The translations under genes were made by a program, and so were the position numbers. From Syncephalis fuscata (taxonomy: Eukaryota > Zoopagomycota > Zoopagomycetes > Zoopagales > Piptocephalidaceae), in contig JAHLTZ010000023.1 in the NCBI GenBank assembly GCA_025786725.1, positions 372,001 to 436,000 on the forward strand: a stretch of 64,000 nucleotides of DNA, given 5' to 3'. A model generated the notes under the pieces. It was not told where the DNA came from. It saw only the letters and a program-made list of their open reading frames with translations, and searched no databases. This document shows, piece after piece, positions 1-64,000 of the stretch (its first letter is position 1; every line of letters starts with the position of its first letter).

Positions 1-3000
1 ATTGGCCACCAAGATCAAGACTATCTTTAGGTACTGTTATAGGTTCGCCTTGTACAATATAGGCATGTGGATAAAGTAGACGAATACCTGGATGCAAGTT
101 ATGCATATCAACTACAATACTTGCAATAGTCGGCGATCGTACGGTTCGTGGTACTTGTTTGTTCACCGGTAATGAAGTGGATCGAGGTGGATGCCAATAA
201 ATTGGATTAGGCGCAGTTATAGGCACATCAGGTACAGGCGGTGGTGTAGTTGATGTTGGCACATGATCAAATTCATCATCAGGCGCTAATAAATTAATAT
301 TAATAAATAAACAACTTTAAATAGCAAAGTAGTTACCAAGTGACGGATCTACCGTCTCACCACTAGCCGTACTCATATTGTCTTTGGCATGTCGACCACC
401 CTATGATTATTATAACAGTTATTATTACTATTGCAATAGTATTCGGTATTTAATGTCTATTTACCTGAACTTCATTTGAAAAGCATACCATTGCATTCAT
501 TAGATTATTTGCTTTATCAATATTAATGTCAAGCGTGACCGAGTAGACCGAGCGATTCTTCCATCGACCTAGAAAGCCAGTACGCTCCTCTTCAACGGCA
601 TATACACCTTGAGGGCCTGGCTCTCCCGCCCGCATCAACACATTATAAAGATTAGGCAATAGATTCATAGCATCGCCCGCTGGATCCTTTTCGCCAAATT
701 CAACATCTTGCAATACATCAGTAACAAATCGTATTTCTTCGCAGCCATTTTCAAGTGCCATACGCCAAGCAATAATAAGATGTGGCGAATTATCGACTGG
801 TTTGCCATCAAGATCGACAATTTGATACATAATTACACCGGCTGATGAAGTGGCCGATGGATCAGCCGAAAATGAACCGGCTGCCCGACCTGATGGCAAT
901 AGTGCACGATCAAATTCATCACATAAATAACTACGCACCGAGTAGAAACGACCCGATTGTAATCTTAATGATGGATGTGAGTTTTTAAGCGTAAATTGTA
1001 CCTGTGAAGGCATACGCCCAAGTGTAGCACCACCAAATGTTGAACGTCGTTGTATAGCGGCTGTCGTATCAGTTACTGGTGCAAAGTTGACCGATAATAC
1101 AGGACTATCCTCAAGACTTAAATAGCCTTCAGCTATTAAAGAACGTACGTCGCCTTTAAATGATGTCATACGTGTAATACGATGTCCACGATAACTACGG
1201 CTTAGTGCAGCCAGAACAAAGAAAAGAAACCGTGTTGCTGAACTGCTTGTTAATTGTTCATCATCATAGGCAGAAAAGAACTCAACACCATAACGTATTT
1301 GAGTAATGGTGGGTGCTGTCCAACTAACCAGTATGTAAAGTCGCTGATTACCATTACCTTTACCGCCTATACTTGTGGCCGATAATCGTTCACCAAGTGA
1401 ATTTGATGATGATGATGATGATGGTGGTGGCAATATAAGATTCTCGGTTGCTTGATAAACAACATGTCCCATAAGCGATCTCTCCGATTCACCTACAAAT
1501 GCCGATAGAATATCATGGGCACCTGAACGCAATACACCAGCACTGCCATCCTCACGAACAGCACCTTTTGAGCGAGCATCAATCGAACAAAGACACAATG
1601 ACATTGATGGATGTGCATTCTCTACTAGAACATACATGGAAAATGACCCAGTATAGCCTAGTGTATTTCGCTGGTTGGCTGCAGTGGCAGCAAGTAATTT
1701 TTTTACTTGAGCGGCTGCATGATTTGTACGACATCTAATAGTGGTGATTATATTGTATTAATTTACCATTTTGCCATTTTACCTATTTTCATTTATCGTT
1801 GTCAACTTACGTAAAAAATGTATGAGCAGGTAACCAAACCGGTAATAGCATACTACGATCCTCATGTTCATGGCTAAGATTGACTGTAAATCGCGCAGTA
1901 CTACCGCCCGACACATGCGTAGTTAATGTAAATCGAATACCAGGCATAAGTTCACCCGTCCAAAGACGCTGACCACTGCCACGTACCATCATTTCCCTCC
2001 ACATTAGCGAGAAGACCCGTTCGCGCTCATTATGGTCTTGTGGAAACTCTTTATGGTCCACTTGAAATACAGTCATATGAAATCGACCTACACCCGTATG
2101 TGGTACATCCCAGGCAACAGCTACAAAGATACGACGTTGCCATACCCGATCTTTGGCTCGTGTTAACTGATATACAAGCCAGCCACGACCAGCACCGTAG
2201 ACTGCCGTGCGAAATTCGGCTGTTGTCATGCTTCCTGGCCGAATACGTGCCTCAGGTGCTTGTTGACAGCCACCTTTTGATACATCATGCTGTGATTCAC
2301 ATAACAGGATGTCTGAGTGCTGATTACGTAACTCAATTTGAATTTTACGTCTCATTCTAACACTGGATGGCATTACATTATTTGTTGCATCATTGGCCAG
2401 CATTGGTGGGGCAATTGAGCTGCTTACACGATGCGCCAACATTGGATTAGCTGCATTCGTTGTCATTAGTGGTGGATCCTGACCATTATTCATAATATTC
2501 AATGGTTTAAGCGATACAGGTCGGTTGCGCTGTCCTTCCTCGCCCATATCCTCATAGAGTTCAAGTCGTAAATCAGTAACACTTGATGTACCCATAGTGG
2601 CTGCTACTAATAATGAAGTGCCATCTTGTAAACGAATACGACGCTGTAACACCTCATCGGGTCCGTTTGTTTTAAGTGTAGATAATTGTAAATATTGTTG
2701 TTGCAACTCTTGTCGATCATCTGGAAATGTTGGAAAGTCTGCTTTAACCAATTCAAGGAAAAATCGATTAGCACCACGTAACGGCACATCCCATCCAATA
2801 ATAATAAATAAACGACCATCGGTAAGTGCCTTTCCTCCCTTTCGAGTTAATTTATACACGACACAGCCACGCGTACGAAAAGCGGTTAAATCGGTGCAGA
2901 AAGTGGCAATACGCTCATTATCACCGTATAATCCAGACATACGTCCATCGTCGACGGGTACAGTGGCGTGTGGTGCACGGCTACATCGACCGTTAATTAG

Positions 3001-3132
3001 GGCATGCCGCATGCCCCGTAACTCGAGTGCCTGGTGCCGGTTAACAATAACTAGTTTGACTTCACGGAACCTAGCATCATTCATGGCCATAAGGCCGACC
3101 GCCACTCCGTTTAATACTCCGCCGAATTCCAT
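1..3132 (-). CDS. Multi-repeat beta-rich protein A, partial (runs off left edge)
   Basis: Function unknown. Exons on the minus strand are 3132-1811, 1734-465, 400-337 and 285-<1; GT-AG introns of 76, 64 and 51 bp keep frame throughout, giving at least 980 residues. The protein is a chain of ~170-residue units starting near residues 25, 264, 473, 686 and 942. Each complete unit opens with a strand of the type N-x-H-x(3)-L, then has G-x-x-x-Y and a hydrophobic strand ending in Trp (IIIGW, VAVAW, ILVSW, IIAW). No signal peptide or membrane segment is evident. By eye the unit weakly recalls the actinoporin-like beta-sandwich (pore-forming proteins and related lectins), which I cannot confirm. The start is the first ATG before unit 1. 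The frame is intact over 2.9 kb, unlike its head-to-head paralogue at 4462-8439. The C-terminal part of unit 5 lies outside the window. Confidence 0.8.
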
Positions 3133-4461
3133 TGTGTAGAATAAGGTGTTAATGCGTCGGAGTGTCGGTATTTATATATGTGTGTGTGTAATAATATATA
3201 ATATACTATACTATACCGTATACTATAACTATATTATATAAATACAGGCTAATGAGTTGAAATGACCAACAATAGCAACTGCCAGTATTAAACTAAAGAC
3301 CAGAAGTAAAAGCCGAAGAAATGGACACACCAATGTAGATAGAAAACAAATGATAAACAGATGAAGATGAAAAGAATGCGTATACGCGCCCCGCTAAGTG
3401 TAATACACGATAACTACAAAAAGCATTAGTAGCTATGCTCAATCTTACTATAAGGTAGATTGCCGTGAATTGCTACTATAGCTAAAAGAAAGAAAGAAAG
3501 AAAGCAAGCGAAACGGAAGGTGGAGGGAAAGAGTGAATAATAGTGGTAAGTAATTGGCTTAATTAATTAGCCAAAGTGTTAAATATGTTCATCATCTAAT
3601 GAAGTATATAACAATATTATTAATAGTTTAATATCATTAATAACAATAATGTTCCAAATACTTTAGATCCATCGGGCCAACGTTGTTATTGTTCGTAACT
3701 GCTCTTTATTTTTGCAGCTGGTCAAGCAATTGCCGCATGGTCAGCCAATAGAACGATGGTTGATTTCATTGTTCTATAGCATCAGCTATAAATAATCAAG
3801 TAAGGCTGCATTTTTTTATTTCCATCTACATATATAAATATATTCCAATGCATGTATATGTATATCAGTCAAGTAAATGGTTAAATGTGACGTTTATTTA
3901 AATGATCTGTGTCATTGTAAAGAATACAATAAGTTCTTTGTCTCGTTTTTGCTTTCTATAAATGACTATCTATTTTTGTAGGGAAAAGTTCTTTGTTAAA
4001 AATGCAACATTTGACAATGGTCATAGTTTTAAAAATGACTACTATTTTACTGATACATTTTATTGGATTACAATAAAATCATTTATTTGTCTAAATGTTA
4101 TTTCGTATATTTTTTATAATATCAAAATACACTGACTCATTATTAGTGTAGTTGTGCATATTGACCTACAGTTGCATGGGCGTTGTATGTGTGTGTGTGT
4201 GTGTGTGTGTGATCTATTGCAAAGGTGTCGTTAACCTTGAGTACTTGAGTTTTGTGTGTGTGTATGTGTGCGTGTGCGTGTGCGTACAAATATCTACTCT
4301 TTTACCAACTAAAATCTACCGTTTTTTTACTCTTTATTGTCGCTGTCACTACCCTTATTGTCGCCGCTATCGCCCACTACTGTTAGCTATTACCATCAGC
4401 TATTATTAAAGGAGCGCATCGTCTTGACGACGTTTGCCGACTCGTCTAAGCGCTTACTCCT
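3133..4461. other. Intergenic region between head-to-head paralogues
   Basis: A 1.3-kb shared upstream region of the two divergent repeat-protein genes, where both promoters must lie. It is AT-rich, with a short GAAA run near 3484-3504 and GT-rich microsatellites nearer the plus-strand gene. I see no coding potential. Confidence 0.6.
4186..4286. repeat. Interrupted (TG)n microsatellite
   Basis: Two TG-rich runs, about 4186-4211 and 4251-4286, are separated by ordinary sequence. They lie about 180 bp upstream of the start of paralogue B. Confidence 0.9.
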
Positions 4462-7400
4462 ATGTTTTCCAAAGCGATTCGAGCTGCTTGTTACCGCGAA
4501 CTTCAAGTGGATGTGGTTAATCGACACTCCCGCTTGGAACTCCGTAATTTGCATTACCATGCCGCTTCCGGTCAATGTGTCCGACCGCCAAGTGCTGCTG
4601 TACTGATTAATTCTAGTTCTAGTGCTACATTTGGCACTGATCTAGCCGTTACTACCTGTACTGGCTGTATGCTCTATAGATTGACGCAACAAACAGGTGC
4701 CCCACTTCCCTCACGACTATTTCTATTTATTGCCTGGAAGATCACCACTGGCTCTCATTCTTGCTGGCTAGAAGTGCTAGAAGCGAATTATGATGCATTC
4801 CCGGCTGATAAAAATGAATTGCGTCGTCATTTTAACCAGATTACTATGGAAACATCCGGCGAGGAGCGTGGTGTGCTGCAGCGCAACATTCTTCTGCCCG
4901 GTGACATTTGCTTCTCAGTCGCTGCTGTTATGGGCGATACTAAAAAGACAAATATGCGCATCGAGTTGTATAATGGTGTATTTGATACTGGCTCACAACT
5001 TGTAACTGCTCCACTTGTATTAATGCCATTTGAGGAGGATGAAGTGTTTCACTTAGGTAATACAAATGATTGCACAACTTACTTATATGCTTACTATTGA
5101 ACTATATCACTATTATCACAATTGTAGATCCTTTAAAGGTAACCGAACAATTGCCAACCCATCAAGAGGTTGCTGCTGCATTGGAACAACAGTTACCTAC
5201 TGTTATGTTTTATAGTGAACATAACAAAGTTCGATTAATAGATCCATTCTTTAATCTTCAAAAGGGCTCACTTCATTCTATGCCCACTAATACGACTCTT
5301 TTCAATGGCAGTTTCTGTCAGTATTTGTTACAGCCAGCAAATGGACGTGCTCGTGGTAGCATGATCTATTCGTTGGTTGCAGCCTCTTCAACATCCGATG
5401 CCATCTTTCTTGCTTCGTATATGCCAATTACCATGTACATTCTCGTCGGATGGGATGTCAATATAAATGGATGCAGTCGCTTCTACATGGATGTAGTGTG
5501 CACCGACTCGGATTTACGCATTGATGAAGTAATACGACGTCGTGTATTTTCATTTGCTTTAAAGGAATTTGAACGATCCAACAACGACCCAACAATGATT
5601 ATTGGACGTCGTAAATTCACCGGAGAGTTACTAGGCGTGCCATTTTCAATTAGTGCTTATGTAAGATCGCCTCATCCTCATTCAGTATTTTTGGAATTCA
5701 CCGAAGATATTGGATACCGTACACTATTAAAACCAGTATGGCTACCAAGTAGAAACGATTTTAAGTAAGTAGTTTATATTTAGCGCTAGATTCGTTATTG
5801 ACGCTATTTACTAGTCATCAAACGTTAACTGGTGCTCAGCAAGTGGCACGAGAAAAGGAGCTGTCCTGTTTAATCGGATCGGTACGACAAAATACGCCTA
5901 GAATTATTATATTAGTTGAAAATACACATCCTCAAGTTGTATTAGAGCAATGTGACAGTGGCTTATACATTAACTCATTTAATCAATCAATTATACCACG
6001 GAAAATTGCTCCTGGTGAGATTGTAGTAGCTACTTCACAAGTAAATATAGAGAATCGTATTTTTTCTGGCCATATTATATATAAAGTCCATAATGCATAC
6101 ACAAGTACACAATCCGTCAATCCACCCTCCTCGGCCTTATCTTTTATTGCAAACCATCGTGATCGTAACTCAAGTAGTCCAGGACGTAGTAGCGGTAAAC
6201 GTTTTAGCGTAGCACGTGCATTTAAAGCAGCCAAATCTGCACTTTCAACACGCGATACTGTAGTGCCCGAATCGCCAATATCCCATATATTTCTCATTAT
6301 CAATTGGGCAATTGTAGCAGGACGACAACGTTTACTATTTAGCGCTGAATATATAGCAACAAATAATGCCGACTTTAACGATACTTCCAAGGCACAAAAT
6401 CGATATATGCTACTTGTTCTAACCGCTTTAACTCGAAGCGAACAAGGAAATAGAATGGTTCACTGGGCGCATGCATCTAATGGAAATGAACAGCCATCGG
6501 AAAGACCAAAGACAAGTTCGCGGTCATCAGTAGTGGCCGAGTCTAAAATGCAGCTGGATCCAACACTTGCCGTAGATAGTCATATGAGCTTGGAAACAAT
6601 TCCTGTATTATCTTTGGGCGTTCGACAATCTCCTGTAACTACAAATCAAGTAAGTGACTAGAAAGCATTATTTATATTCATTATACTAAACAGCATAATT
6701 GATATCATTACTAGAAACCACCTGTGGAATGTAAGTAACAATAATCGATATATGAGCCATTATTTAATAGTCTGTTGTATTTATAGCCGCATTAATGCCA
6801 TCTCATGTGTTTATATGCATTGATAATAGACACCCGCGCTATCAGCTTGTTAATGGCCGACACTATTCGATTGCTTGTGATGCCAACTTGCTTGATACTG
6901 CAATTCAGCCGTTTCACTCTTCTACCGGTGAATTCAGCATTGCATTGATGGCCACACGTTCAGTGGGCATTATTATATATGATGTGGTAGGCGACAAAGG
7001 CCAGATACTACGAGATAATCCATGCTTTGTCATTGCCTGGCGGTCTTCCTGTGATTACGGCCGTGATTTACGCTTTGTAGCCAATATACTTCAAGAAAAA
7101 GATACAGGCTACGATGGACGTAGTGGACTATTCTCACTGCCCAATCTTCATTCTATTTTATTTCAACAAAATACATATGATATGAAGAAGACTACACAAG
7201 AGAAATCAAACTGGTTTAACGAATGGACAGGGCTTATGAATGCCGGTGGTGTCTACACTACATCTCTTGACGTTAGTTTGTTGCAATGTGGTAAATTAGT
7301 GGCCAATGTAGTATTTTCCAATGCCATTGTGGTAAGTTGGCGGTTTACTAATTTATTAGCATTTATAAAAAGTATTAATTGTTAGAATAATCAGGGCACT

Positions 7401-8439
7401 ATAGAACAGGCAGAACAAATCCCAGAGCTGGAATCTAGTCGGTTACTTACACCGGTTTCGGACACCTTTAGTAAGAAGACTGAACAATTTATATATGTAA
7501 ATTGACGATTGTTTTAGGTGATTCAAGATTTGATACAGCTACCGTAACTGGCGTACAAACACCAACACGAGGATCGTCATCGGTTGCATTCAGCACAACA
7601 GCAACTACTGCAGCTGCAGCACCTAATTTATTTTTAACGATAAAGAATGAACATCGAGATGTGGTTCTTGAACGTCCATTTAACTATTCAATGGCCGGAG
7701 AATGTACATCGGTACCGGAGACATTATTAGCTGGTGGCTATGCTGTTGAAGTCGAATGCACGCCTGCTAATGAAACAGACACACCATGTGCCGGATTTGT
7801 TATCTACTCGTTGGTGGCGCCGATCCAGCATACATATCGCGTAATAACGGTGTTTACTTGGTTGTTGGATGGCGTACACGGTTTAGTTTGCAATCAGGTG
7901 GTTCGGGTGAATTTTTCTCAAATATAGTTAAAATTAGATTAAATGAAAATACTCGATTTGAAACTGCCGCTGCAGCTGAGCGCTTTTACGCCAAACTATG
8001 CGGTGGTCGACAAAACCCATTGGGCAAGAAAGTAAAGCGACAAGTAAATTTGCAAGGAATCGGTGATGTTGTTGTATCATCGAGTATGGTCTACGATGGA
8101 CTATTTAAATTTGATATTAAAATACACTCGGCTAATAGCAATGGGGATGAGGAAGACATGGGCGGTTTTAATCGTAACTTGGCTCGGCCAATTAGTGTTT
8201 ATTCTCGCTTTACAGCATCGCGTGTATCACTGGCACCTAGTATGATGACACAGGATACAAATAGAACTATTTTGGCAGTTCCAGATCACTATGGTTCATC
8301 GACTACGCTAATAGGTGCCGATCATCACCGTTATCCTTATAGTTCATTATCTCGTGCAACTTCTAATGCTCCGTCTCTTGCATTTTCACAAAGAACGCTA
8401 CTTGTTCCCACATTGGAATTGCCGGAAAATGAACATTGA
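4462..8439 (+). CDS. Multi-repeat beta-rich protein B, with one frame break
   Basis: Paralogue of the minus-strand gene at 1-3132. Exons are 4462-5056, 5128-5764, 5815-6649, 6715-6730 (16-bp micro-exon), 6787-7331, 7395-7470 and 7518-8439. All phases match. Allowing one missing base, the length is 1208 residues. Five units start near residues 12, 225, 445, 700 and 937, each with the N-x-H, G-x-x-Y and hydrophobic-Trp marks. Near 7811-7820 the frame drops by one base inside unit 5: the upstream frame carries the N-x-H and Y strands, the downstream frame the Trp strand. This is a real break or an assembly deletion. Introns after unit 2, after unit 4 and before unit 5 are shared with A; the intron at 5057 and the two flanking the micro-exon are not. 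Resemblance to the actinoporin-like fold is weak. The C-terminal ~120 residues look disordered. Confidence 0.78.
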
Positions 8440-8912
8440 GATTGATTGTAACATTAGTATTTTCTAATAACGGCAATTTCAACAATAACAACAACAACAA
8501 CAATTATTTTAATGATAATCATTAGTATTTTAAAACTGATTTAACTGAACAAAGCAACAATTAACTAGCGATATTTAATTTATTCAAAACAATTATATAC
8601 GTATAAATTTTAAAAAATAAAAACTATTGGCCAACTTTTCTCCACTGGTAAGAGCTACTAATATTTATACGATATTATTTAACTAACCTGTTTAACTATT
8701 AACATGCTTTAATGCTTTTATAAAAACAATAGTTTTTGGCCCATTGGTTCAACTGCAAGCTATACAACTATCTTTTACTATACGGCTAATTCAATACCTC
8801 GTATCTATTTACTATTTTCACTGCTGTCATATTCACCGACATTTTCATTTGCATATAATTATTTGACATAGCCGCTGTCACTAATATTTAATTATTATTT
8901 AGTAGCGACATT

Positions 8913-8996
8913 ATGGAACTGAAATTTACACATTTACCTTTAATCATTGAGGATTTTGATATGGTTGACTTGTGGCGATTAGTATGCCACACTTAG
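8913..8996 (+). pseudogene. F-box-like fragment
   Basis: A 27-codon ORF reads like the start of an F-box: a Leu-Pro pair, then Ile/Phe positions, an Asp-Leu pair and a Val-Cys pair with typical spacing. It ends at TAG (8994-8996); the same frame continues with R-I-L-Q-K-C, as an F-box would. No longer gene is visible. It may be a relic or chance. Confidence 0.2.
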
Positions 8997-9222
8997 CGAA
9001 TACTTCAAAAATGTAACAATAGTCAACTGGCATTTCATTTCTTCAATCATTTGCGATTATATTATAGTCAGCCATGCACGCCATATTAGTCGTGTTATGG
9101 ATTGATATTATTGCAGTTATTCGTATTACATTGTTATTATAGCGAATATATATATTTCATTATTATTATTCAACAGTGCATTGTTTTATCAATTGTACAC
9201 AATGTCTATTAACATGTAGTGT

Positions 9223-9278
9223 TGTTAACAAATTATCAATACTTTATTGTTGTTAACAAATTATCAATACTTTATTGT
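9223..9278. repeat. Perfect 2 x 28-bp tandem duplication
   Basis: Positions 9223-9250 and 9251-9278 are identical. It is non-coding and lies about 230 bp upstream of the next gene. Confidence 0.95.
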
Positions 9279-9510
9279 TGTATTATTTATATGGCATTGT
9301 GGCAATATAAATACCATTTTTGTTTTAATCGAGTTAAAAGTCACAAATATAAACAATCCGTGCCATTAAATATAATATTTTATAAGTATTATTGAGTAAC
9401 ATAGAAAGAACTACTCTAAAGAGACGATTGAATGGCAACGATAGATTTCTTTCCCATCTTTGTTACTTTGTTACATTCCAACACTAAAAGGAATCAGCTA
9501 ACGGTGAACA

Positions 9511-10690
9511 ATGACCAGAAAAGTTATTCGACGACAATCTCCGGTGAAGCGAGTGGCTACTTCATCGTCGGTACCACGTGGCACTCAATGTAAGCATTAG
9601 TAAAAAATAAAATAAAGCTAATACAATATGTATGCTAACTGGATTGAGCACAGTAAAACGAACCAAAACGACGTCTATTACACAGTTAACAGACGAAAAT
9701 GCAACAAAGACGCGATTGGTTGAGTTACCGCCACGACTTGCCCGTAATGTAATGGATAACTTGGAATCTATAGCCACGTAAGTAGTCTGTGAATTTTTAC
9801 ATTAATTAATCCATTGATGCCAATACATACGCAGAGTGGTTATCAATGAAATTGAAAATGATCAAATGAAAAGCGATGTACAGCAACACATTAATAAAAT
9901 GCTAGAACGGTGAGTAAAATTGAAAGCAGATATAGTAACAATACCGGTAGCCTTATGTTTACTCAGCATTTGCAAATAGCGTAGAGCAAACCGCTAAAAA
10001 TCTTAGAGTGCCACCGGTTAAAGATGTCAAGAAACAAAAACAACGTGAAGCACTATTTCAACTAAATATTAATCAAGTAAATAAATGAAGGTTATTAATT
10101 TGTGTATTTTAATCTCAGCAACAATGTCGTGTAGCTTTTAGAGCAAGATCTTCATGCACAGTTGAGGAAAATAGGCCAACTAGAACAGGCTCACCAGCAA
10201 ATTAAAATGTAGGTGAATACTTTACAATATCATATACGCAACTCATAGCAATACCAGGATGTGTAATCAGGATAAACGTATATTGGAGAGTAGTCGATCC
10301 ATGCCGATCAATCCTCTACCAAAGGTAATTATAGCACAAAAGAAACAATAATTGGTATGCTAATGTAATATTTAGCTAAATGATACACTAAAACACGAGT
10401 TGGAGCGTCAATTTAAGGCAAATAACATTTTACCGAGGTCAGCGTCCAATTCATTTGAACAGTCGGCTAATTATGTGGTAAGTGGAGATTATTATGGCAA
10501 TATGATTGCTTAAATAACGATTAAATATTCATTTAAGCCGGAAAACGACGAAGAACTAGCGGAAATAACTGACAAGTTAGCGCGTCAGTTAGCCAAGTTG
10601 GAGCAATGCCATAGGGATCGAGTTATGTTTATTGATACATTATCAAACGCAAAACGAGCATTACTTGATGTGATGAATGCAAACTGCTAA
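9511..10690 (+). CDS. Coiled-coil protein resembling inner-kinetochore CENP-Q/Fta7
   Basis: Eight small exons: 9511-9589, 9654-9777, 9835-9909, 9980-10076, 10135-10208, 10258-10324, 10376-10477 and 10538-10690. All introns are GT-AG and all phases match, giving 256 residues. Layout: a basic N-terminus (~1-30); a Leu-rich helix ending in a V-P-P motif (about residue 105), as in CENP-Q, where a short helix ends in a Pro-Pro pair; a long charged coiled coil (~115-170); and a final helix (~210-255). CENP-Q/Fta7 is a COMA/CCAN subunit that links centromeric chromatin to the outer kinetochore. The assignment rests only on length, helix order and the Pro-Pro junction; the family diverges quickly, so another coiled-coil protein is possible. 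The exon structure itself is much more certain than the function. Confidence 0.6.
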
Positions 10691-12183
10691 GCTGTGCCTT
10701 ATAATAACAATTATTGGATTATAAATAAATAGTTCTATTTTGGTGTAATACATGTAATTTTTTGCGTAAATTTACGTGATAAACTAAACTTTACAATACA
10801 AGACATTGGCTTGTCATTCTAATGATACTGTGATAAATCTTGCATAAATAACAATAAAATAGCACCAGCGTAAAGTCTAATACTTTATGAAAAGTAGATA
10901 ATCATTTATATTAAATGAATGTTATCCGTTTTGAATATATTTATTGTAAATACTATCACACCTTACACTTTCATAGTGCTGTGTTATTAGTATATACACT
11001 GTCTTCATTTTAACTTCCATACCAACTTATCTTTATGAACTCGTTATCACTATGGATATCCAATACTCGGTTATTGTCAAAGCCATAACTAGCTATAAAT
11101 ATTTAATTCAACACAAGATATAATAAATTAATAAATTATATACATATATTCTTATACAGTTCAAAGCATCAAGTATTTAACTAATACTTTAATAAATTGT
11201 TTAAAGCATGAAGGCCTCGTATAAAAAAGCATCATATTTGTCGATTTTACCAATAACAACATTCGATAAACCATATTCAGATGGTCTGCTGAATCCATAC
11301 TTTTCCAATGGTGGAAAATGTGTTGCGTCAATGAAACTTAATAGTTTATACTCTTTGTTATTTTCAGCTTATCCGTTAGTAAAACGTATTGGCGGGCTAT
11401 ACATACGACTAGTGCGCATGCCAACAAGCCATTTTTTGTTGTAATTTGCGTTAAATATTTTATATAATGGCCCAAGAAAGGAAGTAGGCTGACAAGGGAA
11501 TAAGCAATCTATTGAACGCAATAGATTTCTACCTTAAGCGTCTAGCACGTCAACTGATACACAGTGTTGAATGATAATGTGGCGCTAAATGTTCCATAAC
11601 CAATACAGTTTGCTACATTTGCTTTATTATATATAAAAAGTATGCACATTTTTTCTATATAAGCTAGAGCATCGATTATTGCGTTCGGGTAATATGAATG
11701 ACATTTGTTATATATATTTCTTAACAATTGACTTTTGGACATATGCTTCATTGATGTCATTATTTGCTATTGTCGACATTTAGATTTCGTACTATTTCAC
11801 GTTGTAATTGACTTGTCGTAGAACGAGTTGATACAGATAATGAATGATAATTGTAATGTTTGGGGCCTTCTATCTACTGGTTTGCATCTAAACCAAGTAT
11901 ACAATATTTATATCGTGTTTGTTTTTATCTGCAGCTTTTATGAGTACCTAGTCTTCATGAAGATCTGCCATTTTAATTAAATCTAGTTCTTTCAGTTGTC
12001 ATTTTTAATCTAAAGATAAGTAATGCTAACTAGTGAATTCCCAGTAACAGGCCATATTAAAAAAGCATGTCGCAATTAAATAATTGTCTAGCTGAAAATA
12101 TAATAGTTGAGAAGCTAGTAGAGTGTTTATCTAAAGCTTTAAAATCACCAAATTTATTATCTTTAATGTATTGTGTTTCTATC

Positions 12184-12290
12184 ACTAAGGTAAGCAATTA
12201 ATTAGTAGTCACTGACGTTTAGGTGATAGAAGTAAATGTAAACAAGACGGTAGTTATTAAGTTGCTAGTTGTTACAATGTAGTGCTAGGT
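12184..12290 (+). repeat. Dispersed repeat, copy 1
   Basis: This is a direct copy of 15731-15830. Over roughly 85 alignable columns the differences I could align are all transitions (A/G or C/T). There is no coding capacity. Confidence 0.8.
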
Positions 12291-12874
12291 TGTTAGTAAT
12301 TAACGATTATTCTTATGTTAATATTAGCAAAATATTATTTCATTATATAATAGTAATATATTTGTTACTATTCATGGTATATCTACAAATACAGTCAATT
12401 TATTGCCAATATGCATCACTACAATATTCACATTTAACACTACCATATTTATACCAGCCTATGATTATAGCTTACACGATATAATCATATACATTTTGTT
12501 AATTTAACTATTTGATTAATAGTTGTCGATTACTGAATATAAATAGAACATGGTTATATAGCAAATTGGTTGTATATAATTAAGATGGAACCATAAGTTT
12601 ATTATTATAAGCTTGTAAAGTTGAATAGAAACAACTAGATGCAAACATGTTGGTAAAATAATGATCTCATTGCTTAAATACTGGATAAACCGGAGCATTG
12701 GCCAAAACTTGATATATAAATAGACTGGACGGCGTAATTGTCAAATGATCTTGCTTTTCACCAAATATATACCTAAAGTGTATTGGAATAATGGCTTGAT
12801 TGCACTACCAATGCTGATGTCTTAAAACCGTCGATTATGCTGTATTTACAAATAAAGATATTATATGTTATATG

Positions 12875-13425
12875 ATTAATGTATAGTCAGTTAATACACA
12901 ATGCTACTTACTGTCTATTAATATTAATAATTAATACAATCAGAAAGTAGCAGTTAATGTATAGCTAATTAACACAAAATACCACTTGCTGTCTATTAAT
13001 ATTTGTTGATACACACATTACATGGATATAATTAGTGAGTAATTAGTTAATATACAATACAACTTACATGCGCCTAATGTTAATTTATTGATAGATACAA
13101 TACATTACACGTAATTAGTGTATACTCTATTGATATGCAATAAAACCTACCAGCTATTGATATTTATTTGTTGATGCACACAGTACATAGTATATAATTA
13201 GTAAGTAATCAATTGATATATAATGCAACTTACATTCCGCTAATATTAAATCGTTGAAACACAGTGCATGAAATATAATTAATGTATCGTCAATTAATAT
13301 AAAATGCTACTTACAACCTATTAATATTAAGTTATTGATACACACAATAAATAGCATACAATTAGCGTGTGAATAGCTAATATACGCTATTACTTGTCAG
13401 CTATTATAGTAATTAGTTAGAAATA
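12875..13425. repeat. Degenerate tandem array, seven units of ~81 bp
   Basis: Units begin near 12875, 12953, 13031, 13114, 13197, 13278 and 13361 (spacing 78-83 bp). Each has the order ATTAGTG-like, TAATTAATATA-like, AC-TTAC-like, CTATTAATATT-like, then TTGATACACAC-like. The copies are substantially diverged. The array ends just downstream of the small secreted-peptide gene, which is on the opposite strand. Confidence 0.8.
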
Positions 13426-13460
13426 CTGTTAGTAAACAAAATATTATGGTATATTTATTG

Positions 13461-13571
13461 TTATTGCGACATACCACCACGGCGAACTAAGGCTGGTTTA
13501 GCATCTACCATGGCTGTACTGGCCATGATAGCCACGACAATGGTGCAAACGGCGGCAATAGAAAGCTTCAT
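13461..13571 (-). CDS. Tiny secreted peptide precursor (36 aa)
   Basis: The ORF runs from ATG (13571-13569) to TAA (13463-13461). It has a textbook signal peptide: Met-Lys start, hydrophobic core of about 18 residues rich in Ala, Val and Ile, and an Ala-x-Ala-type end near residue 24. The short mature tail is KPALVRRGGMSQ, with a dibasic Arg-Arg that a Kex2-type protease could cut. A TATA-like TTTAAATAG lies at 13708-13717 (minus), about 140 bp upstream, and AATAAATA follows the stop, so it looks like a complete intronless transcription unit. Its wobble positions are C/T-rich, like the highly expressed genes here and unlike the flanking AT-rich DNA. I do not recognise a family. A peptide signal, effector or small secreted hydrophilic peptide are all possible. 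Chance is unlikely given the signal peptide. Confidence 0.6.
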   Translation of the reverse strand: MKLSIAAVCTIVVAIMASTAMVDAKPALVRRGGMSQ

Positions 13572-16500
13572 GGTGATATTGATTTGTTAAAACAAACAAA
13601 TAAAAGAGATAGTAAAGTGTGGTTGGTATAGAGTGGTGAATAGTGCGTGTTTAGCAAGAAGTAGAGCGTGATGATGATATTGCAGTTGGTTGTGTATATT
13701 TTGTGGGCTATTTAAACTTACGACTATCCTGACATACTAGTATGCTGCACTATACGAGATATACCATTTATGTGTAATATGAACCAATAAAGCAATCCAA
13801 ACAATGGTTTGAGGCACGCGTGTACCAATAGATTTATGGTGTGACATCCTACTTTTTGGTCTTGGTTTCAACCTGCTCAGCTTTGATTTAACCTACTTGG
13901 CCTTTACTTCAGTTTGCCAACCATTTACACAAAAAACACAATGATGGTAATAATCTAGTACATATGCGATATAAATGGATATATTAGCCTGTTTTTTTTC
14001 GTTATATAATTTAATTATTTGGTAAAAACGATAATGATGTATTTGCTGCCATTTCTACCAATTCAGTTTTCAATATTTGCATACATACAAAATAGTACAC
14101 AACGCTGATGCAAAAACAAGTTTAATATATCAAACTGGTATTTTATACAGGTTTTTACTGCCATACATAGGCCAGCCATAATTTTTAAATTATAAAATGT
14201 ATTGATTGGTACATGTATACATTTCATTCGACACTATGCCCATTGTTATGGGGTAATCATTGCTTTGAATTCACAATACATCACATCCAGGCATATCATA
14301 CTACATGCTGTGCAACTACCATCATTCAAATGGCGGCTAATCTAAATTATTTGCAATTGACTATACAATAAGTACTATTTATAAAATGATGTATCATAGC
14401 ATTTTGAGCAATAAACATTCCAACAGGTCATTTTCGTCACCAGTTTTCAGGTGTAGACTAAATTGCATTGGCTAAACTACACGCAATTCACTATGCAGAC
14501 ACTAGCTAGACACAATAGAAAGTTCTGCCCAAATATCAGCAATTTTGAGTGCATAACGGCTGTGGATTGTACATCAGCCGATAATCATCCAAGGCCTAAG
14601 TACTGCTTACATTTCTGAAACCAATTCTGACAAGTTAAGCAAGATAGAATATAGAAGAACAAGCCAAGGCAGAAACCAATGGAAAAACAATTAGCAGTTT
14701 AAAGGCTTACTAGTTTAGCTTATAGCAAATCATTATTTTCATACCAGGCTAGACTGAGTTTATCAATGATCCAACTATTGATGATACAGTTAGAACGATA
14801 GCACTAAACGAAAGTAACGCATGAAAACAAAACATTGTACATAGCATTTAATAAAACTACAAATACACACGTGCTGTTATACTTTGGATTGTATAAGGTG
14901 TACTTGAGGAGAAAGCAGACAATAGCGGATGATGTTGTCAATAAATAGCTACTCATAAGGGCATTGATTGGTTAAAATGAGGATTAATATAGTTACATAT
15001 CATAAGTAATGATTTCATGCTGTTGTAAGTTGTTAAACAGAAAAAAAACATCTATCTATCAGACTGAAATGCGCATTCAGAATTATTTATGTTGTCCATT
15101 TGTTCCATAAAAGCATATACAACTAAAGTAAATAGTAAAGTAGCATGGACACCATTTTCAACTATAAAATATACAACTATATTATGTGTAAATGCGTAGC
15201 AATTCAATATCAAATAGTGTACTAATCAGATATTAGTTTATTGCTATACTGCCAGCCATCTGTTTAATTCACTTGACAATAGAAATGTAGGATGTCATTA
15301 CGGTATTGAATTACGGTATTATGATAATTTAATTATTTACCATGCGATTGATTCATGACATCTACCATGTAATCGAACAACATGCCAATGATAACATGTG
15401 AATAGCCACAACAAGAACATACTAAATATTAGTATTAACAATTACAACCAAACAACTATCCAATGACATAGCTAGTAAGTATTTGTTATTTACTGACATA
15501 TGAGCAACCATATGAACAAGGCTCAAATTCTATTAACAATAGTGTTTACTATAAACTACTAGCCCTATTGAAATTACAATAAACATATCTATATCTTTGG
15601 TTATATATTCTTTCTCTGCTTTAATTGCAAGTGTTATTTAGCTATTAAAAGCTTAACTATGGTAATTGATGGTTAAAAGAAAATTATTTATTGTTAATTT
15701 TATAATAACATCAGATTTATGTCATATAAATGTAAGCAATTAATTAGTGATTACTAGCGCTTAGGCGATAGAAGTAAGCATAAACAAGACGGTAATCATT
15801 AAGTTGCTAGTCGTCACAGTGTTATTGAATTTAGTAATTTGGTCACCGAATCGCAATATAATTAAATAATTTGATCATAAAAAAGCTATTTAATATTGTT
15901 TGGCATTTAAATCAACAATCGGCTATAAATGACAGTTTTTTGCTTGATCGGTATTTTTATTTTCCAAAATCTTCTGCAAATTTTACATTTCTAGGTGCTA
16001 AAATAGATACAGTGTTTAAACAATAATTTGGAACACTCTTGGTACTTATTATGCAGAATTACTGACGACGACGAATACCGAAAACTCGTGCGCTATATTC
16101 TGCCAACAATCAAATAAATATGCCAATCTAGAAAGTTTATTGCACAGATTATCATCCTACGTGGAAAGTAAACATAATAGTTTGATAATTGGTCTAAACT
16201 ATTACCGCCATTGTATAGCAGTGGCAATTCCGCTTTTACTTAGCTATAGCATGTAGATTTGGTATTCTGTTAGACTAATAAACAGTATGTCATTAAACAT
16301 AATCATTTAATTTAATAACGGGTCTCAATTTAATGAGTTTAAAAATAAAAGTTTATTATGATTAATTGCAGCGTAAATAGTTCATAGTTAAGCAAACAAT
16401 ATTGCACTATTATTAAACTGAAATGCAAAGTTATAAAAACTTTATTATTAACCAATCTAGTGTTTAGCTAATCACGTATTATATATTTAATTTCTATTAA

Positions 16501-19160
16501 ATCACTTCGACAGCTTGGGCTATATTTAAACATATCGGTTAGCTAAATAATAATAATAAATAACCTAGTTGATAAAACACAGTATTTTGTACCATCAGTT
16601 ATTATAATATACTAGCACATAATCATGCTGTTCTCATCACCCTGCTGTATTCTCTGCACACGCTTGCTTGTTCATTATTTGCATTTATCCTCACCGACAA
16701 AACAGGATATGAAAATCCAGGTCGGTTAGCGCCGTGCAATAGCACAGCAAATGCAGTTTCATTTAATTTAATGTCTCGCAGTTAATCCACAATCCTAGCA
16801 AATCTTGTGCTATATTGTTCTTTAATACAAGTGGCAAGTCAAACATGCAATCAGCAATGAAAGATCTTCCAGCGTCATGTGCACGTTAATAGCTACAAAC
16901 AATGCATGTATAAAAACACAGTTATACATTAATCGTCTACAAGAATGCAATAAATATCGTATCGCATCGAAAAGTATGATAAATAATTTTGCGCATGGCC
17001 TTTGATCCATCCGTGCTTACAGCTTATAAAAGATGTAAACGCTTTACCAAATATGTCTTATTGGCAGTGAATCCTAACATTACAAGATTTTCATCAAGTA
17101 AATAACACGCGCAAGCTATAAATAGCATAAATATACGTTTACTTTTACAACCTTATGTTCATTTAAAAAGACGGCGTACAGCCTAGCTTGTACGTCGCTT
17201 TGAACATAGGCCGAGCACGCAAATGTTATGATTTTCTTTTCAATGCAGACATCTATGCAACTAATAGCAATAGTATGAATAGCCAGCTAGTATATAGCAT
17301 CGTTAAGGCAGCAAAAATGGCACCTGGTCTAGACAAATTCATTCAAAGTTGAAATATGCCTGTTTGAATCGACAGAGGATAACAGTGCCAGGCATCGAAC
17401 CTTTTACATGGGCATCATCTGGATACGCGAAATAATGATATAATGGCAAATACTTACAATATTATATGATGTAAATAGAAAAGCAAAGGCTATGCTTATT
17501 ACTAGGCAATCAACAAAAGCAATGACAAATAGAAAGGAAAGTACGTGATGGATTCGTATAGCGGTTAGTCCTATTGACTTTTTTAAAACTATTACTTCAT
17601 TTGCTATTACAAAAACTACAGTTTTTGGTCAGATTAACATCGACACAAAATTCGTTCACACTTGTTTATTTGAATGATAATGATGCAGCGATTTAAGTTG
17701 CAAATAAAATAAAACATATTCAATGAAAGTAGTGCACTGTATACTTTTAGTTTTGTTGTTAAAAGTATTTTACTAGAGCAATAGCTTCGTTGCTTTTGCT
17801 AGTAATGAATATTTATAGGGCAATAATTCACCGACAACACAGCAGTCATATAGCACCATGCTTTTTGCGTTTTTATTTTTTATGAGCGAATTTGCAGCTA
17901 CGCAGCAATAGTAGCAATTGAATACAATGCTTCCTCTTGTAATTGGTTCGATAGCTTGTGTATGAACAAAGGTTAATACGCTTTGTTCCGGATTGTCTTC
18001 AGATACCGAAGTAGTATCTGCAGAAAAACGCACAAGACTGATTATTGCCGTGCCGTCATTACATCTTTCAGCAAGGTTGGCCAAGCAGCGGTGTCGCCAA
18101 GGACACTGGTGTTTTTCAGCTATTTTGTTTAATCTAAAGTTAACACCGACTTAGTCGCACCAATAATTGCCATATTCAGGCCCTCGGCATATGGGTCTTA
18201 ATTGTTACTAGCTAAACCGCCGTCGCCCTTCTATTCAGATCTGCCCATGCTATTTGCTACACCGCTAGTCTCGTGGCGATTGCTGTTGGCAGCAATAAAC
18301 AGACATATGTTACATCTATATCTGTAACTGTTTCTTCTGTAAATGAACAGTCATCGTGGTCAGCTATCATCCAGAAATAATGGCGCTAGTCGACCCCTGT
18401 TTATACATTTATTTCTACATACATACGATTCACATGATGGACAAGTCTGTTTTTATGCCTAGTAGGAGGCGCCCATAAACCGGATAAAGGCCCCTTCTGT
18501 GCCATTGTGTTAAAAATAGGCGACAATAATTCGCCGTGGGAAGAGTGTGGATCTGTGGTGCCAATGAAATAAAATGGAGATTATGGATGTACAACTCCGG
18601 AGGGGACTTGTTTACTTGAACAAGAGAACTGGGCCAGTGGTCGTCCCACACTTGAGTTCAACGACATGCGTTTGTAGAGCGCTTATTACGACATAGATGC
18701 AAAATGAGGGATGAAAGTCTGCATGCGCTCTATACGTTTTTTGTGCGAGATGCACATGGACAGCTGTCCCAATCAGGTCACATTACTTGCTCCCTTTAGA
18801 CAAAGGCAATAAATATTTATTCACTTTAAAACCATCGGCGTGCCTTCTTGCTGTAAAAGGCAGCTGGCAAACATCATATTCTTCCTATCATTTTCACCTT
18901 CCGCGTTCACGTTCCGTGCGATACTTTATAGCCACGACGCTACATCCATTTCGCGCTTTAGTTCCCTAACTCTTTTCTTTATCTCACGGCGGCACACCGT
19001 GTTGCTGTCCGCAACAACAACAACAAACCACCCGATTTTTGTCGGGGGTGGGCGTTACGACTTGAATTTTGCTTTATTATTATCAACTACGCTATCACGA
19101 AGCAGTATAGGATTTACACCACCATATCGGCGATTTACTGCTTTATTTTAACGATCCATT
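13572..19160. other. 5.6-kb gene-poor region
   Basis: No supported gene. Short ORFs at 16822-17010, 17773-18084 and 18430-18651 (all minus) and 18840-19151 (plus) show no recognisable domain. A tRNA-like B-box near 17390 was examined and rejected. Base composition rises towards 18.2-19.1 kb, where the transporter 5' region and possibly old decayed sequence lie. It contains copy 2 of the dispersed repeat. Confidence 0.45.
15731..15830 (+). repeat. Dispersed repeat, copy 2
   Basis: Direct copy of 12184-12290, 3.5 kb away, separated from it by transitions only as far as I can align. Similarity fades after about 100 bp. Confidence 0.8.
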
Positions 19161-20926
19161 ATGGCGACTACCGAGTCTGCAACACGCCCTTCATCAGGGT
19201 ATCAGCCGTCACCGGTTACCGAGCTGCCCACCTATAATACTAATGTGACGGAAATGAACGAGGCCAGTGTTCGGCAAGAGCCAGCCGTAATAGTATGACA
19301 ACTGTCCAGCATGAAGAAAAGCGCATCAGCACCGTAGAGTCAATTAAACGTACCGATAACGACGACGACGAAGGTCCATCAAAGCTGGATGAGATCTACC
19401 AACGCTACAAAATCTACATCCACGGGCTAATCTGGTGCTTAATTACCACCTTTTTTGTTGCTGCCGTCGTGCTACATCCCAATCATGGATGGATTCCATT
19501 AACTGCTCTATACGTTTTTATTACGCTTAAAATGTTTTTTGCCTATGTTTCTGTAAGTTATATCACTCGTCCAGTTGGCCGTGTCTGGTGTGCAGCCATC
19601 GAACACCCGTGGTTTAAGATTAATCGCCGTGTTCGCTACGCAATTGGCTTTGCTGTCCCGCTTATTGTTATGATATGCACTGCTTTAATTGCTCCCGAAT
19701 CCGAAAGCGGAACCCGTATCCAACGTATTATTTCATTTTGTGGGCTTATTTTCATTGTTCTCCTACTATACATCACCTCAAATGACCGTGCCTACATTAA
19801 ATGGCGTATTGTCATTGTGGGTATTTCAATCCAGTTTTTGCTTGGCGTGTTCATTCTTAAGACCCAAGTCGGTTATGATCTATTTGGATGGATCTCCAGC
19901 ATGGCCAGCGCATTCCTTGGCTTTAGCAAAGTTGGTGCCGTTTTTGTATTAGGCGAGGAATCCGTTAAAACCAATTCATTCGCCGTCAGTGTATTGCCGG
20001 GTGTTCTGTTCTTTGCTTCATTTATCCAAATCGTCTACTACCTCGGTGGTATGCAATGGATTGTTCGCAAGTTTGCCTGGATCATGGTACGTCTAATGGA
20101 CACAAGTGGTGCCGAATCAGTTGTCGCTGCCGCATCTCCTTTTGTCGGTCAAGGTGAATCTGCTCTTTTGGTCAAGCCTTTCATTAAGGACATGACCATG
20201 TCGGAAATTCACTCAACTATGTGTTCCGGTTTCGCCACCATTGCCGGCTCCGTTTTAATCGCCTTCATTTCATTTGGTATTCCATCGCAGCCCCTACTAA
20301 CGGCATGTGTTATGTCAACACCTTGCTCATTGGTCGTGTCCAAGCTCCGTTATCCAGAGAAGCAGCAATCGACATCGAAGGGCCGTGTCATTATTCCTAA
20401 GGAAGAAGACCGTGAAGCAAACATTCTTCATGCCGCTGCTAATGGCGCCGCTCAGGGTGTTCATCTTATTCTATTGATTGCCGGTACTTTGTTGGCCATT
20501 ATTTCGCTACTGGAACTTTTCAACACCATGCTTGGCTGGCTCGGTGCCTTTGTCAATCTTCCTGGCTTAACGTTGACGGATATTGCCAAATATTTATTTG
20601 TACCGTTCGCTTGGTTTATCGGCATTCCTACCGCCGATGTAATGCGAGTTGCCGATTTGATGGCCACCAAGATGGTTGGCAATGAATTCCTTGCGTACAT
20701 TGCTTTGTCCAAGGCACAGAGTGTAATGACGCTGCGTGGTCAATTGCTTACAACCTATGCTCTCTGTGGCTTTGCCAACTTTGCTTCCATTGGTATTCAG
20801 ATTGGCTGTATTGGCGCTATCGCTCCTACGCGTAAGCGCGATCTTGCTCGCCTGGCTTTCTCGTCCATGATTAGTGGTACACTATCGACATTTATAACGG
20901 CCTGCATTGCTGGTCTTTTGTTATAA
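19161..20926 (+). CDS. Concentrative nucleoside transporter (CNT/SLC28 family)
   Basis: Plasma-membrane symporter importing nucleosides with H+ or Na+. The main ORF from ATG 19295 (543 residues, single exon) has about ten or more hydrophobic segments and the CNT core: AAASPFVGQGESALL near residues 278-292 corresponds to the family's G-Q-T-E-A-P-L substrate loop, followed by M-T-x-S-E, GFATIAGSVL and a C-terminal gate domain. A 45-codon frame from ATG 19161 rich in Ser, Pro, Thr and Glu resembles a cytosolic N-terminus. It ends at TGA 19296-19298, overlapping the ATG at 19295 (ATGA) in the -1 frame. Allowing one missing base near 19290 gives 588 residues, which I prefer; otherwise it is a uORF with a stop-start overlap. 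Pyrimidine-rich wobble positions suggest high expression. Confidence 0.92.
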
Positions 20927-21203
20927 CTCCCGCTACTGTTACTACTATAACGTCTATTACCTATTACTAGTGATAATAATAAAACATTTGCTGACTGCTT
21001 TTTTTGAACGGTAATTTGTGTGTAGATTAATGAATTATATTTTATTACAACTGTAACTATAACTATTAGACGTTACAACTATCACTAAATAAACTTTTTT
21101 TGCTAATTCTAATTTATTTAATAAAGGCTATTTAATATAAGGTTTGTTGATTAAGCTTTTCTTTGACCTAGCACTTAAATAGCAACTCAGTACACTCAAT
21201 CTA

Positions 21204-21653
21204 TCATCCTGATAACATTAAACTTCGCTCCAGATTATGTAACTGTCGGCGACCTTCAGATAAAAGTGTCTTTAGTGCATCCTAATTATATTATCGTCAT
21301 TAATAAATTGTCCACTAGTGGCCGCTGTTTATGTGCATACCTGACTTGTGCCAGTACGGCTACGTTTAAACTCGTGTCGCACCCAACCAAGTAGTTCTTC
21401 ACGGTCCGCTTTAGCCACTTCACCTAGTAGTAACCGGTTACGTAAATGGTGCAATCTTTATTATTTATATTAATACACTCACTATGCCAAATAGTACGTT
21501 GAAATTCTCGGTACAATTGACGAATCTGCGCCCGAAGAATAAACTATATATTGTTTAGCTATGCTCGTAGCATAATATACATTTATTCATATAGAATACT
21601 TGCATCAGATAGCGATGGTGCATTTTTCTCGGCCCATCGACGTTCATAGCCAT
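21204..21653 (-). CDS. LYRM2: LYR-motif protein 2 (LYRM2-like)
   Basis: Small mitochondrial LYR-motif protein; family members bind the acyl carrier protein and act in complex I or Fe-S assembly. Minus-strand exons are 21653-21600, 21543-21483, 21423-21341 and 21281-21204, with introns of 56, 59 and 59 bp, giving 91 residues against ~88 in animals. The LYR motif is in FILRAQIRQLYREF at residues 19-32, followed by the family's W-x-R-x-E-F-K-R segment and a C-terminal helix with L-x-x-L-E. The start is the ATG after an in-frame TAA at 21659-21657. A larger ORF on the same strand (21583-21816) is a different frame and not used. It is divergent from the CSN8 gene, with 363 bp between start codons. 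Confidence 0.88.
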
Positions 21654-22016
21654 TAATTACTATTGGTTCATGACGAATCGTGTCATTTCTATGGACGGCT
21701 GTTGTCTGTTTTGAACAGGTCTGAAATGCACATACAATCGCTGTTGTCGTCCGATTCGTTCGCTGTAATGATCGCCGATAAACGGTGCGAGCAATTGAGG
21801 TTGTCAGTTTAAACATGACGATAAAGAAATAATAGATATTAAGAGTAAAAGCAACGCCATGTTACTAAAACACACCTTTGGTAGTTTTGTATTTCTTTCG
21901 CTCATCTTGCATTACTTACGTGGCGACACTGTTATTTGTTTATTTGCCTACTTATTGGCCAGCACACTTCTCTCTTACTCTGTGCGTGCGTGTGTGTGTG
22001 TATATTCAGTGCTGTC
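21654..22016. promoter_or_regulatory. Shared divergent promoter region (LYRM2 / CSN8)
   Basis: A 363-bp interval separates two divergent start codons. It contains a (GT)n run (21983-22000) just before the CSN8 start. I identify no specific motif; calling it a bidirectional promoter is inference from spacing. Confidence 0.4.
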
Positions 22017-22916
22017 ATGGCAACTGCTACTATCACGCCACTAACACCGGACAACCGGGATGTTCGCGGCTTACTTGAATGCTGCAAAGCCATTGAAGCG
22101 AGTGTAAGCGTTATTAGTATTATTTAGTGTTTATTGTTAATATGTGTATTCAGCATGTGTCGTTGGAAACTCTATTCAAAGAGGAGCGTGAACAGCTAAC
22201 AACAGCGAGTATTGCCTGTCTACTGGCTCTGGACGACATGTAAGTAGATTGTTTATCTACAGTATATTGTTAGTAATTGTAACGATCAAGTCCGTCGGCC
22301 ACGCTTCAACTAAACAATATACCGCAAAACCAAAGAACACCAGAAATCAATGCATTGTTTGAGGTTGCTCGTGGATTGACAGCCGGACCTACGCAAACAG
22401 AATTGATATTTCAGGCGATTCACGCCTTTACGTGGAATGATGTCGTGGCATCCATTATGACGCAACTCATCGGTAAATATTACTTTGTTTTTATATTCAC
22501 TTTGTTCATTTGCATAATACTCCATTGAAATCATCAATAGAATCTACTCGTCAAAAGACAATCAACACCATTGAATCCAGCTACAACTCGTTGCCTTTAG
22601 CACTTGCGGCAAATAAAATAGGCTTATCGACCGAAGAAACAACTCAATGTAGGTTATATGTATTTATTGCTACTTAACTAATATAAAAAATAACCATCTA
22701 GTATTTGTCAAGGCAGGTTGGGAATTGAATACTGAAAAACAGACACTTTACCGTACAGCTGCCGCGACACCTTCTCGTTCAGGTAATCATTGGAGCGACA
22801 AACACGCGATCGTACTGACAATTCCTCTGACTCATAACTATTCAGTGAAACCGACATTGGCAAAGGATCCGTTTGCTTTACTTACAGACCATGTTCTTCA
22901 TATGGAGCGTTTTTAA
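22017..22916 (+). CDS. CSN8: COP9 signalosome subunit 8
   Basis: Small PCI-type subunit of the COP9 signalosome, the complex that removes NEDD8 from cullins. Exons are 22017-22103, 22154-22239, 22291-22472, 22541-22648 and 22702-22916; introns are 50-68 bp, all phases match, giving 225 residues (human ~209). The diagnostic region is the winged-helix part: SYNSLPLALAANKIGLS (about residues 132-148), then E-E-x-T and KAGWELN, as in the CSN8/PSMD8/eIF3K family. The very C-terminus LLTDHVLHMERF matches the CSN8-type tail (L-T-D-Y-V-x-F-L-E) better than Rpn12 or eIF3k. The start is the first ATG of the intact frame. Confidence 0.87.
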
Positions 22917-23248
22917 ATGATTACTATTGGTGCATATTCGTTTAATCAAAATTCCACGAATAATAATAAAACACACACATTAATCTAAATAGCTTAACGT
23001 AGTGTAGCTTTGAAATAAGCTGTATTTACAGCTGCCAAGAATCATATCAAGTAATGATGACTACGTTGTAATTTTGAATAACGACTGAATTTCACATTAA
23101 AAGCAAATCAAATATTATTTCTCTCTCTGCATCTGCTTTCTACACTACTATCCGATCGCACTCTTCTTGCAAGAGTTTTTATTTCGACAATCTACGCTAG
23201 TTGATGGAGGTTGCCTTATTGGCATTTGCACTTCTTCGTCCCTACAGT
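22917..23248. other. Intergenic region
   Basis: A 332-bp AT-rich interval covers the 3' flank of CSN8 (AATAATAAAA near 22960) and the upstream region of the DUF1748 gene. Nothing else is seen. Confidence 0.5.
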
Positions 23249-23538
23249 ATGCTTGGCCGTCTTTTCCACTATGCCGTCGACGCAGTTCTTGTGTCAACCA
23301 CTCTAGCCGGGATCCGCCGTTCTACCGGAATAACGTAGGTAGAGAGCGGACAGATAGGAGATACAAAACAACTAATAGCCTATTATTGCTGCCAATGCTT
23401 AGATTGAATACGGAAGAGATCAAAAACGATGAAATACGTAAATATACGCTAAAGTACCTTGGTCTTGGTGAATTCCTGGTTGACCAAACCGTTGCATTCA
23501 TGGGCACTTCAAGCTTTTTTAAGCGTAATCGCGATTGA
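23249..23538 (+). CDS. DUF1748 family small fungal protein
   Basis: Short conserved fungal protein of unknown biochemical role. Exons are 23249-23334 and 23403-23538, with a 68-bp intron, giving 73 residues, the usual size for DUF1748. Visible hallmarks are [21 protein letters not shown] at the N-terminus (hydrophobic, possibly membrane-associated), [21 protein letters not shown] and the end MGTSSFF. A longer single-exon frame from 23167 runs through the intron in a frame that does not encode the conserved N-terminus, so I reject it. Family identification is from memory of the consensus. Confidence 0.88.
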
Positions 23539-23899
23539 GGACAGCGGACGCTGTGTACAACAAATCGGCGTTTGTTATTAGCATCAGATGATATTAATTA
23601 TTTGTTATATAATATAAATCTATTTGGTAGGCGTAATAAAATGTTTATTTCGCGATTATACGTCTATAGCCAAGTGTATGTGGATGTTTTTTTTACTATT
23701 TATATTGGTATTTTCTACCTTAACGACTGGCACACTTTGCATTAATATAAATAAATAAAAGTCGATTAATAATACATAAGAAAAGGATAAAGGACATTGT
23801 ATTAAGACTGTACATATTTGTTACATTATATACTTTATTAGAACTATATTTTAAATTGAATTGCTGGTCTGTTTTCAGCTTCTTATTGCTGGTTTAAAC
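23539..23899. other. Intergenic region
   Basis: A 361-bp AT-rich interval between DUF1748 and the membrane-protein gene. A TTTTCAG just before 23880 could be a 3' splice site, so an upstream 5' exon for the next gene cannot be excluded. Confidence 0.4.
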
Positions 23900-26296
23900 A
23901 TGCCGACACGCGATTTGCACAATGAAATAGGAGCATTTGTCGATCTAGCTACAGCTCGTGTATTTATAATTCCTTATAATATTTATACATTGGTTATGCT
24001 GATGCTCATCTTTTACGCTATTGCTATTGTAACTTTCTACTTGCTAGCCATGGATGCGACGCTTTTTCTCGTACTAAGATTACGTGGATTTGTGGGTGCA
24101 TTGCGTCCCGTGCCAAATGCGCGCGAAATGCAAGAAGAACGGGCCATACCAAGATGGCGACAGTTCTGGATGCGATTGGCCACTTGTTACACACAGGATA
24201 TGATAATGCCTCGCTTAATAGAAAGCAATCATGGCAGTAATGATGGTAGCAATGATAATAATAACCGTAATGGCAATAGTAGTGATAGTGATAGCAATGA
24301 TAGCAATAACAATAGCAATGAAAGCAATAGCATTAGTAGTGATAGCATCCGTAGTATTCACATTAATAGCAATGACAATGAAAATGAAAATGATAAGTTT
24401 TATAGTGCTAACAGCAATAGCAATGATGATGGAGTTGGAAATACAAATAGCAATCAACACACAAGATCAAATAGGACAATACATCAATTTAGTAGTGAAG
24501 ATTGTATTGGACTGTGCAATTCACCTGGCCTACATAGTGGCCCAGGTGTTATCGAAGTGGCTACAGAAATGAAGCGTCAGCTTATATCTTCGGCCTCAGG
24601 AACTGGCTTTACACCAAGACCATCACCGCTTAGTCGCCGTTTACAGTCCGATTATGAATGGCTTGCTTGGATATTAATAATCTCATCAATAGTTGCAATT
24701 GCTGGCATGCTAGCGCGTATTGTATATTATTTTAAACGAAACTCCAATTGTGAGTTTGGCCGTTACTGGATTACGGTCTGCCAAGGTGTATCTCATGCCG
24801 GTTTTATGACTATTGTTATTTGGCTACAACAGCACGGTTATGGCCAGTGGCCTGTTGTCTTCGTATTACAAATGCTTGCCGCTTCATTGACTGTTGTATC
24901 TGTGTCTATTATATCTATTCCATTGGATTCAAGCTTTAATATAGCTGGAATATGTTTATATCCTTCAACGGGCAATGTTTATCCACATTTGATAGGTGCC
25001 GGATTCATTTCTTTTTCGTTTCTAATGATACTGCGTGTAATCTGCGCACTTTGTCATTTACCGCCAGAATTAGAAAGCGACACGGATGATGATGATTTTA
25101 GAGTGACATGTCTACCAGGAACATTATCAACGTCAAAAGCACGCTTATTGATGACTCGGTTTTCTCCGTTTAGATATTATAAATATTTACTTAGAAAACA
25201 TCGTCAACGACGCCACCGCCGTTTTCGACGTACTAATAGCTTTGGTGGAACTAGTATGTTGGATTCACAGCTAGAAGTTCCGCAACATGTAGCTAGCCCA
25301 AGAAATTTGCCACCAGTAGCACCGCCTCTATCCGATGGACACTCATGGATATCTTCTACAAACATTAATCGTGCTCGTCGGTCTTCCTCCTATCCATATG
25401 AAGCAGGAAATTTATTTAATAATAGTTCCTTGCCTTCGGTATTTCCAAGAAGTACACTTGCAGGATCAGTTGAGAATCCAGTTCGATGGATTTCTGTAAA
25501 ACCAAAATCTGTCCAAACAAGTCTAGGCACCATTTTACGCCATTTCATAAAGCACACTATTTTATTCAGTGATCTGGTAACGGCCATTTGCATGCTAGCA
25601 ACCGGCATCACTTATAGCACTGATGTCTGGTTACATTTCACCAACCTGCCAATTGTGATTACCTGTAAGTACTTTATAAACGTGACCGCCAATTTTAACA
25701 CTGGCTTAAATACTTTATTAGGGATTGCAATTTGCTATGCCGCACTTAATTCGTTTAGATATTGGCATCGACGCGACAAACGATTCGCTAGTTTATTGCC
25801 AATTCATAGACACGCCCAAGTATCAACGACAACTCAACGCACGCCGTCAAATACCATTAATCAGTTTCATTCATTATCCGAGGAAACGGGCGGCGAATAT
25901 TCCCCAGACACGTCATCAACTCTTGAAGTGCCCATTGAACTAAATGGACCGGTACCACCACCTCGTCAATTGATGACTCGTCTACAGACACCGTTATCAG
26001 CCATTGATGCAACCAATTTGAATAAACAACTACTTCACACTCCCACTGGATCGCAACAACATGGCGTACCATTAGTGCAATCGCCGGCATTTTCTATTTT
26101 AACACTTGGTCGAGCCCGTCATTTACATAACGGCAGCAGCACACCAGGCAATCTTAGTAGCCATACTACTTCCTACTGTAGTAGTAACAACGCTAGTGTA
26201 AATTCACGTGCAGACAATGGCTCGTCCATTGATGAACCTGAATCCGGCATGACCACCGTAGCCAATGATATGATTGGTTACGCGCGTAAAAAGTAA
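23900..26296 (+). CDS. Seven-segment membrane protein with Asn/Ser-rich loop
   Basis: Not recognised. The single long exon encodes 798 residues from ATG 23900. Seven hydrophobic segments lie at about residues 29-52, 254-278, 289-310, 317-342, 364-386, 553-573 and 593-616, a GPCR-like count. Between segments 1 and 2 is a low-complexity stretch (~110-185) of Asn, Ser and Asp encoded by AAT/AGC-type repeats. A basic Arg-rich segment follows segment 5, and a 180-residue polar tail ends the protein. The ORF reads open upstream to 23861 only via a TTG codon, and TTTTCAG at 23872-23878 could mark an upstream exon. The stop overlaps a perfect donor (A|GTAAGT at 26290-26296), so a further 3' exon is possible. 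A receptor or a fungus-specific membrane protein would both fit; I assign neither. Confidence 0.7.
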   Translation: MPTRDLHNEIGAFVDLATARVFIIPYNIYTLVMLMLIFYAIAIVTFYLLAMDATLFLVLRLRGFVGALRPVPNAREMQEERAIPRWRQFWMRLATCYTQDMIMPRLIESNHGSNDGSNDNNNRNGNSSDSDSNDSNNNSNESNSISSDSIRSIHINSNDNENENDKFYSANSNSNDDGVGNTNSNQHTRSNRTIHQFSSEDCIGLCNSPGLHSGPGVIEVATEMKRQLISSASGTGFTPRPSPLSRRLQSDYEWLAWILIISSIVAIAGMLARIVYYFKRNSNCEFGRYWITVCQGVSHAGFMTIVIWLQQHGYGQWPVVFVLQMLAASLTVVSVSIISIPLDSSFNIAGICLYPSTGNVYPHLIGAGFISFSFLMILRVICALCHLPPELESDTDDDDFRVTCLPGTLSTSKARLLMTRFSPFRYYKYLLRKHRQRRHRRFRRTNSFGGTSMLDSQLEVPQHVASPRNLPPVAPPLSDGHSWISSTNINRARRSSSYPYEAGNLFNNSSLPSVFPRSTLAGSVENPVRWISVKPKSVQTSLGTILRHFIKHTILFSDLVTAICMLATGITYSTDVWLHFTNLPIVITCKYFINVTANFNTGLNTLLGIAICYAALNSFRYWHRRDKRFASLLPIHRHAQVSTTTQRTPSNTINQFHSLSEETGGEYSPDTSSTLEVPIELNGPVPPPRQLMTRLQTPLSAIDATNLNKQLLHTPTGSQQHGVPLVQSPAFSILTLGRARHLHNGSSTPGNLSSHTTSYCSSNNASVNSRADNGSSIDEPESGMTTVANDMIGYARKK

Positions 26297-26454
26297 GTCT
26301 TTGTGCACAATATTGCCAATGGAGTCTTTATCGCTACACATATCCATTGTGATCATGTGAAGTCGTAGATTCATGTGGCGCAACACATGTAGAACAGTTT
26401 AAATAAAGCAATAGGCGTGCCGCCTTGTTTCTTTTATTAAATTATTGCCACGCT

Positions 26455-29400
26455 ATGTATCTACTATTCCACGACAGTGATTTTCCCGGCTATTTGCCGC
26501 AGTTTGATATAAAAAGCATTTTTAAAGAAGCCGAAGGCAAGACTGTATCAGCTAAAACATTACCAGAGCAACTGGATGCCTTAGCTAAAGGGCAAGAGTG
26601 TGTACTAATATCATTTCATGGGGCGTATTTTCCCTGTGCAGCTTGGCCGTCTATATTACGCTTCCTACAACGCGGTGGCAATCTTATTGCCGCTGGTGGG
26701 CCTGTATTTTCGCGTCCTGTTCATTGGGAGTCGAAAGATGGGGGATACTGGGAAATAGAACCAGAGACATGGATCTACTGTAGTCAATTGCGTCTAGGCC
26801 CATTTGTGCCGATTGATCTAAAGACAGCAGCCTACGAGGAGCACTCAGAACAAAATGAAACAGCAACATCAGTTGAATTTATACTAAAATCTACCAAGCG
26901 TGCACACTTTTTGTCACAAGAAATTAAATCATTAGGCGGTCATACTTTATTGCCAGTTGAAAAGAAAACTGACCAATTCTGGTCACCAACACCACGACTG
27001 TCCGAGACAAATGTCTATGACGGCGAGGAAGGCAGTACCGGAGCAATGGACACGGTAATAATGCCATTAGTTACCGTGCATCCTGTTTGGAACAAAGATA
27101 ATCCTTCAGGCCAGCGAGTGGCTACACCATTGCTGCTGTTGGACCAGCTTACTGGATCATTTCGTGGTGGCCGCTGGCTAATTATACCTTGGTCAAGAGA
27201 TACGTCTGATACAACGGCCTATCAGCATTATTTGCATCTAATTGGCTGCTGTTTCCCTTTGGTAGCTGTCGGCAGTAGAACCATTGATGTCAGAGCAGCC
27301 CTTAGCTGCTATCGTATTCACGAACGGCCAAGTATCAAAATTTTGTGGCAACGACCATTAAATGAGCTTTCTACTCGACTGCCAAAATCTGGGGAGAAAT
27401 GGTGTATTCGTTTAACGATAAAGGCACCCGGTAAACGATTTAAAGAGATATTCGACTTGACAGTGCCATTGAATAAAGACGATTCAGGTGTCTACGATCA
27501 TTCACTGCCATTTGAGGTCGACATCTACGGCCTGTATACCATCACTGCCATTTATAGCACTACCACATTGCCTGATAAAAAGCTTTATCAATCTGGTGGA
27601 TTTGTTACATGGAATGCTGACATGGCTACATCGTGTTCAAAAATACGTCCAGGTAGTCATTTATTTTTAATAGATAATCAAGATGGTGAATCCACAGAGA
27701 AGCCATGGTTTATGTTTGGCACTACTTATATGGATTCACGGGTCCAGCGGCACTTTCTTCATATGCCAAATCCACTACGCTGGAGTCGCGATCTAAGTAA
27801 GATGCGCGCTTGTGGTATCAATACCATTCGGACTGGTTTATGGTGCGGCTGGCGTGACTGGGGCATTAACGAGAAGACAAAGACAATATCGCCATCAACA
27901 GAATTATTACGCGCTCTAGATGCTTTTATTATGATTGTAAGTCGTCACAAACTACAAATCATTTTTAATATATTTGCTTTTACACCGGTACCGGCTGGCC
28001 AACATCCATATCTTGACCCTAAAAGTATAGACATTCAAAAAAAGTTTGTTACTTATCTTGCAAAACTCTACGCTGACTTTCCCTGGTTCACTGGGATTTA
28101 ATTAATGAGCCGAGTTTCGGAAGTCCACAGCGTTTATGGGCAGGTCGTGCTCGTCCCAATGGTGATGTATACGAGAAAAAAGCGTTCAGCGACTGGATGG
28201 AGCAGCAGTATCAATCGCTGGACCGTGTACGTACACGATGGCAACTTGTCTATCCCGAACCAAGTAGTTGGGCGCAGATTGGTGCACCGATTGAAGCTGA
28301 TTATAGTGATACGGTGGGCAATACTAGTTTCCGTCGGATGTTACGAGCAGCCGATTTTACACGGGCCTCACAACATTGGTTTTATGATTGGGCATCTACA
28401 CTTGCCACAGCAATACGTGAGACCGGCTGCAAAGGTATGGTGACTGTTGGTCAAGATGAAGGAGCCATTCGGCCATTGCCACTTTATCATAGCAAAGCGG
28501 TCGATTTTACAGCTACCCATCCTTGGTGGAATAATAGCGACATTCTATGGGACTATTTAATGGCCAGAACACCGGGTAAACCGGCCGTTGCCGAAGAAGT
28601 CGGTGTTATGCTGGCCCGCGACATTAGAGGACGTTCATTTCGAACTGAAATGGGCAATTCTCTATTGCTTAAACGCAAACTTTATTTGTCACTATGTCTA
28701 GGCGGTATGATTCAATGGCTTTGGCATACCAATGCTTATATGACAAGCGATAATGAGTGCCAAATCGGCATGCTACGTGCAGATGGTAGTCAAAAACCAG
28801 AGCTTTTGATTTATTTAGAATTTAGCGACTTAATAGAAAAAATACACAATCGTTGGCTAGATAATATGCCTGAATCTCCAATAGGACCAAGGCCAAAAAC
28901 ACCCGTATCGCCAATTGCTAATGCTAGCTGTGATAGCAGCGTGTCTAGCACTAATAGCGAGGAGAGTACAGAGCCTAAAGCCACTACAGTATGGCTAGTA
29001 GTACTGGATCACCAATGGTTTGCGCGACCTGATCTTACTAATAATGCCACTAAAATGGCTGTACGTGTACTAAGTAGCCGATTCAGTGTCCTTCCTCAGC
29101 TAGTAACAGAGGAAATGATTGGCCAATTGGCCACGTACACTGATGTGGATGATGCTACATGGCCAGCATCGTTATTACCTCGGCCACAAATAGTTATTGT
29201 ACCTAGCGCACAATTCCTAAGTGATGCAGCTTTTGCCGGATTAAAATGGCTTACTGCACGTCAAATACGTGTTCATGTTAGCGGTATCATTGAACGTAAC
29301 GAGGATGATCTGCCAGCATTGTCGCGATTAAAACATTTCGGTATAGGCTTAGCGGATTCACAGCCATCGTCGATTCAACCGGTAAATCGATACGAAATGG

Positions 29401-29849
29401 TAATTCCGCTACAGACACAGGCACAATTTGGCAATGAATCTATTGAATTTATACGCAAGTCAACATTGCCCCCTATTAATCGTCTTTTACTTAAAAATTA
29501 TTTCAGCTGGTCAGGCATTCCAGTTGAATTGAATGATCAACCAGATGCAGTAACCGCACTTTATGCACAAGTATTTGAAAAGGCACCACGTAAAGAATAC
29601 GGTCTTATTGTGTTCAAGCGTTTATTATCTCATGGTCACTTGGTCGTATTAACTAACGAGTCATCTCGACCCATCACTTATACACTTAATCTGAAAGTAA
29701 CCAATGGCCATACACAGCATCTGCTTTTCCCTTTGGTAATAGCCAGTCAAGAATCGGGCGCTATTCTAGTTATTCACGATAGTGTTAACACAGAAACTAA
29801 GGAAAATGGAGCCTTTTTATTTGGTGGCGTTAAACATCAAAAAAAGTAA
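26455..29849 (+). CDS. Large clan GH-A glycoside hydrolase, with one frame break
   Basis: Predicted sugar hydrolase of about 1131 residues, allowing one missing base. Residues 1-270 look like a Rossmann/amidotransferase-type flanking domain. A beta-sandwich follows (~280-400). The TIM barrel begins at WFMFGTTYMDS (~420); the acid/base motif W-D-L-I-N-E-P-S lies at 28092-28116 and the probable nucleophile Glu in AVAEEVGV near 28590. The C-terminal ~350 residues (Ser-rich linker, then alpha/beta and beta parts) recall beta-galactosidase-type accessory domains. The break is near 28090-28096: the upstream frame stops at TAA 28099-28101, while the -1 frame continues directly through the catalytic motif, so the original was surely one protein. 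No signal peptide is visible at the chosen start (ATG 26455), suggesting a cytosolic enzyme or a missing 5' exon. GH5, GH2 and GH42-like are alternatives. Confidence 0.82.
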
Positions 29850-29942
29850 AATCTTATTATTATTATTATTATTGTAATAAAACAAAATACAAGTTTATCG
29901 GCTTATGCAACAGCCTAGAAATTTACTGCTTAGACTACGCAC

Positions 29943-32900
29943 TTATGATGCAGGCTCCATATAATGACCATTCATAAGAATAGAGGCACCGTTGTTATTA
30001 CCATTGTAATTGGACCGCCAAATACCATTGGCATTGGCACCGGGTGGCGAGGTAAGATAAGAAGGCCATTCATCGGCAGTACCGGCCAGTGTCGGGGCTA
30101 TAGCGCCATGAGCCGTATTATTACCACTATTGCCATTGCTATTACTATTGTTAGTCGTAGTCGTAGTAGCAGTGGTAGCAGCAGTAATAGATGAACCATA
30201 GATAGATGCTGCCGTTGGAGTGGCTGACATAGCCATGATAGCATGAGATAATGCACTACCTGGTGCAATAGTCTCTGGCTCAAATCTAGTTAATAATAAA
30301 TCAGGATGAATTGGGTGCTGTCGAAATGCAAACTGTCCACGAGAAATATCATTAAGTGTAGCCGATGTCACATCGTTTGTATGTTGTTGTGGCTGACAAT
30401 AAGTACAAGCTTGATATAGATCTCGTTGACCACACTGAAATCCCGGAAACATTTCAAGATAAGTGGCATAGAGTGCACCAAATGGCAGGTAATCCATTCG
30501 CATACCTGTTTGATAAGCATTCTTTGTCTCTAACTTAAAATAAGCAGCAATAGCTCGTTCTCGAATAGCCAAATAAACGTTCTATTAACAAATTATTAAC
30601 CTTATTAATTAATAAATATTTTAATTATTGTAGTATACTTACAGTATTTGCATTGAATGAGCCCATCTGTCCTACAGCAGGATGCATGACTGGCACATTC
30701 AATATTGTATTACTACTACTACTACTACTGCCACCACCACTATTGCTATTGCTATTGTTACTATTACTAATGTTACTAATGTTACTATTCACTGATGCAG
30801 GTAATGCTGTTGCAACACTAGATGTATGTGGAATAGACATGGCCGGTGGCCAATTAGTATGCTGATCATGTTGATTATGATATAGACTCGATGGACCCAT
30901 AGGCGGTGTTAGTGTCGACTGTAGCGGGACGCTGGGCATAAATGGATCAAATGATGTGGTCATACTATTCGCTGAGTTGCCTTGATTATAGCTACTTAGC
31001 CGATTGGTAACTTCATTACTAAAAGAATGACGTCGACCACGCGTCTGTGTCTCATCTATAGTAATAAGTAAATCGGTTAATTAATATTACAATAAACAAG
31101 TTAATAATATTTACCTCGACTACTAACAAACAATGCTGTAGAAAATAGAGAGTGACCTGTAGCCATAGGTGGCGGTGTAGATGCTGTTGCCGATAGATTA
31201 TCAACACCCTTTAGTGGGGTTATTGTTGATGTAGTAGCAGTAGCAGTACCTATTGCACTAGAAGATGCAGCCGAAGCACGACGAGTTATCGTTTGTTCAG
31301 ACTGACTTCGTTGTTGTTCAACCAATGTCATATTGCTAGTGATAGGTGAACGTACTTCAGGCACACAAGGTGAAGTAGCGTCAGATAATCCTATGCTACG
31401 TGATACACCACTACCAATTACACCAACTCTACGAATATCCGGTACAGGTGATGGTGCCCGTGGATGAATAGGAGAAGTAATGGCTGCAGGAAGTATACCC
31501 ATACCTAAATTAACCGGGAATATAGAGCGTTGATCATGATGAGTCTCATGTATCGCAGATTGATTAGATATGGAGGATGGTAGTGGAACAGAAATGGGTC
31601 CATTTTGACTTAGTAATGATGGGAAATGCTGTTGTTGTTGTTGATGTTGTTGTTGTTGATGATGATGATGATGTGATATAATAGGTGAATTGGCTACTAA
31701 GGATACTGAATGAGGATGCAGTGGTGTAAAAGGTGTTGATGGTAGTGGTGGCCCTAATGGACTGGCTATTGAAGATATAGTATGACCTCTTATAGGCAAC
31801 GTATTTAAATTGTGTGTTGTAACATTGGTAGAAATAGGTAATGGCAATGAAGATACTATAGGTAGTATAGGATTATTAGATACAGGCAATACAGTGCACA
31901 CATCTAATGTTGTTGTAGTAGCTACTGATGTAGCTATTGTCTTGTGAGTTATCAAGGCTGGAGACGATAGATTAGTTGTAGCTGTAGTGTTTACACAAGT
32001 ATTAAATATAGTGGGTGCACCTATTGATTTAGACTCTGTTGTATCAATATGTTTTGACGGTGAAGACTGAATAGATGATTTAGATGGTGAAGATTGAGCA
32101 GATGGTTTTGGTGATATGTTATGTGTATCAATTGATGTAGCTACATTAGCATTTATAGAACGTAAAGTTGTAGTAGTTGTATTGATGGGTTTTATCGGTA
32201 AAACTACAGATTTACGCTGTTTACGAGATTGTGTATTTGTTGTATTTGTCGCATTTGTTTGTGCATCTTTAATTTGGCGTTCTTTTTTAGGTTGATCTTT
32301 TTTCACTCGTTCCTCTTGCTCCTTTTTTAACTGCTCTTCCCGTTCTTTCTTCAACTGTTTCTCTTGTTCCTTCTTCAACTGCTCCTCTTGTTCTTTCTTT
32401 AGCTGCTTTTCTCGCTCTTTATCCTGTCTTCGCTTCTCTTCTTCTTTACGTCGCCTTTCTTCTTCTCGTGCCCGTTTCTCTTCTTCTCGTTTCTGTCGTT
32501 CTTGTTCCTGTCGTTTCTTTTCCTCTTCTTTACGACGTTGTTCTTCTTTACAACGTTGTTCATCCTCAGCGCGTTTCTTTGCTTCTTGTTGCAAACGTTC
32601 CTCTTCACGTTGTTGTTTTAACTGTCGTTTGCGATCTTTTTTACGCTCCTTATCTCGCTGTTTCTTTTGTTCCTTTTCCTGTTTTTGTCGTTCTTCCTCT
32701 TCAATCTCTTGTAACAACTGCTCTTGACGTTCTCGTGCCACCTAACAGTCATTAAATCATAAATCATTGCTATAATAGTTATTGTTAATATTATAATTAC
32801 TATATACCTTTTCACGATATGCAGTCAAAACGCGTTGTTCAAAAAGCCGTGCTGCAAATGTTTGAAACATCTTACGACCTTCTTCCATTCTTTGCTCTTC

Positions 32901-34786
32901 TGTCAGTGGATCCTAATATTATAATCAATATTAGATTGTTATTATTAATGCCGCCTTACTTACTTCATCTAGATCTTCATCTTCATACTCTTCATCGTCA
33001 TACTCTTCATCATCATCATCGTCATAATCTTCTTGGTCATAGGCTACGTCATCTTCCTGTCGAAGTCGTCGCTCTGCCAATCGTTCCATCATATCAAGAA
33101 ACTTTTTACCATCATTCTGAAGTAAATCATCAGCTACTGTCAAAATACCCCCTGTAATAATAAATTATATTAATATTATTAATTAATGTGTAATCAATGT
33201 CTTAATATTAATAACTTACCTTTAACGGTTAAACTACTTCCAAAATTAAAATACGAACTTCTTACATCAGCTATTCGACCTCGCTGATTTGTATCATGAT
33301 CATGTTGATCTTTGATTTCATACCGACAATTACTATCATAATCTTCGTCGTCATCGTCGTCATCGTCGTCGTCATCTTCATTACTATTATCATCATCTTC
33401 ATCGCCTACTTCTACATTTACTGAGCCAATATTGGAGCCTTCATCGACATCATGTTGTACATAATATGCAAATAATGCTTCATCATCAACTTGTATGTAA
33501 TCTGTGCTGATGGATTGATTTCCATGAATAATAGATGCTGATGTAGGTGTATTAATACAGTTTGCCGATAACTCGTTATTCGATAATTTATCTATTATCG
33601 TCTGATTCATTGTGGAAGACTGTCGTTTAGTATGAGCTATATTTGTAGTAGATGTACGCGTATGTCGATTCATATGTTCATCATCTGATAATGTATCATT
33701 TATCATATGTTCACTTGTTAATTGTTGCTGTTGCTGTTGCTGTTGCTGCTGTTGTTGCTGCTGTTGTTGATTGGCATATTGTTCAAGCTCTTCATAATAA
33801 GCATCATATAATATTTCCAATTCTTCTTCAATAGCAGTCCGTTTCCTACCACAAAATGAACATGAACAATTACGTTTTTGCTGTTCTTTAAGCTTTTGTA
33901 GTACTGCTTCTTTCTCTACTTTGACCAAAGCGCGTCGATCTTCTTCGCCTAACTGTAACCAAAACTCGCGAATCTTTTGTCGATTATCATATGTATCATT
34001 ACTCCACAAATCATAGTCATAGTGCGAGTCATATGCCTGTACTCTATATTGATAGCGTCCATCGTGGAATCGCTCGTACAATTCTACATGCTGTGTGGCG
34101 TCATCAATGTCATCGTCATCACCACCGTCATTGCCATTGCCATCTTTCATCATTGACATCTTTCCTTTACGATGTTTCTTCTTCTTCTTCTTACCACTGG
34201 ATGTTGAATTGGTATTTACTAGTGGTGGAGGTGTCGATATTGCCGGTACAGCTTGTGGCTCTAATGATGTATGGCCATGAGTATGGGTGCAGCATTCATG
34301 GTGTCCATAATTGGCCGATGCACTGTTTGACATCTCCTGAGGCTGGTTACGTCTTCTTTGTCGTCGACGGGCACCGGCCACTTTAACACTGCTGTTATAG
34401 CCATTGATGCTGGTACCAACACCGCCCGAAGATCCACTGGATGCCGACCATTCTGACTCGCTACCTTTGGTAGATAGCTTAGTTTCATGATATTGTTTGA
34501 TTGGGCCTAAAGGTTTAGATCGTCGATCTAGACGAGATGCTGAACTATCTGCTGTTGCGTCCAGCGCAGCACTGGCACTATGGCCACTACCGTTTGTATC
34601 CATCTCGGTCTTTTTAAGAATATTCATCGACTTTGTTCCATTTTTGTTGTAAATTACTGTTCGTTCCATTGTATCCTTCAACGACGCTTGATCAGATTGT
34701 TCAATCGAGCGCGAAGGAGGCTGTTTAACGATACGTGCCGGTGGCGGTAAGGCTTCCTCTGCCGGAAAACCGCGCCGAGTAGTCAT
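29943..34786 (-). CDS. NST1: NST1 stress-response protein
   Basis: Conserved fungal protein implicated in salt tolerance in yeast. Six minus-strand exons: 34786-33220, 33151-32964, 32912-32808, 32741-31115, 31055-30643 and 30581-29943. All are GT-AG with matching phase, giving 1512 residues (longer than the typical ~1200). Diagnostic core: [20 protein letters not shown] (about residues 270-289), the Cys cluster [20 protein letters not shown] (~304-323), then [10 protein letters not shown]. Next come poly-Gln (33724-33770), acidic Asp runs, [20 protein letters not shown] (exon 2), [17 protein letters not shown] (exon 3) and a very long Glu/Lys/Arg coiled coil (~621-780). Disordered Ser/Thr-rich sequence follows, and a conserved C-terminal exon with Y-L-x-M-F-P. 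Only 93 bp separate its stop from the convergent hydrolase stop. No frame break occurs in 4.5 kb. Confidence 0.95.
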
Positions 34787-35651
34787 TCCAAAATCACTCT
34801 AACTAATAATTATCAATAGCAGCAATGGTAATAACATTAGTTAATTAGTATATGGAATTTAAATGAAGCTGTTCTTCAATACAATAAACGTATATTCAGT
34901 ATCAGTTTTCTTTTAAGCAAGTCTAGTTGGATGAAACATCTATTGGTTGACCGCGCTTGATATCACAATTTCTACACAACAATACCAAGATACAGTTGAT
35001 ATAACAATACGTAACGACGATAACAACAACAACATCAGACCCAAGCTGTGCAAACAACGAGAAAGGGGCCAGTATTTACAAACACATTCCTGTCGTCGTT
35101 GTCATTCTAATTGCTTAGGGGCAGCGAAGGAGCATATTGATACAAATCAGCCAGTTAAAGCCTATAGATAGGCCGTAAACACCGTTATAGACCCGCTACT
35201 ATCCGCTCAATATATCTCGGGCCGGTCTCAAAGCGTTATACTTACCGTGTGTAATCGCCAATGTAACTCCTATTGATATTAATAAGAATGAACTACAAAA
35301 TGCCGCAATTTAGATTGTACGTGAAATATAGATTCAAAAACGAATAACACGGACTCCTATGGCTGTTGTTCTTCAAGCTAATAGCGAGTGTAGTAAATGT
35401 AAGGCACCGACAAAAGGAATTCAGGCTGCTAATGCCAAACTATGATCAAGTAAGAAAGTTTGCTGTAACAAGCGGAACAATCCGTCAAACTAGAATTCAA
35501 GCGTAATAAGCTGATAATTGCGCAATGCCTACTGGGTGGGTTTAAAGAGTGATACAGGCAGGTGAACACACAGGCAGTACTAAGATGTTGCGGTGACAAC
35601 GATGAAAAGAAGAAGAAAAGAATGCCAACGGTCAATAATGGCACAATAGAA

Positions 35652-35680
35652 AGTGAGTGAGTGAGTGAGTGAGTGAGTGA
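35652..35680. repeat. (GTGA)n microsatellite
   Basis: About seven consecutive GTGA units. Confidence 0.95.
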
Positions 35681-36959
35681 AGGGAGGACGGTCGTGTGAA
35701 TGTGCAATAATAAAAGTGGATAGCATCAGTGTCTCTTTGTCTATGGATGAATAATAGACAACGTTATTGATCAAGTGTACACAACTATTACAATGTCAAC
35801 CTGGCATGATGTCTATCTTACAACTGGACAAATACTGTATTAAAACTATATTAATGGTAAATAGGAGTGTTTTCTATTGATGTTGACGGTATTATATAAC
35901 AGGTTGACATCGATCAGTTTCATCACAGTTTTATAGAAATCAATTTAGTACTGCCGCTATAATAAATACTTGTTAAAATTCACATGCCATTACTTTATTC
36001 GTTGTTGATAATAATAAAACGGTATCTATTAATGGTTATGTATAATATACCTAGTTCTGCTACTAGATGTCATGTGGGATTCCTTTACTTTTACTAAATA
36101 GTTCATCGGTATTATCATGGAGCTTGGACAGCTAGTTTGCCGAGTGTATCATAACTGTTATATGACTTTGAGCGACGGATTTTGCTAATTTTGTCATCTG
36201 TAGATATTCAAAACAAAAAAGCTGTTTTATATAAATAGCTCGTAATAACCACTGACTAAATCTATTAAAATACTATACAATGTTTCATCCGCATCATTCA
36301 ATACTAACAATCGGCAATAATATTGCCTGTGTTTAATGGTTTTCAAGCCAAATATAGTGTTACTTGCGTGTATATGTGCATGATGTATTTTATTGTTTAT
36401 ATTTCTAAAAGCAACTGCTTTTGTCAAAGTCTCAATTAATTACTATGCATTGGCACAAGTATAGAAATAAAAGCTATTATTGCATTTAAATCCAATTTAT
36501 TGCTCATATATCAGAAAATCAACTACCAAATGTCCCCCGCGTGTTACGGAAACCTCGGCGTACTTTTTCTAACTCAGTGTTGCAGTTTCTCCTTTTCATA
36601 TAAACTGAAAATTCGATCAACAATATATTATAGATGATGCGTATCATATTTAATGCATTGTGCCATGGATATTGTTCTCATTTAAACAACACCCTATTGA
36701 ATTGGCGTTGTCTTGTGTATCATTTAAAATTGATTGGATGACTAAATATCCGCAACAATAGTTAGGTAGTTTTGAATTATTGCAAAACGAAACGACCATT
36801 CCAACGGCTCTGGTTTATCTGTTCATACTATCCCTTCAGCGCCTGTGTTCGCAAGCAAGTGATGGGTAACTGACTACGATTGACGCCCCTGCTATGGCAC
36901 TCATCGCTGCCTCCTGATCCACATATGCAGATTAACCGTATAAGTGCCTTGGCCGCTAC

Positions 36960-37570
36960 AAGAAAGGTTATTAACCCACCCATACTATTCTATATTTATC
37001 AAAAAGGGAGGTTTTTATTATCCAATTTTAGTATAGTTTGCTATTTATTGTTAAAATATACGCCTCTAAACCTTCCCGGTATACAAACCGGTTTTATTAT
37101 AAAAAGACAGTATAGTTTGAGTAAAGTTCTATGAAGGTACTAGTTATGCTTAGATTTTTGATAATGGGATATATAAAAACAGGCGAGCCAAGTCCATGAT
37201 TTAAATCTGTCAAGTCGATGGCTAGTAACTTAGTCAAGTGCATATTGCAAAGTCAATGATCACCAATGACACAGTTACTTGAACTGACTAATGTAGAAAT
37301 CCTTGTATACGCCGTAACTACTACTGTAGTTCAAAGTTGGTCTATATCGACTTTGAAAAAGCCTTGTTTATGGTTAACAAGTTCTTGTAGACAAATAACT
37401 GGGCTTTGGCGTGATGTTTGGCTTGGTTCACTGCCACCACGTTTCAAGCTCCGGCCGATTAACTCGGTTTACCGCGTTGTTAATACTATGCGCTCTCTGT
37501 CTTTTGCATATTCTAATACTGAGCGCAAATTACCAGTTATTAAGTATCTGGTTTTTTAATTCCAAATACA
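36960..37570 (+). mobile_element. Decayed LINE-like reverse transcriptase fragment
   Basis: Three spaced motifs in different plus-strand frames recall non-LTR reverse transcriptases. A segment around 36975-37070 reads I-L-F-Y-I-Y-Q-K-G and then S-N-F (compare the I-P-I-x-K-K-G...N-Y-R-P-I-S region). IQTGFIIKRQ near 37080-37110 resembles the Q-x-G-F-R motif. LVYIDFEKA near 37337-37363 resembles RT motif A, containing the first catalytic Asp. Frame changes and stops between them indicate a relic. No ends or target-site duplications were identified. The evidence is by eye and weak. Confidence 0.3.
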
Positions 37571-38588
37571 GAAATATAATGCGGTGCCACCGCGGGTTAA
37601 AAATATGCCAATTTGGGCGAGTAGCGTCTATTTTTAAATTAGTTTTGTGACAAACAACAAATGTTTATGATCATTCCATTAAACTACGCTATGCCACTGT
37701 ACACTTGATACTGAAACCTGTTTGTTTTATCATCCTTCTATCGAAGGGCGGCATCGTTTCTTTGTACCATCGGCTACATTGCGTTCAAACTCTCCCCATA
37801 TTTCTTCATCTATTTTGGTAAACTGGCCAGGTATTTCAGCCACTAGTCCCTGCGTAGTGGTACGGTTACTTTAGTGGCCATTTTTATGTTTATTTAAACT
37901 GTACTATATACAATGTTAAAAAAGACTGGTCGAACAGTGAGGCACAACCCATCTTTTTTGGCAAAATTTAGCAAAATAGCAAAGCGCTATTTTTGAATTA
38001 GCATCCCAAGCTCTAGCTCGCGTTCTTTACTATGCAATGTAACAAGGGTGATGGTAAAGAATCATTTTACCACTGGTGTCGAAGATGAAACTTTGGTAGG
38101 AGAATATAAATACACTTCAAACTTTTCATTCGACTAGCATCACATCAAACAGCATCAATCTGTGATACCGTTAACAGTAGCACGACCATCGATTTTCCCA
38201 CTTATTCCACTGAACCGCACCACAAATATCTTACTGAACAAGCATTACTGGTATGTTGTTTATTGCTATTGAATTGCTGAAAAGCATATCTGTGTTAAGA
38301 GTGATTTGCGCCTACACGTCGTATACTGTTTAAGGCCTAGTGATGTACGCAAATTAATATATATTTGTTCCAATACCGCCCTGCTTGGCAATATACTATA
38401 ATGGTTAATTTAGCAATTTGCTTAATTGAATTTGTCTCATTATAGTTGTAGAATTCTATATTAATAGCTTAGTTGAGCCATATATTTTTCTTTACTTTAT
38501 CGTTATTTTTCGTTCTATATATTCTCGTGCTTTCAACTTGAAGTTGTTTAAGTTTAATGCAAAGCTATCGCTTTAAAAGGCACGTACC

Positions 38589-38608
38589 TATCTATCTATC
38601 TATCTATA
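38589..38608. repeat. (CTAT)n microsatellite
   Basis: About five CTAT units. Confidence 0.9.
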
Positions 38609-39113
38609 TAGTATACGACGTATTTGTCTTTGTGAATACCTTTTGTTAAAGGTTTTTTTTGCTTTTCCATCGATTCAATATTAACATTATATTTTACAAT
38701 TGATAGCTAATTTCAGCGTTATTTATTGCAGGTTTACTGCTTACAATAGCTACCAAATTGGTTATTTCTTACTGCAACAAATAGCTTATTATCTGTTAGC
38801 CACCATCAACTATCGACAGTTTAACAAAATAGCATTATTAGACATACTTGATCTGGTAAGTATTCTATGTATATCTAAAATTACTATACTATTTCTAGTC
38901 ATAATATACCACTTGTTTTATTTAACTAATCAAATAGCTTTTATCTAGTGCTTCCGGAAAGCTTAATTAGCTATTGTTGCTTATCTGCTTAAAATTTTAA
39001 AAGCATGCTATCTTCCAGTAAGTGCAAATTCTCGTATTGCACACACAAAATCTAATACAATCACATGTATTCCTCTATACTTAGCATACGTAGTATCCGA
39101 GGACAGAGATGTT

Positions 39114-40550
39114 ATGAAACCTCAATACTCCAGTCCCTTGGAATATACCGAACGTTTTACAGGCCATAATTACCAATCAATTCCTAAACTAATAATGCCC
39201 CATACATCTCCAAAATTAGGCTTGGATAGTTCAATAAGGTGCTCATTACCTCCGGTTGCGTCCTTGATAAACGAAACACAACGTGGCACCATTACCACTG
39301 CTGAACGGCTTACGTTGTTCAAGCCCAAAAGCATTGAAAGTACCTTACCGGCATCATTTGATACACCGGAAGGTAGAAGATTTTTACCAATGCGTGGTCA
39401 TCCTCCATTTGCGCAATCGTTTGAAAGTTTCGACTGTTGTTCCTTGGCAGTACCGGCACTTAACAAGGAGCAGCATCGGCCAATAGTCTCAGCAGCAACT
39501 GAGTGGGTGCCAGCTTTAGATTTAAAATTACAGTCGGGAGTGGCAGTAACTGGTTTTCAGCACACCGCTAAAGTTTCAAACACATTGGACAATGGCAACT
39601 ATCGACTCGATTGCAATGAACAGCGCTTGGCCGATTGTACTTTGGCAAGGTCAACAGATATGCATCCAAGAACATTTAGCGCTACACCGCCTTCCTACAC
39701 CCCACCAACGTCAATATCTAATCGCTTATCACCTATCTCTACTCATCATACACAGCAATCAAGCTGTGACATGGCGGCAAACAACAGCCGACTCGGCTCT
39801 ACAAGTCCCATATACATGGCACCACAAGAATACGTTTCAAACAAGCATGGCCGTAAATTTAACTATAATGAAACGTGTCCCCTCGTTTTCAATTCAATTG
39901 AAATGTCGACCAATTCTGCACACACAGTCGACACTTTAGATCTAAATCGAGCTGTTGCCACCAAGGCTGCACAACACATCTCATACACACCTATGGATCA
40001 GCCGGTAAGACCAAACGTCAATACAAAAGCACGTGATCACATATGTCCCGAGTGCGGCCGTGCTTTCCAGCGTGCCGAACATGTACGCCGCCATCAGCGT
40101 ACGCATACCAATGAACGACCATTTGTGTGCCCGGTGCTACAGTGTGGTCGTGCTTTCGGTCGCTCTGACAACTTGAATGCACATTTACGAAGCCACGAAA
40201 AGAAGCAGTCAAAATACAACTACTATCGCGGTATTGGCCAGCGTCGCTCACTCCGTGGCCTCGTATACCTTCATGTTAATGTCAACAAGCCGAATGGCCT
40301 CGAGTCTAGCCCGAGTGTATTTACAGTTAACAATGCAGCTAATGCAGATCGTACCAACGCACCTATCAACGGTCCTTTTGAACATCAATATCCAGTAGCA
40401 CGTAATGGTGTGTATACCTTCTCTCATACACAGTCAAGAGCCATGTTCCATCATGCTTCTATCTCATCTGTCTCCCCTAAATCATCAGCACGCTCCCTAT
40501 CCAGTACACCCTCATTATCGCCATCATTTGAAATGTCTTGTTTGCGTTAA
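39114..40550 (+). CDS. C2H2 zinc-finger transcription factor
   Basis: Predicted DNA-binding regulator, 478 residues, single exon. Two tandem C2H2 fingers lie near residues 311-363: C-x2-C-x12-H-x3-H in finger 1, then the linker THTNERPF (compare the classical TGEKP), then C-x4-C-x12-H-x3-H in finger 2. Recognition-helix residues include QRAEHVRRH and GRSDNLNAH, as in Msn2/Com2/Crz1-type fungal regulators. The ~300 residues before the fingers and the Ser-rich tail are low-complexity and probably carry activation regions. The start is the first in-frame ATG; the frame is not open far upstream. Target genes cannot be inferred. Confidence 0.88.
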   Translation: MKPQYSSPLEYTERFTGHNYQSIPKLIMPHTSPKLGLDSSIRCSLPPVASLINETQRGTITTAERLTLFKPKSIESTLPASFDTPEGRRFLPMRGHPPFAQSFESFDCCSLAVPALNKEQHRPIVSAATEWVPALDLKLQSGVAVTGFQHTAKVSNTLDNGNYRLDCNEQRLADCTLARSTDMHPRTFSATPPSYTPPTSISNRLSPISTHHTQQSSCDMAANNSRLGSTSPIYMAPQEYVSNKHGRKFNYNETCPLVFNSIEMSTNSAHTVDTLDLNRAVATKAAQHISYTPMDQPVRPNVNTKARDHICPECGRAFQRAEHVRRHQRTHTNERPFVCPVLQCGRAFGRSDNLNAHLRSHEKKQSKYNYYRGIGQRRSLRGLVYLHVNVNKPNGLESSPSVFTVNNAANADRTNAPINGPFEHQYPVARNGVYTFSHTQSRAMFHHASISSVSPKSSARSLSSTPSLSPSFEMSCLR

Positions 40551-40961
40551 CAATTTGCTATTACCATACACGTGTGCGTGCCCGTATATGTACTGTTTTA
40601 AATATTGATATTTGGATTTGCCACTATTAATATCGCAGTCATATTGAACCTCTTGTCATTACTTTATTCTGTGCACAACAATATCTTGTGCGCTTGTTAC
40701 TTATTTACTTTCACACTTTTGAATATAGTTGATTTGCAAAGCGTCCTTTTTGTCGCCCATTTATTCTTCATTTATAGAACTCGGTGGCTTCCACTTTGGA
40801 ATTAGCCACACTATTAATGAAGATGCATTGACTTGGAATATATTTTAATAACAAGGTTTATTATAAACAAACATTATAATAAATACACTAATTAGCATTA
40901 TATACTATGCATTTATAATTATAACTGATGTTTATTTTATTACTAGATAAATGACAATTGA
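40551..40961. other. Intergenic region between convergent genes
   Basis: A 411-bp interval holds the 3' flanks of the C2H2 gene (plus) and galactokinase (minus). I recognise no other feature. Confidence 0.5.
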
Positions 40962-43060
40962 CTATAGACGATAGATGCGTGCACCAGCACCGGCACGACA
41001 TACAAATGCAGCTGTATTAGGATCCACCAAATTATCATGATTTGAATAATAAGCGGCAGACACATTTTTTGAAAACTGATCAGCATTTTCTTCTGATACT
41101 AGTGCTATACAACAGCCGCCCCAGCCGGCACCGGTAAGTCTTGCGCCATAAGCACCATTGTTTCTATTATTGCACATTTAATTAGTAATTGTTTTTGTTG
41201 TACAGATTAAAATAACGCTACCGGCAAATCTCGGTTAATCTATCCAATTCTGGACAGCTACATTCGTACAAATCTCTGCAGCTATCTTGACTTTGATTCA
41301 TCAAATACCAAGTATCTATTGTACGTAAATACTTGATCATACTAACTTAATCTGCCCTTACTGTTTTAAACTCTTCCTGTTGCTGTATAGTAGTTGCATG
41401 GACCGCTGCCTTCATACAGACTTCACGAAAACGACACACACGTGCCGCTTCCGAGTATACATGATAGGCTCTATCGTGTAATTTCAATTTATCTACTTGC
41501 ACAGGAATTTTAACAAGTAAGTATTTGACAGCTCCTGCATCTATATCAAACTATTAGTTAGTAGTGTAAGTATTTCAATAAACTACTATATAACTTGCCG
41601 TTATCCCAGCAGCTACGGCTACTTCTTCTAAAGTATAAGTAGGCTGTTTAAACACTGCATCTACTTGATTTAAAAGCAACTCTAACGCTTCTGCATCCTC
41701 GCACGCATCATCGCTTGTGTAATAGCCTTTTTTGTTAGCCATAATTGAGCTACACCACGTAGTGTAAACGTTTCTAATGTATGATTGTTTTTTATGTCAT
41801 TCATATCAGCCGCACTATTAGATGGGGAGAAGAGATCAAGTTGGTGGGCCAGTATTCGAGCAGCCAATCGAGTTTCCAATACACGTATATTAAACTGATA
41901 ATCTGCAGCCATTGCTTTCTCAGACATTACTAACGAATTAAATACAACAATGGCAGATTGTGGCGGTAATGGAATTGGAGCAGCAGCTAATGTTGGCTGG
42001 AATCGAATAAATAAGGCATGGTCACTTTCGGCGAATAGACTGCACGTCTGGTCCATTCTATACTTTTATGAATAACATTTTATATAGCACACAACAAGCT
42101 TACCCGCCTCCGTTCGTACCAACATACTGTTCTGAACGTGCACAAGTAATGGCAAGCTGGCTCTAAATCGCCTTTCATAAGTATTACGATAATTGAAATT
42201 GCAGCCATAACTTAGCCAACTAATCACCTTAGTAAATGTCCAATTATTAATAGCAGTTGTAGCCAGCGCGGAAGCCACTACCAAAGCCGATGAACTTGAT
42301 AATCCAGCATCCTAAATAAATAATAATTAATTTGACACAGCTTTAACGCTTAATGTATGCTACTTACCGCTGGAATCGTTCCCTCTACTAAAATATCGAT
42401 ACCATGTAATTCTGTGGCCCTCGCGTCTTCAATTGCTCCCTAGTAATTTGTGATGAAGCCTCGTTTCAATAATAAATTATCCCATTGCTTACTCGAATAC
42501 CACATTTTACATAATTCGTCCATCGGTGGTGTTTTACATCAATATCCACTGCACATTGCGTCCCGGTTGTATCGAAGCATCGCAGGTCAAATGTTTCACG
42601 CGCATAATGGCTAGATTGCGTACTAGCAACATTAACCATAGCGGTGTTACCAGCAGATGTATGTGTACTATTGCTAGAGCAGGCCACTAATATATCCCGA
42701 TCTAGAGCCACAGGCAATACGGCAAACTCGGCATAATCAATATGCTCGCCTGTATCGGTATACTGTTGTTAATGCCAATATTCTCCGATAAATCCGACCT
42801 ACCTATTAGATTGACGCGTCCCGGTGCACGTGCAATGTATTGCGGTGGTCGGCCGTATAATTCGGCAAATTGCTGAACCAGCTGCTTATATCGTTTGCTA
42901 CTTGAATAGTAAGGGACCGTATATGATATTTAATCATTGGCTTATATTGTCATATAAACATTCACTACACTTACACAAGTAAAACAGTTTCTTCAGACAA
43001 AGCTTGATCTAGATCAATAGTAGGCACAAGCCCCTCAGGCTTTGCAAAACAGCTTTCCAT
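40962..43060 (-). CDS. GAL1: Galactokinase, with two frame breaks
   Basis: GHMP kinase phosphorylating galactose in the Leloir pathway. Ten minus-strand exons: 43060-42975, 42900-42803, 42749-42493, 42439-42368, 42311-42228, 42162-42104, 42057-41599, 41550-41362, 41315-41222 and 41163-40962. Allowing two missing bases gives 533 residues (yeast Gal1 ~528). Signatures: [14 protein letters not shown] (near residue 55-68), [14 protein letters not shown] (ATP loop), GGMDQ, and C-terminal [12 protein letters not shown]. The intron 41598-41551 begins GCAAGT and ends AG (GC-AG type). One frame break is near 41695-41700; the other is at the exon 8/9 junction (~41362), where phases fit only if one base, perhaps a G before GTAAGG, is missing. 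Divergent from the IF1 gene, with 245 bp between start codons. Confidence 0.93.
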
Positions 43061-43305
43061 TAGAATAGCAGTATTACCAGTTATAATAGAGTAGAAGACA
43101 AACACAATAGGAAAAAATAAAAGACTACTATCTGAAGTTCAAATTGATATCAAATCAACTTTCTGAAACCGTTCAAGACACGTCATCCATTTGTCTTAGT
43201 TGTTTCCAACTTTATTAACGCTGCACGGTGCTTACCACACGCGCGCACACCATCTATTCTCCTTTCATTCAACTACTAGTTTGCTTTTGCACCAAGATCA
43301 ACAAC

Positions 43306-43601
43306 ATGCTCTCTCTTGCTCGTGTCTCTGCCACCCGTGCAACTTCAATGCGCGCCACTGCAGTGTGTGCCGTTGCTCGTCGCATGTACACCGACGAAGG
43401 TGCCATTCGTGGTGCCAACGATAGTTTTTCTAAAAAAGTCAGTATTGATCGTTGATCTTGCTTGATAACATTGATATGCAAAAAACTAACGTTTACATAT
43501 GCTACATAGGAAAAGGCTGTTGAAGATCAATATTTCCGTATGCAGGTAAGTTAATGAGATTCTGTTTATTTTGTGCATGGATCTCTGTAAATCTATTCAT
43601 T

Positions 43602-43639
<38 letters not shown>

Positions 43640-43760
43640 TACTATGGCGTGGCTCTAGGATGCTGAAAAACTCAAGCATTTGAAAGAAGAGCTCGAAAAA
43701 CTTAAGAAGGATATCAGCGAGATCAAACAAACCACGAAAAAGCCACAAGGACAGCAGTAA
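43306..43760 (+). CDS. INH1: Mitochondrial ATP synthase inhibitor IF1
   Basis: Binds F1 ATPase and blocks ATP hydrolysis when the membrane potential collapses. Exons are 43306-43437, 43510-43545 and 43659-43760, giving 89 residues. The N-terminus (~1-27) is rich in Arg, Ser and Ala without acids, a good matrix-targeting sequence, ending in R-R-M-Y. The inhibitory core DEGAIRGANDSFSKKEK (~29-45), then E-D-Q-Y-F-R-M-Q and a Leu/Lys/Glu coiled coil (~57-80), matches the family. Exon 1 uses a GTCAGT donor, and intron 2 carries a (TAA)n repeat. Wobble positions are C/T-biased. Starts upstream in frame (43228) add a non-basic hydrophobic stretch and are not preferred. Confidence 0.93.
43603..43639. 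repeat. (TAA)n microsatellite inside an IF1 intron
   Basis: About twelve TAA units within the second intron of the IF1 gene. Confidence 0.95.
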
Positions 43761-44747
43761 ATACCGTTTAATTTACTAATGACTTTATGTCGTGTTGGTG
43801 TTTGATTGGCACTGTAGTTACTATTTCAATAATACTACACATCTATAAACTGACTGTTGGACACAATTAATTCATTACTTGTTTAATTGATTAGTTTACT
43901 GTTCGACATTATAAAAAAATTGCTTCATATTTGTATTGATATCCATGTATTTGTTAACTGGTTATCGCACAGTGTACCACTTATTAGTTGATCATCACAG
44001 TATATTATTTATTAGAAGCTACTGTATTTTGAATATTTATCCTTAAACTGAGATAAAGATCCGTAACTCGAATAATAAACCGTCGATCAGTTTTACTACT
44101 GAGAAGGGATTTGTTACAATGTCATATCAACTTTGATTGAATTAATCAGTGGCAATCAATCTGCACTATTTCCAATATCAAAATAAATAAATAATATTTT
44201 CATGCTACTTACAATAAAGTATTACATTTAATTATGACGTTGATGCAACAGTGTCAGTTTGATTTCTTATAATAATAGGTGGTAAGAAATCAGAAGGCCT
44301 TGATTCACCACTGGCCATTGTACTGAATATACTGTGCATGTTTCTGCTGGCATTAACGTCACGCTGTCATACCATACGACAATTATTGTTTTGACAAACA
44401 AGTACGCTATGCATTGTGCTGTTGTGTTTTTCCATATGTAAATCTGCCATCTTCTTTTTCTTGCATTTGGAACAGACTTTTGATGTATTGTATTCATCAA
44501 TATCTACGATCACCAAAGTTCTTGTCGCTCAGCAGTTTTGAGCACCTTTCTGCAACGATTGACCAACAACAACAATGATCAGCCTTAAATGTTTCAAATA
44601 AATCAAATAGTATGCTACATTCTTTATTAAATGTTTATTGTAAATGATCATTTAAATGCAAATTAATCTAATCAACTCGTCAACTATTTATATCATTACA
44701 ATCGATTGCGTAAAATGATTTGCTGCCTTGGGGTATTAAAATAAATA
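43761..44747. other. Intergenic AT-rich region containing the Fanzor-like relic
   Basis: Outside 44232-44600 this interval shows no coding potential. It holds the 3' flanks of IF1 (plus) and the SDR gene (minus). Confidence 0.5.
44232..44600 (-). pseudogene. Decayed C-terminus of a Fanzor/TnpB-like RNA-guided nuclease
   Basis: One minus-strand frame, from ~44600 to the TAA at 44234-44232, reads like the end of a eukaryotic TnpB homologue. In order it has G-x-S-x-Q-K-G (44562-44542), a hydrophobic strand leading to DEYNTSKVCSKC (44500-44463, the T-S-x-x-C-x-x-C start of the zinc ribbon), CQNNNC (second Cys pair), and QRDVNASRNM (44366-44337), the last RuvC aspartate motif. Two in-frame TGA codons interrupt it, at 44531-44529 and at 44369-44367. 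The latter sits where the family usually has Trp just before the R-D motif, so a single G-to-A change would explain it. The RuvC-I part and N-terminus are absent; only ~120 codons remain before the SDR gene at 44748. The relic is flanked by AT-rich DNA; no terminal repeats were found. Confidence 0.6.
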
Positions 44748-45828
44748 TCAATCAATTAAAAAATCAGCACCCAGTTTTTCATGAAATATATCTTGCGTAA
44801 ACTCCCAAAACTGGTCTTGTAATTGCTCGTCATTAGTAGCGGCACTTGGCTGTCCAATCTGACCATATGGTATAAAGTAGGCGCCGTTACATTGTCTTTC
44901 ACCTGCTTCTGGTGCAGTAGCTGCGAATAACGTAGTCAGTGCGCCATCGGCTAGCGGTACAGAGAACGGTGCGCTAGTTAATGTTAATAAAATATTTACA
45001 AACCAACCCAACGATTCATATGAGTATCTAGATATTTCTGAAGCTACAACGCCAGGATGAACAGCACTGATAATTACAGGCAGTGTGTTGTTTGTGGGTT
45101 CATTTGATTCAGATGTTGCCATTTGACGTGCCATCTTTTTGGCCGTTAGAATATTGGCCAACTTTGTATAGCCATAGCATAATAAAGGTGAATAAATAGC
45201 TGCATCATTGACTTGTGCCAAAGTCATCCGCATTGGCCCGCTATAGCTGAAGTTATGGCCACGACTGCTTGTAAATATGATTCGTGCCGGTTCTGTCGCC
45301 GTACCAGCCGCAGTCACTGCCGATAATAATTGCTGTGTAAACAGCGTGGGCCCTAAATGATTAACAGAAACTGAAACTCGATGCCCGTATCTTCTGTTAG
45401 CATAAATGGTGTAGCCATAACACCAGCATTATTGACAAGCAAATGAATTCGAGGTTCTTTGGCTAGAAGCGTAGTGGCGGCATCAAGAACTTGATGTAAA
45501 TCGCCAAGTTAAGTAGAAGAAAGTAAAGTTCTGGACTCTGTCTATTATCGTCGGTAGCAGTTTCTTGAAGTGTAGCCTTTATTCTTTCAATGGCACCAAT
45601 GCGCGCTCTTTGTTTCGACAAGCTAAGTAGACACGGCAACCATGACGTGCTAATTCCAATGCTACTTCATAGCCAATGCCGGTGTTGGCTCCTGTTACGA
45701 CGGCTACCTAATTCCCTTTGTCATTACAAGCTTCTTATACTATTATTATTGCTTACCTTGCTGGTAAGATCGGGTATGTTATCCACAGAGAAAGGTGTTG
45801 AAAAGAAGCTGTTAATATATTTATTCAT
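44748..45828 (-). CDS. Short-chain dehydrogenase/reductase (retinol dehydrogenase-like), three frame breaks
   Basis: NAD(P)-dependent SDR of unknown substrate. Minus-strand exons are 45828-45757 and 45707-44748, with a 49-bp intron, giving 344 residues if three missing bases are allowed. Signatures: N-terminal DLTSK then [12 protein letters not shown] (dinucleotide-binding loop, ~25-36), L-A-C-R-N, LLVNNAG, catalytic Ser in I-I-F-T-S-S, and the Y-x-x-x-K pair in [10 protein letters not shown], then H-P-G-V-V. The order and the N-terminal helix match RDH11-14/WWOX-type and fungal homologues. Breaks lie near 45598-45603, 45505-45510 and 45365-45372; each is restored by one added base and sits between conserved blocks. 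Three breaks within 240 bp could also mean a pseudogene, but all have the same sense. Confidence 0.85.
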
Positions 45829-46092
45829 GATAGCAGAGAAATAGAAAATATTATTCTGATAAAAAGTATGTAGACTTATGGTAATATCGGGGATATAGAT
45901 GGTAGACACTTGTTAGCTGTGAACATAGGAACAGTTACACGAATTGATATGCGGAGTTGATGGTGAGATACTGCAAAGCATTCAGGTTCCAGTATTAAAT
46001 ACGTTTACTATATAATGATAGCCTTATGCAATATCAATAAGCACATTATTCGTTTTCATTTACATGTTAGTTCTACTTTATTATACTATATT

Positions 46093-46747
46093 TATTATAT
46101 TTAATTATATTTGTTAGTATACTGAATATATGTTCTATGATAATGAGTAGTTTTGGTGTCAAATGACTTTTATTCTTAATGCGTTTATTCATTTACTATC
46201 AATCTGTTCTATGATGCACCGATATGTTGGGTAGATTGGCTTTTATTATTTACACTCCATTTATTAATCAATTAAACTCGCTGTTTATAAATATTGACTG
46301 ACAGGTTCACATCTCACAATCTACGTCATCGCATTTCCCTTTCTCTTTCTTTACACTTGACAGCATATATCCATGCATATATTTGTACACTCCATATATA
46401 CATATAAATAGTGTCAGTAGTTGGCTGATACTAGTTAGGTACAACACCTTCTACACTATGTACTTGCATTGCTCTTTTGTAATCTGACCTTTATTACTCC
46501 AATTAATATTGCAGCTTCTTTAGCATAATAGATACATTTTTAGTTTGTTTTATGTTATTCTGAATATATGCTATGAAAACTTGTTTTATACTTTGCTCTT
46601 ACTATAAATTGCCATTACTATTCATTTAGCAACAGTTCTACCATCTCAACAGTGACAATGCGATCTGTCAATGTAATGACAATACAAATTGTTATTAGTA
46701 CAATATGCACTGACGATCTATGGCAAACTGAAATATAAAGTTGTTCT
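46093..46747 (+). repeat. Long inverted repeat, arm 1 (~650 bp)
   Basis: Nearly identical to the reverse complement of 60248-60896, with only a few substitutions and single-base indels (for example one T fewer near 46371). It is non-coding. The inner edge lies ~200 bp downstream of the stop of the 46955-48265 gene. It may be a non-autonomous element or a segmental duplicate. Confidence 0.9.
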
Positions 46748-46954
46748 GGCAATATATCAACGCTAATTATAGCAATAAACAATTATTAAAAAGTAAATTT
46801 ATTTAAACCAAAACTACTTTGTAACAATAAACGATAAATTCAAATGGTCAACATAATAATAATAATAATAATCATAATAATCATAAATGCTGGCTTGGTA
46901 AAGTCTACGCTTTAACCTTCAAACCGAATGCTCTTCTGCTGTTGCATAAACTTA

Positions 46955-48265
46955 TCAGTTATCAATAATGGCAATGTGAGATTGGCTTTCGGTGATGGCA
47001 CCTTCTAGTTCCAAATCAGAATCATTTAACTCATCTAATCGTGGAATTGCAGTGGCAGCTCCTATGCCAAATACAGCACGTTTCATCTGCACAACTTCTT
47101 TAAGCACTTCTACCGGCTCAAAGACACATCGTACAAGTAAGCATTGCTGGGCCTGTTGAACACGTTGCTGCTCAAGCCAATCCTCTGCATGTGCTACGCG
47201 ATCTTCGACAGTCGCTACACGCTCAACAACCTCATGTCGCTGTTGCTCTTCATTGCGTGCTACCATTTTGACCTGTCGTACGGCACGGTCAATTTTGGTT
47301 AGCACCTCATCCTTGACTACACGCATATCTTCTTCGCGTATAACTAATAGACGCAGCTCAGCAATTTGTTCTTCAACGTCGGCCAGCTGTAGACGAATAC
47401 GGTCCGCCTCATGTGGACTCCAGGTTAGTTCACGTCGCAGACGTATTGCACGTCGACGTAATATAGCGGTTACGTGTGTAATAGGCCGAATTAAAGCAAC
47501 AAGCACGTATAGTAGAGCACTGCTAGGTGAAATACGTTGTAATGCCGTCAATTGAAAGCGTAACTGCCGCAATAGCCAGGCCGCAACTAATGGCGCTATA
47601 AATGTCATTGCCAAAGCAATGTATTCCCATTGCTGTAACTGCCCTAGCCGTTTTTTGCCTCGTCGTTTTAACACATGTATTTGCTTTTGTAGTCGAGATG
47701 ATTCGTAAAAGTCCCATGGTATTTGCATAACGTAATAAAGAAACCAGCCAATAGCTACTAAGGTTACAGCATCACCCCAGCCTTGAGCAGTACCAATAAA
47801 TAACGATCCAACTGCTGGCAATACAACCATTAAGACCGGTAGCTGGCCTATACGCCCAATAGTTATACTTGTGTTGGCAGTAATATCCGCTGCTCCTTCA
47901 CTCTGTGGCGAGCCATTATCGCCGTTCGTCGCTGTAAATGTAGATTGTTTCTTGTGCGTCATTTCATCCATCACTGCAGCTAGCATTTCTCGCTCTTCTT
48001 CCGTCCATGGCTCTTCACTCCCATTTGATGATTCACGGCCATCGTGATTATGCTTTGCCGCTCCTCCTCTAGAACGATGACGTCGCTGACGATAACCTTC
48101 AGGTCCAGGTCGGACATTAACAAACATTCCAGTGCTGTGTGCGCCTGGTTCAATAATACGCTGACGTTGTTCAAACTCAGCCGACATATCGGTCAATGAA
48201 TCCGTATCCGCGTCACTGACTTTAGCACTTGGTATATACTGAGAAGGCAGTGATATATCCAAAAA
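46955..48265 (-). CDS. Membrane and coiled-coil fungal protein, paralogue P
   Basis: Function unknown; the family seems fungal but I cannot name it. The large exon 48265-46955 gives at least 435 residues. The disordered N-terminal ~140 residues precede a hydrophobic hairpin, LPVLMVVLPAVGSLFIGTAQ then G-W-G-D and a second helix ending near I-P-W-D-F-Y. Further hydrophobic segments (~205-265) end in R-P-I-T-H. A charged Arg/Glu coiled coil (~275-390) and an acidic tail follow. The exon starts at a 3' splice site (AG before 48265); its first ATG is 48187, so the true start is probably in an upstream exon. One candidate is 48642-48588 (ATG...CCAG|GCAAGT), but its phase does not join directly and needs another exon. 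Head-to-head with its paralogue at 49547. Confidence 0.75.
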   Translation of the reverse strand, partial: FLDISLPSQYIPSAKVSDADTDSLTDMSAEFEQRQRIIEPGAHSTGMFVNVRPGPEGYRQRRHRSRGGAAKHNHDGRESSNGSEEPWTEEEREMLAAVMDEMTHKKQSTFTATNGDNGSPQSEGAADITANTSITIGRIGQLPVLMVVLPAVGSLFIGTAQGWGDAVTLVAIGWFLYYVMQIPWDFYESSRLQKQIHVLKRRGKKRLGQLQQWEYIALAMTFIAPLVAAWLLRQLRFQLTALQRISPSSALLYVLVALIRPITHVTAILRRRAIRLRRELTWSPHEADRIRLQLADVEEQIAELRLLVIREEDMRVVKDEVLTKIDRAVRQVKMVARNEEQQRHEVVERVATVEDRVAHAEDWLEQQRVQQAQQCLLVRCVFEPVEVLKEVVQMKRAVFGIGAATAIPRLDELNDSDLELEGAITESQSHIAIIDN

Positions 48266-48642
48266 CTATCAACAATACAAAAAGTCAGTATTTCGCAATA
48301 TAATTTATTCTATAAAAGAATAGCAATGTGTAATTCACAAGTACACTAATAGCCAAGTAAAGACGACCAACTAGTTGTTTACAAGTCGACAGTAGTAGGC
48401 AACTTTTAACAATTGGCAAACGAATGAAAAGGAGATGGTACACAGCAATAAGTACAATAACGCTGGTGCTATTTATTATTGTCATAATTAATGTATAATG
48501 ACTACAGCTAGCTATTACAATATAATATACCAGTATACTTATACTTTACTATATATTACTGTATTATTATTATTATTCAATACTTGCCTGGTATTCTTTT
48601 ACTTTCTTTTTGCCTTCGTTGTCGTTGTTGTTTATTAGTCAT

Positions 48643-49546
48643 AATAGCAGGGAAAGGTGGACTGTCTTCGTATCAGTTGTATTAAAGCAGAAGAATATGT
48701 AGAAAATAAAACTTTGCCTTAATCTTTTTACCATCATTAATGTACCACAGCTATCACAAGGAACACATGTACTTATTCTACATACAAATTATAAGTGGAA
48801 TAAGCATCATTATTTGCTCTGTGCCTTATTTTCAATACTATTACTTCACATGCTTGCAAAACAGAGCAGCAGAGGCATCTTTTCGGGTCATTCGATCACG
48901 CCCGACAATAACATGTGAAGGAAAATACATTCGTTTTAGTATTCCATAACTTCTTTTTAGTTTTCAACAAAAATAGTCGGTTAAGAGACTACTGGATTGT
49001 CGTAGTAACTTTTCCTTCAAAAATACGAATAAATCTGCATACGTATTTGCTGTATCTTTATGGGTCGTAACTATACTTGTGGTCGTCCAGGATTGTAAAT
49101 TAATTTAATAACTAACGTGGTCTGTGTAGCCATTCATTGTCTTGTGGCTAATTTCTCTATCTGCTCTACGTAAGCAGGTAATTTCTCCATTTATGTTTGA
49201 TCACCTTTAACTGTACCGCTTTCAAGTTTTATTCTTGTTTCTTTTCGTGCTTGTATGTTTAACGTTTATTACACATACCTGCGTAGTTATCACTTCTATG
49301 TCTCAGTGTTGATTGCAAATAGTAGTAAACGTTGTACAGAGCTCACACACCACACACACACACACGCTTTTTATCCAACTGTAGCTAGTCTATACTGCCG
49401 TCATTGGTTGGTCAATAGTAGACTATTTTGCTCTTGTAAACAATAGTATACGGCAATAAATTACGCAAATATTTGTGATAAGTAAACTTATTGTGCTAGT
49501 CAAGAGATTTAACGTGCTTAGTGTTGAAGTCAACAGTTTGTGCGCT
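48643..49546. other. Intergenic region between head-to-head paralogues P and Q
   Basis: A 0.9-kb AT-rich interval. The short ORFs at 48740-48949 and 49255-49446 have no recognisable domain. Confidence 0.45.
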
Positions 49547-50797
49547 ATGCCACAACGCTCTAAAGCTTTTAACGGCAATTCGTCAGCTTCAAATACACCT
49601 TCTATGCCATCGAGAACAATGCCGGTGCGCCGCACCAGCAGCTCACATAGCATTACGGGCGATCCACCAAATACATCCTGGATGGATCGCTTGCGTACGA
49701 CAGCTAACCAAGTAGCTGGAAAGACAGATAGCCATAGGCATGACAACCTTCACTCACATGCCTATCCTTCCTCTTTCAACAATATAAATAATGGTCATGG
49801 ACTGCAGGATGGTTTAGCACCATCTAGTAACGAACAAACTACACTAAAATGGCCTATTGTTATACTAGCACTACCACCTATTGGCGCACTTTTCGTCGGA
49901 ACAGCCCAAGGCTGGAGTGATGGCATTACTCTTGTTTTCATTGGTATTTATCTTTATTATTTGGTAAAAGGTAAATTATACGAACTATTAAATGGCTATA
50001 TACTTTATATTAATTATAATCGATACGTTTAGTACCTTGGGAGTTATATCATGCCACACAGACTGATGCAGCCACGCGCAAGCTAGCGCTTTCAGCTAAT
50101 GCGACACCGCAGCAACGCTTGGCGCTCGCCAGTCTTCGAAAACAAGAATGGCTTTCATTATTTCTTGTATTAGTGGCACCTTTACTGGGTGGCTATGCAC
50201 TTTATCTGGCCAAAAATTATCTAATGATTGCCCAGTATCTAACGCCAAGTAATATCATGCTATACGTTATGGTTGCCTCTATGCGACCTCTTACCCATTA
50301 ATTCATTTATTGCAAGGAAGAGCGGTTGAGCTACAACGCGATCTTGCCTGGCATGATACAGATGCAGCCCAGCTACGACGACGCCTTGACCAATTGGAAT
50401 TATCACTACGTGAATTACGTCTAGCATGTGCAACTGAAGACGATGTCGACGCGTTAAAAGATGAGGTACGCAGTGTATTGGGCCAAGTATCGCGTGGTAC
50501 CCGACAACAGCTACGTAAAGAGCAAAAGGAACGCCTTGCATCGCAACACGTATCGACATGACTGAGGAACGCGTCCGCGAAGTTGAGGAATGGTGTGAGC
50601 GTCAACGAGCACGTCAATCTCATAATACAATTTTACGACTAATGTGGGAACCGATGAGTGTGTTTAAAGAAGCAATTGGCGTTGCTAGGGTGCCATTATT
50701 AGGATTTGGTGGACATCCGACAATGGCAGTGGCGCTACGACAAGCAGGCTATCAAAGGATACAAATACTGCTTTATCAGCCACTAATGAACCGATAA
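49547..50797 (+). CDS. Membrane and coiled-coil fungal protein, paralogue Q, two frame breaks
   Basis: Paralogue of the minus-strand gene at 46955-48265. Exons are 49547-49970 and 50033-50797, with a 62-bp intron, giving 396 residues allowing two missing bases. Shared order: disordered Ser-rich N-terminus (~1-100), hairpin WPIVILALPPIGALFVGTAQ, G-W-S-D, a second helix, V-P-W-E-L-Y at the exon junction, hydrophobic segments ending in M-R-P-L-T-H, then the Arg/Glu coiled coil with V-R-E-V-E-E-W. Breaks: near 50298-50302 directly after the R-P-L-T-H motif (TAA), and near 50553-50560 in the coiled coil, where TGA overlaps an ATG (ATGA). Alignment to paralogue P, which is unbroken, shows that both halves belong to one protein. 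The start is the first ATG of the disordered N-terminus. Confidence 0.78.
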
Positions 50798-50880
50798 TTA
50801 ACCATAACGACAAAAAATTACATAAATTTTAAGTATTACAATAAGAAAACAGTCAACCATGGATTGATCTATTTGATTTG

Positions 50881-51112
50881 ACTCTATTATTATTAGTAGT
50901 AGTATTAATAGTATTAATAGTATTATCTATAAATATGTGTATGTATTGGTGCAATTGGCATGTTGCCCATTTATTTAGTTTGGTCGCATTGCCAATCTAA
51001 GCATCTACTTCACTTTAACACTAACTATTTCTTTTTTATCTCATTAAATAACGATGTTCAAAATACTAAACAAATAACACGAATGTATTAGTATAAAAAT
51101 GTTTTTTATTAA
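50881..51112 (+). repeat. Direct repeat, copy 1
   Basis: Diverged copy of 51961-52188 (offset 1080 bp). Most differences are transitions, for example across TGTATGTATTGGTGCAATTGG versus the second copy. It lies just downstream of paralogue Q. Confidence 0.75.
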
Positions 51113-51960
51113 TACTAAATACGTGGCAGTATGTCATATTTCTAAGTTTCTTTCTTAATTTATTAAAATAAAAAGAATGAGAAATGTATAAATAATAATA
51201 GTAAAGCTATGCTGTATATGACAAAGTGAGCAAAATAAATCAAATTTATAAATAATAAAGCTAGCAACAAATAGGCAACGCAATTGAATAAAACAAAAAT
51301 GAGAAAGCATAAAATAGTATATATTAGAATAATTATACAATAAGAATGATATATAGTAGTGTGGAATGAAATAAAATAATACATATGGATATAGGATATA
51401 TGTGTACTGTATATACACATACTGGATGATAGATCTACAATGATGAATATTTGATAATTGATGTCACTCACCACCCATCACTATGTTCAGTAAAACAAAT
51501 ATTTACTTCAGTTACGCAAATGTTATCAAGTTTGGTCATTTGGCACTCGAATCGCATTAATTATCATAACTGCTTAATACTGATATAAAAACTTTGACAT
51601 ATTCAGATAAATTATTAATATCAAAAATGTAAAGCAATGTCTTACAAGTTTATTAGAATAAAATACTGTTATAATTATTACTGAAAACGCCACTATGCTA
51701 TGCCATGATCATTACATCATTTCCATTATTCCCTTCGTCATATACTAATTTATCTTCTCATGGTCTTGTATTCTTACAAAGGTCCTGGCAATTTACTTAA
51801 TTTAGTATATCTATTAATTACTAATCTAATAATTATCAATTATCAATAACTGGAGCAACACGCATTTCAACTAATAATTAAGCTTTCAATTATATTGATG
51901 CATTCATGCATTTCATCAGTTATTACTATTACTGTCATAAACATTACTACTACAGCACTA

Positions 51961-52188
51961 CCACCATTATCGATGTTAGCACTATTAGTTTTATTAATAG
52001 CATTGTCTATAAACTTGTGTATGTATCGGTGCAACTGGCATCTTGTCCATTCGTTTAGCTCAGTCACATTGCCAATCCAACCACCTATCTTTAATGCCAG
52101 CTATTCTTTTTCTATTTCATCAAATGACGATGTATAAGCTGCCAAGCAATAAAGCAAACGTGTTACTGTAAAGAATGTTATCTATTGA
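51961..52188 (+). repeat. Direct repeat, copy 2
   Basis: Diverged copy of 50881-51112, ending about 80 bp before the start of the GILT-like gene. Confidence 0.75.
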
Positions 52189-52269
52189 ACTACACTCATA
52201 GTACGACAATGACGACATTTAGCGGCTTGATTTGTCAAAATCATTGACATACAAAAATAGGCATATCAC

Positions 52270-53487
52270 ATGACGCACAACACACTGGGTTTTAAATATC
52301 ATTGGTTTGAATGGTATCGTCGCCATTATATTCGTCATTGCCGCATATCTGTACTTTTCTCTGTGTTTATGCTTATTAAATTTTTAGTCATAAGGATGCA
52401 GCTTGGCTATTTTGCTTGCATTGCCGTGCCTATACTTGTAACTGCAGCTCTATTACTATATTCTTGGGATTTACAGTATAATTGCTCACCTCTTACCGCC
52501 CATCCCATAGTCCTGCACAAGTAGCAATGATAGCAATGAGGTACTTGTTCCAGTCGAGTTGTATGTTATGGCTCGCTGTCCCGACGCATTCGCTTGTGAA
52601 GCTATTTTTGATCGTGTTTGTAAGTTATAATATGATATGCAATGATTATGATCTACACGAGTGTAACGTAATACAGAGAAACTAACAACACACGTGTTTT
52701 ACTTGTTTCTTCTCCATATACCCATTCATTTCTCGAATGCGTGCCGTGCCTGCCTAACACACATACAACTACGTCTTGTACGAATTTCCATTTTTATTTA
52801 TTCTTACATCCATAGTCGCCCGTGTTGGCAATATAACAAATGTTCGTTTGACCTATATAGCACAATTAACATCATTAGCATCATCAGCATCATCGTCAGC
52901 AGCAATATCACCATCAGTAGTATCGACATCATCATTAAATGAGTTAGATGAACAGCCAGTTTGCATGCACGGACCATTAGAATGTGCAGCAGCACGGCAA
53001 CAACTTTGTGTTGCGCGCTATTCTGCAGATGGTGTAGGATTGGCTCGACTAGCGACCTGGTATGGATTTGTTCGTTGTCAAAATCAGCATAGGTCCGACA
53101 TTGGCACATCCTCGCTGGCTGAATATTGCGCCGACCAAGTCGGACTTCGCTATGCTGGTGAGCTGCAGACATGCGCCGAAGGTCCTCAAGGACTTGCCCT
53201 TCTCGTTGCAAGTGCTCGCCGTGCCATAGCTAAAAATGTTCAGTAAGTCCGCATAATACAAACTGCAAAGAAACTCATGTCGTTATTTATTTATGCAATT
53301 AAATCGCATGGCAACACGTAGTACAAGCTGTACTGTCGAGTTGAATGACCAGCCACGCTGCGTTCACGACAGTGGTAGCTGGCGCGATTGCCCGGGTGGC
53401 CATACTATCGCAGAGTTCACACGTGATATTTGTCAAGCATATCATGGTGCGGATCGGCCAGTTGCCTGTGTAGACAAAGCTTACTAA
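52270..53487 (+). CDS. GILT-like thiol reductase family protein, two frame breaks
   Basis: Homologue of gamma-interferon-inducible lysosomal thiol reductase (thioredoxin-like fold, endolysosomal or secreted). Exons are 52270-52619, 52816-53242 and 53322-53487, giving 314 residues allowing two missing bases. The N-terminus has hydrophobic segments (~27-42 and 47-67), probably a membrane anchor. The GILT domain starts VPVELYVMARCPDAFACEAI, then NITNVRLTYIAQ and CMHGPLECAAARQQLC (compare the family's C-Q-H-G-x-x-E-C), paired Cys, and C-terminal V-E-L-N and a C-P-G-G segment. The usual active site C-x-x-C is here C-P-D-A, with the next Cys three residues later, so reductase activity is doubtful. 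Breaks lie near 52490-52505 and 52530-52538, both upstream of the conserved domain; the N-terminal model is therefore less certain. The first intron is unusually long (196 bp). Confidence 0.8.
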
Positions 53488-54350
53488 TAATAAATCGGGA
53501 TATTGAATTTATTGGTTACAATGAAAGTGGATGGATTTTAATGAATGGAGACAATTTATAATGTATGTATCTGTGTGGCTGTATAAGTATGCAAGTATGA
53601 ATGTAGATGCAGTATTGGACTGAGGGCAACTGCCAAGCTTCAAATTGCTCGGCCAAAAAAGGCGAGCCGACCTTTGTTCGCCTACAGATAATGGTTATAC
53701 ACACTCACATATTGCTCGGCATTCTCGCCAAGCTTGCTTTTAATTCCGTTTTCGACCAAAACGACGCGCATCTGTTAGTAAAAAGACCGAGAAGCCAATC
53801 GATCGTGTGAATAAGAACCATAGCAGCAATTATGATACGCTGTCGGCAATGCTAATATCCAGTGTATTTATAATATTATGGCAGCAGCAGCGGCAGCAGT
53901 ATCGCATCTACCTTTTCGTTCATACTCTTATTTTCTACAAGCTTGGCATTATAATTGAATTCGGGATTTCAAGATTAACACGCCCCTTTTTACTAGCTAA
54001 AACACTTTATATCCTACTTGATTTGGTCGACCAGATCGCCAATATCCTTCCTCAATCCACCTCTATATCTTGCCAATCTTACTTACTTTATATACTTTGT
54101 TCTATTTCTTGGTTTGCCGATTTTCTTTTTGTTATTTTGGAATTTTCTTGAAACTTTTCTTCTGCTGTGCTTTTCAATAGTTCTCTTTATTTTTTGTGGC
54201 TACGTATTGATTGATTTGAAAGTCGTACACATCTACTCACAAATACACCTCTTACGTACCGACGTTTTATTTGTTTCCGTTTTATTTTGCTTTAATTCGA
54301 GAACAGGTGCGTGGTGGCATTAAATATACACGTCTATCACGGTAGAATCT
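53488..54350. other. Intergenic region
   Basis: An 863-bp interval upstream of the BED-finger gene. It includes a GC-richer patch at 53620-53720 with a short imperfect palindrome (GGCGAG...TTCGCC) but no recognised gene. Confidence 0.4.
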
Positions 54351-56163
54351 ATGGATAGACATGCAACAAACGATTTCGCTTTACCTGTATCACAACGTCG
54401 CGAATCTTGGCCGTCTATCATGCAGTTAGCATCTTCAACAAGTACGTCAAATACAAATTTTCTTGCTATAACTAGTACTACTTTTACTGCTATTACTGCT
54501 GCTACTGCTGCTACTACTGCTACTGCTACTGCTACTACTCCTACTCCTACTTCTGTTGTCTATAATAATAATAATAATAATAATACAATGCCAGTACTAA
54601 CTACTATGACCGATTCTTTTACAGGACCATCATTATCGTCGGTCTCTTGGACTGGACCGACTTTATCAACATCCGACTCCGCTTCTCCACCCATATTTCC
54701 TCCCGTGGCACGGCGCTTGCCACCGCTACCGCTTGGCTTACCCGTTTTACCTGAACAATTACCCATCTCGTTATCATCACCTATAGCCGGGCCATTACCT
54801 AGTCGATTTTCAGCATTATCACCGCCACCGGATCTGCTTTATCACCTACCTCGTTATCGCCCTCAAATTCACATGCATCAGCGACTTCAATTGCTTCTTC
54901 GTCAAGTATTGGAGGCGATTTATTAGCTGCAACAGCCACATCGTCCGTATCAGCACCATCCAATATGTCTGAAGGGACAAGCATAAGCACTAATTTGAAT
55001 GCTACAACAAGTACCGGAAGGCCACGCGGCATGGTTGGTCGGGCTATTAGCAGCGATGTATGGAAGCATTTCGATCGACAAGTTGATGCTCATGGTAAAT
55101 TTGTTGCTGCCCATTGTCGTCACTGTGGCCGCTGCGTGCGTGGAGCAACATCAACACTACGTGGTCATCTACGCTCGCGCGCCTGTACGCAATCCTTAAA
55201 TGACTCATTATCTACGTCAGCCTCCAATCGGGCGATACCTCTTATGCACCTTCAATGACGTCAGCTCATCCAACGTCAATGGGCCGCCGCCATTCACACT
55301 ATGAAGATATGCAGCATTATCGTCGTCAGCGACGTCGGTACACTTACTCAGACGAAGAGAGCAAGCCAGAAGTCTATGGGCCCAATTATCATGATAACAA
55401 CTGGGACACGACGACAACAGCTGCCTCTACCGAACAACGATCTTATGTACAGTCGCCATTAAAACGAGATGAACTTGAGCTATACCCGGAAAATAAAGTA
55501 GCAGTCACAGCTGCTGGACTATCCTATTTTCCTTCACCTATGCTATTTTCGCCTGTATCCAGCTTTGGACATGGACCGATGAAAAAAACCATTGAGCACT
55601 TTTCCAGATCGGAAACATCACGACCAATTGATGTATTTAGCAATGGGTATGCTCGTCGATTCCATCCTATTCGTGAATCATCCAGTGAAATGACTCTGTG
55701 TGCTAATGATGCAGTAGCACATCCTATGTCGGCCTCGTCGTCAACGTCGCTAGTGCTGTCGTCACCGCCATCTTATGCGACAAGGCCTCCTGCCGGTATT
55801 GACAATTTGCTGGCCAACCTGTCCGAAGAACCTGCAGGTTTTGGGATTAAAAGATTTTCGCCTAATAATGCATCACCGTTACACGACTATCGGTCCGAAC
55901 ATCAACACTCGCCATCCGATAATGTTGTCAGCCACGACCATTTGGCGGACGACCTTACCAATATGGACGAAAACACTGGGACCTCAGTATTGGTTGAGTC
56001 CACGTCAACTGAACGTATGCTTATTCGATGGATTATTGCTGGTCAAGTTCCATACAACATTGTAGAGAACGAAGACTTTCGCAAATTCTGCCATGCACTT
56101 GATCCTACATTCCGAATACCATCAACACAGAAGCTAACCGACATGGTTCTGCGTAACATTTAG
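54351..56163 (+). CDS. BED-finger protein derived from a hAT transposase, two frame breaks
   Basis: Predicted DNA-binding protein of 604 residues if two missing bases are allowed. The N-terminal ~190 residues are low-complexity (Thr/Ala runs, poly-Asn at 54561-54584, Pro-rich). A BED zinc finger at ~235-280 has SSDVWKHF then A-H-C-x-x-C and L-R-G-H-L-x(4)-C. A disordered region follows. The last 50 residues (LIRWIIAGQVPYNIVENEDF, then P-T-F-R-I-P-S and T-D-M) match the segment that precedes the RNase H-like catalytic domain of hAT transposases and ZBED proteins. The protein then stops, so no DDE domain exists: a domesticated or truncated transposase, probably a regulator. Breaks are near 54825-54835 and 55245-55257 (the latter an ATGA stop-start overlap). 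Confidence 0.75.
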
Positions 56164-57026
56164 GCATTTACCTTTGCACCTGCACTTTTAGTTTCAAAAT
56201 CATCTTTGTAAACGGCAATCTGATATGCACCAAAGCATATCTATTATCGCTTTTTGGATAATTTTTCAATGCATTTTACTAATGATGTACGTAAATTTAT
56301 TATCAGCTCAGTATATAACTCAAATATTGCTAAATTATCATTATTATGGGCCATCTGTACCATGGTCAATGCAGCACAGCTTTATTTTGCTTACTATTAA
56401 TATTCAATCAACACATATACATTCAGGTACATATACATAATTGAATAATATATAGATACTTTTCAAAGCATTATTCTGTACTTTTTATTATTTGTTATGC
56501 ACTAAAATATACTTTACAATATATTAGATATTCCTTTGAATGATAGACTACTATTTTAAAATGCCCTTTAAGGAAGTAGAGTAGTGTAATTTATATTTTA
56601 TAGAAATACTTAGTGAGTAATAAATAAAACATTTAAAAATAAAAACAATAAATACATCATCACTTTACTATTGTCTAAATAAAAATAGATTGATTATTGA
56701 ATAATTACAGATTAACTATTGTGGTTATTTTCGTTAAAATACTTGTAATAATTTAAATTACTACTTGTCATTTGTTCTCACTTTTCTATTACAATTTCCT
56801 TTACTTTCTTATTAATCAAATCAATAGTTATCTTTTAATACTGTTATCACTCCCACTTTAATTACTACCATCTCACTTATACTTAATTGTATCACTTAAG
56901 TGCTAGCGATTGATTATTAGATATTAACAAACCAGCTAGTATTTAATAAAATTAATTATTGAGCGATCCAAGCTATTTAGTATGATTTATTTGGATTAGA
57001 TAGCAATAAGACGCCAGTCTTTACAA
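56164..57026. other. Intergenic region between convergent genes
   Basis: An 863-bp AT-rich interval holding the 3' flanks of the BED-finger gene (plus) and the exchanger gene (minus). No gene or notable repeat was seen. Confidence 0.5.
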
Positions 57027-59624
57027 CTATGAAGACACTTCATCAATATAAATTAATGGCGGCTCATCGTCATCGGCATTGTTATTACCACCGTCATGGT
57101 TGTTATTTGGTGGACGAGGCTGTCTAGCAATGGACTGCTTAGTATTTGTTGTTTTTGAAATGTGCAATTCACGTGGTGAGCCATACTGATAAAACTGATC
57201 TTCCGGTGTGTGCTCTGCAATAATAGGTGCAGGTTCTTGTGTGTTATGTGGATTATTGCGTGCACGCCATTTAGGCAGTGCATCATCTGTATCGTTATCA
57301 CTACTCATTGCAAATTTTGATTTGGTTTTTTTGCTTCGTCGAGTACCGGGTGAGTCCACATATGTGTTTGCTAGTGTTATTCTAGCTTGTTTGGACGTCG
57401 TCGATACATGACGCTGTGGGTATAAACTTGTGCTTGCATCGTATGCATCTGATTCTTCATAATTACTATCAGTAGCCACATGTTGTCCAAATACGCGTGT
57501 TGTTCTTGACGTGAATTGCTTGCGATAATCATGCAGTGGCCGTGTAGTGACGTTACGGCCAGGACCAGATTCATTATAGAATTGCTCATTACTTTCAGAG
57601 TTAGCTGATCGGCGGATTTGAGGCTGGTGCCTTGTATGCTGTTGCCATTGAATACGTGAGCGTCTCTGTTTACGTATTCGCTGTGCACGTTCTTTACGAA
57701 TAAACAATGGCTGCAACCAGCGTTCATCGACTCGTGACCACCAATGGCGTCGATGACTGTTTACTCGGCGCACCTGTGCTCCGGATTGACTCCATGATTG
57801 CTGCTGATCATCATCTGATATTTGTGCATATGAGGTTGTGCCTTCCGTTTCAATATCATACTCGTCGTCGCCTCCGTCTTCGTCGTCAGTCTCGCTGCTG
57901 GAAGCGTCGTTTTCACGCGAGTTTGATCGATGTATACCGGTACGAATACCCAGCCGATTGATGACAGTAGCTGTGGTGCCACCGAATATAAGTACACTTA
58001 GCACTACAACACAAAGAATTGTTGTGCGAATAGCTGATGCTGACGAGCCAGTAAGTGAGGTGGCAAGTGCAAAAGCAACTGCACCGCGTAATCCAGCCCA
58101 GAATAACATTACTTGGTATGTTTCAGGCAATGGTTCGCGTTGTTGTCGCAATAGAGTGCATGATACAAAATTAATAACCTTGGCCAATGGAAACACTGCA
58201 ATATAACGAGCAACACATACAAATACCTATGATAGAGTGATTAAGCATATGTATTTGCTATTTGTATATAATCTACCTACCATAACACACAAAATAAATA
58301 ATGGACGGAAAACGCCATCTTTCTGCGTAAACAGTGTGATGCCAAGATAGATGAATATAAAATTTTCACTTAGCTGTGACATAACATGTGTCATATAGCG
58401 TGTTGTATGACGAGAGTGTAGCGACATATTATGATAAGCATAATAGCGTAGCGTAATGCCGCAAAACAGCAACGATACGATGCCTAAATACCATAAATTA
58501 CAGTTAGTTGTCTAGTTAAATAATGCCCCTTACCACTTAAGCTACAGGCATTTGAAAAAAGATAAGTGATATATGCCATTAATAATACAATGCATGTTTC
58601 AATTGAAGGATATCGATAGATGCCAGAATGTTTAAGAATGTACTAGAGTCGCCAAGTTAAAGTGTATACAGTATTTGCTAATTATATTGTTGTGATCTCA
58701 TAAAGGATATCAATGAACAGCCTAGCCCGACAAATACACCAATAGCCAATGATCCAAAGAAAATGCCAAGAAACACGCCAATAGCTCGTATAATATTGGT
58801 CATATGTAATTCATGACCACGGAATTGATTAATTGTACTATGATTACATTAAATAAAGCCGTTGATATTAAGTGGCAACTTACCCGTAAAGCACAATAGC
58901 TACTGCGTCGTTTAGCATGCTTTCTCCAAGAATGACAGCATATAAATTGGGCTCGACGCCCAGTTGCTGAAATACGGCAAGAATTGTTACTGGATCTGTG
59001 GCCGATATAATGGCGCCCAGACCCATACAATCTGTTGCTGACATCTCAATACCGGCCAAGCCAATTAGATTTACTAAATACACAAGAGCACTAAACGTTT
59101 GGTTACAGTTAGTTTAGCCTTGATACCATTGATAGACATACGCGACCACGGCAGCGGTTGTAAAGGTGCCGCAGAAGGCGAATGCCAAAATAGGACCGAA
59201 ATTCCGAAAGAAATCCTTGGGATTCAAGTCATAGCCCGAGTTAAAAATGACTGGTGGCAGTAGAAGATTAAAGAATACAGCGTCGTCAAACGTGACGATT
59301 CGTTGCAGCGTTTCAACGCCTGACAACTTGATGCCAACGCCTACAAGAATACCTGTACAATGGATTAGTTGAGTGGCCATTCTACACGGCTGTAGTGCTT
59401 GTCAGCATACCTGCCAGTATAGCCACTACAGTCTCGTGCAATAGCCGTACACGTCGCGACTGTAGATAATAGCTTAGCCATAGTACACCGACAAGTAACG
59501 AGCAAAGAATAAGAAGAGCTAGCGAGGAGTAAACTTCGACATTCTCCTCGGTTGTATTCATCGTCAATGTTCTAGAGGCATCTGCCGTAAGAGATTCAGT
59601 TTTGTTATTTGAAATAGCATTCAT
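57027..59624 (-). CDS. NHX1: Endosomal Na+(K+)/H+ exchanger, Nhx1/NHE6 type
   Basis: CPA1 antiporter acidifying or alkalinising endosome and vacuole lumen. Seven minus-strand exons: 59624-59411, 59352-59119, 59073-58884, 58837-58711, 58639-58534, 58483-58281 and 58226-57027; 757 residues, no frame break. Signatures: N-terminal extracytosolic segment then a helix; FFNLLLPPVIFNSGY (amiloride-region F-F-x-x-L-L-P-P-I); GAIISATDPVT; ESMLNDAVAIVLY (transport Asp); SQLSENFIFIYLG; and WAGLRGAVAFALA. The ~280-residue cytosolic tail is polar and acidic. Intron 4 (58710-58640) is a probable U12 AT-AC intron (see separate entry). Intron 2 appears to start with GC (GCTAAA), the weakest junction. The start is the first ATG in frame; upstream codons are open only from a GTG. 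Confidence 0.92.
58640..58710 (-). other. Probable U12-type AT-AC intron in the exchanger gene
   Basis: Read on the minus strand, the intron begins ATATCCTTTA, an exact match to the minor-spliceosome 5' site consensus (RTATCCTTT). It has ACTTTAACTT 18-26 bases before the end (compare the U12 branch site TTCCTTAAC) and ends in ...TAGTAC. Removing these 71 bp joins TTG to ATT in phase 0, giving C-S-L|I-L-K-H-S, which aligns with the Nhx1 A-L-V-L-K-H segment without gap. No GT donor exists before the in-frame stop (58682-58684), and using the TAG as a normal acceptor adds residues the family lacks. Confidence 0.75.
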
Positions 59625-60247
59625 TTCAATAGTATAGAACAGGGAGAAAGTAGCACAAAAAGAAAGGAAGAAAGGAAGTAAGCAAATGACGTTACAGGTT
59701 ACCAAATAACTAAAGATGTTGGTGATAACGATGATAACGATGATAATGATGGTCACAATAGATATTTATTAATATAGAAATTATTATAAATATTTTATTA
59801 TTATTCATTAGTCCATTCATTTTTATATAAATTATTCAAATAAAAACCGTTCAATAGCAATGTAAGGGGAAGTAATAAAAATAGTGATAGACGACAAATG
59901 AAATTATCATGGTAAATAGGTTGTAGAATATGATATGTGATTATATAATATTGTTTATTAAGTATCGTTTGTACGTATTAAGCTTAGTATTTTTTAAAAA
60001 GTATATATTACTTGAACCAAAGTATTGTAATATGAATACGAGAAGTGACACTCATACCTTTTAGATTTATACGGTATATACAGTTATTGTACTAGTAATT
60101 ATGCACATACAATAGTAGCAATAGTGATAAATTGCACTACTTTACTAACGTTGAATGTTTTCAGCGACTATACTAATAATGTTAATATTACTATTATTAT
60201 ATATGTACAGCAACTGTACACGATAAATATAATAACTATGTGCTAAT

Positions 60248-60896
60248 AGAACAACTTTATATTTCAGTTTGCCATAGATCGTCAGTGCATATTGTACTAA
60301 TAACAATTTGTATTATCATTACATTGACAGATCGCATTGTCACTGTTGAGATGGTAGAACTGTTGCTAAATGAATAGTAATGGCAATTTATAGTAAGAGC
60401 AAAGTATAAAACAAGTTTTCATAGCATATATTCAGAATAACATAAAACAAACTAAAAATGTATCTATTATGCTAAAGAAGCTGCAATATTAATTGGAGTA
60501 ATAAAGGTCAGATTACAAAAGAGCAATGCAAGTACATAGTGTAGAAGGTGTTTGTACCTAACTAGTATTCAGCAACTACTGACACTATTTATATGTATAT
60601 ATGGAGTGTACAAATATATGCAATGGATATATGCTGTCAAGTGTAAAGAAAGAGAAAGGGAAATGTGATGACGTAGTTTGTGAGATGTGAGCCTGTCAGT
60701 CAATATTTATAAACAACCGAGTTTAATTGATTAATAAATGGAGTGTAGATAATAAAAGTCAATCTACCCAACATGTCAGTACATCATAGAACAGATTAAT
60801 AGTAAATGAATAAATGCATTGAGAATAAAAGTCATTTGACACCAAAACTACTCATTATCATAGAACATATATTCAGTATATTAAAAATCAACTAAA
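60248..60896 (-). repeat. Long inverted repeat, arm 2 (~650 bp)
   Basis: Near-identical inverted copy of 46093-46747, about 13.5 kb away. The pair encloses the P and Q paralogues, the GILT-like, BED-finger and exchanger genes. Confidence 0.9.
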
Positions 60897-60950
60897 TATA
60901 ATAAAAGTCATTTACACCCAAAACATTTGGTATCATGGGACATGTTGGTT
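60751..60950. repeat. Three degenerate ~75-bp tandem units
   Basis: Units start AATAAAAGTCA at 60751, 60824 and 60900. Each continues with an ACAC/ACC-CAA block and then CATAGAACA or CATGGGACA. They overlap the outer end of inverted-repeat arm 2; arm 1 carries only part of this pattern. Confidence 0.65.
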
Positions 60951-61120
60951 TTTACTGCATTATAAAAAATAAAACAATGGTTTATATACTAAATAAAAGA
61001 ATATTTACAATATTTATTAATAACACAAGTAGATAATGAATCTATAGTGCAAAGCCAATTGGGTATGTAAAATAATTAGTATATGATTGGTTTGATTGCT
61101 AATGAGTACTTACATTTTAA

Positions 61121-63416
61121 CTAATATGCGCCTTTATTGAGGCGGCATTTTCGAAAAGGCACGTATCGTTTTTTAAATACTGGCTGCAGAGGTGCAACAG
61201 CAGCCGGAACTGTTTCTTCTACTGCCGCTTCTTCTGCCAACGATGTTTTTAACTTTGCCACCGACTCTTTAGATGATGTTTTTGATGCACCATCTACTGC
61301 TTGGCTTGAAGCAGCGTCTTCAAGCAATACAGCTGTATCTACTTGGTCCTGTTGGCTATTGAACCAGGAACAGTTTAGTGCCTCCTCGGCCGTGCACCGC
61401 GTTTTACTATTAATATCAAGTAGCCGCTCTACCAGATCAAGAACTGTGCAATGTTAGTTATTGATAATAAATAAATATTGAATTTACCTTCGTTACTGAG
61501 CTTTTCCGCTCTTTTAAAGCTAGGCGATCCTGCTAATATGTTCTTGATGTAAGCAAAGATTCTGATGCACCATAAGGAAGTCGTTCTAATTATGGTATGA
61601 ACTAGTTAGTATAATCTTTTGTTTTTATTTACGCTTACCCAATAGTATCGCATAAAGTGTGACTCCCAAACTCCACATATCAATGGGTGTGCCGTACCCA
61701 TCGACATCGAATGGCGGTGAAGTCAATTGGTGGTAAATATATAGGTTTTCTGGGCACGGTCCAGTAGAAATTTACGTTTATTAGACCATAATAGCGCTTC
61801 AGGCGCCATGTATGGAATAGTGCCACAACAAATCGGCACTGCGGAGGAAGTTTCTATGAAGTGGGCTGTTCCAAAGTCGGTATATACGACTTTGGGAAAG
61901 CGACAAAATTCAGATAACAATATGTTATCAGGCTATCGAATTGTTAGTATTAATGCTTAACATTAGATAAACTAACTAGTTACCTTGATGTCTAATTTGA
62001 TGATAATAACAGCAATTAATTATCGTATTACTGAATAAATAAACACACTTACCACGGTGCACAATTTTCTTCTCATGCAAAAACTGTACAATGTTAGTAT
62101 TGTAATTAACAACTTATAATAATACTTACTTTAGCACCTTCAAATATTGCCTGAAAATATGTTTTACTTCCATTTCTGGAAGGGAGGAATAATGCTTAAT
62201 ATAGTTCATTAAGTCACCTCCTGCCACGTACTGGATAAACAAATACGTGTTGAGTGCAGTGGCCTCAAACCATAGCAGCTCTACAAATTGAGGATGTTTC
62301 TTCAATTTTCTTAAGGCACAAACCTCCCTTTCAAAGCTGCTAAGACTTTTAGTACGCGACGAGACTTTCACTGCAACACGCTCACGTGTCTTGCGGTCAA
62401 ATGCTTGGCGCACGGTGCCAAAAGCTCCCCTATTATACATAGCCGATTAGTTAACTAATTTGCTTAATTTGAATACTTACGATCCAAACTCCACACCAGT
62501 AATCATATATCGCTTGGTACCTTATATAATATTGATAAACATAACATACTATTAATATTCAAATGTATTTATAAACATACCCGTTCGTATTCGTGCTTTC
62601 CTCCACTATTTTAGGCATATTACGTTCAATAAAATGAATATCAAATGTTGCTATCACAAACAATTAGAAATAATAGTTGCAAATAGTTGTTACTTACCCT
62701 CGCATCCTGATATTGCAATAGTACAGTCACTGTAATTACTTCCGTTGCATTTTCATATAATTCGGTGTTGTTAACTAAACTAAATGTTAATAACTGCTTA
62801 ATACTACTTGTTTAGACTAACCCGTTAATAATGGCAATCCAGAATTCTAAATTTCTTGTTAGCAATAAACATTTTTATGGTTATTTGCTTACTGTGAGCG
62901 TAAGAATGCCATTGCTCTATATTAATTTATAATTAGTATTAGTTATTAAAGCTTATGTTATACTTGCCAGCACTAATTTAAAGCAGAGCTGAGACTCAGA
63001 ATTTGCATCTAGCTGATAGTGACTATTGAAGTATGGTGTGTTATTAGTTTACCGCTGTTTATGTTTTGTCTTAAATAGCTACCAATGGTCACTAGAACCA
63101 GCATAAAATGCTTCATCGTTGGCCAAAATAAATTCTAAAAAGCAGTATTTAGATGTATAGATACTCAGCACTAATATAACATACCTTTGGATGTCAAGCC
63201 GCATGCTCGAACCCATACAACAGCGCTAGCACGCTTTTCCGCAGACAAATCATTCCAGCAATCTGGAATATTTGCATACATAAGATCTTCATCTCGTAAA
63301 AGATCTAGAGATGAATCAGTAGAAGAAGCGGCTACAGCATGGGGATTTGAGTTTCGCGTAGAAACAGCGACTGTAGGAGATAAAATAAATGTTTGTTCAG
63401 TTTTTTGAGAGGTCAT
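61121..63416 (-). CDS. CHK2/Rad53-like Ser/Thr kinase, 14 exons, four frame breaks
   Basis: Probable checkpoint-type kinase, about 529 residues allowing four missing bases. Minus-strand exons: 63416-63185, 63134-63083, 63022-62968, 62916-62893, 62846-62822, 62774-62698, 62650-62624, 62520-62481, 62429-62130, 62083-62053, 61991-61984 (8 bp), 61932-61639, 61585-61488 and 61443-61121. The N-terminal ~160 residues have an FHA-like strand pattern and an S-N-G motif, but the G-R of phosphopeptide-binding FHA domains is not evident. Kinase marks: FGS|GAFGTV loop, VAVKV (Lys), F-E-R-E, HR|DIK|PDNILL (catalytic loop split over three exons), DFGTAHF, GTIPYMAPEA, DMWSLGV. Breaks are near 62698, 62150, 61750 and 61573. 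The intron at 62967-62917 is GC-AG. The junction before the kinase domain (62624/62520) is the least certain. Confidence 0.8.
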
Positions 63417-64000
63417 GATGATAAATATACTGGATAGGAAAGATGGAATAAACAATTGTTTAAAGTGAAAGTGTACGTTGAAAGTAAGGTAGTAGTAGAA
63501 GGTAAAGCGAAAAATTCAATGCATTGCGTTGTTCATAATTTAAAGACACACAATAACACAATATCAGTCAGTATTGAGGGTAGTAAAGCAATAATACTTT
63601 ATTGTAGAAATAGTCTAGTGCTGCATTTGCTGTAGTATGTTCTGCTTACTGATGCTATAGCTCAGTCCTAAGCTGTATAGCAAACTATTGTGCATATCGG
63701 TATTTTATATAGTCACTTGGCTAAGCATGCATGTGCCACATCATACTGGTTTTCATGTTGGCCTTTGCAGTCGATATGGTTACGTGTTTATTCCTGTTTT
63801 TACTTCATAACTTTAACGGACTGTAATGTAATATGAACAACGTGTATTTTATTTCTATTTAGTAGCATTGAAACTCAATCGGTGAATTATGTTATAGACC
63901 ATATTTCTAAAGAAAAGTAGTCATTTTTATTTAACTAATACAGTAATAAATTGTGTAGATCGACTAATCTAATTGTGTGTGGAATGGCAAGAATGTTGGG
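63417..64000. other. Upstream region of the kinase gene
   Basis: A 584-bp AT-rich stretch to the window end, with no recognised gene on either strand. Confidence 0.5.

Follow-up and report, generated by a model that had tools for sequence, protein, structure and literature searches.

The window, a stretch of 64,000 nucleotides from Syncephalis fuscata, contains a 739-bp non-autonomous element (44015-44753, minus strand) that is bounded by imperfect terminal inverted repeats and holds the remnant of a Fanzor gene at each end. The two remnants, modules A and B, are both homologous to Fanzors, belong to different families and stand in divergent order; copies of the element and its parts are numerous in the genome, and several of them share disabling changes. 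The feature is an internally deleted element and not a full gene that decayed in place, which corrects the picture drawn in a sequence-only reading of the same DNA. The extent proposed there for the nuclease relic, 44232..44600, does enclose the relic, but the element itself reaches from 44015 to 44753. The copies probably derive from an ancestor with two Fanzor genes, from which internal deletions produced short non-autonomous elements that were multiplied in trans. The parts of the element, in window positions, are as follows.

44015..44753, minus strand: whole non-autonomous element, inverted repeat to inverted repeat, 739 bp (copy similarity and end models)
44730..44753, minus strand: left terminal inverted repeat, about 24 bp (majority sequences of both ends)
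44566..44627, plus strand: tail of module B, the second Fanzor family, 3' end towards the left terminus (tblastn)
44565..44566, no strand: junction of the internal deletion, module B to module A (pieces apart in other copies)
44232..44566, minus strand: C-terminal relic of family A with RuvC-II side, zinc ribbon, RuvC-III and stop, and a frameshift near 44516
44493..44495, minus strand: codon of the Fanzor-type alternative glutamate of RuvC-II, with the first Cys six residues further on (spacing as given in a passage of PMC10711439)
44379..44474, minus strand: zinc ribbon, C-x2-C and C-x4-C (sequence and PF07282)
44367..44369, minus strand: TGA at a usually conserved Trp (relatives in alignment A6)
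44358..44360, minus strand: final RuvC-III Asp codon, R-D-x-N-A (alignment A6)
44015..44231, minus strand: 3' non-coding end, kept among copies, the place that a Fanzor guide RNA would come from (78% mean identity, 20 copies)
44015..44038, minus strand: right terminal inverted repeat, about 24 bp (majority sequences of both ends)

Module A is a Fanzor relic

On the minus strand, the window reads LVIVDIDEYNTSKVCSKC...CQNNNCRMV*QRDVNASRNM...VASTS* from 44516 to 44232 (asterisks denote stops), and the minus-strand reading LVIVDIDEYNTSKVCSKCKKKKMADLHMEKHNSTMHSVLVCQNNNCRMV*QRDVNASRNMHSIFSTMASGESRPSDFLPPIIIRNQTDTVASTS* closes at a TAA (44232-44234). With the stops masked, this fragment matches PF07282 at 44337-44513 (37.4 bits, E 2.8e-9, cut-off 26.3). 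The NCBIfam model guided_TnpB gives E 2.8e-5 and 23.5 bits, far short of the 100 bits that this model demands of whole proteins. The zinc ribbon is complete in Cys, and RD follows it in alignment A6. Its second Cys pair, noticed already from the sequence, is present, but as C-x4-C instead of C-x2-C; the same spacing is found in Rhizopus P0009 and in that part of Guillardia Fanzor1 which was aligned. In the window segment EYNTSKVC (DIDEYNTSKVC), the alternative RuvC-II glutamate stands six residues ahead of the first Cys. According to a passage of PMC10711439, this spacing is typical of Fanzors and also occurs in one minor group of TnpBs from bacteria, whereas the corresponding distance in most TnpBs is about 50 residues.

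A profile built from family A copies recovered 76 of 4440 candidate proteins at E<=0.01, 65 of which carry PF07282. The best relative is a protein of Rhizopus delemar (51% identity over 94%, E 1.5e-34); a protein search from one A sequence returned none of 246 candidates at E<=1. Organism names are attached to 20 of the 76 relatives, all of them fungal; 19 belong to Mucoromycota, and the remaining one, Quaeritorhiza, lies outside that group. These results bear out the proposal of a Fanzor/TnpB-like nuclease relic. An unrelated zinc-ribbon protein might be considered in its place, given that the fragment is short, that zinc ribbons are common and that one-ribbon families appear at weak scores. 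This is highly improbable: PF07282 is the sole Pfam family at E<=1, most relatives of the family carry it, and the order Ealt, Cys4, W-x-R-D-x-N-A-x-x-N is common to the window fragment and nine relatives. No other family gave a clearly better match in the searches made.

PF07282 matches 40 places in the genome (28.95 Mb in 299 contigs), namely window 44337-44513 and 39 others, in agreement with the suggestion that this fungus hosts or hosted Fanzor elements. The evidence thus supports the window relic as the remnant of a Fanzor gene in a genome full of such remnants. Judged by sequence comparison, family A is likely to be Fanzor1 and not Fanzor2, and its fungal relatives are unclassified gene models. 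In PDB searches, neither one A sequence nor profile A1 had a match at E<=1 or at E<=10. Profile A3, which mixes families A, B and C of this genome, placed Guillardia Fanzor1 first (5.7e-5), followed by mimivirus L79 (2.3e-4), Cas12g, Parasitella Fanzor1 (1.4e-3), TnpBs and SpuFz1 (0.028). Because mimivirus L79 is close behind and family A alone has no PDB match, the assignment to Fanzor1 falls short of proof. Family C is a third group of broken, Fanzor-like relics (L004 on contig C235 and L007 on C92), about 33% identical to A; one C sequence matched mimivirus L79 in the PDB (0.0022), with ribosomal protein S22 next.

The sequence-only reading had placed G-x-S-x-Q-K-G, the zinc ribbon and QRDVNASRNM in one frame interrupted by two TGA codons. 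The series from the zinc ribbon to QRDVNASRNM holds, but G-x-S-x-Q-K-G is out of the Fanzor frame. One T of a run is gone from the window copy, and as a result of this 1-base deletion near 44516 the motif is the same DNA read in the wrong frame: LVNRCRKVLKTAERQEL (44566-44516) lies in the frame next to that of LVIVDIDEY (from 44516 onwards). Sister copies pass through the same region in a single frame (NRCRKVLKTAERQ.LLVIVDIDEYNTSK); in the stretch before the zinc ribbon, their sequence is FGAARFATSMKGKVAGLANRYRNVLKTAERQELLVIADIDEYNTSKVC, and that of a relative from Rhizopus delemar is DNRIPMIAFGAITFSQTMRGTISGLARRCYKALKTAEAEGLLVVLDIDEYNTSQVC. The first TGA lies in the frame of G-x-S-x-Q-K-G and is therefore not an in-frame stop. 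The second TGA (44367-44369) is real and sits, as had been supposed, on a Trp position, which is W in all nine relatives of alignment A6; two relatives outside A6 have F (P0004) and Y (P0010) there.

A live gene, either spliced so that the breaks are introns or with TGA read as Trp, would agree with the position of this TGA and with the many exons that Fanzor genes can have according to a passage of PMC3627910. Such a gene can be practically dismissed, since some sister copies have W at the TGA place and others have TAG or TAA elsewhere in the fragment, and the upstream part is missing, the left element end lying 187 bases before the junction 44565/44566. The feature is filed as a Fanzor-derived relic and not as a Fanzor because of the frameshift near 44516, the TGA at 44367-44369 and the missing N-terminal part.

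Ends of the element

The right limit, 44015, is a sharp end of similarity among copies, and the left limit, 44753, was set by aligning the left ends of other copies; the left-end and right-end models match the window once each. Read inwards, the majority sequences of left and right end agree at 16 of 24 positions, which was equalled by 1 in 10,000 shuffles (best of nine offsets; 14 rows for the left end, of which L027 is misplaced, and 18 for the right). The inverted repeats are symmetric: at either side, 10 nt lie outside TACTTT. Inspection of the flanks for terminal repeats, advised on the basis of the sequence, thus revealed imperfect repeats of about 24 bp at both ends. No clear signal of a target-site duplication was found in 15 copies over 640 combinations of length and offset.

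Segments 44762-44563 and 44565-44015 adjoin in the window and are several hundred bases apart in other copies, indicating that the window copy itself is internally deleted. The interior lengths of the loci differ, while both ends and the divergent order recur; the left ends of the family come in two kinds. If the relic were a plain pseudogene, that is, a full-length Fanzor transposon decayed in place outside any non-autonomous family, the stops and the frameshift of the window copy would be expected. The presence of both element ends at a distance of just 739 bp would not, and sister copies miss the interior in the same manner and have disabling changes in common at several loci. This alternative is accordingly very improbable.

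The minus-strand frame at 44748-45428, which we take to encode a protein like short-chain dehydrogenases, ends in GAT TGA, and with the left limit set at 44753 these are the first six bases of the element (44748-44753). The insertion of the element may thus have set the present end of this gene.

Module B, the second Fanzor tail

The B remnant of the window was detected by tblastn at 44535-44627 on the plus strand (E 1.5e-7), the part before 44566 lying in module A. A reversed B, with the 3' ends of both modules outward, occurs upstream of A in 23 of 29 A loci, or in 19 of 24 when one member of each of five near-identical pairs (L040, L053, L031, L034 and L032) is left out. The weakest cases among the 23 are L056 and the window copy. 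B was not seen at six loci (L038, L039, L041, L052, L053 and L055), and a forward B fragment is also found upstream of A at L026, L032, L048, L049 and L056. By coordinates, ten A/B pairs lie no more than 4 kb apart, and in nine of them B is upstream and oppositely oriented; of the eight pairs that B forms with other right ends over the same distance, only five are divergent. In four of the six pairs of B and left end within 1.5 kb, the left end is on the opposite strand at 380-393 bp from where B starts. The 3' end of B thus makes up the left end of the element.

The B profile recovered 13 of 5277 candidate proteins at E<=0.01; they are fungal, and 12 carry PF07282. These relatives read VDEYLTSQICP...WNRDHMASINIRS. 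In this genome, the glutamate is gone in all four rows of alignment A4 that reach its place and is kept by the L030 copy, 7 of 11 rows have Asn in place of the final Asp, and only one of four B rows scanned passes the PF07282 cut-off. B is thus mostly a dead remnant here. At three loci with B by itself (L057-L059), it consists of remnants with no longer Fanzor frame. Most of the 150 B places listed have no neighbouring A or right end in the match lists, which argues that B also multiplies on its own or in other combinations.

These observations bear on a composite origin, in which separate Fanzor transposons A and B came to lie with inverted 3' ends and were mobilised as a unit by their outer ends, with no ancestor that held two genes. 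The far greater abundance of B, its solitary occurrence at the three loci above, the extra forward B pieces and the two kinds of left end all favour such an origin. Against it stands the recurrence of the divergent order and of both ends in many loci of differing interior length, and a composite is unlikely, though it deserves more weight than the other alternatives.

Two further features of B loci were seen. Most B copies carry, ahead of the zinc ribbon, an additional stretch of about 190 bases that the L008 copy lacks (seen in L058 and L059 against L008); the stretch may be an insertion or an intron, or L008 may have lost it by deletion. At L057 (contig C266, 5200-6900), the B remnant adjoins a frame on the opposite strand, which presumably encodes a retrotransposon gag.

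Copy number and multiplication after loss of coding

The genome holds at least 150 B matches (all 150 scored among 876 candidates, the weakest at E 1.8e-25), at least 40 right ends (40 of 40 scored; 182 candidates) and at least 55 left ends (40 of 368 candidates scored). These counts are lower bounds, yet some contigs look like mutual duplicates. A 1-base deletion just before the Cys pair, giving ATCAAAGTC for ATCAAAAGTC, is shared by 6 of the 16 copies in which the site is readable (it is unreadable in 13 of 29), and L049 and L055, judged by translation, share it. Slippage in a run of A may happen repeatedly, and the deletion by itself is therefore no proof. At nine short loci, similarity to the window starts at one point, 44360; among the 55 strongest A places, 27 have their start at residue 62-68. 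For two A blocks, the ratio between amino-acid and silent change is 0.74 (23 copies) and 0.62 (17 copies) in the true frame, in neither case the lowest of the six frames (0.34-0.85 and 0.57-0.82, respectively). The common frameshift, the common deletion junction and the lack of frame-specific constraint suggest that the copies multiplied after coding had stopped, which requires a transposase from elsewhere.

Search for a transposase, an intact copy and a 3'-end RNA

None of the searches with PF00239, PF01385, PF14214 and MULE models tied a transposase to the element family. The serine recombinase model PF00239, for which an IS607-type Fanzor2 element would be expected to give a match, had none in the genome, whereas it matched in 10 of 14 control genomes. 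PF01385 likewise had none, which is weak evidence as the model is of the bacterial type, and the Helitron model PF14214 was uninformative, with no match here or in the controls. MULE transposase gave 14 genome matches. When their positions were compared by eye with those of the A places and of the right and left ends, one of the 14 (C279:15327-15614) proved to be 1.6 kb inward of a left end (C279:13703-13809). This match is a lead, as MuDr-type fungal Fanzor1 elements are described in a passage of PMC3627910. Four strong MULE matches have open frames of 204-243 aa (contigs C279, C90, C264 and C267).

An intact copy elsewhere in the genome, which the sequence-only reading had anticipated, was not found with P0014 or P0011 as the query. 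P0014 gave 52 genome matches, none over residues 1-36, and P0011 at least 148 (150 of 313 candidates scored), none over residues 1-48. Both queries are partial gene models that themselves lack RuvC-I, and the DPG motif lies outside the window remnant. The missing N-terminal matches do not prove absence, because exons may be short, the queries are partial and, as noted in a passage of PMC3627910, Fanzors vary in their N-terminal half.

The 3' region (44015..44231) is 78% identical on average over 20 copies. Its consensus fold has 32 pairs, eight of them changed on both sides; none of 500 shuffles had as many, the copies being related to one another, and slid versions of the alignment scored below the true one. 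Taken alone, the 3' region of the window copy has a z of -0.29, and 75 of 200 shuffles fold as well. Rfam gave no match to this region at E<=1. The guide RNA of SpuFz1 arises from a 3' inverted-repeat region, according to a passage of PMC10432273, and the position of the region here would fit a guide RNA in this respect.

Origin of the element

In the most likely course of events, the ancestor would have carried two different Fanzor genes that pointed outward, the 3' end of each forming one terminus. Internal deletions would then have removed the middle and N-terminal parts of both genes, leaving the C-terminal modules back to back, and the short elements, making no Fanzor protein, would have been multiplied by an outside transposase that recognised the inverted repeats of about 24 bp. 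The window would be one old copy of this non-autonomous DNA transposon family, altered further by a deletion that fused the B tail to A, by the loss of one base near 44516 and by the change of a Trp codon to TGA. No element with two whole Fanzor genes was seen in this genome. Several other observations count against this origin: B was not seen at 6 of 29 A loci, five loci carry a forward B, only five of the eight pairs of B with other right ends are divergent, most B places listed lack a neighbouring A or right end, three of the four B rows scanned score below the PF07282 cut-off, no transposase is tied to the family in the searches made, and the copies compared have no clear target-site duplication. 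It is also conceivable, if improbable, that these are protein-less elements with a Fanzor guide-RNA end at each terminus, spread to hundreds of sites in this fungus. If so, they would be RNA-bearing parasites of Fanzor that depend for their retention or renewed copying on a Fanzor produced from another source. The two-gene ancestor, the multiplication in trans and any guide-RNA role of the ends are inferences.

Comparison with known elements

MITEs are short non-autonomous DNA transposons. The present elements resemble them in being short and non-coding, with inverted repeats, high copy number and internal deletion, but differ in that both ends are Fanzor 3' ends. Fungal Fanzor1 elements that lack their own transposase have been described in Rhizopus, Phycomyces and Mucor (passages of Bao and Jurka, 2013; PMC3627910). 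Among these, the MuDr-type elements ROr-4, PBl-3 and MCi-4 (PMC3627910, section 12) are likewise fungal, bounded by terminal inverted repeats and devoid of a transposase of their own. They have 9-bp target-site duplications, of which the 15 copies compared here give no clear signal; nor are the genome's MULE matches tied to the element family. The Helitron2 elements with Fanzor1 (CRe-1, 2 and 3), as presented in a passage of PMC3627910, share hairpin-like sequence near both ends and a Fanzor1 cargo. Helitron2 has asymmetric inverted repeats and RepHel, whereas the inverted repeats here are symmetric and there is no evidence of Rep (the model being uninformative).

The Fanzor1 proteins of Mucoromycota, as described in parts of PMC3627910 and PMC10432273, have in common with module A the TNB zinc ribbon, the alternative glutamate and the final R-D-x-N-A. 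The closest relatives, in Rhizopus, Umbelopsis, Mucor and other genera, reach 51% identity, and terminal inverted repeats are a further likeness. In contrast to these proteins, the C-terminal part alone is present here, with a frameshift and a stop, and two Fanzor families lie in one element. No description of an element with a Fanzor remnant at each end was found in the open-licence PMC literature searched.

The biological role of Fanzors is called unknown in a passage of Saito et al. (2023; PMC10432273). Fanzor 3' ends at the opposite termini of protein-less, high-copy elements would offer a case for testing whether the ends themselves are under selection, the candidate features being a guide RNA or transposase sites. 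By itself, the window copy is ordinary, a dead element next to a gene. The window also has an open frame at 42702-42929 on the minus strand, which, from its motif, we take to be the start of a galactokinase.
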